Positions 1 through 64,000 of a stretch of 64,000 nt of DNA are shown one piece after another. This DNA is from Arcticibacter pallidicorallinus (GTDB lineage Bacteria > Bacteroidota > Bacteroidia > Sphingobacteriales > Sphingobacteriaceae): assembly GCF_003002875.1 (NCBI RefSeq), contig NZ_PVTH01000002.1, positions 434,001 through 498,000 of the forward strand. The letters run 5' to 3'. A program made the position numbers and the translations under genes. The first letter of the stretch is position 1. Every line of letters starts with the position of its first letter. The notes beneath the pieces were generated by a model. It did no database searches. It saw only the letters and a list, made by a program, of their open reading frames with translations, and was not told where the DNA came from.

Positions 1-2
1 TG

Positions 3-119
3 AGGCTGAAGCTATTGACAAGCCTGCAAGAGCGCGAATATATAAATGAAGAACTTGAATGGAACCATAAGCCTAACCTAAGAGCAGAGGCCCAGCCTTC
101 ACTTGAAACAGCAAAATAG
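3..119 (+). CDS. C-terminal end of an unidentified upstream gene (partial)
   Basis: An open frame enters from the left edge and ends at a TAG six bases before the next gene's ATG. Only 38 residues are visible; they are polar, rich in Glu, Leu and Asn, and end in ...ETAK. The close spacing and same strand suggest co-transcription with the polysaccharide genes that follow, so a sugar-nucleotide enzyme or glycosyltransferase is plausible. I do not recognise the family from this tail. Confidence 0.55.
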   Translation, partial: RLKLLTSLQEREYINEELEWNHKPNLRAEAQPSLETAK

Positions 120-125
120 AAAGAG

Positions 126-668
126 ATGATTTTTACAGAGACAAAGCTGAAAGGCGCATACATTATCGATGTTAAAAGACTGGAAGACGAGCGCGGTTTC
201 TTCGGACGATCTTATTGTCAGAAAGAGTTCGAACAATACGGATTGAATACGGCTATGGTACAGACAAACGTAAGCTATAATGCAAAGAAAGGCACCTTAC
301 GGGGTATGCATATGCAAGTAGCCCCCTACGAAGAAACGAAACTGGTGCGTTGCACAAGGGGTGCTATCTATGATGTCATTGTCGACATGCGTGAAGGGTC
401 TGAGACCTTTAAGCAATGGATAGGTGTAGAACTTACCGCCGACAGTTATCGGATGCTGTATGTTCCGGAGGGCTTCGCCCACGGTTTTATCACATTGGCG
501 GATAATACAGATGTGACTTATCAGGTGACTCAGTTTTATACAGCCGGCTCTGAAAGAGGATACAGGTTTGATGATCCTGAAATCGGCATTGTTTGGCCGA
601 TCGACCCTATGGTGGTGTCTCAAAAAGACCTAAGCCATTCATTACTCAACTCTGTGCTGGCGTCCTGA
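126..668 (+). CDS. dTDP-4-dehydrorhamnose 3,5-epimerase family (RfbC/RmlC-like) protein
   Basis: Cupin-fold sugar-nucleotide epimerase of 180 residues, the usual RmlC length. The signature around the catalytic His is present (TLRGMHMQ, His62), with ERGFFGR near the N-terminus and VPEGFAHGF at about residue 115. The family epimerises C3 and/or C5 of 4-keto-6-deoxy sugar nucleotides in the cytoplasm. No rmlA, rmlB or rmlD neighbour is in view; downstream are a glycosyltransferase and an NAD(P)-dependent oxidoreductase. The true substrate could therefore be a CDP- or dTDP-linked 4-keto sugar other than the rhamnose precursor. Family assignment is firm, substrate is not. Confidence 0.85.
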   Translation: MIFTETKLKGAYIIDVKRLEDERGFFGRSYCQKEFEQYGLNTAMVQTNVSYNAKKGTLRGMHMQVAPYEETKLVRCTRGAIYDVIVDMREGSETFKQWIGVELTADSYRMLYVPEGFAHGFITLADNTDVTYQVTQFYTAGSERGYRFDDPEIGIVWPIDPMVVSQKDLSHSLLNSVLAS

Positions 669-709
669 GGGATGCTGGTGCTGGAGTTCTTTAAAACATA
701 ATTGCCACC

Positions 710-1696
710 ATGAGCTACGATGCACACATTCGTCAGTACCCGGCCGCTAAGGTTTTTATAACATCCGCTTATAACGACCCCGAGCCGATATCCTCTTTCC
801 TGGAGATCGCGAAACTAGACAAGATCAAAAGGCATACACTAGTTGATGACCCGGAGAGGGCGGATATTATTTTATTTATAGAAAATTCAAGATACCATTT
901 TGATCCTTTTTTCAGAGCGCTGAAAAGGAATTACCTCGTAAGGATGTACCCCGATAAAGTATATATGTACAATCCGCACGACAGGCCATGGTTTATTCTT
1001 AAAGGACTGTACGCCTGCGTACCACGTAGGCTTTACAACAGCAATCTGATGGCCGCAACGCCCTATATTGAAACGACCAACTCTTTTATCCGCTGTGACA
1101 ATGAAGTTGATCCTAAATACCTGTTTTCTTTTATGGGAAGCATTAGCTCCGGCATCAGGAAAAAGATCATGAGTCTGACTCACTCCCGCGGATATCTGGA
1201 TGATTGTAAAGGAGAGTCGTTCGGAAGGCACCCGCTTTCATCTAAAATGCATTATGCGAATCTGCTTTCCGAGAGTAAATTCGTCCTTTGTCCTAAAGGC
1301 TTTGGCCCTTCTTCTATTCGGATTTTTGAAACCATGAAGGCGGGAAGAGTTCCTGTGATCATCTCAGATGAGTGGGTAGGTCCTCCCGGTCTGCCATGGT
1401 CAGACTTTTCGGTCTTCATACCCGAAAACAGGGTGGATGAAATTCCCTCAATACTCGAAAAAGAGGAAGCTTCATGGGAAGCTAAGGCTAAACTATCCCG
1501 GCGTATTTGGGAGGAGAACTTCGCTTCGGATACACTTTTTCATTATTCCATTAATAGCCTGCTCGGACTTAAAAGATCATCGAACAAAAACATGAACGTT
1601 TACCTGCGGCTAAACCATTCTGTGGCCTTTCTCAAGTATTCCTTCGGGAAACATGTCGTAAAAGAGCTCAGATCTTTTCTTCACTTTCAAATTTAA
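710..1696 (+). CDS. exostosin-like (GT47-type) glycosyltransferase
   Basis: A 328-residue protein with no signal peptide or membrane segment. The C-terminal half holds the exostosin signature: a KFVLCPKGFG stretch at about residue 192, then SSIRIFETMKAGRVPVII, the usual nucleotide-sugar binding region of GT47 proteins. The N-terminal half contains the typical 'PERADIILFIENSRY' element. It probably adds one sugar to a lipid-linked repeat unit on the inner membrane face. It begins 41 bases after the epimerase and ends 5 bases before the SAF-domain oxidoreductase, so the three look like one transcript. Donor and acceptor cannot be told from sequence. Confidence 0.75.
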   Translation: MSYDAHIRQYPAAKVFITSAYNDPEPISSFLEIAKLDKIKRHTLVDDPERADIILFIENSRYHFDPFFRALKRNYLVRMYPDKVYMYNPHDRPWFILKGLYACVPRRLYNSNLMAATPYIETTNSFIRCDNEVDPKYLFSFMGSISSGIRKKIMSLTHSRGYLDDCKGESFGRHPLSSKMHYANLLSESKFVLCPKGFGPSSIRIFETMKAGRVPVIISDEWVGPPGLPWSDFSVFIPENRVDEIPSILEKEEASWEAKAKLSRRIWEENFASDTLFHYSINSLLGLKRSSNKNMNVYLRLNHSVAFLKYSFGKHVVKELRSFLHFQI

Positions 1697-1701
1697 GCTC
1701 A

Positions 1702-3030
1702 ATGATAATAGTAGATAAAGCCCTGGCAAAACGGCAGGATGAAAATAGACCGGTAAGGGTTGGTATGGTAGGCGCGGGATTTATGGGCAGAGGGATAGCG
1801 CTTCAGATCTCGCAGTTTGTACCGGGAATGGTTCTTGTAGCTATCGCAAACAGAACAGTTGATAACGCCCGGAGAGCGTATGTAGAAGCCGGAATATCTG
1901 ATATAGATACGGTATCGACAAGAGAAGAGCTGGAGGCCAATATCCGGAACTCGGTTGTAAGTATTACGGATGATGCCATGTTGATCTGCCAGGCAGAAGG
2001 TATAGACGCGGTAATCGAGGTGACGGGAGCTGTAGAGTTCGGAGCTAAGGTTGCTTTAACAGCGATCAGAAATAAGAAACACATCATTCTTATGGACGCT
2101 GAGGTGGACGGCACGGTGGGGCCGATCCTCAAAGTTTATGCAGATCAGGAGGGTGTGGTCTTTACGAACGTTGACGGCGACCAACCGGGGGTGGAGATGA
2201 ATCTTTACCGCTTCGTTAAGTCGCTGGGAGTTAAACCGGTTTTGTGCGGAAATATCAAAGGTCTTCATGACCCCTACAGAAACCCAACCACCCAGGAGGG
2301 TTTTGCAAAGAAGTGGGGACAAAAACCCGCTATGGTTGCGTCTTTTGCCGATGGAAGTAAAATCTCGTTTGAACAAGCTATCGTAGCGAACGGAACAGGT
2401 ATGCGCGTTGCTAAAAGAGGCATGCACGGTCCGGCCCTGCCTTCCGGAACGCCGTTGAAGGAGGTGCTCAGCGCTTACCCACTCGAAGATCTGTTGGAAG
2501 GACCAGGTATAGTAGATTATGTGGTAGGCGCAGAGCCGGGTCCCGGAGTTTTTGTGTTAGGAACTCATGATCATCCTGCACAGCAACATTATCTCAATCT
2601 GTACAAGCTGGGTGAAGGACCACTTTATCTTTTTTACACACCCTATCATTTGTGTCATTTTGAAGTGCCGTTGACGGTTGCTCGTGCGGTTTTATTCGAT
2701 GACGCGGCACTCGCACCAATAGGTGCTCCCTGTGTTGAGGTGGTTGCTACCGCTAAGATAGATCTTAAGGCTGGCGATGTGATAGACGGCATCGGACATT
2801 ATATGACGTATGGCTTGTGTGAGAACGCAGATATAACAGAAAACGGCAACCTGCTACCATTGGGAGTAGCTGAGGGGTGTGTCCTTAAAAATAACATACC
2901 AAAGGACCAGGTCATTACCTATGACGATGTTATTCTCCCCGAAGGACGACTGATCGATCAGCTAAGGACCGAACAAACTGAATATTTCGCAATGATGCGG
3001 AATACCGAACTTTTATTAAGCAATGCTTGA
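1702..3030 (+). CDS. homoserine-dehydrogenase-like NAD(P) oxidoreductase with C-terminal SAF domain
   Basis: A 442-residue protein with an N-terminal Rossmann motif (GMVGAGFMGRGIA, from about residue 22) and a C-terminal SAF-type segment (about 345-420, with KAGDVIDGIGHY and the terminal NNIPKDQVITYDDV block). Proteins of this build occur in sugar and polyketide clusters and resemble homoserine dehydrogenases, but this one sits among surface-polysaccharide genes rather than amino-acid genes. I infer a role in making an unusual sugar or sugar substituent. It follows the exostosin gene by 5 bases. A hairpin at 3071-3099 lies downstream. The reaction is unknown. Confidence 0.7.
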   Translation: MIIVDKALAKRQDENRPVRVGMVGAGFMGRGIALQISQFVPGMVLVAIANRTVDNARRAYVEAGISDIDTVSTREELEANIRNSVVSITDDAMLICQAEGIDAVIEVTGAVEFGAKVALTAIRNKKHIILMDAEVDGTVGPILKVYADQEGVVFTNVDGDQPGVEMNLYRFVKSLGVKPVLCGNIKGLHDPYRNPTTQEGFAKKWGQKPAMVASFADGSKISFEQAIVANGTGMRVAKRGMHGPALPSGTPLKEVLSAYPLEDLLEGPGIVDYVVGAEPGPGVFVLGTHDHPAQQHYLNLYKLGEGPLYLFYTPYHLCHFEVPLTVARAVLFDDAALAPIGAPCVEVVATAKIDLKAGDVIDGIGHYMTYGLCENADITENGNLLPLGVAEGCVLKNNIPKDQVITYDDVILPEGRLIDQLRTEQTEYFAMMRNTELLLSNA

Positions 3031-3070
3031 TAGCCCAGCTGATCTGAAGAGCTGATTCAAATAAAAATTT

Positions 3071-3099
3071 GGGGCGGTTATATATGTCCTTGCCGCCCC
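3071..3099 (+). terminator. hairpin after the polysaccharide genes
   Basis: GGGGCGG (3071-3077) pairs with CCGCCCC (3093-3099) around a 15-base loop, 41 bases after the SAF oxidoreductase stop. The stem is very GC-rich, but no clear T tract follows, so it may be a weak terminator or an mRNA-stabilising hairpin. Confidence 0.5.
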
Positions 3100-3233
3100 G
3101 ATCTTATCAAAACCAGCCCTGACAGATAATGAAAGTGCATCTTACCTGAAAATACCAATAAGCGTTGAAGATAGTGCAGGGTGTTTCTGTCTTGTGCCGC
3201 TCTGTTTTTATCCAGATTTTAACTTAACATTGA

Positions 3234-3241
3234 TATATTTG
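3234..3241 (+). promoter_or_regulatory. Bacteroidota-type -7 box for the sugar-phosphate transferase gene
   Basis: TATATTTG matches the TAnnTTTG consensus and lies 45 bases before the ATG at 3286. No convincing -33 TTTG/TTG is seen at the usual spacing. Its place after the hairpin at 3071-3099 suggests that the transferase gene can be transcribed separately. Confidence 0.4.
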
Positions 3242-3285
3242 GCTTAGGAAAAGCTGTTTTTGTTTTTTTCCATCCCTAGTGCTAA

Positions 3286-4680
3286 ATGAAAACTCGCTAT
3301 TCGTATCTTTTTCATTATATTCTGATTGTAACAGACCTCCTTGTTATCAATCTTGCTTTTTTTATTGCATGGTATCTGGTTTTTGGGATGGAGGCTCCTA
3401 CATTTCAATCCTCGTCCCGGAATATCATCCTTGTGAACAACCTGGTGTGGCTCTCTCTGTCGAGTTTTATCGGAATGTATCGCAGAGACAGACTCGGAAC
3501 CCTTCGTGCGGTCTTTAAATCCTGTGGTAAAGCGTACTTCGGACATATCATCCTGATGGGCTTTTATTTGTTCTTCTCGGGCCTAAAGCCCTTTGTTTCC
3601 GATGATTTCATTATTATTTATTATGTGAGCCTGGGACTGATGTTCTTTATCAGCCGGATCGCTGCGGCCTTTATTGAGCTCGGGTTATTCCGCTATCTTA
3701 ACGTAAGGCGTCCCGTTTTGATCATCCCCCAGAACAGCATGGGGTTACGCCTGGCGTCTAACCTGGAGATGAACCAGAACTATCATTTCCGAGGCTTTAA
3801 GTTTACGAGTGATACAGATTTGTTCGACCGCGCAAGCGGCCGCCTGGTTCCTGAGGTATCAAAAGTATTCAACGAGTGTTCAAATAAAGGGATAAACGAT
3901 ATCTATGTTATCCTTAATTATGAGAACCTTAAATACGGACAGGCTCTGGATGAAGAAGCAGAACGTGCCTGTGTTCGTTTGAATATTGTGCCCGATCTTG
4001 TTGGAGATTTGTCCATGCCTTACAGCACAGAACACATGGGTCAGTTCACTGTCATCAGTTTACGGCACGAGCCCCTGGAGAGTATACAAAACCGGTTTAA
4101 GAAGCGAGTATTTGATCTCATCTTCAGCAGTCTGGTTATCGTATTCTTATTAAGCTGGCTGGTGCCTATACTGGCAATTATCATCAAAGTTCAGAGCAGA
4201 GGGCCCGTGTTTTTTAAGCAGTTAAGAAGCGGACGGAATAATGAGCCTTTTTATTGCTATAAATTCAGGAGCATGCGAATGAACGACGATAGCCATGTAA
4301 GGCAGGCGACAAAAAACGACGATCGTATCACACCTATCGGCAGGTTTATGAGGAGGACAAGCGTTGATGAGCTCCCACAGTTTTTTAATGTGTTAATCGG
4401 CAATATGAGTGTTATAGGCCCTCGTCCGCATATGCTGAAGCATACCGAACAGTACAGCGCGATTATCGACCAGTACATGGTACGACAATTCTTAAAGCCC
4501 GGTATTAGTGGCCTTGCGCAGGTAAATGGCTTCCGCGGGGAAACAGAAGATCCGGAACTGATGCGAAAGCGTGTAGAATATGATCTGATGTATATGGAGA
4601 GCTGGCGCCTGTCGTTAGATGTAAAGCTTGTTTTGCTCACTATCATAAATACCTTTAAAAAAGAGGAAAAGGCATATTAG
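3286..4680 (+). CDS. polyprenyl-phosphate sugar-1-phosphate transferase (WcaJ/WbaP-type priming enzyme)
   Basis: A 464-residue membrane enzyme starting glycan assembly by moving a hexose-1-phosphate onto undecaprenyl phosphate. The N-terminal part has about four hydrophobic segments, followed by a CoA-binding-like central region and a further membrane helix near residue 285. The C-terminal catalytic domain is well conserved: KRVFDLIFSSLVIVF, FFKQLRSG, CYKFRSMR, VDELPQFFNVL, IGPRPHML and KPGISGLAQVNGFRG. A close paralogue of almost the same length lies at 44625-46022. It closes the polysaccharide cluster at the left of the window. Sugar specificity (glucose or galactose) cannot be assigned. 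Confidence 0.88.
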   Translation: MKTRYSYLFHYILIVTDLLVINLAFFIAWYLVFGMEAPTFQSSSRNIILVNNLVWLSLSSFIGMYRRDRLGTLRAVFKSCGKAYFGHIILMGFYLFFSGLKPFVSDDFIIIYYVSLGLMFFISRIAAAFIELGLFRYLNVRRPVLIIPQNSMGLRLASNLEMNQNYHFRGFKFTSDTDLFDRASGRLVPEVSKVFNECSNKGINDIYVILNYENLKYGQALDEEAERACVRLNIVPDLVGDLSMPYSTEHMGQFTVISLRHEPLESIQNRFKKRVFDLIFSSLVIVFLLSWLVPILAIIIKVQSRGPVFFKQLRSGRNNEPFYCYKFRSMRMNDDSHVRQATKNDDRITPIGRFMRRTSVDELPQFFNVLIGNMSVIGPRPHMLKHTEQYSAIIDQYMVRQFLKPGISGLAQVNGFRGETEDPELMRKRVEYDLMYMESWRLSLDVKLVLLTIINTFKKEEKAY

Positions 4681-4816
4681 TGCCGTTTTGACGTGTGTTT
4701 TCTCGGTTTGCTGCAATTTTGGCGGTTTATATTGGTTTGAGGAACGCTATATTGAGTTGGCATTTACTTTGAATCAACCCTTGTATATCATAGTAACAAA
4801 TACAAGGAGAAATAAA

Positions 4817-5254
4817 ATGTCACTAATAACATTCAGCAACACTCGGAACCAGCGTTTATCACCGGCATTTAACGGCGTTTTTGAATCAGTGTTAAACGAT
4901 TCGCTTATTTCAGACCGTTCAGTCTCTAAAGTTCCTGCGGTAAATATCAGTGAAGATAAAAGTCATTACAGTATTGACCTTGCCGCACCTGGATTGAATA
5001 AAGAGGATTTTAAGATCCAGCTTGACAAAAATATATTGACTGTTTCTGTAGCTCGTACTCCGGAAGATAAAACGGAAGGTAGGCGTTATACCAAGCGCGA
5101 GTTCAGTTACCATTCGTTTTCACGGGCGTTTGTGTTACCGGAAAGTGCAGACAATTCTGCGATTGAGGCAGAATATACGCAGGGGGTTCTTTCCATTCGC
5201 GTAGCGAAGAAGGAGCAGGCTAAGCCAATTGCGAGACAAATTCAAATCAAGTAG
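4817..5254 (+). CDS. Hsp20/alpha-crystallin small heat-shock protein
   Basis: Small ATP-independent chaperone of 145 residues. The alpha-crystallin domain runs from about residue 40 to 137, with the consensus PAVNISEDKSHYSIDLAAPGL opening, the FSRAFVLPE strand and the AEYTQGVLSIRVAK motif. The frame is open further upstream, but the ATG at 4817 follows a clear AAGGAG at 4804-4809 and gives the normal family length. A strong hairpin with T-rich tail follows at 5275-5310, so the gene is probably monocistronic. It is not functionally linked to its carbohydrate neighbours as far as can be seen. Confidence 0.9.
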   Translation: MSLITFSNTRNQRLSPAFNGVFESVLNDSLISDRSVSKVPAVNISEDKSHYSIDLAAPGLNKEDFKIQLDKNILTVSVARTPEDKTEGRRYTKREFSYHSFSRAFVLPESADNSAIEAEYTQGVLSIRVAKKEQAKPIARQIQIK

Positions 5255-5274
5255 TAATTAGTAGTTTTTCAGGA

Positions 5275-5310
5275 AAGAGCCGTTCGGTAGTACCGGGCGG
5301 CTCTTCTTGT
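5275..5310 (+). terminator. rho-independent terminator of the Hsp20 gene
   Basis: AAGAGCCG (5275-5282) pairs with CGGCTCTT (5298-5305), with an inner CGGTA/TACCG stem, followed by CTTGTTTAG. It starts 20 bases after the stop codon. Confidence 0.75.
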
Positions 5311-5326
5311 TTAGTTCCCGGGAAAG

Positions 5327-5357
5327 TAACATTCATCAAATCATTTGATGAATGTTA
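5327..5357. promoter_or_regulatory. 31-bp palindrome, likely operator of the GH28 gene
   Basis: Fourteen-base arms are perfectly inverted: TAACATTCATCAAA (5327-5340) and TTTGATGAATGTTA (5344-5357), separated by TCA. The right arm contains the TTTG (5344-5347) that would serve as the -33 element for a -7 box TACTTTTG at 5369-5376. An RNA hairpin is the alternative reading, but no T tract follows, and the Hsp20 terminator already lies upstream. A dimeric repressor or activator site is the simplest explanation. Confidence 0.55.
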
Positions 5358-5376
5358 TATTGAATGGGTACTTTTG
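5344..5376 (+). promoter_or_regulatory. putative promoter of the GH28 gene
   Basis: The -33 element TTTG (5344-5347) and -7 box TACTTTTG (5369-5376) match the Bacteroidota consensus, with a 21-base spacer that is one or two bases long. Transcription would start near 5382, leaving a leader of about 18 bases before the ATG at 5400. Confidence 0.45.
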
Positions 5377-5399
5377 GAGCGAACCACACAAGATTATTA

Positions 5400-6887
5400 A
5401 TGAAGCGTTACTTTTTTTTAGTTCTACTAACGGCGTTCAGCTGTTTCGCCTTTGCGCAAGCAATTCCGGAAAGGTTAACATCAATACCTTATAAGTCGCA
5501 GGTCGGCGCGTTAAATATGCCTCACGAAATCGCCCCTGTAACGGCACCTTTCCCGATGCGGCAATTCCAAAGGCCGGTTTTTCCGTCGCGTACTTTATCT
5601 ATCACCCGTACAGGTGCAAAACGTAATAAGATGTCGACCAAGGCCATTCAGTCTGCCATTGACCAGCTTAATAAGAAAGGCGGCGGTGTGGCCATCGTCC
5701 CTAAAGGAATTTGGAAAACCGGAAGGATATCTTTGAAGAGTAATGTCAACCTTCACCTGGAGGAGGGCGCAGAGCTGCATTTTAGTTCAGAGATCGAAGA
5801 TTACCGACCTGCTGTCTTTACACGTAACGAGGGAATTGAACTGATGTCCTTAGGGGCCTGCATTTATGCTAACGGGCAGACTAATATCGCCGTTACCGGT
5901 AAAGGAAAACTCGTAGGTCCGGGACAAGGCTCCGTAAGAAAGCAAGTGATGGAAGTTGATGTGATCGAAAATGTAGTTCCCTGGGATAAGCCGGTATCCG
6001 AACGAGTATACGAAGGTTACAATGGAGAATTTATTTTTCTTCCGATGTTTATCTCTCCAATCAATTGTAAAGATGTATTTATTGAAGGAGTTTCTCTCGA
6101 AAATACGGCGTTCTGGAATATCGTACCTGTCTACTGTGATGGGGTGGTCATTCGTGGGGTCATCGTTAATTCGGTAGGTATTCCGAGAGGGGACGGAATT
6201 GACGTAGAATCTTCCAGAAACGTGCTGATCGAGTACTGTACTCTGGCCTCCGGAGACGACTGTTTTACTATTAAGGCTGGTAGAAGTAAAGACGGCCTTC
6301 GTGTTAACAAGCCTACAGAAAATGTAGTGATACGATATAGTCTGGCTCAAAAAGGACATGGGGGAATAACCTGCGGCAGCGAAACCGCAGGAATGATACG
6401 AAATCTGTATGTACATGATTGTGTATTTGACGAGACCGGCGTCGGTATACGGTTTAAGACACGCCGAAATCGTGGGGGCGGAGGTGAAAATATATTCTAT
6501 GAACGAATAAGAATGAATCTCGAGCATACTGCTTTCAACTGGGACATGCTCGGGAACGCCATGCATATGGGAGAACTGGCCAGCAGGTTCCCCCTGAGGG
6601 AGGTAAATGAGCTTACTCCTGCATTCAGAAATATTTCAATCAAGGATATCATCGTAGAAAGGTCCTCTCAGTTCATCAAGATCAATAGTATTCCTGAATC
6701 GCCGCTAAGCAACGTAACCCTCGAAAATATATCGGTGAATTCAGACAAGCTGATTACCATCAATGACGCTAAGAATATTCTCATAAAAAATACTAGCGTG
6801 AATGCTAAAGACTCAGAAATCAGGATTGACGCCTCCAGTAACGTCGTTTTTGATAGGATGAGCGTGGAAGTGCAGGCTTCCAAATAA
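5400..6887 (+). CDS. GH28 polygalacturonase-type glycoside hydrolase, secreted
   Basis: A 495-residue protein. The start at 5400 is chosen because it opens a clean signal peptide (MKRYFFLVLLTAFSCFAFAQ) ending near residue 20. The beta-helix carries the GH28 active-site set: Asp268 in GDGID, Asp286-Asp287 in GDDC, His320 in GHGG, and Arg351/Lys353 in RFK. GH28 enzymes invert the glycosidic bond of galacturonic-acid-containing pectins, often as periplasmic exo-acting enzymes in Bacteroidota. A SusC/SusD pair lies just downstream. A palindrome overlaps the likely promoter. Pectin or rhamnogalacturonan oligomers are the inferred substrate. Confidence 0.9.
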   Translation: MKRYFFLVLLTAFSCFAFAQAIPERLTSIPYKSQVGALNMPHEIAPVTAPFPMRQFQRPVFPSRTLSITRTGAKRNKMSTKAIQSAIDQLNKKGGGVAIVPKGIWKTGRISLKSNVNLHLEEGAELHFSSEIEDYRPAVFTRNEGIELMSLGACIYANGQTNIAVTGKGKLVGPGQGSVRKQVMEVDVIENVVPWDKPVSERVYEGYNGEFIFLPMFISPINCKDVFIEGVSLENTAFWNIVPVYCDGVVIRGVIVNSVGIPRGDGIDVESSRNVLIEYCTLASGDDCFTIKAGRSKDGLRVNKPTENVVIRYSLAQKGHGGITCGSETAGMIRNLYVHDCVFDETGVGIRFKTRRNRGGGGENIFYERIRMNLEHTAFNWDMLGNAMHMGELASRFPLREVNELTPAFRNISIKDIIVERSSQFIKINSIPESPLSNVTLENISVNSDKLITINDAKNILIKNTSVNAKDSEIRIDASSNVVFDRMSVEVQASK

Positions 6888-6896
6888 TCACAGCAA

Positions 6897-6932
6897 AAGG
6901 CAGATGGAGTTCTTCTATCTGCCTTGTTTTTT
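6897..6932 (+). terminator. rho-independent terminator after the GH28 gene
   Basis: AAGGCAGAT (6897-6905) pairs with ATCTGCCTT (6917-6925), followed by TGTTTTTT. It separates the GH28 gene from the SusC/SusD pair, so the two units are transcribed separately. Confidence 0.8.
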
Positions 6933-6990
6933 AGCTAAAATGATACATACTTATGGATAGATCCTACAATGGGATTTATTAAGAGCATTG

Positions 6991-6998
6991 TATCTTTG
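6991..6998 (+). promoter_or_regulatory. -7 box upstream of the SusC gene
   Basis: TATCTTTG fits TAnnTTTG exactly. It lies after the GH28 terminator and about 115 bases before the chosen SusC start, giving a leader of roughly 100 bases. No good -33 element is visible. Confidence 0.45.
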
Positions 6999-7112
6999 CT
7001 CTATTATAATACCTTCAATCTCATTAGATAGCACTTTGACCATTTTGCTAATGCAGAGACCAATATGCATTCAGGGGTTTGTGGGCTTTGTTGTACTATA
7101 TTAACCACATTT

Positions 7113-10100
7113 ATGATTTATTTATTCGAAAGTGTAGTATCTGGCAGGTTTACTTGTCGGAACGTCTTCAAGACGTTGAAGATGGTCACTGTACTGATGT
7201 TCGCGGGGGCGACTCAGGCAAGTGCAGTAGATCGTTCATTTATTTCTACCGAATTGAGGTCTTTATCAGCAGCACCTGTGACAGGAACCGTTATAGCCGC
7301 TGATGGTGAGCCATTACCGGGTGCCTCCGTCTTGATAAAAGGTACTACTCAGGGTGCTTCGACAGATATCAACGGTAAATTCACAATAAACGTCGCAGAC
7401 GGAGCATCTGCAACTCTTGTCGTGAAATACATCGGTTTTAAAACCAAGGAAGTTGTTGTAAACAGCGGACAAAAGAACATTACGATCACTCTTGATAGTG
7501 ATGACTCTGTGCTCGACGAAGTTGTTGTTATCGGTTACGGAACGATTAAAAAGAGAGATTTGACCGGTTCTGTGGCTTCAGTTAAGTCCGAAGATATCAC
7601 CCGCGTTCCTACTCACAATGCAGCTGAAGCTATTCAGGGAAAAATTGCAGGAGCCGACATTACCCGGAGTTCCGGAGCAGCAGGTGGCGGTACCAATATC
7701 GTTATCCGTGGTACCAGAACAATTAAAGGTGCCAATAATAATCCCTTAACGATTATTGATGGATACCAGGGAGGTAATATTTCTGATCTGAACCCCAATG
7801 ATATTGAATCGATCGAAGTGTTGAAGGATGCGTCTTCAACCGCGATTTACGGAGCGCAGGGAGCAAATGGTGTTATCATCGTTACTACCAAAAAAGGAGT
7901 TGAGGGCAAAACTAAAGTAGCTTACGATGGCTACTACGGTGTAAATAACTATATGTACCCCAATGCCAGAACTCAGGATGATTATATCAAGCTCAGGAGA
8001 GAAGCTTACAGAACCACAGGAGAGTGGAGCAGCCCGGCTGACGATGCATTTATCTTTTCTGAGCAAAATGGAGAGTGGGATGCTGTTCAGGCAGGTCAAT
8101 GGGTAAACTGGACCGATTTGCTTATGCAAACAGGTAATCAGCAAAGCCACGCACTTTCTCTTAACGGAGGAACGGATAAGACCAAGGTTTTTGCTTCGGG
8201 AAGTATTTTCCAGGAAGACGGAATGCTGAAGAACGACAATTATATCCGTTATAGCGGCAGGTTTAATATTGATCAGAAGATCAACGACTGGGCTAAAGCC
8301 GGTTTCTTAACACAAGCTACCTATTCCAAAACGAACAATCGTGTTGACCCAATGGGCCGTGCGCTGACTACCAGTCCGCTTGGTGTTCCCTTTGATGAGA
8401 ATGGAAATGTAGTTACTTTCCCTATTATTTCCGACCAAACGCGTATAAGCCCATTGGCAGACGAAAAGAACGAACATATTGCACGTAACAATACGCTGCG
8501 GATGAACACCATGATCAATGGATTTTTGGAGTTAACTCCGATAAAGGGTCTGTCATTGCGTACGAACCTGGGAACCAATATTACCTCTTCCCGTATAGGA
8601 GTTTATAATGACGCTCAATCACTTCAACGTGCTGATATCAGAACCTCGTTCGCATCATCACAGACTGGCTTAAGCCGTTACCTGAACTGGGATAATATTG
8701 TGACTTATGCAAAGGAAGTAAACGATCATTCTTTTACTTTAACGGGTATAACCAGTTACATCCAGGATGATACCGAATACACTTATGCAGATGGTGTTGG
8801 CCAGTTATTGGCTTCTCAGTTGTTTTATGGTCTGAACTCAACATCAACATCCGTTGTAAGAAACATCAGGTCGCCTTTTACCGGTAGCAAGAATATGGCT
8901 TACGCCGGTAGGTTAAACTACAGTTACAAAGGGAAATATTTGTTAGCGGCTTCCGGTCGTTATGACGGATCTTCACGATTGACTAAAGGTAATCAATGGG
9001 ATTTTTTCCCTTCTGTAGCCTTGGGCTGGAATATCAGTGACGAAGCATTCTTGAAAGATGTCCGTGCTATCACTAATTTGAAGTTGCGTGCAAGCTATGG
9101 TGTATCCGGAAATTACTCTATTGAACCTTATGGAACGCAGAGTGTGGTAGATCCAAGTACACGAATGAGCTTTGGAAACGTAGGAGCTCCAATATATACT
9201 TTTGCTGCGACCGCAGGGAATACCACTTTAGGTTGGGAGAAGTCGGCAACGACAGATATAGGATTTGATCTGGGCTTATGGAATGGTAGGGTTTCAGTAA
9301 CAGCTGACTACTACAAAACCGTAACGTCTGACATTCTACTTCTGCGCACACTTCCTCTATCATCAGGAGTTACCGATGTGTACGAAAATATCGGAGAAAC
9401 CATGAATAAAGGTATTGAGTTAGGGATTACGTCTCAAAACGTGAAAACCAACGACTTCCGGTGGTCTTCGACATTGACCTTCTCCAAAAACAAGGAAGAG
9501 ATTTCCAAGTTAATCGACGGTAAGGATATCATCGATGCGAGGGATCCTGAGCGTAATTCACTTTTATTAGGAAGACCGATCAAATCTTTCTACACATACA
9601 GGAAGTTAGGCATCTGGCAAACAGATGAAGCTGAAGAAGCTGCTAAGCTTAAGTTCAATAATGTCGCTTTCCAGCCTGGAGATATTAAACTGGCTGATTT
9701 GAATGGAGACGGAGTAATCACGGCTGATGCTGACCGCGAGTACATCGGATCAACCGTGCCAAAATGGGTTGCTGGTTTACAGAATACGTTCAGCTATAAA
9801 GCTTTTGATTTGAATGTGTTTGCGGTTGCCAGATATGGCCAAATGATGGACGCACAATTCCTGGGTCGCTTTAATCCTGCCGGAACAGCAAACGGACCGG
9901 ACATTATCGACTACTGGACACCTGAAAATCCAACAAACGATTTCCCACGTCCGAAAAAAGGTTCGACTCTTAGCAACTATGCAGGCTACCAAAGTCTTAC
10001 ATTCATCGATGGGTCTTATTTCAAATTGAGAAATGTCACTCTCGGTTACACGTTTCCAGCAAACGTAGCTAAAAGGTTAATGCTGAATAAGCTACGCGTA

Positions 10101-10232
10101 TATGCTACAGCTTCTAACGTATTAACTATAGCGAAGAGTGACATGGTGAAAGATTATGATCCTGAAAGAGGCGGAAGTGAATCCAATCCTCTGGGAAGAC
10201 AGTTTGTTTTTGGTATTAACCTAGATTTATAA
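7113..10232 (+). CDS. SusC/RagA-family TonB-dependent outer-membrane transporter
   Basis: Start 7113 gives 1039 residues, the usual SusC length; the frame is open upstream to an ATG at 7065. A hydrophobic segment near residues 30-40 ends in TQASA, a likely signal cleavage region. Next come the carboxypeptidase-regulatory-like domain (VTGTVIAADGEPLPGAS), the TonB-box region (VLDEVVVIGYGT), the plug (KIAGADITRSSGA, VLKDASSTAIYGAQGANGVI) and a long beta-barrel. It imports oligosaccharides together with the SusD lipoprotein 7 bases downstream. With the GH28 enzyme it forms a small pectin-type utilization locus; no sigma/anti-sigma pair or hybrid two-component regulator is in view. Confidence 0.93.
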   Translation: MIYLFESVVSGRFTCRNVFKTLKMVTVLMFAGATQASAVDRSFISTELRSLSAAPVTGTVIAADGEPLPGASVLIKGTTQGASTDINGKFTINVADGASATLVVKYIGFKTKEVVVNSGQKNITITLDSDDSVLDEVVVIGYGTIKKRDLTGSVASVKSEDITRVPTHNAAEAIQGKIAGADITRSSGAAGGGTNIVIRGTRTIKGANNNPLTIIDGYQGGNISDLNPNDIESIEVLKDASSTAIYGAQGANGVIIVTTKKGVEGKTKVAYDGYYGVNNYMYPNARTQDDYIKLRREAYRTTGEWSSPADDAFIFSEQNGEWDAVQAGQWVNWTDLLMQTGNQQSHALSLNGGTDKTKVFASGSIFQEDGMLKNDNYIRYSGRFNIDQKINDWAKAGFLTQATYSKTNNRVDPMGRALTTSPLGVPFDENGNVVTFPIISDQTRISPLADEKNEHIARNNTLRMNTMINGFLELTPIKGLSLRTNLGTNITSSRIGVYNDAQSLQRADIRTSFASSQTGLSRYLNWDNIVTYAKEVNDHSFTLTGITSYIQDDTEYTYADGVGQLLASQLFYGLNSTSTSVVRNIRSPFTGSKNMAYAGRLNYSYKGKYLLAASGRYDGSSRLTKGNQWDFFPSVALGWNISDEAFLKDVRAITNLKLRASYGVSGNYSIEPYGTQSVVDPSTRMSFGNVGAPIYTFAATAGNTTLGWEKSATTDIGFDLGLWNGRVSVTADYYKTVTSDILLLRTLPLSSGVTDVYENIGETMNKGIELGITSQNVKTNDFRWSSTLTFSKNKEEISKLIDGKDIIDARDPERNSLLLGRPIKSFYTYRKLGIWQTDEAEEAAKLKFNNVAFQPGDIKLADLNGDGVITADADREYIGSTVPKWVAGLQNTFSYKAFDLNVFAVARYGQMMDAQFLGRFNPAGTANGPDIIDYWTPENPTNDFPRPKKGSTLSNYAGYQSLTFIDGSYFKLRNVTLGYTFPANVAKRLMLNKLRVYATASNVLTIAKSDMVKDYDPERGGSESNPLGRQFVFGINLDL

Positions 10233-10239
10233 GATAGAT

Positions 10240-11982
10240 ATGAAACTGAGAAATATAGCGATAGCGGGGCTGGTAAGTGTAACACTATTTTCCTGCAACG
10301 ATCTTGAAGAATATAATCCATCCGGAGCTACGGCTGAAGCGGTATGGTCAACTCCTGAAGGGTTTGTTACTGTTGTTAATTCGGCCTATGCCGAGCAGCG
10401 CGCCTGGTATGGTAAAGAAGACGGAATTTTTATGTCGGAAGCCGGTTCGGATCTTTGGTATAACAGAGATAAGGATAGCTACGCCAATCAACTTACCTAT
10501 TATTCCGGACTGGGTCCGTCTACCGGTAACCCAAACAGAGCTGCCTGGACACGTCTTTGGAAAGGTATCAACCAATGTAATGCAGGTATAAACCGCATTG
10601 ATCAGGCCGGATTTACCAATGAGGCTGAAAAAAACAAACGTCTCGCCGAGCTAAGATTTATGCGTGCCTTCTATTATTGGCATGTTGTGGAAACCTGGGG
10701 AGGAGTGATGTTGAAAACGGTAGAAACTACAGATCCCAAAGAGTCTTTAACAGCAACCCGTAGTTCTGTTGAAGAATTCTATGATCTTATTATATCTGAT
10801 CTTCAGTTTGCGGCTGAGAACCTTCCGCTGCAACAGGCATGGGGAAATGAGTATAGCCGTGCAAGTAAAAAGTCTGCCTTAGGCTTTCTGGCTCGTGCGT
10901 ACCTGTCCAGAGCTTACTACGCTCAGGGTGCAGAACGCGAGCAGTACTTCACCAAAGCGCGTGATGTAGCAAATGAAGTAATTAGCAGAAAGGGTGAATT
11001 TGGGGTGGATTTATGGTCCAGCTACGCTGACCTTTGGAAGCCTTCTAATAATAAAAACAATAAGGAAGCGCTTTATATTATCAGCAATGCAACCGACTTC
11101 GGACTGAATTATGACAACAACGGTAACCGTCTTTATCAGGTATTTCAGGCGCCATACAACGGCAGACCTGGTCTGGTGAGAGATCTTGCAAACGGTTACG
11201 AAAGCAGCCGCCGTTTAATGTCTTCTTTGCACCTGTTAGATTTATTCGACGCAAGCAAAGATGCGCGGTACAACGCAACATTCCAGGAAGTGTGGATTGC
11301 TAATACAGCGTACACCTGGACAGCGAACGATGTGGCTACTTACGGAAAAGATCCAAGCCTGGTTGGCAAAAAGATCAATATAGGCGATACTGCCATGGTC
11401 GCTACGAAGAGCGTGATCGCCAACAAGTCTCAGAAGCCTTATGTTGTATACGATAGAAATGACATTTACAATGCAAACGGTACAATCGTAAATGGCAGGT
11501 TTTATGTAAACATGAAGAAGTTTATGGACCCAGACCGGACAGATGCGAATGCGCAGCCCGGCTACAAGGATGTTATTGTGATGCGTTTGGCTGAAATGTA
11601 TTTAATTTCAGCTGAAGCTGAGATGCAGTTGGGTCGCAACGCTGAGGCAGCAGACATGATAAATGTACTTCGCAGACGTGCCGCACAGAAAACACCGACA
11701 GATATGACCAGTCAGATGCTGGTAACGGCATCACAGATAAACAAAGAGTTTATCCTTGATGAAAGGGCTCGCGAGTTGAGTGGCGAACACCTCAGATGGT
11801 TCGATTTAAAGCGTATGCTTGGAAGCGGCACTGATGGGTCAGCGTTTGCAGCTTATATCAAAGCTAAAAATCCGGATATCACACAGGTCCAAAATTTCCA
11901 TATCCTGCGTCCAATCAGACAAGAGGAGCTGAATACACTGCTGAACGGAGCAGAGTTCGGACAAAATCCAGGATATAACTAG
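10240..11982 (+). CDS. SusD/RagB-family nutrient-binding lipoprotein
   Basis: A 580-residue lipoprotein: signal peptide with lipobox LFSC, Cys19 as the acylated residue, followed by the SusD N-terminal and RagB domains. Family marks include the TPR-like LRFMRAFYYWHVVETWGG segment, LGFLARAYLSRAYYA, VIVMRLAEMYLISAEA, and the C-terminal ELSGEHLRWFDLKRM. It caps the SusC barrel at the cell surface and binds the glycan. The start lies 7 bases after the SusC stop, so the two are co-translated. A long hairpin terminator follows at 12001-12054. Confidence 0.94.
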   Translation: MKLRNIAIAGLVSVTLFSCNDLEEYNPSGATAEAVWSTPEGFVTVVNSAYAEQRAWYGKEDGIFMSEAGSDLWYNRDKDSYANQLTYYSGLGPSTGNPNRAAWTRLWKGINQCNAGINRIDQAGFTNEAEKNKRLAELRFMRAFYYWHVVETWGGVMLKTVETTDPKESLTATRSSVEEFYDLIISDLQFAAENLPLQQAWGNEYSRASKKSALGFLARAYLSRAYYAQGAEREQYFTKARDVANEVISRKGEFGVDLWSSYADLWKPSNNKNNKEALYIISNATDFGLNYDNNGNRLYQVFQAPYNGRPGLVRDLANGYESSRRLMSSLHLLDLFDASKDARYNATFQEVWIANTAYTWTANDVATYGKDPSLVGKKINIGDTAMVATKSVIANKSQKPYVVYDRNDIYNANGTIVNGRFYVNMKKFMDPDRTDANAQPGYKDVIVMRLAEMYLISAEAEMQLGRNAEAADMINVLRRRAAQKTPTDMTSQMLVTASQINKEFILDERARELSGEHLRWFDLKRMLGSGTDGSAFAAYIKAKNPDITQVQNFHILRPIRQEELNTLLNGAEFGQNPGYN

Positions 11983-12000
11983 CGTTTGTTCTGGTTCTAT

Positions 12001-12054
12001 AAAACGAAAAAGAGGCTACATCATTGAAGAAATGATTGGCCTCTTTTTCGTTTT
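12001..12054 (+). terminator. long hairpin terminator of the SusC/SusD unit
   Basis: A 16-base perfect stem, AAAACGAAAAAGAGGC (12001-12016) with GCCTCTTTTTCGTTTT (12039-12054), carries an inner ATCATT/AATGAT stem. The A-rich and T-rich flanks make it usable from both strands. The design matches the hairpin at 48548-48588. Confidence 0.85.
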
Positions 12055-12059
12055 AATAG

Positions 12060-12197
12060 AGTGCTGTCGTCAGTCTTCGGTACAGCACTTCTCCGGGTCC
12101 TATAAAGTCGCTGTTATATGCAGCCGATAATCAGCACTCATCGTACCGCGATAAGTCCGACCTGAGAAGCTCGAAGTCGGACTTATCACTGTTTTTT
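12060..12197 (+). ncRNA. structured intergenic segment, candidate small RNA
   Basis: Two hairpins follow each other with no gene between them. The first is AGTGCTGT (12060-12067) with ACAGCACT (12082-12089). The second is GATAAGTCCGAC (12150-12161) with GTCGGACTTATC (12176-12187), with a small inner GAG/CTC stem, then ACTGTTTTTT. The second looks like a complete rho-independent terminator although the SusD terminator is already upstream. A short transcript ending near 12197 would explain it. No promoter was identified. Confidence 0.3.
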
Positions 12198-12368
12198 ATC
12201 TTGATATCCAGCTTCCCATATAAAGAAGTACTAAGCTCCGTAGAAGCGAGGCTTGACTGCTTTTGAGGTACGTTATTTTAAAAAATCCATAAAATTTTGT
12301 CGATTTTGGCGAAAAAATCGTCACCTGCTTTCCGCCGGATTACCTTGTTCTAAAAATCAAATAAGGTC
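12198..12368. other. intergenic DNA before the orphan gene
   Basis: AT-rich spacer with a weak CGATTTT/AAAATCG inverted pair near 12301-12320. No coding frame or consensus promoter is supported here; TACCTTGT at 12341 only loosely resembles a -7 box. Confidence 0.5.
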
Positions 12369-13352
12369 ATGGCAAAAGTAGACAAGAAAGGAATCATACG
12401 CGGAACAGCAGGTTCCGTTATATATCGCGGTTACCGCGATATGAACATCATCCAGGGGAAACCCCGCAAATTCGAGCAGACCAGTGCAAGCATCCGGGCC
12501 TCCACCGAGTTCGGTCTTTCCAGTACCACGGCGGCAGTGATCCGTCAGGCCTTCGAGCCGGCCTATGTGCACCGGGACGGCGAGGCAGTGAGCCGCAGCA
12601 CACAGCTGGTGTACCGGGGGATTCGGGGCAGCCTCACAGGAAGCGTCGGTCAGCGCGACCTGCATGATGCGGATCTGGAGAGCCTCATCGGGATGGACTT
12701 CAATATGAAGAGCCGGCTGAGCGATGTGCTGCAGGTCAGTCAGAGGGTGGAGCGGGATGAAGAGGGTCGCCTCAGCGTGTTCATGGGGGCATTGGATGCG
12801 AAAAAAGACCTGAAGGTGCCGCTCAGCATCAGCAAACCAGCGACTAAGTACAGGCTCCGTTTCAGCCTGATTGGCTTTAATTTCCGGAAGGAGTACTATG
12901 AATATCTGGAAGTGAAAGATCTGGAGTTCCGCTGGCAGGCCAAGCTGGAAGCCCGGGAGATCCGCTTTGAAACCCGGCCGGAAGCCGATCAGCTGCTGAT
13001 GCTCAGCGTATCGCTGATGGCCTATAGCGAAACCCGGATGGAAGAGGGCTATGTATTGCTGAATAGCAAGGAGTTCAGTCCCTGCGCTATCATTGCTGCT
13101 TTCCACGCGGAAGAACCGGGAGAATACCCTGCGAGTCCTGTGAATATGGCACTCAATGAGGCGCAGCAAACAAGGGGATCGTCCATTAATAACATGTGTT
13201 ACGAAGGCAACAGGCTGCTGCGGGATCAGGAACGAAGGAAAGAGAAAATAACAATGACAACGAAGATAACCACAAAGCAACGGCCGAAAGAAGATGAAAG
13301 TAAAGTGCATTGCCAACCAGGGAAGCGGGTGTTGTTTTCTTCTAAACGTTAA
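12369..13352 (+). CDS. hypothetical protein, GC-rich orphan gene
   Basis: A 327-residue cytosolic-looking protein without signal peptide or membrane segment. It opens with MAKVDKKGIIRGTAGSVIYR, and the central part is rich in charged residues (EVKDLEFRWQAKLEAREIRF). I recall similar N-termini in uncharacterised Bacteroidota proteins but know no function. The DNA is clearly richer in G and C than the flanks until about 13200, where it turns A-rich and encodes a basic, low-complexity tail. That tail could be a divergent end or the product of a frameshift. The GC bias leaves the opposite strand open over nearly the same span, which I regard as a shadow. Horizontal acquisition is possible. Confidence 0.65.
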   Translation: MAKVDKKGIIRGTAGSVIYRGYRDMNIIQGKPRKFEQTSASIRASTEFGLSSTTAAVIRQAFEPAYVHRDGEAVSRSTQLVYRGIRGSLTGSVGQRDLHDADLESLIGMDFNMKSRLSDVLQVSQRVERDEEGRLSVFMGALDAKKDLKVPLSISKPATKYRLRFSLIGFNFRKEYYEYLEVKDLEFRWQAKLEAREIRFETRPEADQLLMLSVSLMAYSETRMEEGYVLLNSKEFSPCAIIAAFHAEEPGEYPASPVNMALNEAQQTRGSSINNMCYEGNRLLRDQERRKEKITMTTKITTKQRPKEDESKVHCQPGKRVLFSSKR

Positions 13353-13415
13353 GTCAACTACCAGCTGTCTAGCAGCATTTTACCTTAATTCAGATCTGTT
13401 ATCAGGCTATTAAGG

Positions 13416-13697
13416 CTACGGTCTCGGATCAGCCGGGGTTTTTGGAGTTGCGGGTGGACTGGGTTGCGGAACCGGTTCAGCCGGTCTCGGGTCTAACGGA
13501 GTTGGAGCCGGCTGCGGACTCGGTGTCGAATCGCTTGGAAGGGGTTGCGGAGCCGGTGTGGGGACAGGATTGACCATCGTGTCTATGGTGTCGAGAGCCA
13601 CATTGGATTGACTAACCAATACGCGACTTCCTGAAGCGCTCAAAGAAATGAGTGCGACGAATACGATTGCTGAGATTGGAACGAGAAATTGTTTCAT
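13416..13697 (-). CDS. small secreted or membrane-anchored Pro-rich protein
   Basis: A 93-residue protein. The start at 13697 opens a hydrophobic signal/anchor (MKQFLVPISAIVFVALISLS). After about residue 30 the chain becomes a Pro/Thr/Ala/Ser-rich tail with repeated PxP units (PTPAPQPLP, PSPQPAPTP, PVPQPSPP). Such tails are usually extended and unstructured and may span the periplasm. It faces the orphan gene tail-to-tail. No known family is recognised. The reading frame is supported by the signal peptide and the regular Pro codons. Confidence 0.55.
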   Translation of the reverse strand: MKQFLVPISAIVFVALISLSASGSRVLVSQSNVALDTIDTMVNPVPTPAPQPLPSDSTPSPQPAPTPLDPRPAEPVPQPSPPATPKTPADPRP

Positions 13698-14064
13698 AGC
13701 AGTAGATTTTAGCATGAGTAGATGATAGAATTGTATCTAAAACTGTGCCATATTGAACTTTTCAGTTTTCTTAGCAATTGACTCATAAATAATTAACTTG
13801 CTGTTGAGGCAGGTGTAGTTATCCATTCCGATGGCCAGCGGTAATGCTCCTGGGATTATCGGTCACGCCCTTCTGAGACCTCCTGTAATCCCCGAACAAT
13901 TCCCACTCACGTCAAACATTCAATTTAAATACGTTGTTGTAGTCAACACGCCTAAATGAAGACATATTCTTAACTGTTACTGCGAAGATTCAGTTTCATT
14001 CGGGACGTTTTCCATTGCTCAAGATTAAACTGTTTTGTAATGATTTAACGTAACAACAAATTGC
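13698..14064. other. intergenic region upstream of glgE
   Basis: This 367-base gap between divergent genes should contain promoters for both the Pro-rich gene and glgE, but no clear TAnnTTTG box is seen. A short minus-strand open stretch (13822-13911) lacks a start codon. Confidence 0.5.
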
Positions 14065-16020
14065 ATGATTGATTTGAATGGTAGAAATAGGGTTGTCATC
14101 AGTAACGTATCTCCGATGGTTGAAGAGGGGCGTTACCCGGCGAAATCAGCAGAAGGTGAATTTGTGATAATCTCTGCTGACGTATTTAGTGATGGGCATG
14201 ATGAAATCGATGCTAGCGTTCTCGTTCAGTACCCGGATACCGGAGAATGGCGGGAGCATGATATGGATCCTTCTTTTAATGATCGCTGGAGTTACCGGAT
14301 AAAAACTGAAAAGATCGGAAAATACAGTTTCGTCGTTCAGGGGTGGGTGGATCATTATGCTACGTGGCGAAAGGGCTTGAAAAAGAAGTACGAAGCCGGT
14401 CAGGACCTTAAAGTCGAACTTCTCATTGGTGCAGATTTGCTGGCACAGGCGCTGAGTAAATCAACATCAGGCCATAAAAAGCTTCTAAACTCATGGATTT
14501 CGACACTTAAAAAAACGGACAATACAGAGGAGGCGGTTATGCTTGCCCTGCGGGACGACGTCTATCAAACGATACGGCAGTATAAAGACAAGGATCTTAT
14601 AACTGTATCTTCTGAGCTTATAATTGAAACAGAGCGGAAGAGGGCAGCGTACAGCACATGGTATGAGTTGTTTCCGCGTTCTGCAGCGACGGCTGAAAAT
14701 GCGCACGGAACATTCAGCGATGTAAAGCGCCTGCTTCCGCGCGTAGCCCGGATGGGATTCGACGTGTTATATTTCCCGCCGATACATCCTATTGGGGAGA
14801 AGAACCGTAAGGGGAAGAACAATTCACTCTCGCCTGTTGAAGGAGACCCGGGTTCCCCCTGGGCGATAGGCAACCGGACCGGAGGACATAAGGATATCCA
14901 TCCGGAGCTGGGTACGCTGGAGGATTTCAAAGAACTTATTCAGGAGGCGAAAGGCCAGAACATTGAGATCGCTATGGATATCGCCTACCAATGTGCGCCC
15001 GACCACCCCTACGTCCAGGAGCACCCTCAATGGTTTAAATGGCGGCCTGATGGTTCCGTTCAATATGCGGAGAACCCGCCTAAGAAGTACGAAGATATAT
15101 TGCCGATTAATTTCGAAACGGAAGATTGGGAGAACCTGTGGCTGGAGTTGAAAAGCGTTATCGACTACTGGATAGATAAGGGTGTTACGATCTTCAGGAT
15201 CGACAATCCGCATACCAAGGCCTTTCCGTTCTGGGAATGGATGATCCGGGAGGTTCGATTGGCGCATCCGGAGATCATCTTCCTCGCCGAAGCCTTTACG
15301 CGTCCGCGCCTGATGGAGCGGCTCGGTAAGGTTGGTTTCAACCAGTCGTACACCTATTTCACGTGGAGAAACACGAAGGCAGAGATTGAGGAATACATGA
15401 ACGAGCTTACAAGATCACCCATGCGCTATTTCTTCCGTCCGAATTTTTGGCCCAATACTCCGGATATCCTTCCGCCGGCGCTCTCATCGGGAGGGGAAAA
15501 CGCGCACATCATGCGTCTTATACTGGCGGCGACCTTGTCTTCCAGTTATGGAATATACGGTCCGGTTTATGAGTTCGGCATCAACGATCCGCATCCCGGA
15601 AAGGAAGAATATACCAACAATGAGAAGTACGAGCTGAAGCATTGGGATTGGAGTAAATATACCCGCATCAAAGAGATCATTGTCCGGGTTAACAGAATCA
15701 GGCAACAGAACAAGGCTTTACATACTACCTGGAATGTCACCTTTGCAGAAACCACCAGCGATCAGATCCTGTGTTACGTCAAGAATGACCCGGATACAAA
15801 CAACCGGATCGCGGTGGTGGTAAACCTCGACGTTCATCATCTCCAGGGTGCCCACGTCCGCTTGCCGCTGGGGGAGCTGGGAATAGAACCAGGTCAGTCA
15901 TACAAACTGAAAGACCTCCTGAGTGGAAGTACCTATATATGGCAGGATGAATGGAACTATGTTCAGCTGAATCCTTTTGAAATGCCTGCACACATCTTCA
16001 CTATCGAACCTAACATCTAA
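14065..16020 (+). CDS. glgE: alpha-1,4-glucan:maltose-1-phosphate maltosyltransferase
   Basis: A 651-residue GH13 enzyme that extends alpha-1,4-glucans using maltose-1-phosphate. The N-terminal GlgE-specific domain (about 1-200, with YPAKSAEGEFVIISADVFSDG) precedes the barrel (WYELFPRS, FPPIHPIGEKNRKGKNN). The nucleophile is Asp380 in FRIDNPHTKAF, and the acid/base is Glu409 in FLAEAFTRPRLM. It is followed 10 bases later by the fused trehalose synthase/maltokinase that would supply maltose-1-phosphate, then by glgB, giving a complete GlgE pathway. The length matches the family. Confidence 0.95.
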   Translation: MIDLNGRNRVVISNVSPMVEEGRYPAKSAEGEFVIISADVFSDGHDEIDASVLVQYPDTGEWREHDMDPSFNDRWSYRIKTEKIGKYSFVVQGWVDHYATWRKGLKKKYEAGQDLKVELLIGADLLAQALSKSTSGHKKLLNSWISTLKKTDNTEEAVMLALRDDVYQTIRQYKDKDLITVSSELIIETERKRAAYSTWYELFPRSAATAENAHGTFSDVKRLLPRVARMGFDVLYFPPIHPIGEKNRKGKNNSLSPVEGDPGSPWAIGNRTGGHKDIHPELGTLEDFKELIQEAKGQNIEIAMDIAYQCAPDHPYVQEHPQWFKWRPDGSVQYAENPPKKYEDILPINFETEDWENLWLELKSVIDYWIDKGVTIFRIDNPHTKAFPFWEWMIREVRLAHPEIIFLAEAFTRPRLMERLGKVGFNQSYTYFTWRNTKAEIEEYMNELTRSPMRYFFRPNFWPNTPDILPPALSSGGENAHIMRLILAATLSSSYGIYGPVYEFGINDPHPGKEEYTNNEKYELKHWDWSKYTRIKEIIVRVNRIRQQNKALHTTWNVTFAETTSDQILCYVKNDPDTNNRIAVVVNLDVHHLQGAHVRLPLGELGIEPGQSYKLKDLLSGSTYIWQDEWNYVQLNPFEMPAHIFTIEPNI

Positions 16021-16030
16021 CCTTAAAAAC

Positions 16031-19000
16031 ATGCCCGACAAGACAACAAAACTGGATGATAAGCTGCATTGGTACAAGGACGCAGTGATATACGAACTAC
16101 ACATTAAAGCTTTCGCCGACGGCAATTCTGACGGGATAGGAGATTTTCAGGGGCTAATGCAGAAGCTCGATTATCTTCAGGATCTCGGAGTGACCGCTAT
16201 CTGGCTCCTGCCATTCTATCCATCGCCGCTCCGTGACGATGGTTATGATATTGCTGATTATTATAATATTAATCCGTCTTACGGCACGATAAAGGAGTTC
16301 AAGTTGTTCTTGAAAGAGGCTCATAAGCGTGATCTGAAAGTGATAACCGAATTGGTTATCAATCATACATCTGACCAGCATCCCTGGTTTAAGCGGGCTC
16401 GTAAGGCTCCGAAAGGCTCTGCACACAGAGACTATTATGTGTGGACAGACGATCCGACCCAATACAAAGACGCCAGGATTATATTTCAGGATTTTGAGGC
16501 CTCCAACTGGTCATGGGATCCGGTAGCAAAGCAATATTACTGGCATCGCTTTTTCTTCCATCAGCCGGATCTAAACTATGATAATCCGGCCGTGCAGGAA
16601 GAGGTGTTCAAGATGATGGATTATTGGTGTAAAATGGGGGTGGATGGTTTCAGGCTAGATGCGGTGCCTTACCTTTTCGAGCGGGACGGAACGAACTGTG
16701 AAAATCTTCCCGAGACCCACGTTTTTCTTAAGAAGCTGCGAAGTTACGTGGATGAGCGTTATCCGGGTACGCTGTTGCTTGCGGAAGCGAATATGTGGCC
16801 GGAGGATTCGGCCTCTTATTTCGGAGATGGCGATGAATGTCAGATGAACTACCACTTCCCTGTAATGCCGCGTATGTTCATGTCGGTACAGATGGAAGAC
16901 CGCTACCCCATAACGGATATTTTTGATCAGACCCCCGAGATTCCGGAAACGTGTCAATGGGCTATTTTTCTGAGAAACCACGATGAGCTCACGCTGGAAA
17001 TGGTTACGGATGAAGAAAGGGATTATATGTATAAAACCTATGTTAAGGATCCAAAGGCACGGATCAACCTGGGTATCCGGCATCGTTTGGCACCCTTGCT
17101 AGAGAATAACCGTAACAAGATAGAGCTGCTAAATTCACTGCTGTTTACGCTTCCAGGAACACCGGTGCTGTATTATGGTGATGAGATCGGGATGGGTGAT
17201 AATTTTTACCTGGGCGATCGTGACGGTGTGCGCACTCCTATGCAATGGGATGCTGACAGGAATGGTGGCTTCTCCAAAGCTAATCCACAGCAGCTTTACC
17301 TGCCGATGATCCTGGATCCGCAATATCACTATTCATCTGTGAATGTAGAGCTTCAGCGCACCAACACATCCTCCCTGTTATGGTGGACAAAGCGCGTGAT
17401 CAGTATGCGAAAGAAGTATAAAGCGCTGAGCCGGGGGGATATGAAGTTCATCCATTCTGAAAACTCGAAGGTACTGGCTTTCACGCGTTGTTACGAAGAT
17501 CAGAAGATACTGGTGGTGGCAAACTTGTCTCGTTTTATCCAGTCTGCCGAACTTGACCTCGATGACTATGCAGGGTATGTGCCTATGGAAGTGTTTAGCC
17601 ACAACCGTTTTCCGGTCGTGAAGCTGGAACAGCCTTACGTTTTTATGCTCAGTCCGCATTCTTGTCAATGCTTTGTTTTACAGGATGAGCGCGTCGAGTT
17701 AGTCAATACCAGGCCGTCTGAAATGCTGCAAATTGGAAAGTGGAAAGAGCTTACAGAGCAGCAGAACCTGGAGTTTCTTGAGTCGAAGGTTTTGCCCGAC
17801 TATATGATGCGCATGCGTTGGTTCGGGGGCAAGGGTCGGGGAGTTGAGCGGATCGAGATCATCGACCATGCGACAGTTCCGCTGGCGGAGAACTCGGCGA
17901 TTTTCCTGCTCATAGAAGTTTCTTATCAGAACGGTCTGCCGGATTTGTACCAACTGCCGGTTACTTTAGGTAAGGGACAGTTCTCTTACAAGATCCAGGA
18001 AAGCTGTCCTCAGTCGGTGATTTCCGCTATTCGTGTAGGTGCTGAAGATGCCGTTTTGTACGATGCATTGTACGGTTTCGATCTTCAGGATGCCCTGATC
18101 AGGCGCATGGCTAACAATCAGGACGTTACGCTCAAAAATGGAGAACTTACTTTTAGCAGCAACCGCGATTTGAAGAAGTACGTATCAGAACACGATAAAA
18201 TAAAGCCCCGAGTGTTATCGGCGGAACAAAGTAACACCTCACTGACATACGACAATTGTTATTTCCTGAAGTTTTACCGAAAGGTGGACCTGGCCATAAA
18301 TGCCGATATGGAGGTGACGCACTATCTCACCAAACATGCCAAATTCAAGCATATTCCTGCCTTTATCGGTTCGGTAGAATGGAAGTTCAAAAAAGGTAAT
18401 ATGGTTTTGGCCATGATGCAGGAAATGGTACAAAGCAACAGTGATGGATGGGCTTATATGCTTGACAGACTAAACGACTTTAATGACAATATTCTGTCTA
18501 ACCAGAATCTTGGAACCCTTACCAAAGAAGTAAAAGGTAATTTACTGAATCCGGCGGTCTACGAAGAGGTTCCTGAGGATATCAAAGCGTTATTAGATGG
18601 ACTTGTATCTGATAACGTACGTTTGCTAGGCATTCGTACGGCTGAAATGCACCTTTCGCTTGCGTCAGGCGAAAAACTGGAGGCCTTTAAGTCCGAGGAC
18701 TATTCACTGCATTACCAGCGGTCGCTCTTCTCGTCGCTGCAATCGCTGGTGAGAGTAACCTTCCAGAGCTTGCAGAAGAACTTGAAAAAACTGCCTGAGA
18801 AATACAGGCAGGAGGCTTCTGAGCTGCTTGGAATGAAAGAAGAAATCCTTTCGGTTCTTAAACTGATATACAGCAGGAAGATTGACGTGACCAAGATCAG
18901 AATCCACGGCGATTACCACCTGGGCCAGGTGCTGTTCACCGGCAAGGACTTTATCATTCTCGACTTTGAAGGCGAACCTGCAAAAAGCTACAGTGAACGT

Positions 19001-19393
19001 CGGCTGAAATACTCACCGCTCAGAGATGTTGCGGGCATGATCGAGTCACTTCGCTACGCCGCTTATGGAAGTTTGTTCCTGGACAATCTGATCAGGGAGG
19101 AAGATATCAATAAACTGCTTCCTTATGCCGAGCAATGGTATCATTATATGAGCGGCTTCTTTATGCAGGCTTACCTGGAGCGCGTGAAAGGTGCCCGGTT
19201 TATTCCTAAGGAAAAAGAGGATCTGGGGATACTATTGCAAACCTTCCTTCTGCAAAAAGCCATTTATGAACTGAATTACGAACTAAATAACCGGCCGGAG
19301 TGGGTGCTGGTACCGATGCGCGCTATAAAGTCAATTATGAATAGTTACCGTGCTCACCAACCTAAAATTAATCAGAATGAACATGTCAGGTAA
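16031..19393 (+). CDS. treS: bifunctional trehalose synthase / maltokinase
   Basis: A 1120-residue fusion. Residues 1-about 540 form TreS, a GH13 isomerase interconverting trehalose and maltose (DGFRLDAVPYL with Asp210, LAEANMW with Glu252, RNHDE with Asp318). Residues from about 570 form the maltokinase (Mak/Pep2), which phosphorylates maltose with ATP; the kinase motif HGDYHLGQVL begins at His959 and DFEGEP follows. Start 16031 (MPDKTTKLDD) lies just after glgE; the frame is open into glgE but that part is glgE shadow. The fusion delivers maltose-1-phosphate directly to GlgE. The 3' end overlaps glgB. Confidence 0.95.
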   Translation: MPDKTTKLDDKLHWYKDAVIYELHIKAFADGNSDGIGDFQGLMQKLDYLQDLGVTAIWLLPFYPSPLRDDGYDIADYYNINPSYGTIKEFKLFLKEAHKRDLKVITELVINHTSDQHPWFKRARKAPKGSAHRDYYVWTDDPTQYKDARIIFQDFEASNWSWDPVAKQYYWHRFFFHQPDLNYDNPAVQEEVFKMMDYWCKMGVDGFRLDAVPYLFERDGTNCENLPETHVFLKKLRSYVDERYPGTLLLAEANMWPEDSASYFGDGDECQMNYHFPVMPRMFMSVQMEDRYPITDIFDQTPEIPETCQWAIFLRNHDELTLEMVTDEERDYMYKTYVKDPKARINLGIRHRLAPLLENNRNKIELLNSLLFTLPGTPVLYYGDEIGMGDNFYLGDRDGVRTPMQWDADRNGGFSKANPQQLYLPMILDPQYHYSSVNVELQRTNTSSLLWWTKRVISMRKKYKALSRGDMKFIHSENSKVLAFTRCYEDQKILVVANLSRFIQSAELDLDDYAGYVPMEVFSHNRFPVVKLEQPYVFMLSPHSCQCFVLQDERVELVNTRPSEMLQIGKWKELTEQQNLEFLESKVLPDYMMRMRWFGGKGRGVERIEIIDHATVPLAENSAIFLLIEVSYQNGLPDLYQLPVTLGKGQFSYKIQESCPQSVISAIRVGAEDAVLYDALYGFDLQDALIRRMANNQDVTLKNGELTFSSNRDLKKYVSEHDKIKPRVLSAEQSNTSLTYDNCYFLKFYRKVDLAINADMEVTHYLTKHAKFKHIPAFIGSVEWKFKKGNMVLAMMQEMVQSNSDGWAYMLDRLNDFNDNILSNQNLGTLTKEVKGNLLNPAVYEEVPEDIKALLDGLVSDNVRLLGIRTAEMHLSLASGEKLEAFKSEDYSLHYQRSLFSSLQSLVRVTFQSLQKNLKKLPEKYRQEASELLGMKEEILSVLKLIYSRKIDVTKIRIHGDYHLGQVLFTGKDFIILDFEGEPAKSYSERRLKYSPLRDVAGMIESLRYAAYGSLFLDNLIREEDINKLLPYAEQWYHYMSGFFMQAYLERVKGARFIPKEKEDLGILLQTFLLQKAIYELNYELNNRPEWVLVPMRAIKSIMNSYRAHQPKINQNEHVR

Positions 19394-21317
19394 TCTCGCG
19401 AACCAAGAATTTTCTTTGTTTACCGATTTCGATATAGCGCTCTTCAAGGCAGGTAAGCACTACCATCTGTACAATAAGCTTGGAGCACACCGTGTGAATC
19501 ATCAGGGGAGATGGGGGGCATATTTCGCTGTGTGGGCGCCTAATGCGCGTTATGTTTCAGTAGTAGGAAACTTTAATTCCTGGAACAGCGGGGATCATCC
19601 TATGCAGGTGCGATGGGATGAATCAGGCATTTGGGAGGTGTTTATTCCTGATGTGGGACATGCCGAATATTTCAAGTATTACATAGAAGGACCTAACGGC
19701 TATAGTGTAGAAAAGGGCGATCCGTATGCCTTTCATTGGGAAACACCACCTCAGACTGCTTCTGTGGTTTGGGATTGTAAATATAGCTGGAATGATACTG
19801 AATGGATGCAATCGAGACAACGGGAGAATCCTTTGAAGAAGCCAATCTCGGTGTATGAGTTGCATATAGGTTCCTGGAGAAAGAACGGGGAGGATGGAAG
19901 CTTTCTTACCTACCGGGAAATTGCCGGGCAGCTTCCCGAGTATTGCGTATATATGGGTTTCACTCACGTCGAGTTTATGCCCGTGATGGAACATCCCTTC
20001 TTTGGCTCCTGGGGATACCAGCTTACGGGTTATTTTGCCCCCTCAAGCCGGTTCGGGACGCCGGAAGACTTCATGTATCTGGTTGATCAATTGCATCTTG
20101 CGGGTATCGGTGTAATCCTGGATTGGGTACCGTCTCACTTTCCGGTGGATGAACACGGTCTGGGGTACTTTGACGGAACGCCTCTGTATGAATATGCTGA
20201 TCCGCGAAAAGGCTTCCATCCGGATTGGAAGAGTAATATATTCAATCTGGAGCGCAATGAAGTAAGGGAATTTTTAATATCCAACGCCTTCTACTGGCTG
20301 GATAAGTTTCATATTGACGGACTGCGTGTGGATGCTGTGGCCTCTATGCTGTATCTTGACTATTCCAGGAATGAGGGGGAATGGATACCCAATATTTACG
20401 GGGGAAGAGAGAACCTGGAGGCGATTAGTTTCCTTCAGGAGTTTAATGAGGCTGTGCATAGTTTCTTTCCTGACGTGCTTACCATTGCTGAAGAGTCTAC
20501 CTCCTGGCCGGGGGTGACTCAGCCGGTACAGCAAGGCGGTTTGGGTTTCGACATGAAGTGGATGATGGGCTGGATGCACGATTCTTTGAATTATTTTCAG
20601 AAGGAGCCGGTTTATCGCCGATACCATCATGGCCAGCTGACTTTTAGCCTGGTGTATGCCTTTTCTGAAAAGTTTTGTTTACCCCTGTCTCACGATGAGG
20701 TAGTTCATGGTAAAGCTTCGTTGATCAATAAGATGCCAGGGGATGCCTGGCAGAAGGCGGCTAATCTCCGGCTGTTATATGCTTATATGTACGGACATCC
20801 GGGCGCGAAGCTGATCTTCATGGGAGGCGAGTTCGCGCAGGCGCATGAGTGGCAGCATGATTACAGCCTGGACTGGCATGAAAATCATCAACCCCTGAAT
20901 AGGGGGATCCAGCTTTTGCTTAAAGATCTTAACGAACTGTATAAAACCCCGGCGATGCATCAGTTGGATTTTAGTTCGGACGGTTTTTGCTGGATCGACT
21001 GTTGTGATGCAGACCGCAGCATTCTGAGCTGGATACGAAAAGGGGAGAGGGCTGGTGATGAGCTTTTGTTTGTTGCCAATTTCACTCCGGAGGTGCGTCA
21101 TAATTATAGGCTGGGGGTGCATGTTCCTGGATTTTATGAAGAGATATTGAATTCAGACAATCTGAAATATGGGGGCAGTGATGTGCTTAATGAGGGTGAG
21201 CTGGAAGCGTTTCCGGTGTCAGTAAGTGGGTTTACGCATTCACTATCTATCTCGGTACCTCCTTTAGGAATTAGCGTTCTTAAGTTCTCCCGGGAGAACC
21301 CCGATTATATCTTTTAG
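19377..21317 (+). CDS. glgB: 1,4-alpha-glucan branching enzyme
   Basis: About 646 residues (start 19377; an in-frame ATG at 19383 is equally possible). It has an N-terminal CBM48 domain (GAYFAVWAPNARYVSVVGNF) and a GH13 barrel. Catalytic residues are Asp319 in GLRVDAVASMLYLDY, Glu372 in IAEESTSWPGV and Asp440 in SHDEVVHG. It introduces alpha-1,6 branches into the glucan made by GlgE. The start lies inside the last codons of treS, so translation is probably coupled. No glycogen synthase (glgA) or glgC is nearby, consistent with a GlgE route instead of the ADP-glucose route. Confidence 0.94.
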   Translation: MNMSGNLANQEFSLFTDFDIALFKAGKHYHLYNKLGAHRVNHQGRWGAYFAVWAPNARYVSVVGNFNSWNSGDHPMQVRWDESGIWEVFIPDVGHAEYFKYYIEGPNGYSVEKGDPYAFHWETPPQTASVVWDCKYSWNDTEWMQSRQRENPLKKPISVYELHIGSWRKNGEDGSFLTYREIAGQLPEYCVYMGFTHVEFMPVMEHPFFGSWGYQLTGYFAPSSRFGTPEDFMYLVDQLHLAGIGVILDWVPSHFPVDEHGLGYFDGTPLYEYADPRKGFHPDWKSNIFNLERNEVREFLISNAFYWLDKFHIDGLRVDAVASMLYLDYSRNEGEWIPNIYGGRENLEAISFLQEFNEAVHSFFPDVLTIAEESTSWPGVTQPVQQGGLGFDMKWMMGWMHDSLNYFQKEPVYRRYHHGQLTFSLVYAFSEKFCLPLSHDEVVHGKASLINKMPGDAWQKAANLRLLYAYMYGHPGAKLIFMGGEFAQAHEWQHDYSLDWHENHQPLNRGIQLLLKDLNELYKTPAMHQLDFSSDGFCWIDCCDADRSILSWIRKGERAGDELLFVANFTPEVRHNYRLGVHVPGFYEEILNSDNLKYGGSDVLNEGELEAFPVSVSGFTHSLSISVPPLGISVLKFSRENPDYIF

Positions 21318-21342
21318 GTACTTGCTGCAATAGAAGTTTGCT

Positions 21343-22002
21343 ATGGAACAAACCACTTTCCTATACAGGAACAGCTTATCGATAGTTTTCCTGTCGTTGT
21401 TTGTTGTTACCTGGCTAGCACAGATCTGGACAGGCTGGAACCAGCACAACGAAGATCTCGCGAACGCGGGTGCCAGGACGATCTTGCTATCCGCGTACGT
21501 CAGATCGGGGCACTTTTTTTCGGCAACCTTTGAAAACTTTCAAAGTGAGTTTCTGCAGATGGCGCTCTACGTTGTCCTGACAGTAGGTTTGCGGCAGCAG
21601 GGCTCTGCAGAGTCAAAGCGGCTAGAAGGAAAGGAAGAGGTCGACAGGGAACCCATGCCATCTGCTGATGCCCCCTGGCCCGTAAGAAGAGGAGGCTGGA
21701 TATTAAAGCTTTACAGTAATTCATTATCGATCACTTTCTCTGCTTTGTTTTTTGTAAGCTGGGCTTTACACTTTTATGGTAGCTGGCAGGAATTCAATGT
21801 TGAACAAGCCCTGGATGGCAGGGAAAAAATTGACATGATTTCGTATCTCTCGGAACCTGTTTTTTGGTTCGAGACCTTTCAGAACTGGCAGAGTGAGTTT
21901 TTATCTGTGGCGTCGATCGTGATATTTACCATATATCTGCGGCAGAAGGGTTCCCCGGAGTCGAAGCCTGTAGATGCTCCGCATAGCGAAACAGGAAAGT
22001 AA
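21343..22002 (+). CDS. DUF6766-like membrane protein with internal duplication
   Basis: A 219-residue protein built from two copies of one unit. Each unit has a hydrophobic helix after a LYRNSLSI/LYSNSLSI start, a soluble loop, a (N)FQSEF/(N)WQSEF motif, a second helix and a closing LRQQGSAESK/LRQKGSPESK. Four membrane segments are expected in the inner membrane. I match it to the DUF6766 family with fair confidence; function is unknown. It starts 25 bases after glgB with no terminator seen between them, so it may be transcribed with the glucan genes. Confidence 0.75.
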   Translation: MEQTTFLYRNSLSIVFLSLFVVTWLAQIWTGWNQHNEDLANAGARTILLSAYVRSGHFFSATFENFQSEFLQMALYVVLTVGLRQQGSAESKRLEGKEEVDREPMPSADAPWPVRRGGWILKLYSNSLSITFSALFFVSWALHFYGSWQEFNVEQALDGREKIDMISYLSEPVFWFETFQNWQSEFLSVASIVIFTIYLRQKGSPESKPVDAPHSETGK

Positions 22003-22063
22003 ATAAAATTTCAACAAAAGGTCTGATCTACTGTTAGTTCTTTACATCTAAATAAAACATGCC

Positions 22064-22303
22064 ATGTTAGAAAACGTAAATCCAACACACAAAGAAGGAC
22101 CCGTAGCTAGGGTAATCGAGGAACAGACAGCGAAGATTCCGTCAGACGTGTTTTTGTGGGCTGCCCTTGCTTCTATGGGAGTATCCCTGACACTAAAATG
22201 CTTGAACAAGAAGCATACAGCATTATTTGTAGGCCAATGGGCTGCGCCTTTTCTCTTATTGGGAATTTACAACAAGATTGTAAAGACTGAAGGACACGAC
22301 TAA
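22064..22303 (+). CDS. small two-helix membrane protein, hypothetical
   Basis: A 79-residue protein. The first 27 residues are polar (KEGPVARVIEEQTAKIPSD); two hydrophobic stretches follow (about 29-45 and 52-68). No family is recognised. It lies between the DUF6766 gene and a terminator-like hairpin at 22312-22346, so it seems to be the last gene of the glucan transcript. Codon use and composition look like the neighbours. Confidence 0.65.
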   Translation: MLENVNPTHKEGPVARVIEEQTAKIPSDVFLWAALASMGVSLTLKCLNKKHTALFVGQWAAPFLLLGIYNKIVKTEGHD

Positions 22304-22311
22304 TTGTAATT

Positions 22312-22346
22312 AGCCAGAGCCTGTTAGTCATTGACAGGCTCCGGCT
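22312..22346 (+). terminator. terminator-like hairpin after the glucan genes
   Basis: GAGCCTGT (22317-22324) pairs with ACAGGCTC (22334-22341), extended by AGCC/GGCT after one mismatch, followed by TGTTTAAG. It separates the alpha-glucan genes from the glycan cluster. Confidence 0.7.
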
Positions 22347-22410
22347 TGTTTAAGCCTTATCATCCTCCTTGCATTCGTGCATCAAACCAACGCTTTGCTT
22401 TTATAAATCT

Positions 22411-24129
22411 ATGTATGTATTAGGTATTAACGCCGTATTTCACGACTCCGCGGCCTGCATTATCAAAGATGGCCAGTTGTTGGCTGCGGCAGAAGATGAG
22501 CGTTTCACACATATTAAACATGGTAAGAGACCGGTGCCGTTTTCAACCTGGGAACTTCCTTTCCATGCCATTGATTACTGTTTGAAGGTAGCAGATATTC
22601 ATTTGAGTGAGGTCGACCATATTGCTTACTCCTTTGATCCAAATCTATTGGTACCTGAACACTATGCAAAAAAACCTACTATAGAAATTCCTTTTGATCC
22701 GGCGGTGCAATATCATTCTGATTGGCTGAATCCATGGGATCCCTTGCTTATCACGTCGATTTTGAATGCACCCTCCCAGCTGATAGATGGTTATCCGCAT
22801 CATCTGCAGAAAAGGTTTAAAGGGACGACATTAAATGATTTTAAGTGGCATTTTGTGGAGCATCACGTGTCGCATGCTGCAAGTGCCTTTCTGCCTTCGC
22901 CATTTACCAATGCTGCGGTCATGACACTCGATGGCAGAGGAGAGCTTGCGACTACAACCTATAATATAGGTGCCGGCAATCGTATACATCGCATTGGCGA
23001 GGTGAAGATGCCGCACTCCCTTGGCCTTCTTTATGAGCGGCTTACTACTTATCTGGGCTTCTTACATTCATCCGACGAGTACAAAGTGATGGCACTTGCC
23101 TCTTATGGGAAGCCTGAATTTGTAAAGGACTTCAGGGAAATGATCAGTATAAGTGATGGAGGACAGTATATCATACAGAACGAGCGTCTGGAGGAGCGCT
23201 TTGGTCCGACACGATTAAGACACGAAGAATTCACTTCTCATCATTTCAATATAGCCCACTCACTCCAGTATGTATTGGAAGAGACCGTACTCGAACTAAC
23301 GGATTGGTTGTATCGTGAAACGAAAGAAGAGAACCTTTGCCTGGCGGGTGGAGTTGCCCTAAATTGCGTATTAAACGCCAGAATTCGGGATAAAGGTCCC
23401 TTCAGAAATGTCTGGGTGCAACCGGCAGCCGGCGATTCTGGAACGGCCTTAGGCGCTGCGGAATGGGTTGACGTGAGAGAGCGAAACAGCCAGCAAAAAG
23501 ATTTTGTAATGAACCATGTGTATTGGGGCCCCGGTTATTCGGATGCGGAAATTGAGCATTTTCTTAAATGGGCAAAGGTGCCTTACCGGAAGATGGCCGA
23601 TATCGCTGAAGAAACCGCGGAGATACTTGCGCAGGATAAGATCATCGGATGGTATCAGGGAAGAATGGAATTTGGTCCGCGTGCTTTGGGTAGTCGTTCG
23701 ATCCTAGCTTCACCAATCAGCCCAACTATGCAGTCGCGCCTCAATGAAGTCAAGGACCGGGAAGATTTCCGTCCCGTTGCACCGGTCGTGCTGGAGGAAG
23801 ATGCAGGAGAATGGTTCGAAGGCGCTGAATATTCTCCGTTTATGCTGTTCATCTATGATGTTAAGGCAGATAAGGCAGACAAAATTCCCGCGGTCCGTCA
23901 TACCGACGGTACTGCAAGGATACAGACGATCAATGCGGAGCAACATCCGGAATACTATAGGCTTCTAAAGGCCTTTAAAAGGAAGACCGGCGTGCCGATA
24001 CTGGTAAATACTTCCTTCAATACATTGGGGAAACCGATCGTTTCATCCCCAAGGGATGCTGTGGAGTGTTTCTGGACTTCTCCATTCGATGCATTGATTA
24101 TTGGGTCATATTTAATTGAAAAGAAATGA
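22411..24129 (+). CDS. carbamoyltransferase of the NodU/CmcH family
   Basis: A 572-residue enzyme starting at MYVLGINAVFHDSAA (22411). It has the two domains of the family: a Kae1-like N-terminal ATPase fold with EHHVSHAASAF (about 150-160) and LAGGVALNC, and the YrdC-like C-terminal part with GRMEFGPRALGSRSI, RPVAPVV and NTSFNTLGKPIV. It transfers a carbamoyl group from carbamoyl phosphate to a hydroxyl of a sugar or natural product. The next gene, a GT2, overlaps by ATGA, and GT9 genes follow, so a carbamoylated surface glycan is the likely product. Confidence 0.88.
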   Translation: MYVLGINAVFHDSAACIIKDGQLLAAAEDERFTHIKHGKRPVPFSTWELPFHAIDYCLKVADIHLSEVDHIAYSFDPNLLVPEHYAKKPTIEIPFDPAVQYHSDWLNPWDPLLITSILNAPSQLIDGYPHHLQKRFKGTTLNDFKWHFVEHHVSHAASAFLPSPFTNAAVMTLDGRGELATTTYNIGAGNRIHRIGEVKMPHSLGLLYERLTTYLGFLHSSDEYKVMALASYGKPEFVKDFREMISISDGGQYIIQNERLEERFGPTRLRHEEFTSHHFNIAHSLQYVLEETVLELTDWLYRETKEENLCLAGGVALNCVLNARIRDKGPFRNVWVQPAAGDSGTALGAAEWVDVRERNSQQKDFVMNHVYWGPGYSDAEIEHFLKWAKVPYRKMADIAEETAEILAQDKIIGWYQGRMEFGPRALGSRSILASPISPTMQSRLNEVKDREDFRPVAPVVLEEDAGEWFEGAEYSPFMLFIYDVKADKADKIPAVRHTDGTARIQTINAEQHPEYYRLLKAFKRKTGVPILVNTSFNTLGKPIVSSPRDAVECFWTSPFDALIIGSYLIEKK

Positions 24130-25097
24130 AACCTGACATCTCTGTTGTGATTCCGACCTATAAGCGGACTGAGTTACTGATGAGGTGTCTGCAAGCGTTG
24201 ACCGATCAGACACTCGAAGAGGCGAACTATGAAGTCATCGTAGTGAGCGACGGTCCGGACATGAAAACCCGGGAGGCCGTGCAAATCTGGAAAGAAACCT
24301 CGGGACAGAACGTATCGTTCCATCATCTTGAAGAAAGGAAAGGCCCGGCGGCGGCTAGAAACAGAGGATGGCAACATGCGAAGGGAAGGCTGATAGCCTT
24401 TACTGACGACGATTGTATTCCTGATGCCCGTTGGCTTGAATCTTTTGCTGAGGCATACAGATACGAAGATCAATTGGTACTAAGCGGTAAGGTAATTGTT
24501 CCTTTACCGGAGGTTCCTACAGATTTCGAGCTTAACACTTCTCATTTGGAGACAGCAGAGTTTATAACGGCGAACTGTGCCTGCAGCAGGGCTGTTTTGT
24601 TGCAGACAGGCGGCTTTGACGAACGTTTTGCTCAGGCCTGGAGGGAGGACAGCGATTTCCAGTTCCGGGTGATTCGGGAGGCGATTCCTTTGCGGAAGTT
24701 GGATACCGCCATAGTTGTGCATCCCGTCAGGTCCGCGCAGTGGGGTGTCAGCATATATGAGCAACGTAAGGGAATGTACGACGCTTTATTGTATAAGAAG
24801 TTCCCTGATTTTTATGACAAACGGATAGGGTCGCGGGCGCCATGGAATTATTATGCGATGATACTTTTCTTTATTGCGGGAATTTATGGGCTGCTTGCAG
24901 GAAGTGCCTTTTCGGTAGCCGCTGGCTTTGGTTGCTGGCTGCTGCTCGTAGCTGAGTTTAGCGTCCGTCGGCTTCGAAATACCTCGCGCTCCTTAAAACA
25001 CGTCAGCGAGATGCTGGCAACTTCAGCACTTATCCCATTTCTTTCTGTTTATTGGCAGCTCTACGGCGCCTGGAAATATCGGGTATTATTTATATAG
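24126..25097 (+). CDS. glycosyltransferase family 2
   Basis: A 323-residue GT-A enzyme. It opens with SVVIPTYKRTELL, then VVSDGPD, AAARNRGW and the metal-binding FTDDDC; WREDSDFQFRV lies near residue 178. Two hydrophobic segments at about 240-275 and a further one near 295-310 suggest inner-membrane anchoring at the C-terminus. The ATGA overlap with the carbamoyltransferase indicates one operon. Sugar donor unknown. Confidence 0.88.
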   Translation: MKPDISVVIPTYKRTELLMRCLQALTDQTLEEANYEVIVVSDGPDMKTREAVQIWKETSGQNVSFHHLEERKGPAAARNRGWQHAKGRLIAFTDDDCIPDARWLESFAEAYRYEDQLVLSGKVIVPLPEVPTDFELNTSHLETAEFITANCACSRAVLLQTGGFDERFAQAWREDSDFQFRVIREAIPLRKLDTAIVVHPVRSAQWGVSIYEQRKGMYDALLYKKFPDFYDKRIGSRAPWNYYAMILFFIAGIYGLLAGSAFSVAAGFGCWLLLVAEFSVRRLRNTSRSLKHVSEMLATSALIPFLSVYWQLYGAWKYRVLFI

Positions 25098-25099
25098 AT

Positions 25100-26113
25100 A
25101 TGTTTAAACCAACAGAAGATATTAAGAAGATCATTGTATTCAGGGCCCTGCAGTTAGGGGATATGCTGTGTGCGATACCTGCGATCAGGGCATTGAGGTC
25201 TGCCTACCCCGATGCTGAAATCACCCTCGCCGGTTTGCCATGGGCGGCTTCTCTGGTAGATCGCTTCCCTCAGTATTTTGATGATTTTATTCACTTTCCG
25301 GGATACCACGGATTGCCTGAGCAAGGGCTTGACGCGGAGGCCTTCACTGCTTTTCTGAGCACTGTACAGTCTGCCAACTTCGATCTTGCCCTTCAGATGC
25401 AGGGCAATGGCTCTGTAGTCAATCCCATGGTCGAGCTTTTTAACGCGAAGTATACAGCCGGCTTTTATATGGATGGTCATTATTATCCGGATAACGGTCT
25501 GTTTTTACCATACCCTAACTTCGGCTCGGAGATTGAAAGGCATATCGCTTTGATGGAATATCTTGGGATACCTTCCAAAGGAACGGATCTGGAATTTCCG
25601 TTAAGGCCAAAGGACGGCGAGGACCTGCTTGCGGCAGGTCTGGGTGATCTGGAGCCGGGAACTTATGTGTGCATTCATCCCGGATCACGCGGATCATGGC
25701 GACAATGGCCGACTGCCTATTTCGCGGAAATGGCTGATTATTGTGCGGAGCAGGGCCTTGATGTGGTGCTTACAGGTACGAAAGACGAGCTTGAGATCGT
25801 GGAAGACGTAAGGCGACAAATGAAGTATACGCCTCTTATTGCTGCGGGTAAAACTAGCCTGGGGGCTGTAGCGCTGCTAATCAGGGAAACCTATTTGCTG
25901 ATATCGAACTGTACCGGCGTTTCGCATATAGCATCGGCTATGAAAACTCCAAGTATAGTTATTAGCATGGACGGTGAACCGGACCGTTGGGCTCCTCTGA
26001 ACAGAGAAATCCACTATGTGATTGATTGGACAGCAAACCCGGATTTTGGTCTCGCACAGTTTTATTTGAAGAAGTTTTTAAAGAAAGCTATTCGTCAGGA
26101 TACGGACTTCTAG
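25100..26113 (+). CDS. glycosyltransferase family 9 (heptosyltransferase-like)
   Basis: A 337-residue GT-B protein. The start at 25100 lies 2 bases after the GT2 stop; a longer upstream frame overlaps GT2 and is not needed. The N-terminus has IIVFRALQLGDMLCAIPAIR, the ADP-heptosyltransferase signature region, and the C-terminal half has IHPGSRGSWRQWP and LISNCTGVSHIASA. GT9 proteins classically add heptose from ADP-heptose to lipopolysaccharide core, but many transfer other sugars. It converges with a second GT9 gene at 26144. Confidence 0.85.
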   Translation: MFKPTEDIKKIIVFRALQLGDMLCAIPAIRALRSAYPDAEITLAGLPWAASLVDRFPQYFDDFIHFPGYHGLPEQGLDAEAFTAFLSTVQSANFDLALQMQGNGSVVNPMVELFNAKYTAGFYMDGHYYPDNGLFLPYPNFGSEIERHIALMEYLGIPSKGTDLEFPLRPKDGEDLLAAGLGDLEPGTYVCIHPGSRGSWRQWPTAYFAEMADYCAEQGLDVVLTGTKDELEIVEDVRRQMKYTPLIAAGKTSLGAVALLIRETYLLISNCTGVSHIASAMKTPSIVISMDGEPDRWAPLNREIHYVIDWTANPDFGLAQFYLKKFLKKAIRQDTDF

Positions 26114-26143
26114 TGGTATTCTCCGATCGAATCGTTCGGGGGG

Positions 26144-27253
26144 TTAGAGGATCAGTTGATCGGGAATTTCTTTGATAATCTGAGCACCTCCGTTCAGAAT
26201 AAGTTCAGTGACTTCAATAATGTCAGCAGGTGAAACGATCTTGTTCCTGGGAAGTAATTCCGAACAAACATATTTTACTATCTCATTTTTGCTTTCGAGA
26301 TTAGCGGGCGGACTAAACGGCAGGATTTGTCCCAGGGCTTTCCAGGGAGCATGCTGAGGGTTAGTCAAGGCATAAAGTACAATCACGGGGGTGTTTGCTG
26401 CTGCTGCAAGGTGAACGGTACCTGTATTTACAGATATTACCAGGCGGGACTTCCGTATCAGTTCGCCGAACTCGTTGAGAGTGAAGCATCCGCCCAGGGA
26501 AAAAGAACTTTTGCCGGTCTCGGCTGCCAGCTGATCTGTCAGCGCTTTCTCACCGGCACTTCCAGTAAAAAGGACCTGATAGTTCAGCTTGTTGATAAGG
26601 GTTTTTGCAGTCTCTATCCATAAGTTATGGGGATAAGCTCTTTTTTGCTCGCTCACACCTGCATGCAATATTAGCCAGGGTCGCTTTGTATCAACCCCTG
26701 CCTGATGTGTCTTTTTTAGCGCTTCTTTTTGAGCGTACTGGTCTTCCCTGATAGTGAGCAGTTCATTTTCGGAAGATGCTCCTAGTTCAGCAACCAGATC
26801 GAGATCTCGCCTGACCTGGTGCTTTATGCGGGTATAAGGTTCCTCGTCGGGCACCCAGTGCGTAAGTAACTCATAGGGATTTTCCCTGCAGTAGGCCAGC
26901 CTCGCGGGGATGCCTGAAAGGTAGGCGAGCATTACTGCCGGAAGAGGGTTTTGACTATAGACCGTGAATACTACAGCGAGATCGAAATTGCGTTCCCGGA
27001 GAAGGGGAATGAGGTTCAGGAAGCCACTCTCATCCGGGGTGCTGGTTTTCACCCAGGGAAAGTCGCACACCATAACATCGTCTATTTCCGGGATCAAATG
27101 AGCAGCTCCAGCGGCCATTGAGGAGGTTAATACTGTGATCTTTGCCTGGAAGGTTTCTTTAAGCGCCCTGATAGCGGGAGAGCTCATCAGCAGATCGCCA
27201 AGGTTATCGGGGCGAATACAGAGTATGTTGTTATATTTTAGTTGCGGCATCAT
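26144..27253 (-). CDS. second glycosyltransferase family 9 (heptosyltransferase-like)
   Basis: About 369 residues from the ATG at 27253 (MMPQL); longer upstream starts would lie deep inside the phosphatase gene. It has ILCIRPDNLGDLLMSSPAIR at the N-terminus and ILHAGVSEQKRAYP with SVNTGTVHLAAAA in the C-terminal domain. It overlaps the phosphatase gene by 23 bases, so the three minus-strand genes are one operon. It is clearly diverged from the opposite-facing GT9 gene, so the pair is not a recent duplication. Confidence 0.85.
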   Translation of the reverse strand: MMPQLKYNNILCIRPDNLGDLLMSSPAIRALKETFQAKITVLTSSMAAGAAHLIPEIDDVMVCDFPWVKTSTPDESGFLNLIPLLRERNFDLAVVFTVYSQNPLPAVMLAYLSGIPARLAYCRENPYELLTHWVPDEEPYTRIKHQVRRDLDLVAELGASSENELLTIREDQYAQKEALKKTHQAGVDTKRPWLILHAGVSEQKRAYPHNLWIETAKTLINKLNYQVLFTGSAGEKALTDQLAAETGKSSFSLGGCFTLNEFGELIRKSRLVISVNTGTVHLAAAANTPVIVLYALTNPQHAPWKALGQILPFSPPANLESKNEIVKYVCSELLPRNKIVSPADIIEVTELILNGGAQIIKEIPDQLIL

Positions 27254-27779
27254 TGATCGTTCTGACGGTAAAATCGGCATGGTTAAAGTCATTCATCATC
27301 CATTCGGTTTCGTTTCCATTATCAATTAAAATGGTGCGACAGCCCGCACGGTTCCCGGCCTCAATGTCGTGCAGGATATCACCGATCATCCACGATTTGG
27401 CGAGATCTATTTCACGGTCTTGAGCAGCCTTTAAGATCATTCCCGGCTGTGGCTTTCTTGAAGGGCAGTCTATTGCATAGCGCTCTACACTACCCTGGGG
27501 GTGATGCGGGCAATAGTAGAATGCGTCTAGCGTAAAATCATGTTCGGCTAAAAGTTCCCTGATCTTTTGCTCCACTTGTCTGAGGGCTGATTCTTCAAAA
27601 TACCCGCGGGCAACACCGGATTGATTGGATATCAGGATCAGCTCGTAGCCAAGTTGCTTCATTCGCTTCAGACCCTCTATAGCGTGATCCTGGAGACGAA
27701 TGAGATCCGGATTAACATTGAATGGCACGTCGACAATGAGGGTGCCGTCTTTATCCATAAATACAGCCTTATTTCGCAT
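27231..27779 (-). CDS. HAD-IIIA phosphatase, GmhB-like (D,D-heptose 1,7-bisphosphate phosphatase family)
   Basis: A 182-residue HAD hydrolase, start at 27779 (MRNKAVFMDKDGTL). The catalytic DxD (DKDGT), SNQSG, RKPQPGMI and IGDILHDIEAGNRAG motifs are present. GmhB enzymes carry a Cys/His zinc loop; here CPHHP is followed after about a dozen residues by DCPSRKP where CxC is usual, so one Cys appears replaced by Ser. Next to GT9 genes a heptose phosphate is the natural substrate, although histidinol-phosphate and other sugar phosphates are used by relatives. No gmhA or hldE is in view. Confidence 0.78.
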   Translation of the reverse strand: MRNKAVFMDKDGTLIVDVPFNVNPDLIRLQDHAIEGLKRMKQLGYELILISNQSGVARGYFEESALRQVEQKIRELLAEHDFTLDAFYYCPHHPQGSVERYAIDCPSRKPQPGMILKAAQDREIDLAKSWMIGDILHDIEAGNRAGCRTILIDNGNETEWMMNDFNHADFTVRTINDAATKI

Positions 27780-27784
27780 GTCGG

Positions 27785-28741
27785 TTATACCGTTTTCGTT
27801 TGTATAACATCCCGTATCGTTTGCTCCCAATCTTGTGTGAACCTTTCGATATTATAGCGGCTCAGGGCCGTTTTTCTACCTTCAACGCCAAGACTTGCAG
27901 CGTGTTCTCTATTCTGAAGGAGCTGCTGCATCTTCTCGACCAATTTGTCAATATCGGTGTGAATAAAGCCGTTGACGTTATTGGTGATTACAGTCGGGAG
28001 TTCAGTAGTCGCCATGCCAACTATCGGAAGGCCCAGCATCATGGCTTCGCAGACCGCCAGACCGTGGCTGGTGTAGCGTATCGGATTGAAGAAGAATCTG
28101 TATCTGCTGATGAATTCGGGTAATTGGGGGTGAAGTACTTCGCCCAGACCCAGTTCCCCTGTGTTCATCCCGATCAGGTCAAGAGGAACATGCTTGCGGA
28201 CTTCAAGGAAAATATCGAGTCCAAGGAGACGACCCCTGCTTGGCAAGTTGTTTATAACAACGATTCCTTTGTTAATTTCTCCGGTGTAGGGAATGTCGGG
28301 AACGGTTACTCCATGTTCAATCACCCGGGTTCTCGTATTGTTATTGTCCCACATCAGGCGATTGAAGTGCGTAACATGCACGAGCAGGATATCCGGATCG
28401 TTGACGACGTGCCTGGTGTCGGTAGGATGCTGCCGGGGAGGGTCGTGTTCAATGTATATTTTCGGAAGCGCACGCTGCTCAGGCGTCAGGACTTCGTACT
28501 GATCTTCGAGATAGTTTTTATTGGTCTGAAAGATAATACAGTCGAAGGCCAGTTTAGGAATATCGTCGACGTGTACTTCGTGGACATTGTTTCCGAAGGG
28601 GAACGTTTCGCCTCTTCCATAATATCCTTCTGTTTTTCCCTCCTTGACAGGAATATAGATGTCATAGTTCCCCTGAGAGAGGTAAAAAAGATAGCTGCCA
28701 TGAATGTGCCAGGTAAAAATCTTAGGTCTGATGTTATTCAT
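27785..28741 (-). CDS. glycosyltransferase family 4
   Basis: A 318-residue GT-B enzyme. The C-terminal domain shows RYTSHGLAVCEAMMLGLPIVG and TNNVNGFIHTDI, the usual donor-binding region of GT4 proteins; the N-terminus (KIFTWHIHGSYLFYL) suits an acceptor domain. It is the first gene of the minus-strand arm, 5 bases upstream of the phosphatase. It probably extends the same glycan as the facing arm. Substrate unknown. Confidence 0.85.
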   Translation of the reverse strand: MNNIRPKIFTWHIHGSYLFYLSQGNYDIYIPVKEGKTEGYYGRGETFPFGNNVHEVHVDDIPKLAFDCIIFQTNKNYLEDQYEVLTPEQRALPKIYIEHDPPRQHPTDTRHVVNDPDILLVHVTHFNRLMWDNNNTRTRVIEHGVTVPDIPYTGEINKGIVVINNLPSRGRLLGLDIFLEVRKHVPLDLIGMNTGELGLGEVLHPQLPEFISRYRFFFNPIRYTSHGLAVCEAMMLGLPIVGMATTELPTVITNNVNGFIHTDIDKLVEKMQQLLQNREHAASLGVEGRKTALSRYNIERFTQDWEQTIRDVIQTKTV

Positions 28742-28887
28742 TAAGTGGTTTATAGGTAGACTACAGACAAACGAACCTGCCGCTTTGTTTATAGTGAGCA
28801 GCGTTTTGCGAAGCAGTGATGGACAAGATGTAATTTGTTCAAAAACTTATTGAGGCTTATGTGTTTATAGAAAACAACCCTATTGAT

Positions 28888-30444
28888 ATGATAACATCAG
28901 ACAAGACACCAGAAAATAGCAACCAGCGGGATGCTAAAACAAGGAGCCTATGGCAGGAAAATGCTCAGCGCATAGCGACTGCCAGTTCAGAAGAAAGCGT
29001 TACCTCAGAACTCTTTGATGTCGTTGTTGTAGGCGCAGGTATCACCGGATTGACAACCGCCCTGCTGTTGCAGGAAGCTGGTTTACGTTGCGTTATTACG
29101 GAGGCGAAGAATCCGGGATTCGGTGCAACAGGAGGCACGACATCGCATATAAATACGATGCTGGATACGTCATATGATATTATCGAAAGGGACTTTGGTT
29201 TGGATAATGCCAGGCTTGTCGCTGCAGCGACAATGGAGTCTATAGCATTGATCTATAACAATGTAAAGAAATACAAGATAGACTGCGATTTCAGTTTCCG
29301 GGATGGATATCTTTTTGCGGAGGATGAGGCAGAAGCGCAGAGCTTGAAGGAAATTTTTGCCGCCTCGAAGCGCGTCGGAGTTGATGTGGAGGAAGCAGAT
29401 CATTTGCCAATACCCTTGAGTTACCAGTCTGTCATTGTTTTTAAGAATCAGGCTCAGATAGATCCGATAAAATATATTAATGGTCTTTTCAATGCGTTCA
29501 TTGCTGCTGGAGGTTTGTTTATTGCGAATAATAAAGTTGAAGAGACTAAGCTTGAGGATGGGGTCCACACGCTTCGATGTACACGATTGAATTTACGTGC
29601 CAGGAAAATCGTGTATGCCACTCATATCCCACCCGGAATAAACATCCTGCATCTGAGGTGCGCTCCTTATCGGAGTTATGTGCTCGCTGTCCAGTTGGAA
29701 GAAGGTTGCCCCGACGAGCTGGTTTACGACATGAAAGACCCCTATCATTATTTCAGATCTCATGAGATGGGCGGGAAGAAATATCTTATCCTTGGAGGGG
29801 AAGACCATAAAACCGGACACTCCGAGCCGGCGGAATCATTTGCGGCGTTGGAGCAGTATCTCCAGAAACACTTCCGGGTAAGATCTATAGATTATCGATG
29901 GTCTGCCCAGTTTTATGAATCTGCGGATGGACTGCCCTATATTGGAGAATTGCCTTCTGCGGACAAAGGCATTTATACGGCGACCGGTTTTAGTGGCAAT
30001 GGCATTACCTGGGGGAGCTTTTCAGGTTTATTGTTGAAAGATATCCTGCTGGAAAACGACAGCCCCTTCAGTAACTTGTTTGCTCCTGCACGGCTGAAGC
30101 CGGTGGCCGGTTTCAAGGAGTTTGTGAGAGAGAACGCTGATGTTGCCTATCGCTATATTGCCGACCGTGTCAAGATTTCCAAGCTGGACTCCGTCAGTTC
30201 GCTGGCTTCCGATTCAGGAACGGTTGTAAAATATGAAGACAAGAAGGTCGCCGTTTACAAGGACAGTGGGGGGGGAATACATGCTTTAGATCCGGTGTGT
30301 ACGCATGCCGGTTGTATTGTAAAATGGAACGGTACGGAGAAAAGCTGGGACTGCCCCTGCCACGGCGGACGTTTTGATATAGACGGCAAGGTACTGACAG
30401 GTCCTCCAAGAAAGGACTTGCAAAAACTTGATATTAAGGAATAA
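28888..30444 (+). CDS. FAD-dependent oxidoreductase with C-terminal Rieske [2Fe-2S] domain
   Basis: A 518-residue protein from the ATG at 28888 (MITSDKTPEN). The DadA/GlpO-type FAD-binding fold begins with VVVVGAGITGLTTALLLQEA; the C-terminal 90 residues form a Rieske domain with CTHAGC and CPCHGGRF, which supply the two Cys and two His ligands. The fusion is common in soil bacteria, but the substrate is not established; amine or amino-acid oxidation is the usual annotation. An 81-residue gene follows 4 bases later. No transport or pathway gene beside it narrows the role. Confidence 0.85.
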   Translation: MITSDKTPENSNQRDAKTRSLWQENAQRIATASSEESVTSELFDVVVVGAGITGLTTALLLQEAGLRCVITEAKNPGFGATGGTTSHINTMLDTSYDIIERDFGLDNARLVAAATMESIALIYNNVKKYKIDCDFSFRDGYLFAEDEAEAQSLKEIFAASKRVGVDVEEADHLPIPLSYQSVIVFKNQAQIDPIKYINGLFNAFIAAGGLFIANNKVEETKLEDGVHTLRCTRLNLRARKIVYATHIPPGINILHLRCAPYRSYVLAVQLEEGCPDELVYDMKDPYHYFRSHEMGGKKYLILGGEDHKTGHSEPAESFAALEQYLQKHFRVRSIDYRWSAQFYESADGLPYIGELPSADKGIYTATGFSGNGITWGSFSGLLLKDILLENDSPFSNLFAPARLKPVAGFKEFVRENADVAYRYIADRVKISKLDSVSSLASDSGTVVKYEDKKVAVYKDSGGGIHALDPVCTHAGCIVKWNGTEKSWDCPCHGGRFDIDGKVLTGPPRKDLQKLDIKE

Positions 30445-30448
30445 AGAT

Positions 30449-30694
30449 ATGATTTCGCACTTTGACGAACCATTTGAGGTACAGATTATCAGGGCTGATG
30501 AGGTACGCCGCTATCTCATCAGCCCTGTATACCATAAAATGCATACAGAAGCTTCTTTCAGTGTCTCCCTCGATGGGAAAGATCTTGGTAAGCTCAAACG
30601 GCATACCATCAAGCGGTGGATCTGGGAAGAAGGTAAAGTTGAACAAGCTTTAGCTGATGAAATTGGAATCAAGATAGATGATCATTTTAGCTGA
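30449..30694 (+). CDS. hypothetical 81-residue protein next to the Rieske oxidoreductase
   Basis: Starting at 30449 (MISHFDEPFEVQI), 4 bases after the oxidoreductase stop, and giving an 81-residue acidic soluble protein. It contains LISPVYHKMHTEASFSV and a KRHTIKRWIWEEG segment near residues 48-60. The close spacing suggests co-translation and perhaps a linked function. I do not recognise the family. Confidence 0.6.
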   Translation: MISHFDEPFEVQIIRADEVRRYLISPVYHKMHTEASFSVSLDGKDLGKLKRHTIKRWIWEEGKVEQALADEIGIKIDDHFS

Positions 30695-30829
30695 TTGTTT
30701 TGTGGAATATTTTCCGCCAAGTCTTTCGATATCAAGTTAGAATGTAGGTTATAGGTTAACAAAATTTAACAATAGATGGTGTAAGAACACCAATATTTAT
30801 TTTTATCATTGTTAACCTTTTAAACCTAT

Positions 30830-33586
30830 ATGAAATTAACCTACCTTATCATCTTTTGTGTATTTGTTTCGACATCTCTCTTCGGTCAGCAGCGGCACAC
30901 ACTGAAAGGCTCAGTGATTGATACCGCCTCTAATGTCAAAATGGTTAATGTTTCGGTAAGCGTCATAGCTGCCAGGGACTCTATTCTTATCGATTTCGGT
31001 CGTACGAATGCCAGTGGGGAGTTTCAGCTGAACAAACTGAAACCGGGGAAGGCTATTCTGTTGTTGACTTACCCGGGATATGCCGATTATGTAGAGCAGA
31101 TCCAGATCGATTCGCTAAAAGAGATGAAGGATTTAGGTTCCTTGAAAATGATCTTAAAAGCTAATTTACTGGCCGAGGTGATCGTAAAGGCGAAAGCGGC
31201 TGCGGTAAAGATAAAAGGCGATACCACTGAATTTAACGCAGGGAGCTTTGAGATTCAACCTAATTCGCGGGTGGAAGATTTGCTTAAGCAGTTTCCCGGA
31301 ATTCAGGTTGATAAGGATGGGAAAATTACAGCACAAGGTGAAACGGTTAACAAAGTGCTCGTTGATGGAGAAGAGTTCTTTGGAGATGACCCGACGCTGG
31401 TTACCAAAAATATCCGTGCGGACATGGTCGACAAAGTACAGCTGTATGATAAGAAGAGCGACCAGGCAACTTTTACGGGTATAGATGATGGTGAGAAGAC
31501 GAAAACTCTCAACATCAAATTGAAAGAGGATAAGAAAAGCGGCTATTTCGGAAAGGTGGAGACTGGGGGCGGCAACGACGACTTCTATCGTGGCCAGGCA
31601 ATGATCAACGTATTTAAGGGAAAGAAAAAGTTTGCTGCCTACGGTCTGGGAGGAAACGACGGGACTGTTAGTTTGGGCTGGGAGGATGCCAGTAAGTATG
31701 GAAGCGGTACACAGGTGAGCGCAGATGGTGGGATATATATATCGGGTGAGAGGTCAGACTATAATGGTCAGGGAATACCTATTTCGAGGAACGGGGGACT
31801 GCATTACGATACCAAATGGAACAGCGACAAGCATTCGGTTAATACTAATTACAAAATATCTCATCTTGAAGTGGATGGTAATTCAAGTACGATTACGCAG
31901 AATAACCTTCCAACGGGTATAATTAATAGTAACGCGGCGAGGGATTACACCAACGTCACTTTCCGGCAGAAGGTGGATGCCACTTATGAGGTTAAGCTTG
32001 ATTCGTCTACCACGTTGAAATTGATTGTGGATGGAGGAGTTTCTGAGATGGAGAATCGGGAGGCTAATGTAACGGAAAGTTATCGGGGAGTTGATACGTT
32101 GCTGAACACGGGAGTGCGGCGCAATAGTAATGAGGGTAAAGAAGAGCAGTTTTTCGCCAGTGCGCTTTATACCAAAAAGTTAAAGAAAGCAGGGCGTACT
32201 ATTTCCGTTCTTGCCAGTCAGAATCTGCGCCAAAATGAAACATCGGGATACCTTAATTCGGTGAATGAGTTTTTTAACAGGAACGGGAGTCAGGATAGCG
32301 TCCAGAACATTGATCAGCTTAAACAGAATGATAGCAAGAACTCGTCTTTTCGGACGAATCTAACCTACACCGAGCCACTCAGTACCGTCTTTTCGCTGGT
32401 AATGAATTATGGCCTCACCTTAAGCGCTAGCTCAGCTGACCGAAGATCCTATAATATGTCTGCAGGAGGACAATACAATCTTCTTGATACGGTTTTCAGC
32501 AACAACTTTGAGGTCGACGAAACACACCATCAGGGAGGGGCGATTCTTAACTATAAAAAGGATAAAGCCACTTTTAATTTCGGGTCAAAAGTAAGTACCG
32601 TGGATTTTAGACAGAAAGATATCTATGATGGACAAACCTATTCGCGTAACTTTATCAACTGGAACCCTCAGGCGACTTATCAATATCGTTTTTCTCAGCA
32701 GCGGTCATTAAGGCTTAATTATTCCGGAAACACTTCACAGCCTTCGCTTAGTCAGATACAGCCGATACGAGTGAATGACGATCCCCTGAATATTGTGGTG
32801 GGAAACCCCAACTTAAAACCTTCGTACCGGAGCAGGTTTGATTTGTCATACAATTCCTATAAGGTGATGAGCGAGCAGTACATTTATCTTTATAGCTCTT
32901 ATTCTTTCACTTCAAACCAGATTGTGCAAAACACCACGACAGACTCTGCCGGAAAGAGTGTGTATCAGGCGGTCAATCTAAGTGATAAGCAGCCTTCGAA
33001 TATGAATCTAAGTGCATATTACGGTCAGAAAGTTATCGGGAATGTGAATGTTGGCTTAGAGCTTGGGGTTTCTGGAAATACGTATTACAATTACGTAAAC
33101 GCGATTTTAAATAAAACGAAATCATATAACTATTCGGGAGGCCTACGCATCTCTCACTTTAAGCAAAAGAAATATGAGTTTTCGTTGTCTTTCAGGCCAG
33201 GCTACAGTACGAACGAATCGTCGCTTCAGCCAGATGTTGACAACAACGGATTTCTCTTCAATTCGTTTGCAGACTTTGCCGTATATCTTCCCGGGAAGTT
33301 CCAGATAAGCTCCAGCTCACGATATGAATTCAGAGAAAAAACGCAATCTTTTAACGAAGACTTCGAGCGAATGATTATCGATGCGAGGATTGAGAAAAAG
33401 TTCTTTAAATCGGAAGCTTTACGCCTTGCCTTCCGCGGGAATGATCTGCTGAATCAAAATCAAGGGATTGATAGGAGCGCAAACAACAATATGGTAATTG
33501 AAAACAGGTTTAACACCATTAAACGCAATTTTATGATATCAGCTATCTGGGATTTTAACAAAATGGGAGGAGGGGTAAAGAAATGA
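30830..33586 (+). CDS. outer-membrane beta-barrel receptor-like protein with carboxypeptidase-regulatory domain
   Basis: A 918-residue protein with signal peptide MKLTYLIIFCVFVSTSLFGQ. The N-terminal Ig-like carboxypeptidase-regulatory domain (residues about 25-115) is followed by a plug-like segment (RVEDLLKQFPGIQVDKDGK, VNKVLVDGEEFFGDDP) and a large outer-membrane barrel rich in alternating aromatic and polar residues. It differs from SusC: there is no partner SusD. The next gene, of the GLPGLI family, overlaps its stop. The pair recurs in Bacteroidota and is thought to act in the envelope, but its function is not known. Confidence 0.85.
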   Translation: MKLTYLIIFCVFVSTSLFGQQRHTLKGSVIDTASNVKMVNVSVSVIAARDSILIDFGRTNASGEFQLNKLKPGKAILLLTYPGYADYVEQIQIDSLKEMKDLGSLKMILKANLLAEVIVKAKAAAVKIKGDTTEFNAGSFEIQPNSRVEDLLKQFPGIQVDKDGKITAQGETVNKVLVDGEEFFGDDPTLVTKNIRADMVDKVQLYDKKSDQATFTGIDDGEKTKTLNIKLKEDKKSGYFGKVETGGGNDDFYRGQAMINVFKGKKKFAAYGLGGNDGTVSLGWEDASKYGSGTQVSADGGIYISGERSDYNGQGIPISRNGGLHYDTKWNSDKHSVNTNYKISHLEVDGNSSTITQNNLPTGIINSNAARDYTNVTFRQKVDATYEVKLDSSTTLKLIVDGGVSEMENREANVTESYRGVDTLLNTGVRRNSNEGKEEQFFASALYTKKLKKAGRTISVLASQNLRQNETSGYLNSVNEFFNRNGSQDSVQNIDQLKQNDSKNSSFRTNLTYTEPLSTVFSLVMNYGLTLSASSADRRSYNMSAGGQYNLLDTVFSNNFEVDETHHQGGAILNYKKDKATFNFGSKVSTVDFRQKDIYDGQTYSRNFINWNPQATYQYRFSQQRSLRLNYSGNTSQPSLSQIQPIRVNDDPLNIVVGNPNLKPSYRSRFDLSYNSYKVMSEQYIYLYSSYSFTSNQIVQNTTTDSAGKSVYQAVNLSDKQPSNMNLSAYYGQKVIGNVNVGLELGVSGNTYYNYVNAILNKTKSYNYSGGLRISHFKQKKYEFSLSFRPGYSTNESSLQPDVDNNGFLFNSFADFAVYLPGKFQISSSSRYEFREKTQSFNEDFERMIIDARIEKKFFKSEALRLAFRGNDLLNQNQGIDRSANNNMVIENRFNTIKRNFMISAIWDFNKMGGGVKK

Positions 33587-34359
33587 TGAATAGGTTTATT
33601 TTAATACTGGTACTGTTTCTTGCGCCTTGTGTCTCTGGTATAGCTCAACATGCAAGGTTTGTTGGTGAGGGTGTTATTGAGTTCGAGAAAAAAATAAACA
33701 TGCATGCCAAGGTCAAAAAAAGCATCGACAAAGAGAATGAGTCATATATGTCTAAGTACTACGAGCAGTTCGTGAAGACTCAGCCGCAGTTCCTGACGGT
33801 TAAGAGTAATCTTATCTTTGCGGCTGATAGAAGCTTGTATACGCCAATCCCGATTACGGTTACATCGCAAAACAGTATGTATGGGGACCCGAACGCTAAC
33901 CAGCCTAATGTGGTTTTCACTGATTTCAAAACAGGATTCTCTGCTGTTCAAAAGCAGGTATTTGAGGAGACCTTCCTGATAAGGGATAGTATTAGACCCA
34001 TTACCTGGAAATTAACAGGTGAAACGCGTGAGATTGCCGGTTATCAATGTCGCAGAGCTAATGGGTTGATGCTTGATTCTATTTATGTGGTAGCGTTTTA
34101 TACGGATGAGATTACGGTTTCCGGAGGACCCGAATCATTTAGCGGGCTTCCTGGAATGATACTGGGAGTGGCTCTGCCTTACGAGAATGTGACTTGGTTT
34201 GCTACGCTGGTATCAGACAAGATTGTAGATAAAAATTCGTTGAAGGCTCCGGTAAAAGGGAAGCAGATGAATAATAAAGATCTGATGGTACGTCTAAATG
34301 ACTTGGTTAAACGGTGGGGGGACAGTGCAAAAAGGATTCTGAATGATTATATTATATAA
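33583..34359 (+). CDS. GLPGLI family periplasmic protein
   Basis: A 258-residue secreted protein with signal peptide MMNRFILILVLFLAPCVSGIAQ. The family-defining motif appears as SGLPGMILGVALP near residue 190, and the preceding REIAGYQCRRA and VVAFYTDEI segments are typical. It starts in the stop codon region of the outer-membrane barrel gene (ATGATGA overlap), so the two are translationally coupled. The function of GLPGLI proteins is unestablished. Confidence 0.9.
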   Translation: MMNRFILILVLFLAPCVSGIAQHARFVGEGVIEFEKKINMHAKVKKSIDKENESYMSKYYEQFVKTQPQFLTVKSNLIFAADRSLYTPIPITVTSQNSMYGDPNANQPNVVFTDFKTGFSAVQKQVFEETFLIRDSIRPITWKLTGETREIAGYQCRRANGLMLDSIYVVAFYTDEITVSGGPESFSGLPGMILGVALPYENVTWFATLVSDKIVDKNSLKAPVKGKQMNNKDLMVRLNDLVKRWGDSAKRILNDYII

Positions 34360-34388
34360 CAAACAGGATTAAATATCCCGTTTGTTAT
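34356..34388. terminator. bidirectional terminator between converging genes
   Basis: ATAACAAACAGGAT (34356-34369) pairs with ATCCCGTTTGTTAT (34375-34388) with one mismatch. It sits at the end of the GLPGLI gene and faces the end of the DUF892 gene; TTTTTTTT downstream at about 34398-34405 serves the plus strand. Confidence 0.7.
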
Positions 34389-34406
34389 ATGTGGTAGTTT
34401 TTTTTA

Positions 34407-34958
34407 TTACTCTTCGGCTGCCTGCTCGTTAACGAATCCTTCTGCGACCTCTGTGAGAGCAACGTCAGTAGCTTTTTCGTTTTCAAGAATTTCTGAAAGC
34501 AAATTAACAACATCGGTATGTCCCATGTTTTCTGCAAAGGTTCTCAATGAGCCGTAAGTCGCAATTTCATAATGCTCAACTTTTTGAGCTGCAAGGATTA
34601 ACCCGGCGTCTCTCACCATTGTTCCTTCCTCGGTATCTTCGATCATGCTGGTCGCTTCTTCGAGAAGACCTTCCATAGCATCACACTTTTTAGCAGATGC
34701 TTTTTCTTCAAGAAGAGCGAATACTTCTTCTACCTTGGTAATATGCTCTTCTGTTTCTGCAGTGTGTTTTTCAAATGCTGCTGCCAGTTCAGGGCTTGTC
34801 GATGCTTTTTGCATTTTGGGAAGAGCTTTCACAAGATGTTTTTCTGCCCAGTAAATATCCTTCAGACCGTCAATAAAGAATTTGTGAAATTCAGAGTCTT
34901 TCATTTTTCCTGTTACGCCTGTTGGTTTTTTTTTCTTTGACTTAGAGGTAGTTGCCAT
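34407..34958 (-). CDS. ferritin-like DUF892 (YciE/YciF family) stress protein
   Basis: A 183-residue protein with a Lys-rich N-terminal tail (SKSKKKKP) followed by the DUF892 four-helix bundle: FHKFFIDGLKDIYWAEKHL, HTAETEEHITKVEEVF, and KVEHYEIATYGSLRTFAE. Glu and His residues spaced as in ferritin-like carboxylate sites suggest a di-metal centre. The family is linked to osmotic and general stress in enterobacteria. It ends tail-to-tail with the GLPGLI gene and is divergent from the phosphatidyltransferase gene. Confidence 0.88.
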   Translation of the reverse strand: MATTSKSKKKKPTGVTGKMKDSEFHKFFIDGLKDIYWAEKHLVKALPKMQKASTSPELAAAFEKHTAETEEHITKVEEVFALLEEKASAKKCDAMEGLLEEATSMIEDTEEGTMVRDAGLILAAQKVEHYEIATYGSLRTFAENMGHTDVVNLLSEILENEKATDVALTEVAEGFVNEQAAEE

Positions 34959-35131
34959 GATTTATGTTTTTTTATTAGGTTATTTAAATGTTCTTAATTA
35001 ACCCTCCCTTGATGAAATTGTTTACTGAATTTTTATTTGCCTTTAACTAGCACTCTGTGTGGAAAAATGCTTTTGTAAACCGCATGGCTTCGCTCTCAGT
35101 CAGACATTCGGTTAATCAGTTACTCTATGTC

Positions 35132-35161
35132 TTGAGATTGAGTCTATTATTATTACTTTTG
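35132..35161 (+). promoter_or_regulatory. promoter of the phosphatidyltransferase/GtrA pair
   Basis: TTG (35132-35134), a 19-base spacer and TACTTTTG (35154-35161) fit the Bacteroidota promoter pattern. Transcription would begin near 35167, leaving a leader of about 22 bases before the ATG at 35190. Confidence 0.55.
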
Positions 35162-35189
35162 CACACCTTTTATTATATAAGGTTACATT

Positions 35190-35909
35190 ATGAACGAAAA
35201 ACAACTATCCATGGCGACGTTGGATAAGCAGAGTGAGGATAGAAAAAGAACATTTAAGGACAGAAAAAGAACAAATATTTTAAAAAGCGCTGAACAGAAA
35301 GCGATCAGCTGGCTTGTTGCAAGAATGCCGAAATTTGTTACGCCCGATATTTTGACTGGAGTTGGATTAGTGGGGAGCCTGCTCGTACTGGGCGGATTTT
35401 TAATGGCGACCTACGTTAATGTGACCTATCTTCTTGTAGGTATCGCCGGTCTCTTCATCAATTGGTTTGGAGATTCTCTCGACGGCAGAATTGCCTATTA
35501 CCGAAATATCCCCAGGAAATGGTATGGTTTTTCACTCGACATCATAATGGATTGGATAAGCACCATTCTGATGGGATTTGGCTTTTTGGTCTACATCAAA
35601 AACGAGTTTGAGATCGTTGCGTTTCTCTTCGTTGCTTTTTATGGCTGGGCAATGATTATATCTCAAGTTCGATATAAGATTACTGATAAATATACCATCG
35701 ACTCCGGATTGTTTGGACCTACCGAAGTAAGATTCATCATTTGTGCGGTGCTAATCTCAGAAGTGCTTTTTGTTGGATCAATGAAGTGGTTTGGCGTGGT
35801 GATGTGTGCGGCTCTTTTCGTCATTAATTTAATTGATACCCGTGCTTTATTAAAGTTGGGCGATAAACGGGATTTGGCAGAGAAGGCTGCTCTGTTAAAT
35901 TCAAAATGA
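35190..35909 (+). CDS. CDP-alcohol phosphatidyltransferase family membrane protein
   Basis: A 239-residue integral membrane protein. The family motif is recognisable at about residues 99-125 (GDSLDGRIAYYRN then GFSLDIIMD), giving the Asp residues that bind the metal, but the Arg normally following DGxxA is a Tyr here. Five to six membrane segments follow. The N-terminal tail holds a near-perfect small duplication (DRKRTFKDRKRTN). It overlaps the GtrA gene by ATGA. The product is probably a phospholipid or inositol-type lipid; the alcohol acceptor is unknown. An in-frame ATG at 35211 is an alternative start. Confidence 0.78.
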   Translation: MNEKQLSMATLDKQSEDRKRTFKDRKRTNILKSAEQKAISWLVARMPKFVTPDILTGVGLVGSLLVLGGFLMATYVNVTYLLVGIAGLFINWFGDSLDGRIAYYRNIPRKWYGFSLDIIMDWISTILMGFGFLVYIKNEFEIVAFLFVAFYGWAMIISQVRYKITDKYTIDSGLFGPTEVRFIICAVLISEVLFVGSMKWFGVVMCAALFVINLIDTRALLKLGDKRDLAEKAALLNSK

Positions 35910-36361
35910 CGGGTAAGAAAGGCGTGGTGACTTTTCTTAAAGCCCAGTTCTCGGCGTTTACGGGGGGCATAGTCGATATCCTCGCGATGATCTTCTTTAC
36001 TGAAGTGGTTGGGATCCATTATACCCTTTCTATCGCTTTTGGAGGAATTATAGGAGCTTTAGTGAATTTCTCAATCAACAGAAGCTGGACGTTTAGGTCG
36101 AAGAGTCCGAACAACGGCCCTATTGACACGCAGCTCCTCCGCTTTTGTATCGTGGTGGCTGGCAGTATTTTGCTTAAGTCAGCAGGGACATTCGTACTGA
36201 CGGAATCGCTGGGCATGGACTATCGTCTGAGCAGAATACTGACGGATATTGTTGTTTCCTTAGGGTTTAACTATACCTTACAGAAGAACTGGGTTTTTGT
36301 TACCGCCCGCTCCGCCGGGAGCTCTGTACGAAGATCTCAGGATGATCGAGATAAGCTTTAA
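35906..36361 (+). CDS. GtrA-like membrane protein
   Basis: A 151-residue protein with four membrane segments and the GtrA/DPMS-associated fold: ALVNFSINRSWTF after the second helix and GFNYTLQKNWVFV at the end of the fourth. GtrA proteins are thought to help flip polyprenyl-linked sugars or support such enzymes. It is coupled by ATGA overlap to the phosphatidyltransferase gene. Its last 62 bases overlap the 3' end of the Nudix gene on the other strand. Confidence 0.88.
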   Translation: MTGKKGVVTFLKAQFSAFTGGIVDILAMIFFTEVVGIHYTLSIAFGGIIGALVNFSINRSWTFRSKSPNNGPIDTQLLRFCIVVAGSILLKSAGTFVLTESLGMDYRLSRILTDIVVSLGFNYTLQKNWVFVTARSAGSSVRRSQDDRDKL

Positions 36362-36887
36362 AAATGAGGGCGACAGTGTCAGAGGTTCGTATGTTGCCGG
36401 TTCTTATCAATTCGAGGGTTTCTAAAGGCGAAACGTTTATCACTTCAATCTGCTCGGTTGCATCAAGACGCTGAATTGAATTGAATTCAGCATCTTTCAC
36501 CAGAAAGCCGAAGGTGATTTGGTTGGTCTTTGTTGGGTTATTGGCTATTTGCCCCAAGGGAATTAGTTTGTCTAATGTAACCTTGATTCCGGTTTCTTCT
36601 TCAAGTTCTGCGATTGCCGATGCCTCAATACTCTTTCCTTTTTGTTGCATCCCGCCGGGAAGCTCAACAAAGACGTCCTGGAGACCATGTTTATATTGCT
36701 TAACGAGTATAAAATTTCCATCTGCGGTGAGAGGTAATACCATGGCCACATTTCCAATCGGTGAGAAGAAGTAGTCATCGATGACAGTGCCGTCGGGTAG
36801 TTTTACTTTGTGTTGCAATATCGGAAACCATCTGCTCGGCGAGACATCTTTCTCTTCAAGTACCTGCCATGACATATTTGCGTTCAT
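36300..36887 (-). CDS. Nudix hydrolase, ADP-ribose pyrophosphatase-like
   Basis: A 195-residue Nudix protein with the N-terminal beta domain of ADP-sugar pyrophosphatases (VAMVLPLTADGNFILVKQYK). The Nudix box reads GMQQKGKSIEASAIAELEEE followed by TGI; the first conserved Glu is Lys and the Arg before the catalytic helix Glu is Ala, while the metal-binding Glu residues (AELEEE) remain. It lies 17 bases downstream of thiH, so it may be the last gene of the thiamine operon, perhaps hydrolysing a pathway by-product. It overlaps gtrA tail-to-tail. Confidence 0.82.
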   Translation of the reverse strand: MNANMSWQVLEEKDVSPSRWFPILQHKVKLPDGTVIDDYFFSPIGNVAMVLPLTADGNFILVKQYKHGLQDVFVELPGGMQQKGKSIEASAIAELEEETGIKVTLDKLIPLGQIANNPTKTNQITFGFLVKDAEFNSIQRLDATEQIEVINVSPLETLELIRTGNIRTSDTVALIFKAYLDHPEIFVQSSRRSGR

Positions 36888-36904
36888 GTTTAAATGTAAA
36901 AAAA

Positions 36905-38032
36905 CTAACTATAACTTTTGTCCCAATCTTTCCATACGGGTTCGTATCCCCGTTGTCTGATGACTTGGGAAATTTCGTTGGCGCTTCGTTCGTCTGATAT
37001 TTCGAATTGTTCCAGAGAGCCGGGAGCCGAAGAGTAACCGCCGGGGTTGGTCTTTGAACCTGCACTGAGGCTTGTAATGCCAAGGCCGATAACATTGTCG
37101 CGAAAGGCAGGTTCTTCGCGGGTTGAAATGGAAATCTCCAGGTTTTCATTAAAAAGCCGCCAGGCGCAGATGAGTTGAACCAGCTCTTTGTCGCTCATGT
37201 ACTCGACCGAACTTATTGCTGTTGGCTGATCTTCATGGTGCGTTTGGATAGGCCTCAGTCTTGGAAAAGACACAGAGTACTTCGTTTTCCAATAGGTTCT
37301 TTCGAGATACTGCAGATGCAGGGCCGTAAAGAAACAATCTGTTCGCCAATCTTCCAGACCGATAAGCGTTCCTAAACCTATTTTATGTATTTCCGCCCTT
37401 CCGAGCCTGTCGGGAGTATCCAGTCTGTAATCGAAGTTTGACTTTTTGCCCTTGGGGTGATGTACTTTGTAGCGTTCCCGGTGATAGGTTTCCTGATAAA
37501 CCAGGACGGTGTTCAGGCCTTCCCTGATGAGCTCGCTGTAGTCGGCTTCGTCAAGCGGCTGTACTTCCATAGAGATACTGGCGAAAAACGGCTTTAATAA
37601 TCGGAGAGTACTCCTCAGATAGGGGACACCGACCGTCTGGTTGGCCTCTCCTGTTACGAGGAGGATGTGATCATATCCCATACTCTTGATTATGCTGGCC
37701 TCATGCAGTATCTCAGCGGGACTTAGGGTTTTACGTTTAATCTTATTGTCGAGACTAAAGGCGCAATAGGTGCAGATATTTTGACACTCATTGCTCAGAT
37801 ACAGTGGGATATACATCTGAATGGTTTTGCCGAACCGTTTTTGAGTCTGTAGCTGGCTCTTTTTAGCCATACGTTCCAGAAACGGCAGTGCTGCTGGTGA
37901 GATAAGCGTTTTGAAATCATCAAGATTTAATTTGTCTTTGCTCAGGACCCGCTCCACGTCTGACGCCGTCTTATTAAGAATGCTTGCTTTCTCCTGATCC
38001 CAGTGGTAGTTTTCGAAGATCTCTTTGAACAT
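36905..38032 (-). CDS. thiH: 2-iminoacetate synthase (tyrosine lyase)
   Basis: A 375-residue radical SAM enzyme cleaving tyrosine to dehydroglycine and p-cresol for the thiazole branch of thiamine synthesis. The [4Fe-4S] motif CQNICTYCAFS (CxxxCxxC) lies near residue 84; GEANQTVGVPYL and VSFPRLRP follow. ThiH is the oxygen-sensitive alternative to ThiO, so this organism likely makes thiazole this way. It follows thiG by 3 bases and is the last biosynthetic gene of the operon. Confidence 0.95.
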   Translation of the reverse strand: MFKEIFENYHWDQEKASILNKTASDVERVLSKDKLNLDDFKTLISPAALPFLERMAKKSQLQTQKRFGKTIQMYIPLYLSNECQNICTYCAFSLDNKIKRKTLSPAEILHEASIIKSMGYDHILLVTGEANQTVGVPYLRSTLRLLKPFFASISMEVQPLDEADYSELIREGLNTVLVYQETYHRERYKVHHPKGKKSNFDYRLDTPDRLGRAEIHKIGLGTLIGLEDWRTDCFFTALHLQYLERTYWKTKYSVSFPRLRPIQTHHEDQPTAISSVEYMSDKELVQLICAWRLFNENLEISISTREEPAFRDNVIGLGITSLSAGSKTNPGGYSSAPGSLEQFEISDERSANEISQVIRQRGYEPVWKDWDKSYS

Positions 38033-38035
38033 GGT

Positions 38036-38806
38036 CTAGGTGTTTAAGAATGAGGTTAAGGGACTGCTTGCTTCGGCAAAGTGTCTGACGCCGGCGAGTT
38101 TGGATTCAAATGCCAGTCTACCCGCTTCCGTTGCTAGTTTGAATGCAAGAGCCATGTTTTGAGGGTCGTCGGAGATCGCTATAGCGGTGTTGACCAAGAT
38201 AGCATCCGCACCAATCTCCATTGCTTTAGCAGCATCTGATGGCGCCCCCAGACCTGCATCTACTACTACCGGCACGTTGCTTTGTTCGATGATTATTTCG
38301 AGGAAGTCTATCGTGCGAAGGCCTTTGTTGGTGCCGATAGGTGCTCCCAGGGGCATCACGGCAGATGTGCCCGCATTTTCCAGCTGTTTACAGAGGACGG
38401 GGTCCGCATGTATATAAGGAAGAATAATGAAGCCCAGCTTTGCCAGTTCCTCAGTTGCTTTGAGCGTTTCAATAGCATCCGGCATGAGATATCTGGGGTC
38501 AGGATGAATCTCTAATTTTAACCAATCGGTTTCGAGTGCTTCGCGGGCTAACTGAGCTGCAAAGATCGCTTCCTTAGCGTTACGGGCACCGGATGTATTC
38601 GGCAAGAGTTGCACTTCCGGGAATTGTAAATGACTGATAAGGGAGTCGGTGTCGGTATGAAAGTCTATTCGCTTCAGCGCAACCGTAACCATGTTGGTGG
38701 ATGACGCCAAAACGGCTTTACTCATAAGATCCGGGCTGCCGAATTTTCCTGTGCCAAGAAAAAGACGGGATTTAAACTCCTGACCTGCTATAATTAAATT
38801 TTTCAT
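38036..38806 (-). CDS. thiG: thiazole synthase
   Basis: A 256-residue TIM-barrel enzyme from the ATG at 38806 (a GTG one codon earlier is the alternative). Motifs include FLGTGKF, VALKRID with the Schiff-base region, [14 protein letters not shown] and [20 protein letters not shown]. It condenses the sulfur from ThiS, dehydroglycine and deoxyxylulose phosphate. Its 5' end overlaps thiE by 35 bases. Confidence 0.95.
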
Positions 38807-39422
38807 CACTTTGAACTAAGATTTTTTGAATGATATCAGACTGACTAGAATGGGTTAAGGCTCCAGAAATGGCGACTCCGTATATGCCAGTATTGAGTAT
38901 GGCGTCAATATCGTTTAACTGAATTCCTCCAATTGCGTAAATAGGGATAGTAATCTCTTCTTTGCTAATTTGATCCAGAATGCTCTTATAGCCAGGTAAG
39001 CCGAGAATGGGACTTAAATTCTGTTTAGTTTCCGTGTATCTGAATGGACCTAGCCCGATGTAATCGCACTTTTGAGTTAGCCGCTGCTGGACGTGCTGAA
39101 TTGTATTGGCGGTTCCACCAATTATTTTGTTGCTTCCCATGACAGATCGGGCAAGCAGAATATCTGCGTCCTGTAGTCCCAAATGTACCCCCTCAGCGTC
39201 AACATGCTTTGCTATATCGATTGAATCGTTAATGATGAGGGTAGAGCGGTATTTTTCTGTAAGGGTTCTAACCTGTTCAGCTAAGGTCAAAACTTGTTCA
39301 TGGGGTTGGTTTTTAAATCTAAGTTGTATCCAGGTACACCCATTATCGAGTACCCTTTCGATGTTTGCCAACTGCTCTTCTGAGTTCAGGCCTTGTGATA
39401 TGTATTGGAGTTTGCTATACAT
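38772..39422 (-). CDS. thiE: thiamine phosphate synthase
   Basis: A 216-residue TIM-barrel enzyme coupling the pyrimidine and thiazole phosphates. It keeps the diagnostic elements [19 protein letters not shown] and [14 protein letters not shown], with the TxTK loop that binds pyrophosphate. This separates it from the second, more divergent copy at 40143. It overlaps thiG downstream and thiD upstream by 8 bases. Confidence 0.93.
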
Positions 39423-40164
39423 GATGATATGCTAAGAGATTTGAATTGCTTCCCAACGCCTTCTCGATATAACGTTTTGCGTTTGTGCAGGCGTTTTCAA
39501 GGCTTTCTCGCTTTGCAAGAAAAGCAGTAATTGAGGAGGAAAGAATACAGCCCGACCCATGCTTGGGAAGGAGTTGTTGGGTGACCGGAGCGAGGCTGAT
39601 CTGTTGCGAACGAATGAAAAGCTGGTCAGTGCCTAACGCTGTTGGATGATGTCCTCCTTTCAGGAGCACATTTGTATGATGCGAAAGTGTACGGGCTGCA
39701 GTAACCGGATCGCTTTTTTTTGAGAGATCGACAGCCTCCCGCAGGTTAGGAGTGATCAATGTGATTTTTCCCAGCAGCTTCTGAAGGCTGGAGGTGTCGC
39801 TAAAGTTATTGAAGTCGAAACCTGACGATGCCGTTAGTACAGGATCCCAGACGATGTTTGGAATACCGCTAGCGATCAGTATGTCCAGAATCCGGTCAAG
39901 GCTCTGGGCGCTCGGAACCAGGCCTATCTTGACTGCCGCAATCTTATATCGGTGCAGTAATGGTTTGATCTGACAAATGATTTCGTCGTCGTCGATCCAT
40001 CTTACACTGTCAAACCGATCCTCCGTTTGGCAGGTAATAGCGGTGGTGACGCCAAAGCCAAGGCATTTATGCTGTTCAAATGTCTTGACATCTGCCAGGA
40101 GCCCCGCCCCACCACATGGGTCTAAGCCGGCAATGCTAAGTGTTATGGCCCTTGTGTATTCCAT
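39415..40164 (-). CDS. thiD: hydroxymethylpyrimidine/phosphomethylpyrimidine kinase
   Basis: A 249-residue ribokinase-fold enzyme, start at 40164 (MEYTRAITLSIAGLDP). Substrate-binding GLDPCGGAGLLADVK and the anion-hole motif KHGSGCILSSSITAFLA are present. It phosphorylates HMP and HMP-P. It overlaps the second thiE-like gene by 22 bases, in keeping with tight operon packing. Confidence 0.94.
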   Translation of the reverse strand: MEYTRAITLSIAGLDPCGGAGLLADVKTFEQHKCLGFGVTTAITCQTEDRFDSVRWIDDDEIICQIKPLLHRYKIAAVKIGLVPSAQSLDRILDILIASGIPNIVWDPVLTASSGFDFNNFSDTSSLQKLLGKITLITPNLREAVDLSKKSDPVTAARTLSHHTNVLLKGGHHPTALGTDQLFIRSQQISLAPVTQQLLPKHGSGCILSSSITAFLAKRESLENACTNAKRYIEKALGSNSNLLAYHHV

Positions 40165-40738
40165 ATTTTTTTTATCTGAAGAAAGTTTCTCAGCGGTGTG
40201 TGCGAGCACCAGATGGTTCCCAGCAGCGCAACTCCGTCGAAATGTCCTCTTAACAGATGGACGTTTGACGCCTCTATGCCCCCTATAGCAATAGCTCTGG
40301 TGCTTTTTCTCAAGCTTGGTATCGCACCCTCAAGAGATGCGGTATAACCAGGTTTGGAGATACTGTCGAAGACAGGTCCTAGAAAAGAGTAACCAAATGA
40401 GGGGTTAAGTCGCTCGAAGTCTTCAGTGTTATGTACTGATGTGGATAGTTGATAGCCCTTGTTTCTTAGTAGTTGCGGCATATTATACCCTTGCCTCCGC
40501 CGGTGGGGTTCGCCGAAATGTAATCGTCTGATTCCATATCGATCCGCCAGGTGGTGATGCTGGTGAAGGCTGATTTTAGGGTAATATCTGCTGTCGAGCG
40601 CTTCTATCAATTTCATCACATCTTGCTCGCTGTCTTGCGGTCTTCGAATATGAAAGAGGTCCAAGCCCTCATCAAAAAGTTGTTTGATGAGGGCGGTTTC
40701 TTCAGCTAAGGAAGTTGGGTTAGATATTAAAATCAACA

Positions 40739-40739
<1 letters not shown>
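40143..40739 (-). CDS. second thiamine phosphate synthase-like (TenI-type) protein
   Basis: A 198-residue ThiE/TenI-fold protein. HIRRPQ replaces the usual QLR/K element and the pyrophosphate loop reads GPVFDSISKPGY, so it is clearly more divergent than ThiE at 38772. TenI proteins isomerise the thiazole carboxylate tautomer to the form ThiE uses; this is the likely role, since two different ThiE-fold genes sit in one operon, as in other Bacteroidota. Its ATG overlaps the thiC stop by 1 base. Confidence 0.85.
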
Positions 40740-42755
<2,016 letters not shown>

Positions 42756-42758
<3 letters not shown>

Positions 42759-42829
42759 TCCTAAATAGATTAGACTTTAGGAATGACTATAGGAACATAT
42801 ACAAGGGAATCTTGTATACGTATGTCATT
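42756..42829 (-). promoter_or_regulatory. riboswitch expression platform with start-codon sequestering hairpin
   Basis: Read on the minus strand, CATTCCTAAA (42785-42776) pairs perfectly with TTTAGGAATG (42765-42756), whose last three bases are the thiS ATG. The alternative is GTCATT (42787-42782) pairing with AATGAC (42829-42824), enclosing a TATACAAG/CTTGTATA stem. The two folds share bases 42782-42785 and exclude each other. This fits translational control by TPP. Confidence 0.6.
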
Positions 42830-42906
42830 AAACTTTTCCCTTCGGCAGTACTAGCTGCATCAGGTTCAAAGGGTTTTATCTCAGCCTACAGGCACCCCTA
42901 AAGTTT
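42830..42906 (-). promoter_or_regulatory. TPP riboswitch (THI element) aptamer
   Basis: The minus strand carries the classic elements in order: AGGGGTGCC, GGCTGAGATAAAACCC, TTTGAACCTGATGCAG and CCGAAGGGAAAAG. P1 can form between AAACTTT (42906-42900) and AAAGTTT (42836-42830). It precedes thiS and the whole thiS-C-E2-D-E-G-H operon, where it should reduce expression when thiamine pyrophosphate is plentiful. Confidence 0.93.
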
Positions 42907-42946
42907 TATAAAAGTAGATGATTAATCTCGAAGATCCAAACGGAGG

Positions 42947-44044
42947 CTAAATATACTTGTCTCCGAATTTTGTCTTCACCTCGGCGACGATCTGCTTTAC
43001 CTCTTGCTCGCTTTCTCTTGGAATGATCATGATGGTGTCGTTTGACTCAGCAATAATGTAGTCATTTAATCCCTTAACAATCAGTTTTTTTCCTTCCGGA
43101 ATGTTGATCATGCAGCCTGTAGTTTCTGTCAGAATGGTACCACCGGAGGGGATAACGACATTCTGATCTTCATCTTTAGACGCAAGTGAATACAGGGATG
43201 CCCAGGTACCCAGATCAGACCACCCGAACTCTACTGGCAACACATAAACGTTTTGCGCCTTTTCCATGATTCCGTAGTCGATGGAGATGTTTTCACAATT
43301 TGGATAATTGTCTTTAAGAAAAGCAGCTTCTCCATCTGTGTTATAGACATTTCTTCCCTGAAGAAACAGTTCGTTCATTTCAGGCAATTGCGATTCAAAT
43401 GCTTTGAGCACTTCGGCGGCGCTCCAGATAAAGATGCCTGCGTTCCACAAGTAGTCTCCGCTGTTGATGAAGCTTTGAGCTCTTTCTTTATCGGGCTTTT
43501 CTGTGAATTGTGCCACTTTCTTAAAGCCTTCTCCAAGATTTTGCTCATTAAATCGGATGTATCCGTATCCTGTGTCAGGTCTGGAAGGTTGGATGCCAAG
43601 GGTGATAAGGCATGGATTCGTCTCCGCGGTTTGCAGTGCATTAGTAACATCTTTGCTAAACTGAACAGAGTTGAGTATCAGATGGTCGGAAGGAGCTACC
43701 ACTATCGAAGCGCTGGGATTCAACTCGCTGATTTTGTGACAAGCATAAGCTATGCAGGGGGCCGTGTTACGCATAACCGGCTCACACAAAATCTGGTGTT
43801 CCTGAATTCCTTTTAACTGCTCCCCAACGAGGTCTTTGTACTTGTCATTGGTAAGGATATAGATGTTCTGCGCCGGAACGATCGACTTGAAACGTTCATA
43901 GGTAGCTTGGATCAAGCTCATGCCTGTACCAGCAATATCTATAAACTGCTTAGGCATCGCCGTGCGGCTAACTGGCCAAAATCTGCTTCCTATTCCGCCG
44001 GCCATGATCACCGCATAGTAATTGGAATTGAGTTCTTGATTCAT
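42947..44044 (-). CDS. manC: mannose-1-phosphate guanylyltransferase
   Basis: A 365-residue nucleotidyltransferase making GDP-mannose from GTP and mannose-1-phosphate. The signature MAGGIGSRFWPVSR with PKQF is at the N-terminus, and VVAPSDHLI, EKPDKERAQ and SIDYGIMEK follow. It lacks the C-terminal phosphomannose isomerase domain of the long bifunctional forms. GDP-mannose would feed surface glycans; a priming sugar-phosphate transferase gene lies 600 bases away on the other strand. It ends just upstream of the TPP riboswitch. Confidence 0.93.
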   Translation of the reverse strand: MNQELNSNYYAVIMAGGIGSRFWPVSRTAMPKQFIDIAGTGMSLIQATYERFKSIVPAQNIYILTNDKYKDLVGEQLKGIQEHQILCEPVMRNTAPCIAYACHKISELNPSASIVVAPSDHLILNSVQFSKDVTNALQTAETNPCLITLGIQPSRPDTGYGYIRFNEQNLGEGFKKVAQFTEKPDKERAQSFINSGDYLWNAGIFIWSAAEVLKAFESQLPEMNELFLQGRNVYNTDGEAAFLKDNYPNCENISIDYGIMEKAQNVYVLPVEFGWSDLGTWASLYSLASKDEDQNVVIPSGGTILTETTGCMINIPEGKKLIVKGLNDYIIAESNDTIMIIPRESEQEVKQIVAEVKTKFGDKYI

Positions 44045-44203
44045 TGGTGTATGAGTATTAAGTTAAATTTCCATTTTTCCGTAAAAGTATAGTTTTCTAA
44101 TCTAGTATCTACTATATGAAACGTTTCGTGTAAAAGGAGGAGCTTTGATGATTGGTCATTCCGTACGAGTTTGCACACTAAAGAATTAATGGAGGATATA
44201 CTT

Positions 44204-44374
44204 CTACGTCTGAGGTTGACGAAAGTGGAATGTATGGAAGCATTTTTCGCATTTATACTTCCTAATATCTTGTCCCATACACAAAAGTTTGCCTGCAAAT
44301 GACCTTTTGATACGGACAACATCTGAGGATTTACATTTGGGGCATTTCTTATCGGACGAAAATATTTTAACCAT
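44204..44374 (-). CDS. small zinc-ribbon protein
   Basis: A 56-residue protein, start ATG at 44374. Two CxxC knuckles, CPKC (residues 11-14) and CEKC (42-45), are separated by 27 residues with basic content (VVRIKRSFAGKL), the layout of a single four-Cys zinc ribbon. The C-terminus reads FHTFHFRQPQT. Such small ribbons bind nucleic acid or serve as adaptors. A longer overlapping frame (44041-44322) has no recognisable features, and I prefer this one. It lies upstream of manC on the same strand, 159 bases away. Confidence 0.6.
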   Translation of the reverse strand: MVKIFSSDKKCPKCKSSDVVRIKRSFAGKLLCMGQDIRKYKCEKCFHTFHFRQPQT

Positions 44375-44624
44375 GGCGTTTAACTTTTATGTAAATGTCG
44401 TAACAGATGTTTCTTGAAGCAAGGGAATGTGAATTTTTAGTAAAATGGCAATGCGCGGCAAGAGACTATCATCCAGAGCACGCAATTCTGGGATCTATTG
44501 CGAAATATGTGTGTAGTTATTAACTTTTTTGTAAAAAAAGCCCATTAATGATCGATTATTTTCAATGTATTTCTTCCTTCATTGAAATTTGTAAAAAACC
44601 GTTATCTTTGATCCATATTAATCT
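44375..44624. other. intergenic region between divergent genes
   Basis: AT-rich spacer holding the plus-strand promoter at 44582-44610. A TTTTTTGTAAAAAA inverted stretch lies near 44524-44538. No coding frame with a start is supported. Confidence 0.5.
44582..44610 (+). promoter_or_regulatory. promoter of the second sugar-phosphate transferase gene
   Basis: TTG (44582-44584), an 18-base spacer and TATCTTTG (44603-44610) match the Bacteroidota consensus. The predicted start near 44616 leaves a leader of only about 10 bases before the ATG at 44625. Confidence 0.6.
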
Positions 44625-46022
44625 ATGAATATGCAAACACGATACTTATACTTACTGCGTTTCGTGCTTCTGGCGACAGATATCATTCTAATAAATGTTT
44701 CCTTCTTTTTTTCCTTCTATGCGATCTTCGGTGTAAATGCGTCGCCTCTCGATGGTTCTTATAAGAATTATCTGCTCGTTTGCAATCTTATCTGGTTTTT
44801 TACCTCCAATTTATGCGGACTGTACCGCAACGAATCTCTGAGTCAGATCGTGAGTATTTATCGTGCAACCTGGAGAGCGGTAGCCCTGCACGCGGTGATT
44901 TTCGTTTTTTATCTGACCTTCTCTGATAATTACACCATCTCAAAGCCTTTCATAATTTCCCTATACGTTGCCATGGGTATTGGCTTCTTATTCAGCCGTT
45001 TTGCAGGTACTTTTTTCGAGTTTGTTTTATATAGACATTTCAAGGTCAGCAGGCCCGTCGCAGTATTAGGTAAAAACCATACAGGTCTTCGCTTGGCTGG
45101 ATACCTTGAAAAAAGCCAAAACTTCAAGTTCGAGGGTTTTCTTCATAATGAGGAAGATACCTTATTTGTGCAGGAAGATGGATCTTTAATGCCTTCTACT
45201 TGTGAGCATATTGCCGATGCGGCAAGACGAGGGATCAAGGACGTGTATGTGTCTTTGACACCCGATAGAATGGTTGATGCAAAGTATCTTCTCGAGGAAG
45301 CGGAGAAGCAATGTGTCAGACTGAAGTTCGTACCCGACCTGAGTGGATCGCTTGCTGCTCCATTTACTGTGAGTTATTTGGGAGAGTTTCCTGTAATAAG
45401 TATGCGACACGAACCTCTCGAAAATATGCAGAACAGGTTTAAAAAACGTGTTTTCGATGTCGTCGTTAGTTCATTGGTAATTGTGTTTATTATGAGTTGG
45501 CTGGTTCCTGTTATAGGTATTATTATTAAAGCCCAAAGTCGGGGACCTATATTTTTTAAGCAGCTGCGAAGTGGCCGCAATAATGAGCCGTTTTGGTGTT
45601 ATAAGTTCAGAAGCATGAGAATGAACAATGACAGCGATCACAGGCAAGCAAGGAGGGGCGATAATAGGATAACGCCTATCGGACGTTTTTTGAGGAAGAG
45701 TAGCCTTGATGAGTTTCCCCAGTTCTTTAATGTTCTGAAAGGTAATATGAGTATCATTGGTCCCCGTCCTCATATGTTAAAACATACTGAACAGTATAGT
45801 GCGATAATAGACCGCTATATGGTAAGACAATTTCTAAAACCCGGCATAAGCGGCTGGGCGCAGGTCAATGGTTATAGAGGCGAAACTGAAGATCCGAAGC
45901 TGATGGAAAAACGTGTTGAACACGACATTTGGTACATGGAAAACTGGAGTGCCATGCTAGATGTGAAGATCATTTTCATGACTGTCATTAATATTTTTAA
46001 GGGCGAGGATAACGCCTTCTAG
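44625..46022 (+). CDS. second polyprenyl-phosphate sugar-1-phosphate transferase (WcaJ/WbaP type)
   Basis: A 465-residue paralogue of the protein at 3286-4680, colinear throughout. The catalytic domain is nearly the same: FFKQLRSGRNNEPF, YKFRSMRMN, ITPIGRFLRKSSLDEFPQFF, IGPRPHMLKHTEQYSAIID and FLKPGISGWAQVNGYRGETE. N-terminal membrane segments are more diverged. It has its own promoter and stands alone apart from manC, with no glycosyltransferases beside it. It may prime a different glycan or act as a backup. An in-frame ATG at 44631 is an alternative start. Confidence 0.88.
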   Translation: MNMQTRYLYLLRFVLLATDIILINVSFFFSFYAIFGVNASPLDGSYKNYLLVCNLIWFFTSNLCGLYRNESLSQIVSIYRATWRAVALHAVIFVFYLTFSDNYTISKPFIISLYVAMGIGFLFSRFAGTFFEFVLYRHFKVSRPVAVLGKNHTGLRLAGYLEKSQNFKFEGFLHNEEDTLFVQEDGSLMPSTCEHIADAARRGIKDVYVSLTPDRMVDAKYLLEEAEKQCVRLKFVPDLSGSLAAPFTVSYLGEFPVISMRHEPLENMQNRFKKRVFDVVVSSLVIVFIMSWLVPVIGIIIKAQSRGPIFFKQLRSGRNNEPFWCYKFRSMRMNNDSDHRQARRGDNRITPIGRFLRKSSLDEFPQFFNVLKGNMSIIGPRPHMLKHTEQYSAIIDRYMVRQFLKPGISGWAQVNGYRGETEDPKLMEKRVEHDIWYMENWSAMLDVKIIFMTVINIFKGEDNAF

Positions 46023-46078
46023 ATTGCGACTTTCATATTATATCTCCATTTTTTTGTAACGTATTGAAAAACAATTTA

Positions 46079-46107
46079 TTGTTTTTGTTATTAATATAAT
46101 ATCTTTG
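46079..46107 (+). promoter_or_regulatory. promoter of the barrel/lipoprotein genes
   Basis: TTG (46079-46081), an 18-base spacer and TATCTTTG (46100-46107) fit the consensus well. The leader before the ATG at 46179 would be about 65 bases. Confidence 0.6.
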
Positions 46108-46178
46108 CACCAAACTTAAAATAATATCTTATAGACAACAATCTATATGTACATCGCTCAAACTGTAAACAAATAAAT

Positions 46179-46895
46179 ATGAAATCATCGCTCTTAATGC
46201 TTATGACAGGATGCTGCATGCTGGTCAGCACTCTTACGTTCGCTCAACAGGAATGGCTACCGGATGGTGCCGTTGGACAGCCGGCATTTAAAAACTCAGT
46301 AGGTATTACTGTCGGAACTCAAGGAATCGGCGCTGAAGTCGGCATTCCTCTCTCAACAAGGTTCAACCTACGCCTTGCTACCAGTTTGCTTCCTTATGAA
46401 GGAGACGTGGTGAAAAAATTCAATAGCACTTTCGATTACAACACCGATTTTAAGGTGGAATTCATGAATCTTAGTGCGTTTCTAGATTGGCAGCCTTTTC
46501 CGACTGCAGGATCTTTCTTCCGTAAGTTCGCTCTTACTGCCGGAGGTGCATATTTCTACAAAGCTGGTGGAAGTGCGAAAGTTATGCTGAAGGATGACTA
46601 CTACTACGGTGACATTCCGTTCACTCCTGAAGAAGTTGGAGAAATTAACACAGTAGTTGATTGGAAGGGCTGGGCGCCTTATGCAGGTCTGGGATGGCAT
46701 AACATCACCATCGCTGATAACTTCAATCTGGGTCTAAACCTGGGTGCTTACTACTTAGGTTCACCGGATATCAATATGACTGCTACTAACTGGTTGTCAT
46801 CAAATCCTGCAGTTAATGAGCCAATCCTTAGAAGAAACCTTAAGGATTACAAATGGCTACCTAAGTTTGAAATTAAGTTTGCTTACAACTACTAA
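46179..46895 (+). CDS. outer-membrane beta-barrel protein
   Basis: A 238-residue protein with signal peptide ending in TLTFAQ (about residue 22). The mature chain alternates hydrophobic and polar residues and closes with FEIKFAYNY, a C-terminal aromatic strand typical of outer-membrane barrels. Segments such as AGLGWHNITIADNFNLGLNLG suggest eight to ten strands. It is followed 13 bases later by a large lipoprotein gene. No known function; a porin-like or assembly role is possible. Confidence 0.75.
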   Translation: MKSSLLMLMTGCCMLVSTLTFAQQEWLPDGAVGQPAFKNSVGITVGTQGIGAEVGIPLSTRFNLRLATSLLPYEGDVVKKFNSTFDYNTDFKVEFMNLSAFLDWQPFPTAGSFFRKFALTAGGAYFYKAGGSAKVMLKDDYYYGDIPFTPEEVGEINTVVDWKGWAPYAGLGWHNITIADNFNLGLNLGAYYLGSPDINMTATNWLSSNPAVNEPILRRNLKDYKWLPKFEIKFAYNY

Positions 46896-46908
46896 CACCT
46901 GAACGGTT

Positions 46909-48513
46909 ATGAAAAAGATATTTTACCTCTCACTTATAACTTTTATAAGCATCTTCGCTGCTTGTAAAAATCCTACAGATGATATCACGATTATCATCGA
47001 ACCGAATCCATTTAATTATTCTACTGCCATTAAGGTGGATGACGTTGCTGGGAATGCGTTACCTAATGGATTGAAAGTTGAAATCTCAGGTCCAGATGCA
47101 GATGCTATTTACACCCCGTCTGGTACAAAAGACTTCAAAGTTCAGGACGGGTATATTTACACGAACGTTGATCCCCATAGAGATCCGACATTTAACAATT
47201 CGATAGAATTTAATGTAAAGGTTAGTGGTGATGCGATTTTGGACGTGAATATTCCTTTTGAAGTGGTTTCTGGACAAAGTTTCCAAATGAAACCTATCAA
47301 AATTTTGAACCTGAACAACCCACCGGTTGGTGCTGCGGTTTCAAAGCCTAGCGTTACTCTGGCTACATTAGCTGCTCAGGACCAGATTATATCGACTAAT
47401 ACAGCTGCATCCTTAATTACTCGGTTAGAGTTAGAGGCTGGTACGCAGTTCCTAAATGCCGCAGGACAAGTTTTATCAGGTACCAATCTGTCTACTATAC
47501 TTGTTAATCTGGATCCAAGAACGTCGGCTGGTATTGCTTTATTCCCGGGTGGGTCGTTATCAAGCAGCTCAATTGTGAATGCCGCGGGTCAGACTATTGA
47601 AGGAGCCTTCAATCCTGCTGCTGTCACAAGCATTGAGTTCTTTGTAAACGATCAAGGTGTAAAGTCTTTCAACAAGCCAGTTACAGTTTATCAAAACATC
47701 GATCCAACTTACATCAATCCAAACACAAATGCATTGGTTAAAGCTGGCGACTTACTTGAAATCTATAGCTACGAAGTTGAAACTGGTACATTTAAGTACG
47801 AGAGAACTGCCGAGGTGGTTGTTCAATCGGGCAAATTATCGGTGTCTTATCCTATTGATCACTTGACGATCTATATTGCTGGATATCTGGAAGGTGCTTG
47901 TCCTCAGGCGAATCTAACCTTAGTTGCTGATTGGATGACCGAAGGTGTAACTTACCCACTAAATATTAAGTTCGTTAACAGTGCACAACAGACAATTTTG
48001 GAGCAAGTAATCTCCGTGTCTACTAACAATGCGCCTCTTGCGGTTCCTGCTATTCCATCAGGATCAAGATTGGTTATCACGCATCCTTCTACAGGCCAGG
48101 TATATTTTGATGGTGCAATAGACATCAACTGTGGAAGTGCTGTCAGTGTGACTTTGGCTAATATTCCTCAACAACCTGTTGTGACTATGCAGTTATTTGT
48201 TAGATGTCCGGGTAAGACTGCCAACGTGGAAGCACTGCCGACATTCCAATTATACTATAGACTGGCCGGATCAAATGCCTCTTTCTTACCTTTGGGAGAA
48301 GTTGTGAATGGTTTTATTTCGACTACGAGTTTAGATGTAACCAAGAGATATGACTTCAGGGGCGTTTGGAACGACAAAATTAAGACTGTAGGTAATAGAG
48401 CAATTGTTGCCAATAACGAAGGGACTGTAGGACCAGGTTATATCCTGGGAGAAGTAGCTCCTGAAAATAATTTGCAGATGCTTACTGAAGCGTGTGCAGA
48501 GATCGGACAATAA
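46909..48513 (+). CDS. large surface or periplasmic lipoprotein, hypothetical
   Basis: A 534-residue lipoprotein: signal peptide with lipobox FAAC and Cys19. The mature part is beta-rich with Thr, Asn and Val, and contains repeated Ig-like-looking stretches (KVEISGPDADAIY, NPAAVTSIEFFVNDQG, VISVSTNNAPL). The region after about residue 325 (YLEGACPQANLTLVADW) has Cys pairs that may form disulfides. It lies 13 bases after the barrel gene and before a terminator, so it is probably co-expressed with it. No family is recognised. Confidence 0.75.
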   Translation: MKKIFYLSLITFISIFAACKNPTDDITIIIEPNPFNYSTAIKVDDVAGNALPNGLKVEISGPDADAIYTPSGTKDFKVQDGYIYTNVDPHRDPTFNNSIEFNVKVSGDAILDVNIPFEVVSGQSFQMKPIKILNLNNPPVGAAVSKPSVTLATLAAQDQIISTNTAASLITRLELEAGTQFLNAAGQVLSGTNLSTILVNLDPRTSAGIALFPGGSLSSSSIVNAAGQTIEGAFNPAAVTSIEFFVNDQGVKSFNKPVTVYQNIDPTYINPNTNALVKAGDLLEIYSYEVETGTFKYERTAEVVVQSGKLSVSYPIDHLTIYIAGYLEGACPQANLTLVADWMTEGVTYPLNIKFVNSAQQTILEQVISVSTNNAPLAVPAIPSGSRLVITHPSTGQVYFDGAIDINCGSAVSVTLANIPQQPVVTMQLFVRCPGKTANVEALPTFQLYYRLAGSNASFLPLGEVVNGFISTTSLDVTKRYDFRGVWNDKIKTVGNRAIVANNEGTVGPGYILGEVAPENNLQMLTEACAEIGQ

Positions 48514-48547
48514 AGATTCCATAATATTCCGCAAGGAATATTTATTA

Positions 48548-48588
48548 GAAAGAGGGTGTATCATAGAAATATGATCACCCTCTTTTTC
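48548..48588 (+). terminator. rho-independent terminator of the barrel/lipoprotein genes
   Basis: GAAAGAGGGTG (48548-48558) pairs with CACCCTCTTTTTC, with an inner ATCAT/ATGAT stem, and the T-rich strand continues as TTTTTCGTTTG. It uses the same design as the terminator at 12001-12054. Confidence 0.8.
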
Positions 48589-48680
48589 GTTTGATGACCT
48601 TTTAAAAGTTTCCTAAAGTTTTATGTCTTCCTCGGGTCGCCCCGGGGCATGTTAGTAGATCATGTGACATTGATACCGAT

Positions 48681-48827
48681 ATGGCGAAATTGGCTACAGC
48701 GACCAGCTTTCTATCAGTTTGTATTTTGGTTGGATGTAAATCAGGTTTTGGAACGCGGTTGGCTCTGACGTTTTTTATTTTATCAGCTGCTATACTCTTC
48801 CCAGACCGGGCAACCGAAATATTCTAA
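48681..48827 (+). CDS. possible 48-residue membrane peptide
   Basis: ATG at 48681 opens a frame of 48 residues with two hydrophobic stretches (SFLSVCILVGC and LALTFFILSAAILF) and a TAA at 48827. There is no clear promoter of its own, and it lies after a strong terminator. Its hydrophobic character is the only support; a chance frame or a remnant is equally likely. Confidence 0.2.
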   Translation: MAKLATATSFLSVCILVGCKSGFGTRLALTFFILSAAILFPDRATEIF

Positions 48828-48954
48828 TCTAGCCTGCTGGTACAGGTTAATACGTCGAGTAGTGACTTTCAAAAAAAATGATTCTCGTCACATTCTGGCG
48901 TTTTCACACTTATTCTCACAATATGTTGTAAAATTTGATAAAAAATTAACCAAA

Positions 48955-49824
48955 ATGAAAAAGTATTCTGTCTTTTTATTCTTGATCCTGCTATTGTTCT
49001 CGTGTAAGGATTCATCTGAGGATGTGATAGAAGCCACCTATCCTGTCGTAATATCTGTCAAAAACTTAAGCGGCATATTGCCAGGGTCAAAAAGCGCTTT
49101 AACTTTCAATTCGGTCGACTCTCTGCTGAACAAATTTGGTGTAATAAACTTCCTGGTTTTCGACGCAACAGGAAAGTTTGTGCGCCACAAAAAGCAAGTT
49201 AAAGAAGATAAACCGTTCGGCGAGATTTCCGATGAACTTAAGGTCGGACAATATACAGTCGTGCTGTTAGCTTCAACGGGAGAAATTTCTGTCGGAACAA
49301 ATCTTACTACCCTGGCAGTTACCAAGATATCGTCCTTAGCTGCTTCAGGCGATATTTTCTATAAGAAAATATCAATTAATGTAACTTCTCAAGGTGTTAA
49401 AGAATCATTGTTTTTAGACAGGATGACGGGTTGCGTAGTGGTCAAAATAGAAGATAGGATTACTGATAATATCAAAAAGGTAGAGCTGCAGGTTGAAAAT
49501 GAGACGCCTTATTTTAATATAAATACAGCTGAAGTTGATCTGATTACAAAAGAAGAAAGGTTAGTAGCTGAGATCGTAACAGCTTCCAACCGTGATTCAT
49601 TTGATTTAGGCTTGTTACTGATCAATAATCAAATTCCGATCATAGCGAACTTAAGGTTTTTGGACGCTTCAAATAAGCTGATAGTGGCGAAGCGATTACC
49701 AGCGATTACCAATATCCGAGGTCATTGGGTTTCCGCAGAGGGAAAGTTATCAGAATTTGCATCAGCAGGCTTCACAATAGGTTATAATAGTGCTTGGTTA
49801 GATACTATCGTTGTTCGTTTTTAA
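48955..49824 (+). CDS. lipoprotein, possibly fimbrillin-associated (FimB/Mfa2-like)
   Basis: A 289-residue lipoprotein, start at 48955 (MKKYSVFLFLILLLFSC), with Cys17 as the lipid site; a longer upstream frame using GTG is not needed. The beta-rich body with VGQYTVVLLASTGE and FLDRMTGCVVVKIED resembles the transthyretin-like domains of fimbrillin anchor proteins, but this is a structural impression, not a motif match. It stands alone with a bidirectional terminator at its 3' end shared with recA. Function unknown. Confidence 0.65.
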   Translation: MKKYSVFLFLILLLFSCKDSSEDVIEATYPVVISVKNLSGILPGSKSALTFNSVDSLLNKFGVINFLVFDATGKFVRHKKQVKEDKPFGEISDELKVGQYTVVLLASTGEISVGTNLTTLAVTKISSLAASGDIFYKKISINVTSQGVKESLFLDRMTGCVVVKIEDRITDNIKKVELQVENETPYFNINTAEVDLITKEERLVAEIVTASNRDSFDLGLLLINNQIPIIANLRFLDASNKLIVAKRLPAITNIRGHWVSAEGKLSEFASAGFTIGYNSAWLDTIVVRF

Positions 49825-49867
49825 AAAAACTTGAGGGACATCGCGCAAGATGTCCCTCGAGTTTTTT
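49823..49867. terminator. bidirectional terminator between the lipoprotein gene and recA
   Basis: AAAAAACTTGAGGGACATC (49824-49842) pairs with GATGTCCCTCGAGTTTTTT (49849-49867) around GCGCAA, with one mismatch. The stem touches both stop codons, so it ends transcription from both sides. Confidence 0.88.
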
Positions 49868-50867
49868 AAATATCCTCTGTGCCCGCTACTGCTGCACGGA
49901 TTTTTGACTCAAGTTCGTCAGCAAGCTCAACATTGTCCATTAGCAGTTGCTTAACAGCGTCACGTCCCTGGCCTAATTTGGTTTCATTATAGCTAAACCA
50001 AGATCCCGACTTTTTAACAACTTCGTACTCAACTCCCAGATCAATTATCTCACCAACTTTAGATATTCCCTGCCCAAACATGATGTCGAACTCTGCAATC
50101 CGGAATGGTGGAGCCACCTTGTTTTTTACAATCTTCACTTTGGTGCGATTACCGGAAACTTCATCAGAATCTTTGATTTGTGATGTACGGCGCACATCCA
50201 GTCTGATTGATGAATAAAACTTTAATGCATTACCCCCAGTGGTAGTTTCCGGGTTTCCGAACATAACACCTATCTTTTCGCGAAGCTGATTGATAAATAT
50301 ACAGCAGCATCCTGTTTTAGAAATGGTTCCTGTCAACTTTCGCAAGGCTTGAGACATTAACCTTGCTTGTAATCCCATCTTGGACTCACCCATTTCCCCT
50401 TCTATTTCTCCCTTTGGTACCAAAGCGGCTACAGAGTCTATTACGATGATGTCTATAGCGCCTGACCGGATAAGATTATCAGCAATCTCAAGTGCTTGCT
50501 CACCATTGTCTGGCTGTGAGATTAACAAATTTTCAACATCTACTCCGAGTTTTTGAGCGTAAAACTTGTCAAATGCATGTTCAGCATCTATGAAGGCTGC
50601 TATTCCACCCTTCTTTTGGCTTTCGGCAATTGCGTGTATGGCCAGAGTTGTTTTACCTGAAGACTCAGGGCCGTAAATCTCGATTATACGCCCTTTAGGT
50701 AATCCTCCAATGCCTAAAGCGATATCCAGACCAATAGAACCTGTCGATATGGCTTCTACAGCTTCTACAGCTTTATCTCCTAGCTTCATTATTGTCCCCT
50801 TACCGTAAGACTTCTCTAATTTATCTAAGGTCAATTGCAGGGCCTTCAATTTATCCACGTTGCTCAT
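49866..50867 (-). CDS. recA: recombinase RecA
   Basis: A 333-residue RecA, shorter at the C-terminus than in E. coli, as usual in Bacteroidota. Walker [10 protein letters not shown] and Walker B region [10 protein letters not shown] are intact, with the DNA-binding L2 region ([19 protein letters not shown]). It drives strand exchange and SOS-type repair. It lies 127 bases after nth with its own -7 box at 50888-50895. Confidence 0.98.
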
Positions 50868-50887
50868 ATATTTAGTATTATAAGTGT

Positions 50888-50917
50888 CAAATATAAATAA
50901 TATTTTCTAATGCTAAA
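50888..50917 (-). promoter_or_regulatory. promoter of recA
   Basis: On the minus strand TTTAG (50917-50913), a 17-base spacer and TATATTTG (50895-50888) resemble the Bacteroidota promoter. Transcription would begin near 50882, about 15 bases upstream of the recA ATG. Confidence 0.45.
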
Positions 50918-50994
50918 TTATTTAACATTATTTTATATTGGAGGGAGATATATTTAATTACAAGTATCTGCAAAGGAAAAAGAAAAACAAATAG

Positions 50995-51663
50995 CTAAGG
51001 AACATTTATGATTTTCAGGCTTGGAACGACTTGCTTTTCAAAATACTTGCAAAAGGATGTAATCGGACATATGTTGCATTTGGGGCTTCTGGCGACACAT
51101 ATATACCTTCCATGTAGAATAAGCCAATGGTGAGCTACTCCCAAAGTTTCTTTGGGCAAGTACTTTACAAGCTGTTTTTCGACGGCGAATGGAGTAGTAG
51201 CACGAGTCGTAAGTCCTAATCTGTTGGCGACCCTGAATACATGGGTGTCAACAGCAATCGCGGGGGCGTCATAGATGACAGATGCGATCACGTTAGCGGT
51301 CTTCCTGCCTACACCTGGCAGCTTTTGTAAATCGTCGATGCTCGAAGGAATAACACCCTGGAAATCGGAAATTAGTAATCTGGCCATTCCGACCAGATGC
51401 TTCGCTTTATTATTTGGATAGCTTACAGACCGTATGTATGTAAAAACTTCTTCGGGACTTGAGGCCGCAAGTGAATAGGCATCTGGAAATTTGTCAAATA
51501 AGGCCGGAGTTATCTGGTTAATCCGTTTGTCGGTACATTGCGCTGAAAGGATAACCGCTACAAGCAATTCGTAAGAATTGGAATAATTAAGCTCTGTCTG
51601 GGCGTCTGGCTGATGCGTAGAAAAGTACTCCACAAAAGCTTTTACCCGATCTTTTTTTTGCAT
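50995..51663 (-). CDS. nth: endonuclease III (DNA glycosylase/AP lyase)
   Basis: A 222-residue enzyme, ATG at 51663 chosen over a TTG two codons upstream. It has the helix-hairpin-helix LPGVGRKTANVI with catalytic Lys, the catalytic Asp in VDTHVFRVANRLGL, and a C-terminal [4Fe-4S] loop CVARSPKCNICPITSFC. It removes oxidised pyrimidines. It lies between recA and a sigma factor gene on one strand, a sensible repair neighbourhood. Confidence 0.96.
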   Translation of the reverse strand: MQKKDRVKAFVEYFSTHQPDAQTELNYSNSYELLVAVILSAQCTDKRINQITPALFDKFPDAYSLAASSPEEVFTYIRSVSYPNNKAKHLVGMARLLISDFQGVIPSSIDDLQKLPGVGRKTANVIASVIYDAPAIAVDTHVFRVANRLGLTTRATTPFAVEKQLVKYLPKETLGVAHHWLILHGRYICVARSPKCNICPITSFCKYFEKQVVPSLKIINVP

Positions 51664-51684
51664 AAGCAAAGTAACGAATACCGG

Positions 51685-51879
51685 CTATGATTTTTTAGAT
51701 AGCGAATATGCTTTTATGAAATTTATTGATTCGGGTGATGGATCTTTCAGTTCCTTATCCAGATATTCTTTGAGCTTCGTGTAAAATGACAGGTCGTTGG
51801 CACCCAATGTTTCAAGTGTTTCACTTGGAAAGTCGTCAGCCGGATAGAGGCCGGAGGAGAGTGTAGAAAATTGTATCAT
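51685..51879 (-). CDS. small acidic hypothetical protein
   Basis: A 64-residue protein from the ATG at 51879 (MIQFSTLSSGLY). It is acidic and helical in the middle (YTKLKEYLDKELKDPSPE) and lies between the sigma factor and nth genes on the same strand. The start codon directly abuts the 3' arm of a 13-base hairpin (51880-51918). That placement may mark a translation-controlled gene or cast doubt on the start. No family is recognised. Confidence 0.5.
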   Translation of the reverse strand: MIQFSTLSSGLYPADDFPSETLETLGANDLSFYTKLKEYLDKELKDPSPESINFIKAYSLSKKS

Positions 51880-51918
51880 AAGCAAAGCCGTTGTTATATC
51901 TAACTAACGGCTTTGCTT
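51880..51918 (-). terminator. hairpin after the sigma factor gene
   Basis: AAGCAAAGCCGTT (51880-51892) and AACGGCTTTGCTT (51906-51918) are perfectly inverted around a 13-base loop. On the minus strand it follows the sigma gene and is immediately next to the small ORF's ATG. The T tract is weak, so attenuation is as likely as full termination. Confidence 0.55.
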
Positions 51919-51954
51919 GGTGAATATTTTAAGAAATTTAAAATAATGTTATTG

Positions 51955-52542
51955 TTAAATTAATTTGATACTCAGCTCCTTAGCATCGAACATTTTGCGG
52001 AGGTTGTTCAGAGCGTATCTCATTCGCCCCAGAGCTGTATTAATGCTCACGTTGGTGATGTCGGCGATCTCTTTGAAGCTCATCTCTCCGTAGTGCCTCA
52101 TAATCAAAACCTCCTTCTGTTCATCCGGTAGTAATTGAATCATCTTTCTGAGGTCTTGATGAGTTTGGTTTCTAACCATTTGCTCCTCAATACTCTCATC
52201 GCAGAACCCTAAGACATCGAATATGTCGAAACCATCGCCGCTCGTGATTACAGGAGTACGCTTTTCTTTCCGGAAATAATCAATTACCAGGTTGTGCGCA
52301 ATTCGCAATACCCATGGAAGAAACTTGCCTTCCTCGTTGTATTTACCGGTTTTTAGCGTATTGATGACCTTGATGAAGGTATCCTGAAAAATGTCTTCTG
52401 CCAGATATTGATCTTTAACCAGCATATAAATCGATGTATATATTTTGGATTTGTGTCTGCTGACCAACTCTTCCAAACCCGTCTCCTGACCAGCTATATA
52501 AATATGTATAAGCTCCTGGTCGCTTTTCCCTTGAAGTTTCAT
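51955..52542 (-). CDS. RNA polymerase sigma factor, ECF-type sigma-70 family
   Basis: A 195-residue sigma factor. Region 2 has LVKDQYLAEDIFQDTFIKV and LPWVLRIAHNLVIDYFRKEK; region 4 has LPDEQKEVLIMRHYGEMSFKE and TNVSINTALGRMRYAL. No anti-sigma gene is adjacent; a small acidic ORF lies downstream instead. The group is often conserved near recA in this phylum and may be housekeeping-like. A -7 box lies at 52652-52659. Confidence 0.92.
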   Translation of the reverse strand: MKLQGKSDQELIHIYIAGQETGLEELVSRHKSKIYTSIYMLVKDQYLAEDIFQDTFIKVINTLKTGKYNEEGKFLPWVLRIAHNLVIDYFRKEKRTPVITSGDGFDIFDVLGFCDESIEEQMVRNQTHQDLRKMIQLLPDEQKEVLIMRHYGEMSFKEIADITNVSINTALGRMRYALNNLRKMFDAKELSIKLI

Positions 52543-52651
52543 AGGACTCCTCTCTTTGTTTTTGCTTAAAATAATTACTAAAAAGTATAGAGTAGAGTTT
52601 TATCCAAATTGTCGATTTAAGCTATAAGTTGTGTGTGTGGAGATTATATAT

Positions 52652-52659
52652 CAAATATA
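52652..52659 (-). promoter_or_regulatory. -7 box of the sigma factor gene
   Basis: The minus strand reads TATATTTG, an exact TAnnTTTG match, about 110 bases upstream of the ATG. The nearest TTG lies 24 bases further upstream, which is longer than usual. Confidence 0.35.
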
Positions 52660-52837
52660 ATAAAAATATAACCTACTACGGTACAATATTTTTGTTACAC
52701 CTTGGTTTATATTACATTAAGCGGTAATCCATAATATAATCCCCAGGTTTATAAATCTACGAAAAAGGTAACGTATGGTTCGCCAAAAAGTGTTAAGATA
52801 TGTTAAAGTCTTGACCTCCGGTTGCTAGATTAACCCT

Positions 52838-52845
52838 TACCTTTG
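52838..52845 (+). promoter_or_regulatory. -7 box of uvrA
   Basis: TACCTTTG fits TAnnTTTG and lies 19 bases before the uvrA ATG, giving a very short leader. TTGACC at 52811 is about 24 bases upstream, longer than the usual spacing. Confidence 0.45.
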
Positions 52846-52864
52846 CATTAAACGATATCATTGC

Positions 52865-55666
52865 ATGAATATTGAATCAGAACAAGATCCAAAAAATACC
52901 ATATTAATAAAAGGGGCTCGCGTCCATAATCTCAAAAACATAGATGTCAATATACCGAAAAATAAGCTCGTAGTAATCACTGGCTTGTCCGGATCTGGCA
53001 AATCTTCCCTGGCGTTTGATACTTTGTACGCCGAAGGGCAGCGTCGTTACGTTGAAAGCCTATCTTCTTACGCCAGGCAGTTCATGGGTCGAATGAATAA
53101 GCCAGACGTTGATTATATCAAAGGGATTGCTCCTGCGATAGCCATCGAACAAAAGGTGATCACGAGTAATCCCCGTTCGACGGTGGGAACCTCTACCGAG
53201 ATCTATGATTATCTTAAACTCCTGTTCTCCCGTATCGGGAAAACGATCTCGCCAGTCTCCGGACAAGAGGTAATGCGTGATTCTGTAACCACTGTTACGA
53301 ACTATATCACGTCATTGCCCGACGGTGACGCTGTTACCATTCTGTGCCCTTTGCATCCTCATAACAATCGCAGTCTGAAGGAAGAACTTGCAGTATTACT
53401 TCAGAAAGGGTTCGTGCGCGTTTACCATGCAGGTAAAATGGTTAGGATCGAGGAATTGCTTGAGGATGAGAAAGTAAAAAATGAAAAGCTAATAGCAAGC
53501 GATATTGTAAAGATTGTAATTGACCGCATCACTATCAGTTCAGACGATGATACTATAAGTCGCATGGGCGATTCCATTCAAACTGCATTTTTTGAAGGGA
53601 AAGGTGATTGTTTCGTAGAGTATAACGGTGAAATGAAATTCTTCTGCGATCGTTTTGAACTGGATGGCATGCGTTTCGAAGAACCTACTCCAAATTTCTT
53701 CAGCTTTAATAATCCGTACGGAGCTTGTAAGCGGTGTGAAGGATTCGGAAGGGTGATTGGCATCGACGAAGATTTGGTGGTTCCTGACAAGAGCAAATCC
53801 GTCTATGATGGCGCGATAGCACCTTGGAGAGGCGAAAAAATGGGCGTATGGCTACAGGAGTTTCTGAAGAACGCCCTGAAGTTTAATTTCCCTGTTCATC
53901 GCTCCTTTAACCAGTTGACAGACGATCAGCGCCAGCTTCTCTGGGACGGTAACAAGTACTTCCGCGGATTGAACGAGTTCTTTTCAGAGCTGGAAGCGCA
54001 AACCTATAAAATTCAATACCGGGTGATGTTATCGCGATATCGCGGTAAAACGAATTGTCCGGATTGCAAAGGCAGTCGCCTGAGGAAGGATGCCTCCTAT
54101 GTGAAGATAGCCGGAAGGTCCATCACAGACCTTGTGCTCATGCCTTTGGATTCGTCTATTAGCTTCTTTAATTCGCTGGACTTAACATCTAATGAAACGA
54201 AGATAGCAAAGCGCTTATTGGCCGAAATAACCAGTCGCATTAGTTTCCTTAATGACGTGGGTTTGGGATACCTGACGCTGAATCGGCTTTCAAATAGCCT
54301 TTCAGGCGGTGAGTCACAACGTATCAATCTGGCAACCTCGCTCGGCAGCTCGCTGGTCGGTTCAGTCTATGTGCTCGACGAGCCGAGTATCGGTCTTCAT
54401 CCCCGGGATACCCATAGATTGATAGGCGTGCTCAAATCACTTCGCGATGTGGGTAACACCGTGTTGGTTGTTGAGCATGAAGAAGAAATGATGAAAGCGG
54501 CAGATCACCTGATAGATATCGGCCCCGAAGCTGGTACTAACGGTGGAAACCTGGTCTTTTCTGGTAACTATGAGCAGATTTTAAAGGACGAAGGGAGCCT
54601 GACCGGAAACTATCTTAGTGGAAGGGAAAAGATCGAGGTGCCCGTCAGGCGACGCAGCTGGTCCGACTTTATCGAACTGAAAGGTGCCCGGGAGAATAAC
54701 CTTAAAAGTATCGACGTCAAGTTTCCGCTAAATGTTTTTACCTGCGTTACAGGTGTTTCCGGTTCCGGAAAGACGTCTCTCGTTAAAAGGATATTACAGC
54801 CAGCCTTGCAGAAGGTTATCGGTAACTATTCAGGCGAGCAGACCGGAGCTTACGATAGTCTGGAAGGCAGCTTCGGAGAGATCGATCATGTTGAGCTTGT
54901 AGACCAGAATCCCATTGGTCGCTCGTCCCGCTCAAATCCGGTCACTTATGTAAAAGCCTATGATGATATCCGGAATCTTTTTGCTTCACAGGCATCTGCG
55001 AAGGCTGCCGGACTGAAGCCGGCTGCATTCTCTTTCAATGTGGAAGGGGGGCGCTGTGATGTCTGCCAGGGAGAAGGCGAAGTGAAAATAGAGATGCAGT
55101 TCATGGCTGACCTTTTCTTGCCATGCGAGGCTTGCCGGGGGCAGCGTTTCAAGCAGCACGTTCTCGACGTTGAGTATAAAGAGAAAAATATTTCTGCAGT
55201 ACTGGACATGACTATTGAAGAAGCATTAAGCTTTTTCAAAGATGAACCCAAGATCATCAGCAAAATACAACCTTTGCTTGACGTAGGCCTGGGATATGTA
55301 CATCTCGGGCAATCTTCAAATACCCTGTCGGGTGGAGAGGCTCAAAGAATTAAGCTCGCATCCTTTTTGATCAAGGGGAACAACCGAAGCAAGACGCTTT
55401 TCATCTTTGACGAACCTACAACGGGTCTGCATTTTCACGATATCAAGAAATTACTAAAGTCGCTAAATGCTCTTCTCGATCAGGGGAATACTATTCTGGT
55501 CATCGAGCATAACGTCGACGTGATCAAATGTGCCGACTGGGTCATCGACATAGGTCCTGAAGGAGGCGATCGCGGAGGAAATCTGGTGTTTGAAGGTGTA
55601 CCTGAAGATCTGGCTAAGGTTAAAGACTCCTATACCGGTGCCTTTCTTAAAGGTGTCTTGAAATAA
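52865..55666 (+). CDS. uvrA: excinuclease ABC subunit A
   Basis: A 933-residue damage-recognition ATPase. Two ABC ATPase modules are seen: Walker [10 protein letters not shown] near residue 40 with signature LSGGESQRI, and Walker [10 protein letters not shown] with signature [14 protein letters not shown]. Zinc-binding CxxC pairs occur in [16 protein letters not shown] and CEACRG. It works with UvrB and UvrC in nucleotide excision repair. The length matches the family. Confidence 0.98.
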
Positions 55667-55676
55667 CACATAAGGG

Positions 55677-55740
55677 GAGGATAGCCATTTATCAAAATCT
55701 GCCCTCAGGGAGCAGGATTATTAGTATATTGGCTATCCTC
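55677..55740 (+). other. long structured hairpin between uvrA and the metZ-like gene
   Basis: GAGGATAGCCA (55677-55687) pairs perfectly with TGGCTATCCTC (55730-55740); inside, AATCTGC pairs with GCAGGATT with a one-base bulge, capped by CCCTCAGGG. No T tract follows directly. It could end uvrA or act as a leader element of the metZ-like gene. I do not match it to a known S-adenosylmethionine riboswitch. Confidence 0.45.
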
Positions 55741-55803
55741 AAATGATTCAGGGATCCTGATTGTTTCTATGATCAAGTCCCTTTTTAGATGCAATAACTC
55801 AAA

Positions 55804-56973
55804 ATGAACGAACAATCCAAGCTAATTCGTATACAGGCAGAACGAAGTCCGAACCGCGAACACTCTGTGCCTCTGTATCTCACTTCAAGCTTTGTTTTCG
55901 ATGATGCGGAGCAAGGCAGAGCAGTATTTGCTGATGAAGAGCCGGGTATTATCTACTCCCGATACTCCAATCCCAACACCACTGAACTAATCGATAAGGT
56001 ATGTATGCTGGAAGGTGCAGAAGCCGGGCTGGCGTTTTCATCAGGCATGGCGGCTGTTTTTGCGTCGCTGGCCGGACTCCTTAAGAGTGGCGATCATGTA
56101 CTCGCCTGCAGGTCTATCTTTGGGTCTACGCATCAGCTGTTAACGCAGCTTTTACCGAGATGGGGTATCACCAGTTCCTACGTAGATGCGCTTGCACCAG
56201 AGACCTGGGAAGCAGCTATACGTCCTGAAACGAAGATGATCTTCTTAGAAACGCCATCCAACCCTGGCTTAGAGCTCGTGGATTTAGAATGGCTGGGCTC
56301 TTTGAAGAAGAAATACCCTCATATCATTCTGAACGTTGACAACTGTTTCGCAACGCCCTATCTGCAAAAACCCCTACAATACGGTATAGACCTCGTTTCT
56401 CACTCCGCCACGAAGTACATGGATGGTCAGGGGAGAGTACTCGGAGGCCTTATTGCCGGAAGAGCCGATTTGATTAAAGAACTGATGTTCTTTATCAGGC
56501 ATACCGGTCCGGCAATGTCCGCTTTCAATGCCTGGATATTTTCAAAGAGTCTGGAAACTTTGCCTGTGCGGATGGACAGACACTGTAGCTCAGCGCTTAA
56601 GCTCGCACAGATGCTGGACGAGCATCCGGAAATCGAAGTGGTCAGATATCCTCATCTGCCCTCTCACCCTCAGTACGATCTTGCGAAAAAGCAAATGAAG
56701 CAGGGCGGTGGTATCGTAACTTTCATCGTAAAAGGAGGATTTGACCGCGCGAAGAAGTTCCTTGACGCACTGGAGATGGTCTTGATTACCTCAAACCTCG
56801 GAGACTCCCGTAGTATCGGAACGCATCCTGCATCCACCACACATTCCAAGCTAACGGAGGAAGAAAGGCAAGCTATCGGTATTTATCCAGGTTCAATACG
56901 CGTTTCTGTAGGTCTTGAAGACCCAGAAGACATTATCAACGATGTTAAACAAGCAATAGAACGGTCTAAATAA
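55804..56973 (+). CDS. metZ: O-succinylhomoserine sulfhydrylase-like PLP enzyme (MetZ group)
   Basis: A 389-residue Cys/Met metabolism PLP enzyme. The Schiff-base lysine is Lys204 in SHSATKYMDGQGR; YSRYSNPNT, FSSGMAA and ETPSNPGLELVD are typical. The GQGRVLGG extension after the lysine is the pattern of MetZ rather than cystathionine gamma-synthase, so it likely makes homocysteine directly from sulfide and acylhomoserine. Closely related enzymes with other acyl preferences exist, so the gene symbol is tentative. A structured leader precedes it. Confidence 0.82.
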   Translation: MNEQSKLIRIQAERSPNREHSVPLYLTSSFVFDDAEQGRAVFADEEPGIIYSRYSNPNTTELIDKVCMLEGAEAGLAFSSGMAAVFASLAGLLKSGDHVLACRSIFGSTHQLLTQLLPRWGITSSYVDALAPETWEAAIRPETKMIFLETPSNPGLELVDLEWLGSLKKKYPHIILNVDNCFATPYLQKPLQYGIDLVSHSATKYMDGQGRVLGGLIAGRADLIKELMFFIRHTGPAMSAFNAWIFSKSLETLPVRMDRHCSSALKLAQMLDEHPEIEVVRYPHLPSHPQYDLAKKQMKQGGGIVTFIVKGGFDRAKKFLDALEMVLITSNLGDSRSIGTHPASTTHSKLTEEERQAIGIYPGSIRVSVGLEDPEDIINDVKQAIERSK

Positions 56974-57041
56974 AGCAAGAATGATGCTATCATGAGTTAA
57001 ACGCCTAAGCAGGGTGGAATGATCATGATAGCTTCGTTGCT
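56974..57041 (+). terminator. hairpin between the metZ-like and OsmC genes
   Basis: GCTATCATGA (56986-56995) pairs with TCATGATAGC (57023-57032), and outer AGCAA/TTGCT (56974-56978, 57037-57041) extends the fold. It begins with the metZ stop region and has no T tract. Confidence 0.4.
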
Positions 57042-57064
57042 GTTAACGAATTAAATTATATCAG

Positions 57065-57490
57065 ATGAAAATAGAGTTAAACCGGTTAAACGATGCTGTA
57101 CACCTCGAGGCAGCAGCTCCGTCATCCACTGTAAAAGTTCATATTGATGGCTCTCCGGAGATCGGAGGCGAGGGACTGGGCGTAAGACCAATGGAGCTAG
57201 TACTGATGGCTCTTGGCTCATGCAGTTCTTTCGATCTCATATCCATCTTGAAAAAGCAGCGCCAGGAAATACAGGATATTTCCGTATCTGTAGAAGCAGA
57301 CAGGGCAGACGCCGTTCCCGCTGTGTTTACGAACATCAGAATGAACTTTAAACTGCAAGGCAATATCGACCAGGCAAAGGCAGAAAAAGCTGCGGAGCTT
57401 GCGGTAAAAAAATACTGTTCAGTGCACGATATGCTGGCGGCAGGAGGAGTAAACATCGATTACACCATCACTATAGAACCGGCTATTTAA
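57065..57490 (+). CDS. OsmC/Ohr family peroxiredoxin-like protein
   Basis: A 141-residue protein. VRPMELVLMALGSCSSFDLI carries the first conserved Cys, and KYCSVHDMLAAGG the second, the redox pair that reduces organic hydroperoxides. The group is nearer to YhfA-like OsmC proteins than to Ohr. Its last 8 bases overlap the 3' end of the DUF2157 gene on the other strand. Confidence 0.88.
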   Translation: MKIELNRLNDAVHLEAAAPSSTVKVHIDGSPEIGGEGLGVRPMELVLMALGSCSSFDLISILKKQRQEIQDISVSVEADRADAVPAVFTNIRMNFKLQGNIDQAKAEKAAELAVKKYCSVHDMLAAGGVNIDYTITIEPAI

Positions 57491-58517
57491 GATTCCAGAT
57501 CTTTTCAGCCTTACGGCCGATGAGCCAGAAGGATACAGCCAGTATGCCAAAAAATATGGCTTTATCGGTTCTGTCCCACATATACTCAAAATATCGTGTA
57601 TAGATATTTATCAGCAGAAAGGTGATTCCAAACTCGCGGGCGATTTCATCTTTCTGCTTCAATCCATAAAGCATCACGGCCAGTGATGCGACCGAGGATA
57701 TAATCCCCCAGGACACTAATTCCACCTGATCCGTCTTCAGCCAGTCTTCAATGGTTGCCAGGTTACCAAATATGGATAGAATCCACAGGGATATGAAGAA
57801 ATAGAACAAGCCTATGATGTAGGTGAGGGTATTGAATCCGGGCAGCTTCCTGTAATGCTCAAGAACCAGCCCGGCAGCAGTAAGCAAAGCACCAAAGACC
57901 ACAAATCGCAGGGGGTAGTTTAATCCGAAAAAATAATTACCCCAGTTCGTTTGATAGCCCGTCTCCGTGCCAAACCAGCTTCCTAAGGAGATAAGCGCAA
58001 AGGCCCAGATTAGCTTAGACTGGAACTTCAAAGCAAGTGCGCCGTAAATGAAAACAGAAAGCAAGAAAAGTGTGGAATAATGCCCTGAGCCGTTATCAAG
58101 GGCCTTGCCTAAAAAAGCTATACTGATTGCGGTAAACAACACTCCCGAGAAGAGCGTTGCTTCATTACTGAACTGCCGTTCGGGAAACTTGCGTTTCTGT
58201 CGCTGTCCGTAATAATACATCCAGGCAGCAATACCCGCAGCAACCACGCTGATCAGAATGTCTGGAGTGTTATACAGACTTTGCAGTAAATTAATGATGG
58301 CATCATTGATGACCAGAGAAGCCACGGCGATTAAGCCACATGCCAGGGCAATCCAGAAAGAGTATTGCGCTAATCTACGCCAGTCGAATTGCTTTACTGC
58401 ATAAGAAGCACGCAGCTGCTCGGCTTTAGAAGCATCAATCAATCCTTCCTCCTCCCAGTATTTGATCGTCGTGTCAAGAAACTCAGCCTCGGGCTTATCG
58501 ATGTTTAGGTTTTTCAT
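57483..58517 (-). CDS. DUF2157-like polytopic membrane protein
   Basis: A 344-residue protein. A soluble N-terminal 45 residues with YWEEEGLIDASKAEQL, as in DUF2157 proteins, precede about nine to ten membrane segments. Function unknown. It lies 13 bases downstream of ribF and is probably the last gene of the ftsX-to-ribF transcript. Confidence 0.75.
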   Translation of the reverse strand: MKNLNIDKPEAEFLDTTIKYWEEEGLIDASKAEQLRASYAVKQFDWRRLAQYSFWIALACGLIAVASLVINDAIINLLQSLYNTPDILISVVAAGIAAWMYYYGQRQKRKFPERQFSNEATLFSGVLFTAISIAFLGKALDNGSGHYSTLFLLSVFIYGALALKFQSKLIWAFALISLGSWFGTETGYQTNWGNYFFGLNYPLRFVVFGALLTAAGLVLEHYRKLPGFNTLTYIIGLFYFFISLWILSIFGNLATIEDWLKTDQVELVSWGIISSVASLAVMLYGLKQKDEIAREFGITFLLINIYTRYFEYMWDRTDKAIFFGILAVSFWLIGRKAEKIWNLK

Positions 58518-58530
58518 GGGATAATCAAAA

Positions 58531-59466
58531 TCAGCGTAGCAAATCCATTACGGCTAATTTATCCTGACTAATCTGATCTGTTAATTTTTGCAGCGAATGG
58601 AATTTCATGTCGCCTCTTAAGAAATACAAAAAGTGTACCCGTATGTTTTGGCCGTAGATGTCTTTATCGAAGTCAAAAATATTGATTTCGATATTGCGGC
58701 TCATTCCATTCAGCGTTGGCCTGGTGCCAATATATCCCATTCCCTTCAGCAAACCTTTGCTTACCGGATATTCTTCCACCATAACGGCGTAAATTCCATC
58801 AGCGGGAATCAGTTTATAGGTTTCCTCCAAAAACAAGTTCGCTGTCGGAAAACCTATGGTTCTTCCTATTTGGTCACCCCTGATCACCAGACCTGTCAGA
58901 TGAAACGGATATCCCAGAAAATCCTGGGCAGTAGTCACATCGCCCATCGTCAGCGCTTGCCGAACTTTCGTCGAGCTCACCGCTACATCATGTATGTCTT
59001 CCTCCGTAATTTCTTCGACGCTAAAGCCGAATAAGGGAGCGCATTCCTGCAGTTTGGCGAAATCACCCGCTCTGTCCTTTCCAAAGTGATGATCGTAGCC
59101 GATAATAATCTTCTTAGTGCCGATTTTGTCAACCAAAATCTGCTTGATATAATTATCAGGAGATAAGTTCGAAAAATCCCTCGTAAAAGGAGTGACGATA
59201 AGATGGTCTACACCTAACTGTTCGATTAACTCACGCTTTTCTTCAATGGTAGAAATCAGTTTCAGACTCTGGTCCTCGGGATGAAGAATCATTCTGGGGT
59301 GAGGGAAGAACGTCAGGATCACGCTCTCACCGTTTACGCGCCTGGCTTCTTCTACGAGCCTGCTGATAATCTTGCGATGACCCAGATGTACGCCGTCAAA
59401 TGTGCCTATCGTTACGACAGCAGTTTCCAGCTTTTGAAACTCGTCAATATGCTTATAGACTTTCAT
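58531..59466 (-). CDS. ribF: bifunctional riboflavin kinase/FAD synthetase
   Basis: A 311-residue enzyme making FMN and FAD. The FAD synthetase half begins with VVTIGTFDGVHLGHRKII and holds TPFTRDFSNL; the riboflavin kinase half has RGDQIGRTIGFPTANL and GMGYIGTRPT. Its ATG overlaps the truB end by 14 bases. The gene order uppP-truB-ribF is common in Bacteroidota. Confidence 0.96.
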   Translation of the reverse strand: MKVYKHIDEFQKLETAVVTIGTFDGVHLGHRKIISRLVEEARRVNGESVILTFFPHPRMILHPEDQSLKLISTIEEKRELIEQLGVDHLIVTPFTRDFSNLSPDNYIKQILVDKIGTKKIIIGYDHHFGKDRAGDFAKLQECAPLFGFSVEEITEEDIHDVAVSSTKVRQALTMGDVTTAQDFLGYPFHLTGLVIRGDQIGRTIGFPTANLFLEETYKLIPADGIYAVMVEEYPVSKGLLKGMGYIGTRPTLNGMSRNIEINIFDFDKDIYGQNIRVHFLYFLRGDMKFHSLQKLTDQISQDKLAVMDLLR

Positions 59467-60178
59467 TTTCTTTCAGACTTTTAATATGTCCGGAAAGCTC
59501 CATCACTTCAAACGCCTTTTCAAGTCGAAAATCACCGCTTCTTGTTCTTCTCAGCTTGGATAGGTAGGCTCCGTTTCCGAGGATTCTGCCGAAGTCAAAC
59601 ACCAACGACCTGATGTAAGTTCCTTTGCTGCATACCACGCGGAAATCGACTTCAGGAAGCTCGATCCGCGTTATTTCAAATGCGGAAATGGTCACCTGCC
59701 GCGACTTCATTTCCACAGCTTCTCCTCTTCTTGCTTTTTCGTAGACCCTTTCTCCATTAATTTTAAGTGCTGAAAAGGCGGGAGGGAATTGTGTTATTTC
59801 ACCTACAAAAGCATCACAGGCGGACCGTATTGAAGCCTCCGTAAGGGTGTCTATGGGATAAGTTTCATCCACTTCCGTCTCCATATCATAAGAAGGGGTA
59901 GTGGCTCCAAGTATCATGGTGCCTGTATACTCTTTCTCCTGAGCCTGGTACTCATCGATTTTCTTGGTGAGCTTACCGGTGCAAATAATTAACAAACCTG
60001 TAGCTAAAGGATCAAGTGTGCCTGCATGGCCAACTTTCAGCTTTAAGGGTTTAAAGGCATTTCTTATTTTGCTTACCACATCAAAGCTGGTCCAGCGGTA
60101 AGGCTTATTTACTAACAGGAGCTCGCCATCAACAAAGTTGAATGCCGGAAACTCAGTCTTCTTTTCTTCTATATCCAT
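59453..60178 (-). CDS. truB: tRNA pseudouridine-55 synthase
   Basis: A 241-residue enzyme (ATG at 60178; a GTG one codon earlier is less likely). The catalytic Asp is in GHAGTLDPLATGLL; YTGTMILGATT and VVCSKGTYIRSL are also present. The start overlaps the uppP stop by 1 base (TGATG), a coupled junction. It lacks the long C-terminal PUA extension of some homologues. Confidence 0.96.
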   Translation of the reverse strand: MDIEEKKTEFPAFNFVDGELLLVNKPYRWTSFDVVSKIRNAFKPLKLKVGHAGTLDPLATGLLIICTGKLTKKIDEYQAQEKEYTGTMILGATTPSYDMETEVDETYPIDTLTEASIRSACDAFVGEITQFPPAFSALKINGERVYEKARRGEAVEMKSRQVTISAFEITRIELPEVDFRVVCSKGTYIRSLVFDFGRILGNGAYLSKLRRTRSGDFRLEKAFEVMELSGHIKSLKENESL

Positions 60179-60972
60179 CACATAACCTGCAGGTCAATGC
60201 CTGCCAGGAGCAAAATTACAATAATCCCACCAACAACAATCCGATACCAGCCAAACGCCCTGAATCCATACTTGGTTACAAAGCCAATAAAGCTCTTGAT
60301 GGCAATGATTGCCACAACAAAACCAACAACATTTCCTATTAATAACAGGTTTATTTGCTCACCACTCAGCTCATAGCCGCCTTTGTAAAAATCGTACAGC
60401 TTCTTGCTTGTCGCACCAAACATCGTTGGTACAGCCAGGAAGAACGAAAACTCAGCCGCTGCCTTACGTGACAGTTTTTGAGACATTCCCCCAACAATAG
60501 TGGCTCCTGATCGGGAGACCCCGGGAATCATTGCCAGGCATTGCATCAAGCCAATTTTAAACGCCGTTGGATAACTGATTTCATCCGTAGAGTCGATAGT
60601 TGGTTTGTTGAACCATTTATCAGCGAATAGAAGAATTACACCACCCACAACAAGAGAAATAGCAACCGCAAGCGGGCTTTCCAACAACTGGTCGATCATA
60701 TCGCTTAGCAACAACCCAAAAACGGCAGCAGGAATAAATGCTACCAACAATTTGAAGTAGAAGTCAAAGCTTTGAAAGAAACGCTTGAAGTATAGTACTA
60801 CAACAGAAAGAATAGTTCCCAGCTGTATAACAATGGTGAATAGCTTAACGAACTCATCGTTTTCTATACCCATTAGAGAGGAACCAATGATCATGTGTCC
60901 CGTGGAGGAAACAGGCAAAAACTCAGTCAGGCCTTCAATGATGGCCAGGATAATTGCTTCAATAAAATTCAT
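60178..60972 (-). CDS. uppP: undecaprenyl-diphosphate phosphatase
   Basis: A 264-residue membrane enzyme (BacA family) recycling the lipid carrier for cell wall and surface glycans. The two catalytic repeats are seen: [16 protein letters not shown] near residue 14 and [13 protein letters not shown] near 150. It lies 5 bases after the DUF3098 gene and is coupled to truB. Confidence 0.97.
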
Positions 60973-60977
60973 GCTTC

Positions 60978-61208
60978 TTATTTACGCTTTTTCAAAATGG
61001 CGAAAAAGCCGATGGTGAAGCCAATAACGACGACGATAGGAGCCAGTACAATTTTACGGAATTCGTAAATGTCTGTCGAGCCGCTCATGAGAAAAAAACC
61101 AATCATGACCACGGCTATGCTCAGGAGAAAAAGACGGTAATTGCTTTTGTCGAAAACAAACTGAGCTTGCTTTTGCTCAGTAGTCTCCAGAAGGGGTTTC
61201 TTTGCCAT
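60978..61208 (-). CDS. DUF3098 two-helix membrane protein
   Basis: A 76-residue protein with two hydrophobic segments (about 26-42 and 51-70). The [20 protein letters not shown] and [10 protein letters not shown] stretches are the family mark. DUF3098 genes sit beside ftsX across Bacteroidota, suggesting an envelope or division role that is still unassigned. Its ATG overlaps the ftsX stop by 1 base. Confidence 0.85.
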
Positions 61209-62086
61209 TATTTATAGAGATCGTAAATTTTTAAACGTAAATATTTGCTCACTGCGAACCAGGTGCTCATGGTGGAGATCAGAATACCAGTTCCAAGAAC
61301 GATAAGGAACACCACACCAAATTCAAACCAGTTCCTCAGGATCACCAGTTCCGGAATCTGTTGCTGCGCGAGATAAAGTGTCAGCAACAAAAGAATGATG
61401 GCTATTAGTCCGCCCAGGAAGCCATGCAATATGCCATATCCGATGAAAGGTGCGCGAATAAAACCTTTGGTAGCGCCGACGAGCTGCATGCTTTTGATCA
61501 GGAATCGCTGCGAATAGATAGCCAGACGTATAGTATTATTGATCAGTGCAACAGCGATAATCATCAGGATACCGGCAAATGCCAATATAACCAGGCCTAT
61601 GATTTTGAGGTTCTGGTTTACCATATCAATCAGTGATTTTTGATAGATCACCTCTTTTACCAAAGGATTTTTAGTAAGCTGTCCGCTTAATTTCTCAATA
61701 CTCGCATTATTGGCATAATCGGCCTTCATGTAAACGTCAATGGACGATAGAAGCGGATTGTAACCAAGAAACTCGACAAACTCTTCCCCCAGATCTTTTT
61801 GTAAGTTTCTTGCAGCCAGTTCTTTACTTACATACTGAGTCTGAAGAATGTAAGGGTTTGTGTCCAGCTGCTTCTGAAGAGCAAGTACGTCAACCTCTTT
61901 CGCGCCGTCGCTAACGATGATGTTAAGAACGATGTTCTCCTTTACATAGTTAGATAAATTCCGGGCATGAACAAGGATAAGTCCCAGAAGGCCTATCATT
62001 AACAAAACCAGCGCAATACTGATTACTGTTGATATATAAACCGGCTTGGTCTTTTTTGAGTAAGCGCTCCTCTCGAATTCTTCCAT
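61208..62086 (-). CDS. ftsX: cell division protein FtsX
   Basis: A 292-residue permease-like protein with four membrane helices: one near residue 22-45, then a periplasmic domain of about 110 residues, then three helices in the C-terminal half. With FtsE it couples ATP hydrolysis to cell-wall hydrolase activation at the division site; ftsE is not in the window. It is divergent from leuS across 111 bases. Confidence 0.93.
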   Translation of the reverse strand: MEEFERSAYSKKTKPVYISTVISIALVLLMIGLLGLILVHARNLSNYVKENIVLNIIVSDGAKEVDVLALQKQLDTNPYILQTQYVSKELAARNLQKDLGEEFVEFLGYNPLLSSIDVYMKADYANNASIEKLSGQLTKNPLVKEVIYQKSLIDMVNQNLKIIGLVILAFAGILMIIAVALINNTIRLAIYSQRFLIKSMQLVGATKGFIRAPFIGYGILHGFLGGLIAIILLLLTLYLAQQQIPELVILRNWFEFGVVFLIVLGTGILISTMSTWFAVSKYLRLKIYDLYK

Positions 62087-62197
62087 AGTGCTTTTTTAAG
62101 ATATGCGAAAATAGGAAATAGTTTGGAAGTATGGAAGTTGGCTCCCGCCACTCTAAATCAATTTTACTATTTTCGCAATCCAACGAATTTGAATCAC

Positions 62198-64000
62198 ATG
62201 GATTACCAGTTTAGAGACATTGAAAACAAGTGGCAGCAGTTCTGGGCCGAAAAGCAAACGTACAAAGTAGACAATACATCAGAAAAGCCTAAGTATTACG
62301 TATTGGATATGTTCCCCTATCCGTCGGGAGCAGGACTCCACGTAGGGCATCCTCTTGGCTATATTGCATCTGATATCTTTGCAAGGTTTAAAAGACTGCG
62401 CGGCTTCAATGTGCTTCATCCCATGGGATATGACTCCTTCGGTCTGCCTGCAGAGCAATATGCTATCCAAACCGGACAGCATCCTGCTATAACCACCGTT
62501 GACAATATCGCAACTTACCGTCGTCAGCTTGATCAATTAGGGTTTTCCTTTGACTGGGGTCGCGAAGTACGCACCAGCGATCCGGAATATTACAAATGGA
62601 CGCAGTGGATTTTTATGCAGCTCTTCAACTCCTGGTACGATATGGAAGCCGATAAGGCGCAACCTATTGATCTGCTTGTTTCTCATTTCCAGACAAATGG
62701 CAGCACGGGTATCAGCGCCGTATCTGACGAAGATACCCAATCCTTCACCGCAGAGGAGTGGAATGCGATGTCTGAGCCAGATCAGCAGGAAGAGCTTCTG
62801 AAATACCGACTGACCTTTCTGAAGGAGAGCACGGTCAACTGGTGTGCCGCATTAGGAACGGTACTGGCAAATGACGAAGTCAAAGAAGGCTTCTCCGAGC
62901 GTGGCGGTCACCCTGTCGAGCAAAAGAAAATGTGGCAGTGGAGCATGCGCATCACCGCCTATGCAGATCGTCTGCTGAAAGGTCTTGACACCATAGATTG
63001 GCCAGAGCCTCTCAAAGAGATGCAGCGGAACTGGATCGGTAAGAGCATCGGAGCATCTGTTAAATTCCAGGTGGAGAACAGCGATAAGATAATCGAAGTT
63101 TTCACCACTCGTGTAGATACCATCTACGGGGTAAGTTTCCTCGTTATCGCTCCTGAGCATGAATTTGTTACTTCACTCACCACTGCGGAGCAGAAGAACG
63201 AGATTGAGGACTATATAATCAAGACTAAGAAGAAGTCTGAACTTGACCGGATGGCTGATACCAAGACGGTATCGGGAGCGTTCACCGGTACCTACGCCCT
63301 GAATCCGCTGAATGGTGAGAAAATTCCTGTTTGGATAGCAGACTATGTGCTTGCCGGATACGGAACCGGAGCAGTTATGGCAGTGCCTTCGGGTGATCAG
63401 CGCGACTGGCTTTTCGCAAAACAGTTCAATCTTCCGGTTATCCAGATCCTGGATGCTCAGAAAGATATAGAAGAAACTGCTGATGCAACGAAAGAGGGGA
63501 AATATATCAACTCCGGAATCATCAACGGTTTAGCGTATGATGAGGCTCTCCCTGTCCTGATCCAGAAGCTTGAAGAGCTTGGTGCAGGCAAGGCGAAAGT
63601 GCAGTACCGCATGCGCGATGCCATCTTCGGTCGCCAGAGATACTGGGGCGAACCTGTTCCTGTTTATTTCAAAGACGGCTTGCCTTATCTTATAGATGAA
63701 AGCGAACTTCCGTTGCTGCTGCCTGAAGTGGACAAATATCTGCCAACAGAAGCAGGAGACCCGCCACTTGGCCGTGCTCTCGGCTGGAAATATAAAGGCG
63801 AATATGCCTATGAGCTGAGTACAATGCCAGGATGGGCAGGTTCAAGCTGGTATTGGTATCGTTATATGGCTTCGCCGGATGAGCGTAAAGAAGATGTATT
63901 CGCTCCAAAGCAAGCGATTGATTACTGGAAAGATGTTGATCTGTATATCGGCGGCTCTGAACATGCAACCGGACATTTACTATACAGCCGCTTCTGGAAT
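62198..64000 (+). CDS. leuS: leucyl-tRNA synthetase (5' part, runs off the window)
   Basis: The first 601 residues of a class I synthetase, start MDYQFRDIENKWQ at 62198. The HIGH motif is HVGHP near residue 50 in PYPSGAGLHVGHPLGY; the editing domain (TTRVDTIYGVSF, GTGAVMAVPSGDQRD) and IGGSEHATGHLLYSRF are present, while KMSKS lies beyond the edge. The zinc-ribbon region of many LeuRS lacks Cys pairs here (TVNWCAALGTVLAN), and a polar insertion (about 165-205) precedes it. The frame is open and colinear to the last base. Confidence 0.95.
   Translation, partial: MDYQFRDIENKWQQFWAEKQTYKVDNTSEKPKYYVLDMFPYPSGAGLHVGHPLGYIASDIFARFKRLRGFNVLHPMGYDSFGLPAEQYAIQTGQHPAITTVDNIATYRRQLDQLGFSFDWGREVRTSDPEYYKWTQWIFMQLFNSWYDMEADKAQPIDLLVSHFQTNGSTGISAVSDEDTQSFTAEEWNAMSEPDQQEELLKYRLTFLKESTVNWCAALGTVLANDEVKEGFSERGGHPVEQKKMWQWSMRITAYADRLLKGLDTIDWPEPLKEMQRNWIGKSIGASVKFQVENSDKIIEVFTTRVDTIYGVSFLVIAPEHEFVTSLTTAEQKNEIEDYIIKTKKKSELDRMADTKTVSGAFTGTYALNPLNGEKIPVWIADYVLAGYGTGAVMAVPSGDQRDWLFAKQFNLPVIQILDAQKDIEETADATKEGKYINSGIINGLAYDEALPVLIQKLEELGAGKAKVQYRMRDAIFGRQRYWGEPVPVYFKDGLPYLIDESELPLLLPEVDKYLPTEAGDPPLGRALGWKYKGEYAYELSTMPGWAGSSWYWYRYMASPDERKEDVFAPKQAIDYWKDVDLYIGGSEHATGHLLYSRFWN

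Follow-up and report, generated by a model that had tools for sequence, protein, structure and literature searches.

How would a TPP riboswitch control the start of thiS in a genome without a clear Shine-Dalgarno (SD) signal? The question is raised by a leader in Arcticibacter pallidicorallinus, located within a 64,000-nucleotide stretch of one contig that was analysed as a whole (hereafter, the window). A first interpretation of this leader, made from the nucleotide sequence only (the sequence-only reading), had proposed that the expression platform of the riboswitch can hide the thiS start codon. Here, this proposal is followed up by RNA folding, by comparison with other genes of the same genome and by comparison with thiS leaders from across the Bacteroidota.

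A TPP aptamer at the head of a thiamine operon

The RF00059 aptamer is the sole match in the window at gathering thresholds (Table 1). Its score exceeds the curated cut-off, and same-strand thiamine genes, namely thiS, thiC, thiE-like and thiD-like, lie 3' of it, so that the locus belongs to this class both by score and by gene content. The thiE-like product, despite its Pfam match, scored 31.4 bits with the NCBIfam thiE model (cut-off 145.1 bits) and may be TenI-like or a divergent ThiE. A perfect inverted repeat with 12-bp arms and a 6-nt loop is found near the start of this gene (window position 40665), and another one, with 14-bp arms and a 3-nt loop, at window position 5327. The ThiC protein (residues 1-395) is slightly closer to the homologs from Dawidia soli (81.1% identity) and Myroides odoratimimus (80.5%) than to those of three congeners (74.7-77.9%), and although these differences are small, the operon may have a source outside the family. 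The same genome contains a second TPP-like match (L002, C3:319090-319222; 133 nt, 49.5 bits, below the cut-off), upstream of a gene resembling, by eye, a TonB-dependent receptor, and similar sub-cut-off matches were found repeatedly in the genus.

Immediately upstream of P1, the window leader carries the box TACTTTTA, similar to TAnnTTTG, which we take to be the Bacteroidota promoter consensus. Of 64 leaders, 60 have such a box (5-6 of 6 matches) no more than 30 nt ahead of P1, 56 of them at a distance of 4-9 nt, whereas a control offset gave 4 of 30. Given this proximity, the transcript probably starts near P1.

Table 1. Coordinates of the features of the thiS leader and operon in the window
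Feature	Position	Strand	Details
TTTG	42940-42937	minus	20 nt further upstream of the -7-like box
Promoter -7-like box TACTTTTA	42916-42909	minus	4 nt upstream of P1 ACUUU
TPP riboswitch aptamer (RF00059)	42909-42820	minus	78.6 bits, gathering cut-off 54.3; full-length, positions 1-105 of 105
Aptamer 5' strand ACUUUAGGGGUG	42904-42893	minus	covers the P1 5' side and some of P2; alternative pairing with the switch strand
P1 3' strand AAAGUUU (DNA AAAGTTT)	42836-42830	minus	7 pairs with 42906-42900
AAUGAC (DNA AATGAC)	42829-42824	minus	5' arm of the stem proposed in the sequence-only reading; unconserved
Linker hairpin	42821-42795	minus	between aptamer and switch strand; predicted in both states
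Switch strand CAUUCCUAAAGU	42785-42774	minus	pairs with the aptamer 5' strand or the thiS start; seen again in relatives
Masked initiation region UUUAGGAAUGA	42765-42755	minus	paired with a mean probability of 0.968 when the aptamer is enforced; thiS AUG at 42758-42756
thiS, sulfur carrier protein	42758-42555	minus	67 aa; TIGR01683 46.8 bits (cut-off 37.45); PF02597
thiC, phosphomethylpyrimidine synthase	42550-40739	minus	NF006763 1067.1 bits
thiE-like (TMP-TENI family)	40739-40143	minus	PF02581 37.8 bits; under curated NCBIfam cut-offs
thiD-like, HMP-P kinase	40209-39415	minus	PF08543 175.6 bits; TIGR00097 155.4 bits, under its cut-off of 204.95

One strand with two mutually exclusive partners

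The switch strand CAUUCCUAAAGU can form 12 contiguous pairs (-13.7 kcal/mol) with the aptamer 5' strand ACUUUAGGGGUG, and the same switch strand also masks UUUAGGAAUG at the thiS start, the aptamer segment UUUAGGGGUG and UUUAGGAAUG being near copies of each other. A single strand, thus, pairs alternatively with one side of P1 or with the initiation region, which is the hallmark of an anti-P1/sequestor platform, and this arrangement recurs in relatives. In the minimum-energy fold of the leader, the aptamer is absent and the 12-pair helix, overlooked in the sequence-only reading, is dominant. In the free ensemble, the helix between the aptamer 5' strand and the switch strand had a probability of 0.977 and the sequestor one of 0.011, whereas with the aptamer pairs enforced the probability of the sequestor was 0.968.

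Folding of nascent transcript prefixes gives the predicted order of events. P1 was present at 0.88-0.90 in five of the six prefixes ending between 42823 and 42793 (0.65 in the one ending at 42805) and at about 0.4 in those ending at 42787 and 42781; in the prefix ending at 42775, 17 nt ahead of the first base of the AUG, the aptamer:switch helix stood at 0.91. Formation of P1 first and of the aptamer:switch helix next, before the AUG is transcribed, points to a switch turned OFF by TPP, in line with expectation for genes of thiamine synthesis. For the window leader, the free fold is more stable than the aptamer-enforced fold by 12.5 kcal/mol. At equilibrium, ligand binding is estimated to pay about 5 kcal/mol; because the gap exceeds this likely payment, either TPP acts kinetically on the nascent aptamer, ahead of the emergence of the switch strand, or the energy model undervalues the aptamer. 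When the transcript was extended to 42718, the AUG was mostly paired in the free state as well (probability of being unpaired 0.06-0.19), with codons further into the gene.

A long stem over the thiS start in a genome with no clear Shine-Dalgarno signal

The perfect ten-base stem containing the thiS ATG that had been described in the sequence-only reading is present, with CATTCCTAAA (42785-42776) pairing with TTTAGGAATG (42765-42756) on the minus strand, and extends to 11 pairs through U42786:A42755. As controls, we used 249 genes from the window and 400 kb of the same genome (open reading frames of at least 200 codons, with the first ATG picked mechanically). None of the 249 has a perfect Watson-Crick stem of at least 10 pairs over its AUG and a single one has a stem of 9, so that the thiS stem is longer than that of every control gene. 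By energy, in contrast to length, the start-region duplex is at least equal to that of thiS in 16 of the 249 controls; hairpin strength alone, therefore, says little, and judging the AUG hairpin by energy only was abandoned.

The masked element includes no SD sequence: an AGGA adjoins the thiS AUG with zero spacing, and no clear SD enrichment was detected among the 249 genes. Loose motifs (GGAG, GAGG or AGGA) at -20 to -5 occur in 13 genes compared with 22 at a control offset, and strict ones (GGAGG or AGGAG) in 5 compared with 2; the 3' end of the 16S rRNA retains CCUCC. The proposal that the expression platform can hide the thiS initiation region, in a genome with no clear SD signal, is supported. 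The SD counts agree with the ribosome profiling study of Flavobacterium johnsoniae, in which mRNA structure is reported to tune initiation and the phylum is said to lack SD sequences (PMC6847099).

Recurrence of the start mask among Bacteroidota thiS leaders

Leaders of thiS were gathered from the genus, the family and the phylum, together with named genomes reached through ThiC. The phylum search contributed 29 new loci and 14 further matches among the approximately 150 matches listed; four of these 14 were thiS loci, three of which were used (L262 failed the aptamer pattern). From 80 ThiC loci, 26 Bacteroidota leaders with the motif were used, and those set aside comprised 5 Bacteroidota loci lacking CUGAGA in the upstream 500 nt and 49 loci of other phyla. 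Altogether, 182 oriented aptamer loci were classed, 89 of them as thiS, after removal of L237, whose location is that of L132. Six of these thiS loci failed the aptamer pattern, three being restored for a set of 82 leaders and three more for the final set, as was L131, the start of which had not been found for the 82-leader set. Duplicates (L028, L195 and L066) were removed; L066, from Olivibacter sp. XZL3, and L172 agree at every base of the start and of the leader's final 30 nt. The final set consisted of 89 thiS leaders, 66 of which are non-redundant (<75% identical), all from Bacteroidota; because clades share history, the 66 do not represent independent events.

In the 82-leader set, a significant linker partner of the aptamer 5' strand (p ≤ 0.05) was detected in 66 leaders (48 of 63 representatives); in 53 leaders (38 of 63 representatives), this linker strand showed significant pairing with the start region as well. 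Because this overlap is partly forced by construction, an independent co-location test was used instead, in which the best partner of the start region was sought anywhere in the linker of the 66 leaders and the expectation was derived from random placement. The best partner of the start region overlapped that of the aptamer 5' strand in 57 of the 66 leaders versus 29.9 expected (0 of 20,000 simulations). The duplexes between the switch strand and its own start were also stronger, averaging -10.9 kcal/mol against -7.7 kcal/mol with permuted starts (sd 0.3; 0 of 20,000 permutations; n = 66). Leader by leader, 22 of the 66 own pairs ranked in the best 10% of swaps and 12 were weaker than the median swap. 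When the switch strand was extended, a significant switch/start helix was obtained in 50 of the 66 leaders and none in 16, as judged by plain rather than dinucleotide shuffles.

An ungapped switch/start helix of at least 6 pairs is present in 48 of the 66 leaders versus 26.8% of shuffled and 48.1% of swapped starts, all leaders being counted, including a few (L037, L155 and L169) in which the ungapped anchor is visibly wrong. The longest ungapped helix falls in register 0, where the first base of the switch strand faces the G of the start codon, in 39 leaders, ties being assigned to this register and 9 of the 39 helices having only 3-5 pairs. The other 30 have at least 6 pairs, typically CCAUUCCU:AGGAAUGG, as exemplified by Myroides, Chryseobacterium, Flavobacterium, Sphingobacterium and Dyadobacter. 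The pair at +4 varies with compensation among the 39 register-0 leaders (C-G in 19, U-A in 6 and U-G in 3), and the registers themselves shift between clades with compensating changes. Seven leaders (L172, L174, L176, L183, L187, L190 and L199) have a helix in register +5 or +6, within +1 to +13, and a switch strand changed to match. In the Olivibacter group, the switch strand UGACUUCUA pairs with UGGAAGUCA, that is, the end of the AUG and codons 2-4, and in Pedobacter hiemivivus, CUAUAGUUUUUCCA pairs with UGGAAAUAACUGUA, covering codons 1-5. The shifted registers indicate that the mask tracks the initiation region and yet stays complementary to the aptamer. As for the original idea that the AUG itself is masked, concealment of the initiation region is supported, but in some clades the mask covers codons 1-5 instead of only the AUG. 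In the Dawidia soli leader (L042), the AUG covered by an AGGAAUG hairpin is out of frame; thiS starts 7 nt downstream of it, which leaves AGGA at an SD-like distance of 7 nt.

The predicted cost of opening the start region depends on the aptamer

The cost of opening positions -6 to +9 was calculated for the 66 leaders with the aptamer either locked, by folding only the sequence downstream of P1, or free. The median was 8.9 kcal/mol in the locked state versus 4.0 kcal/mol in the free state. The difference reached at least 2 kcal/mol in 57 of the 66 leaders, compared with 19.9% of shuffled-linker controls, and fell below 2 in the other 9; in 51 leaders, the native sequence outperformed no fewer than 19 of its 20 shuffles. 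In the window leader, the difference was 7.0, compared with 0.7 for its shuffles. Among the named leaders that failed this comparison were those of Dawidia, Dyadobacter and Hydrotalea, with 7, 4 and 20 of the 20 shuffles, respectively, being as good as the native linker. The mean probability that the AUG is unpaired is nearly equal in the two states (0.23 locked, 0.29 free; 66 leaders), and because AUG pairing barely changes, the argument concerns the region as a whole rather than only the three bases of the AUG. Support was weaker for thiM: among 15 scored leaders (5 more of the 20 thiM-classed loci were unscored), the difference was at least 2 in 10, and 7 beat at least 19 of 20 shuffles (L004, L006, L010, L018, L024, L027 and L036). 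The thiM leaders appear to mask the start with other sequences, such as CCAUUAAU:AUUAAUGG in L036.

Alternatives to a translational switch

The explanation that survives best next to a start mask is transcription attenuation, whereby TPP would mainly end transcription in the leader or early thiS, through an intrinsic terminator or through Rho after translation is blocked; we regard it as unlikely for this locus. A simple pattern scan of 42500-43100 yielded no terminator-like site, so an intrinsic terminator in the window leader was rejected, and the AUG hairpin is followed by AAAAUCACU instead of a U-run. Among the 66 leaders, four (L005, L055, L124 and L147) carry a weak, loosely terminator-like hairpin soon after P1 followed by a U-rich run, and these might add transcription attenuation. 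A 2019 preprint, reportedly from the same group as the 2017 study of Bacteroides thetaiotaomicron, states by its title that regulation by the TPP riboswitches of Bacteroides acts on transcription or translation (10.1101/867226). In B. thetaiotaomicron, thiS/thiC mRNA drops with thiamine (PMC5613172), and a link between TPP binding, start-site pausing and Rho-dependent termination is described for Escherichia coli thiC (PMC5234074). Loss of mRNA through Rho, however, would follow from masking and not replace it. In the available portion of TaRTLEt, three Bacteroides species are named in the data set, and the six TPP loci showing a transcriptional signal include none of them.

Less probable still, and very unlikely, is the coupling originally proposed in the sequence-only reading, in which a stem between AATGAC and GTCATT (42787-42782, minus strand) would compete with the AUG hairpin and connect it to P1. 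The elements were correctly described: both are present, AATGAC adjoins the P1 3' strand, and the four bases CATT are common to this stem and the sequestor. However, the stem shares no base with P1 and so cannot report aptamer folding. Its probability in the 195-nt RNA is 0.000 in the free state and 0.004 with the aptamer enforced, and it was predicted in 1 of 18 transcript prefixes (0.51 in the one ending at 42781, 0.00 in the other 17), where it may be a transient intermediate. A stem of this type is significant in 8 of the 66 leaders, with a median energy of -2.7 kcal/mol compared with -2.2 in shuffles, and was discarded as the switch stem. The comparison of homologous leaders, suggested as a check of the idea, upholds masking of the start by an aptamer-complementary strand in most of the Bacteroidota thiS leaders compared but not conservation of the AATGAC stem. 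Similarly, the notion of two mutually exclusive folds holds insofar as the AUG-sequestering strand has an exclusive partner, but this partner is the aptamer 5' strand, and the statement that TPP would "release" the sequestering hairpin is apt only in the sense that the hairpin becomes free to form.

Least probable of all is that the AUG hairpin is fortuitous or constitutive and lowers thiS expression irrespective of TPP: the control genes that equal it in energy would allow this, but no control has a perfect AUG stem of 10 or more pairs, and the masking strand overlaps the aptamer-complementary strand, and masking tracks the aptamer state, each in 57 of the 66 leaders.

Proposed mechanism

The reading we prefer rests on the presence of the aptamer, on a pair of helices that exclude each other and recur in shifting registers, and on the lack of a terminator pattern in the window leader. 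As judged from sequence, folding models and comparison, the leader is most probably an OFF switch that acts on translation in response to TPP and in which two partners compete for a single switch strand. With TPP bound, the nascent aptamer would hold its 5' strand in P1/P2, and the freed switch strand CAUUCCUAAAGU would pair with UUUAGGAAUG, burying the AUG and blocking ribosome loading. At low TPP, the switch strand, transcribed before the start codon, would instead pair over 12 bases with ACUUUAGGGGUG and open the aptamer, leaving the start region available (ON). We infer that the leader RNA binds TPP, that the decision is timed co-transcriptionally and that repression is translational.

A broader version of this reading is put forward tentatively, as a possibility that we consider nearly, though not quite, evenly balanced: the platform would be a general, SD-free one of Bacteroidota, in which one switch strand has two near-identical alternative partners, the 5' strand of the aptamer and the first codons, the start context and ThiS codons 2-5 being selected to mimic the aptamer, and it would recur in thiM and perhaps in other riboswitch classes.

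The leader set yields a base-by-base model of a ligand-controlled mask on the start region, and joins the question of how Bacteroidetes riboswitches function with that of initiation tuned by mRNA structure. The model predicts compensatory mutations that are open to test in Flavobacteria, and suggests that prediction methods seeking SD sequences could misread such platforms.

Comparison with known systems

The aptamer of this locus is ordinary, and its expression platform, which recurs among relatives, follows a logic already known and is adapted to SD-free initiation; what appears to be new, judging by the predicted structures, is anti-P1/sequestor logic of the E. coli thiC type operating without a Shine-Dalgarno sequence. 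Among the open-access papers listed in our searches, no title or abstract opening describes such a platform; the 2019 Bacteroides preprint, known by its title only, may already describe start-region masking. In a 2007 survey, translation control was assigned by default, with masking structures unpredicted (PMC2258182).

The closest relative by phylum, aptamer class and first gene is the riboswitch of the thiamine-repressed thiS operon of B. thetaiotaomicron, likened here by operon description; unlike here, the effect was measured on mRNA (PMC5613172). The thiamine-dependent fall of thiS/thiC mRNA could represent transcriptional control in that species, and the 2017 paper calls the function of Bacteroidetes TPP riboswitches uncertain (PMC5613172). 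By mechanism, the closest counterpart is E. coli thiC, in which an anti-P1 helix is described as the competitor of P1 and of a stem sequestering the ribosome-binding site and start codon (PMC5234074). The two share the competition of anti-P1 with P1 and with a sequestor of the initiation region, OFF logic and co-transcriptional sensing, the latter inferred in our case. They differ in that the ribosome-binding site is masked in E. coli (PMC5234074), whereas here the mask is centred on the AUG, or on codons 1-5 in some clades, with AGGA directly adjoining the AUG in a genome that lacks a clear SD signal. In E. coli tbpA (thiB), likewise, the ligand-free ON state is reported to contain the anti-P1 helix and the OFF state to combine P1 with a masked initiation site, but the masked element there is a Shine-Dalgarno sequence and the start codon is GUG (PMC11487190).
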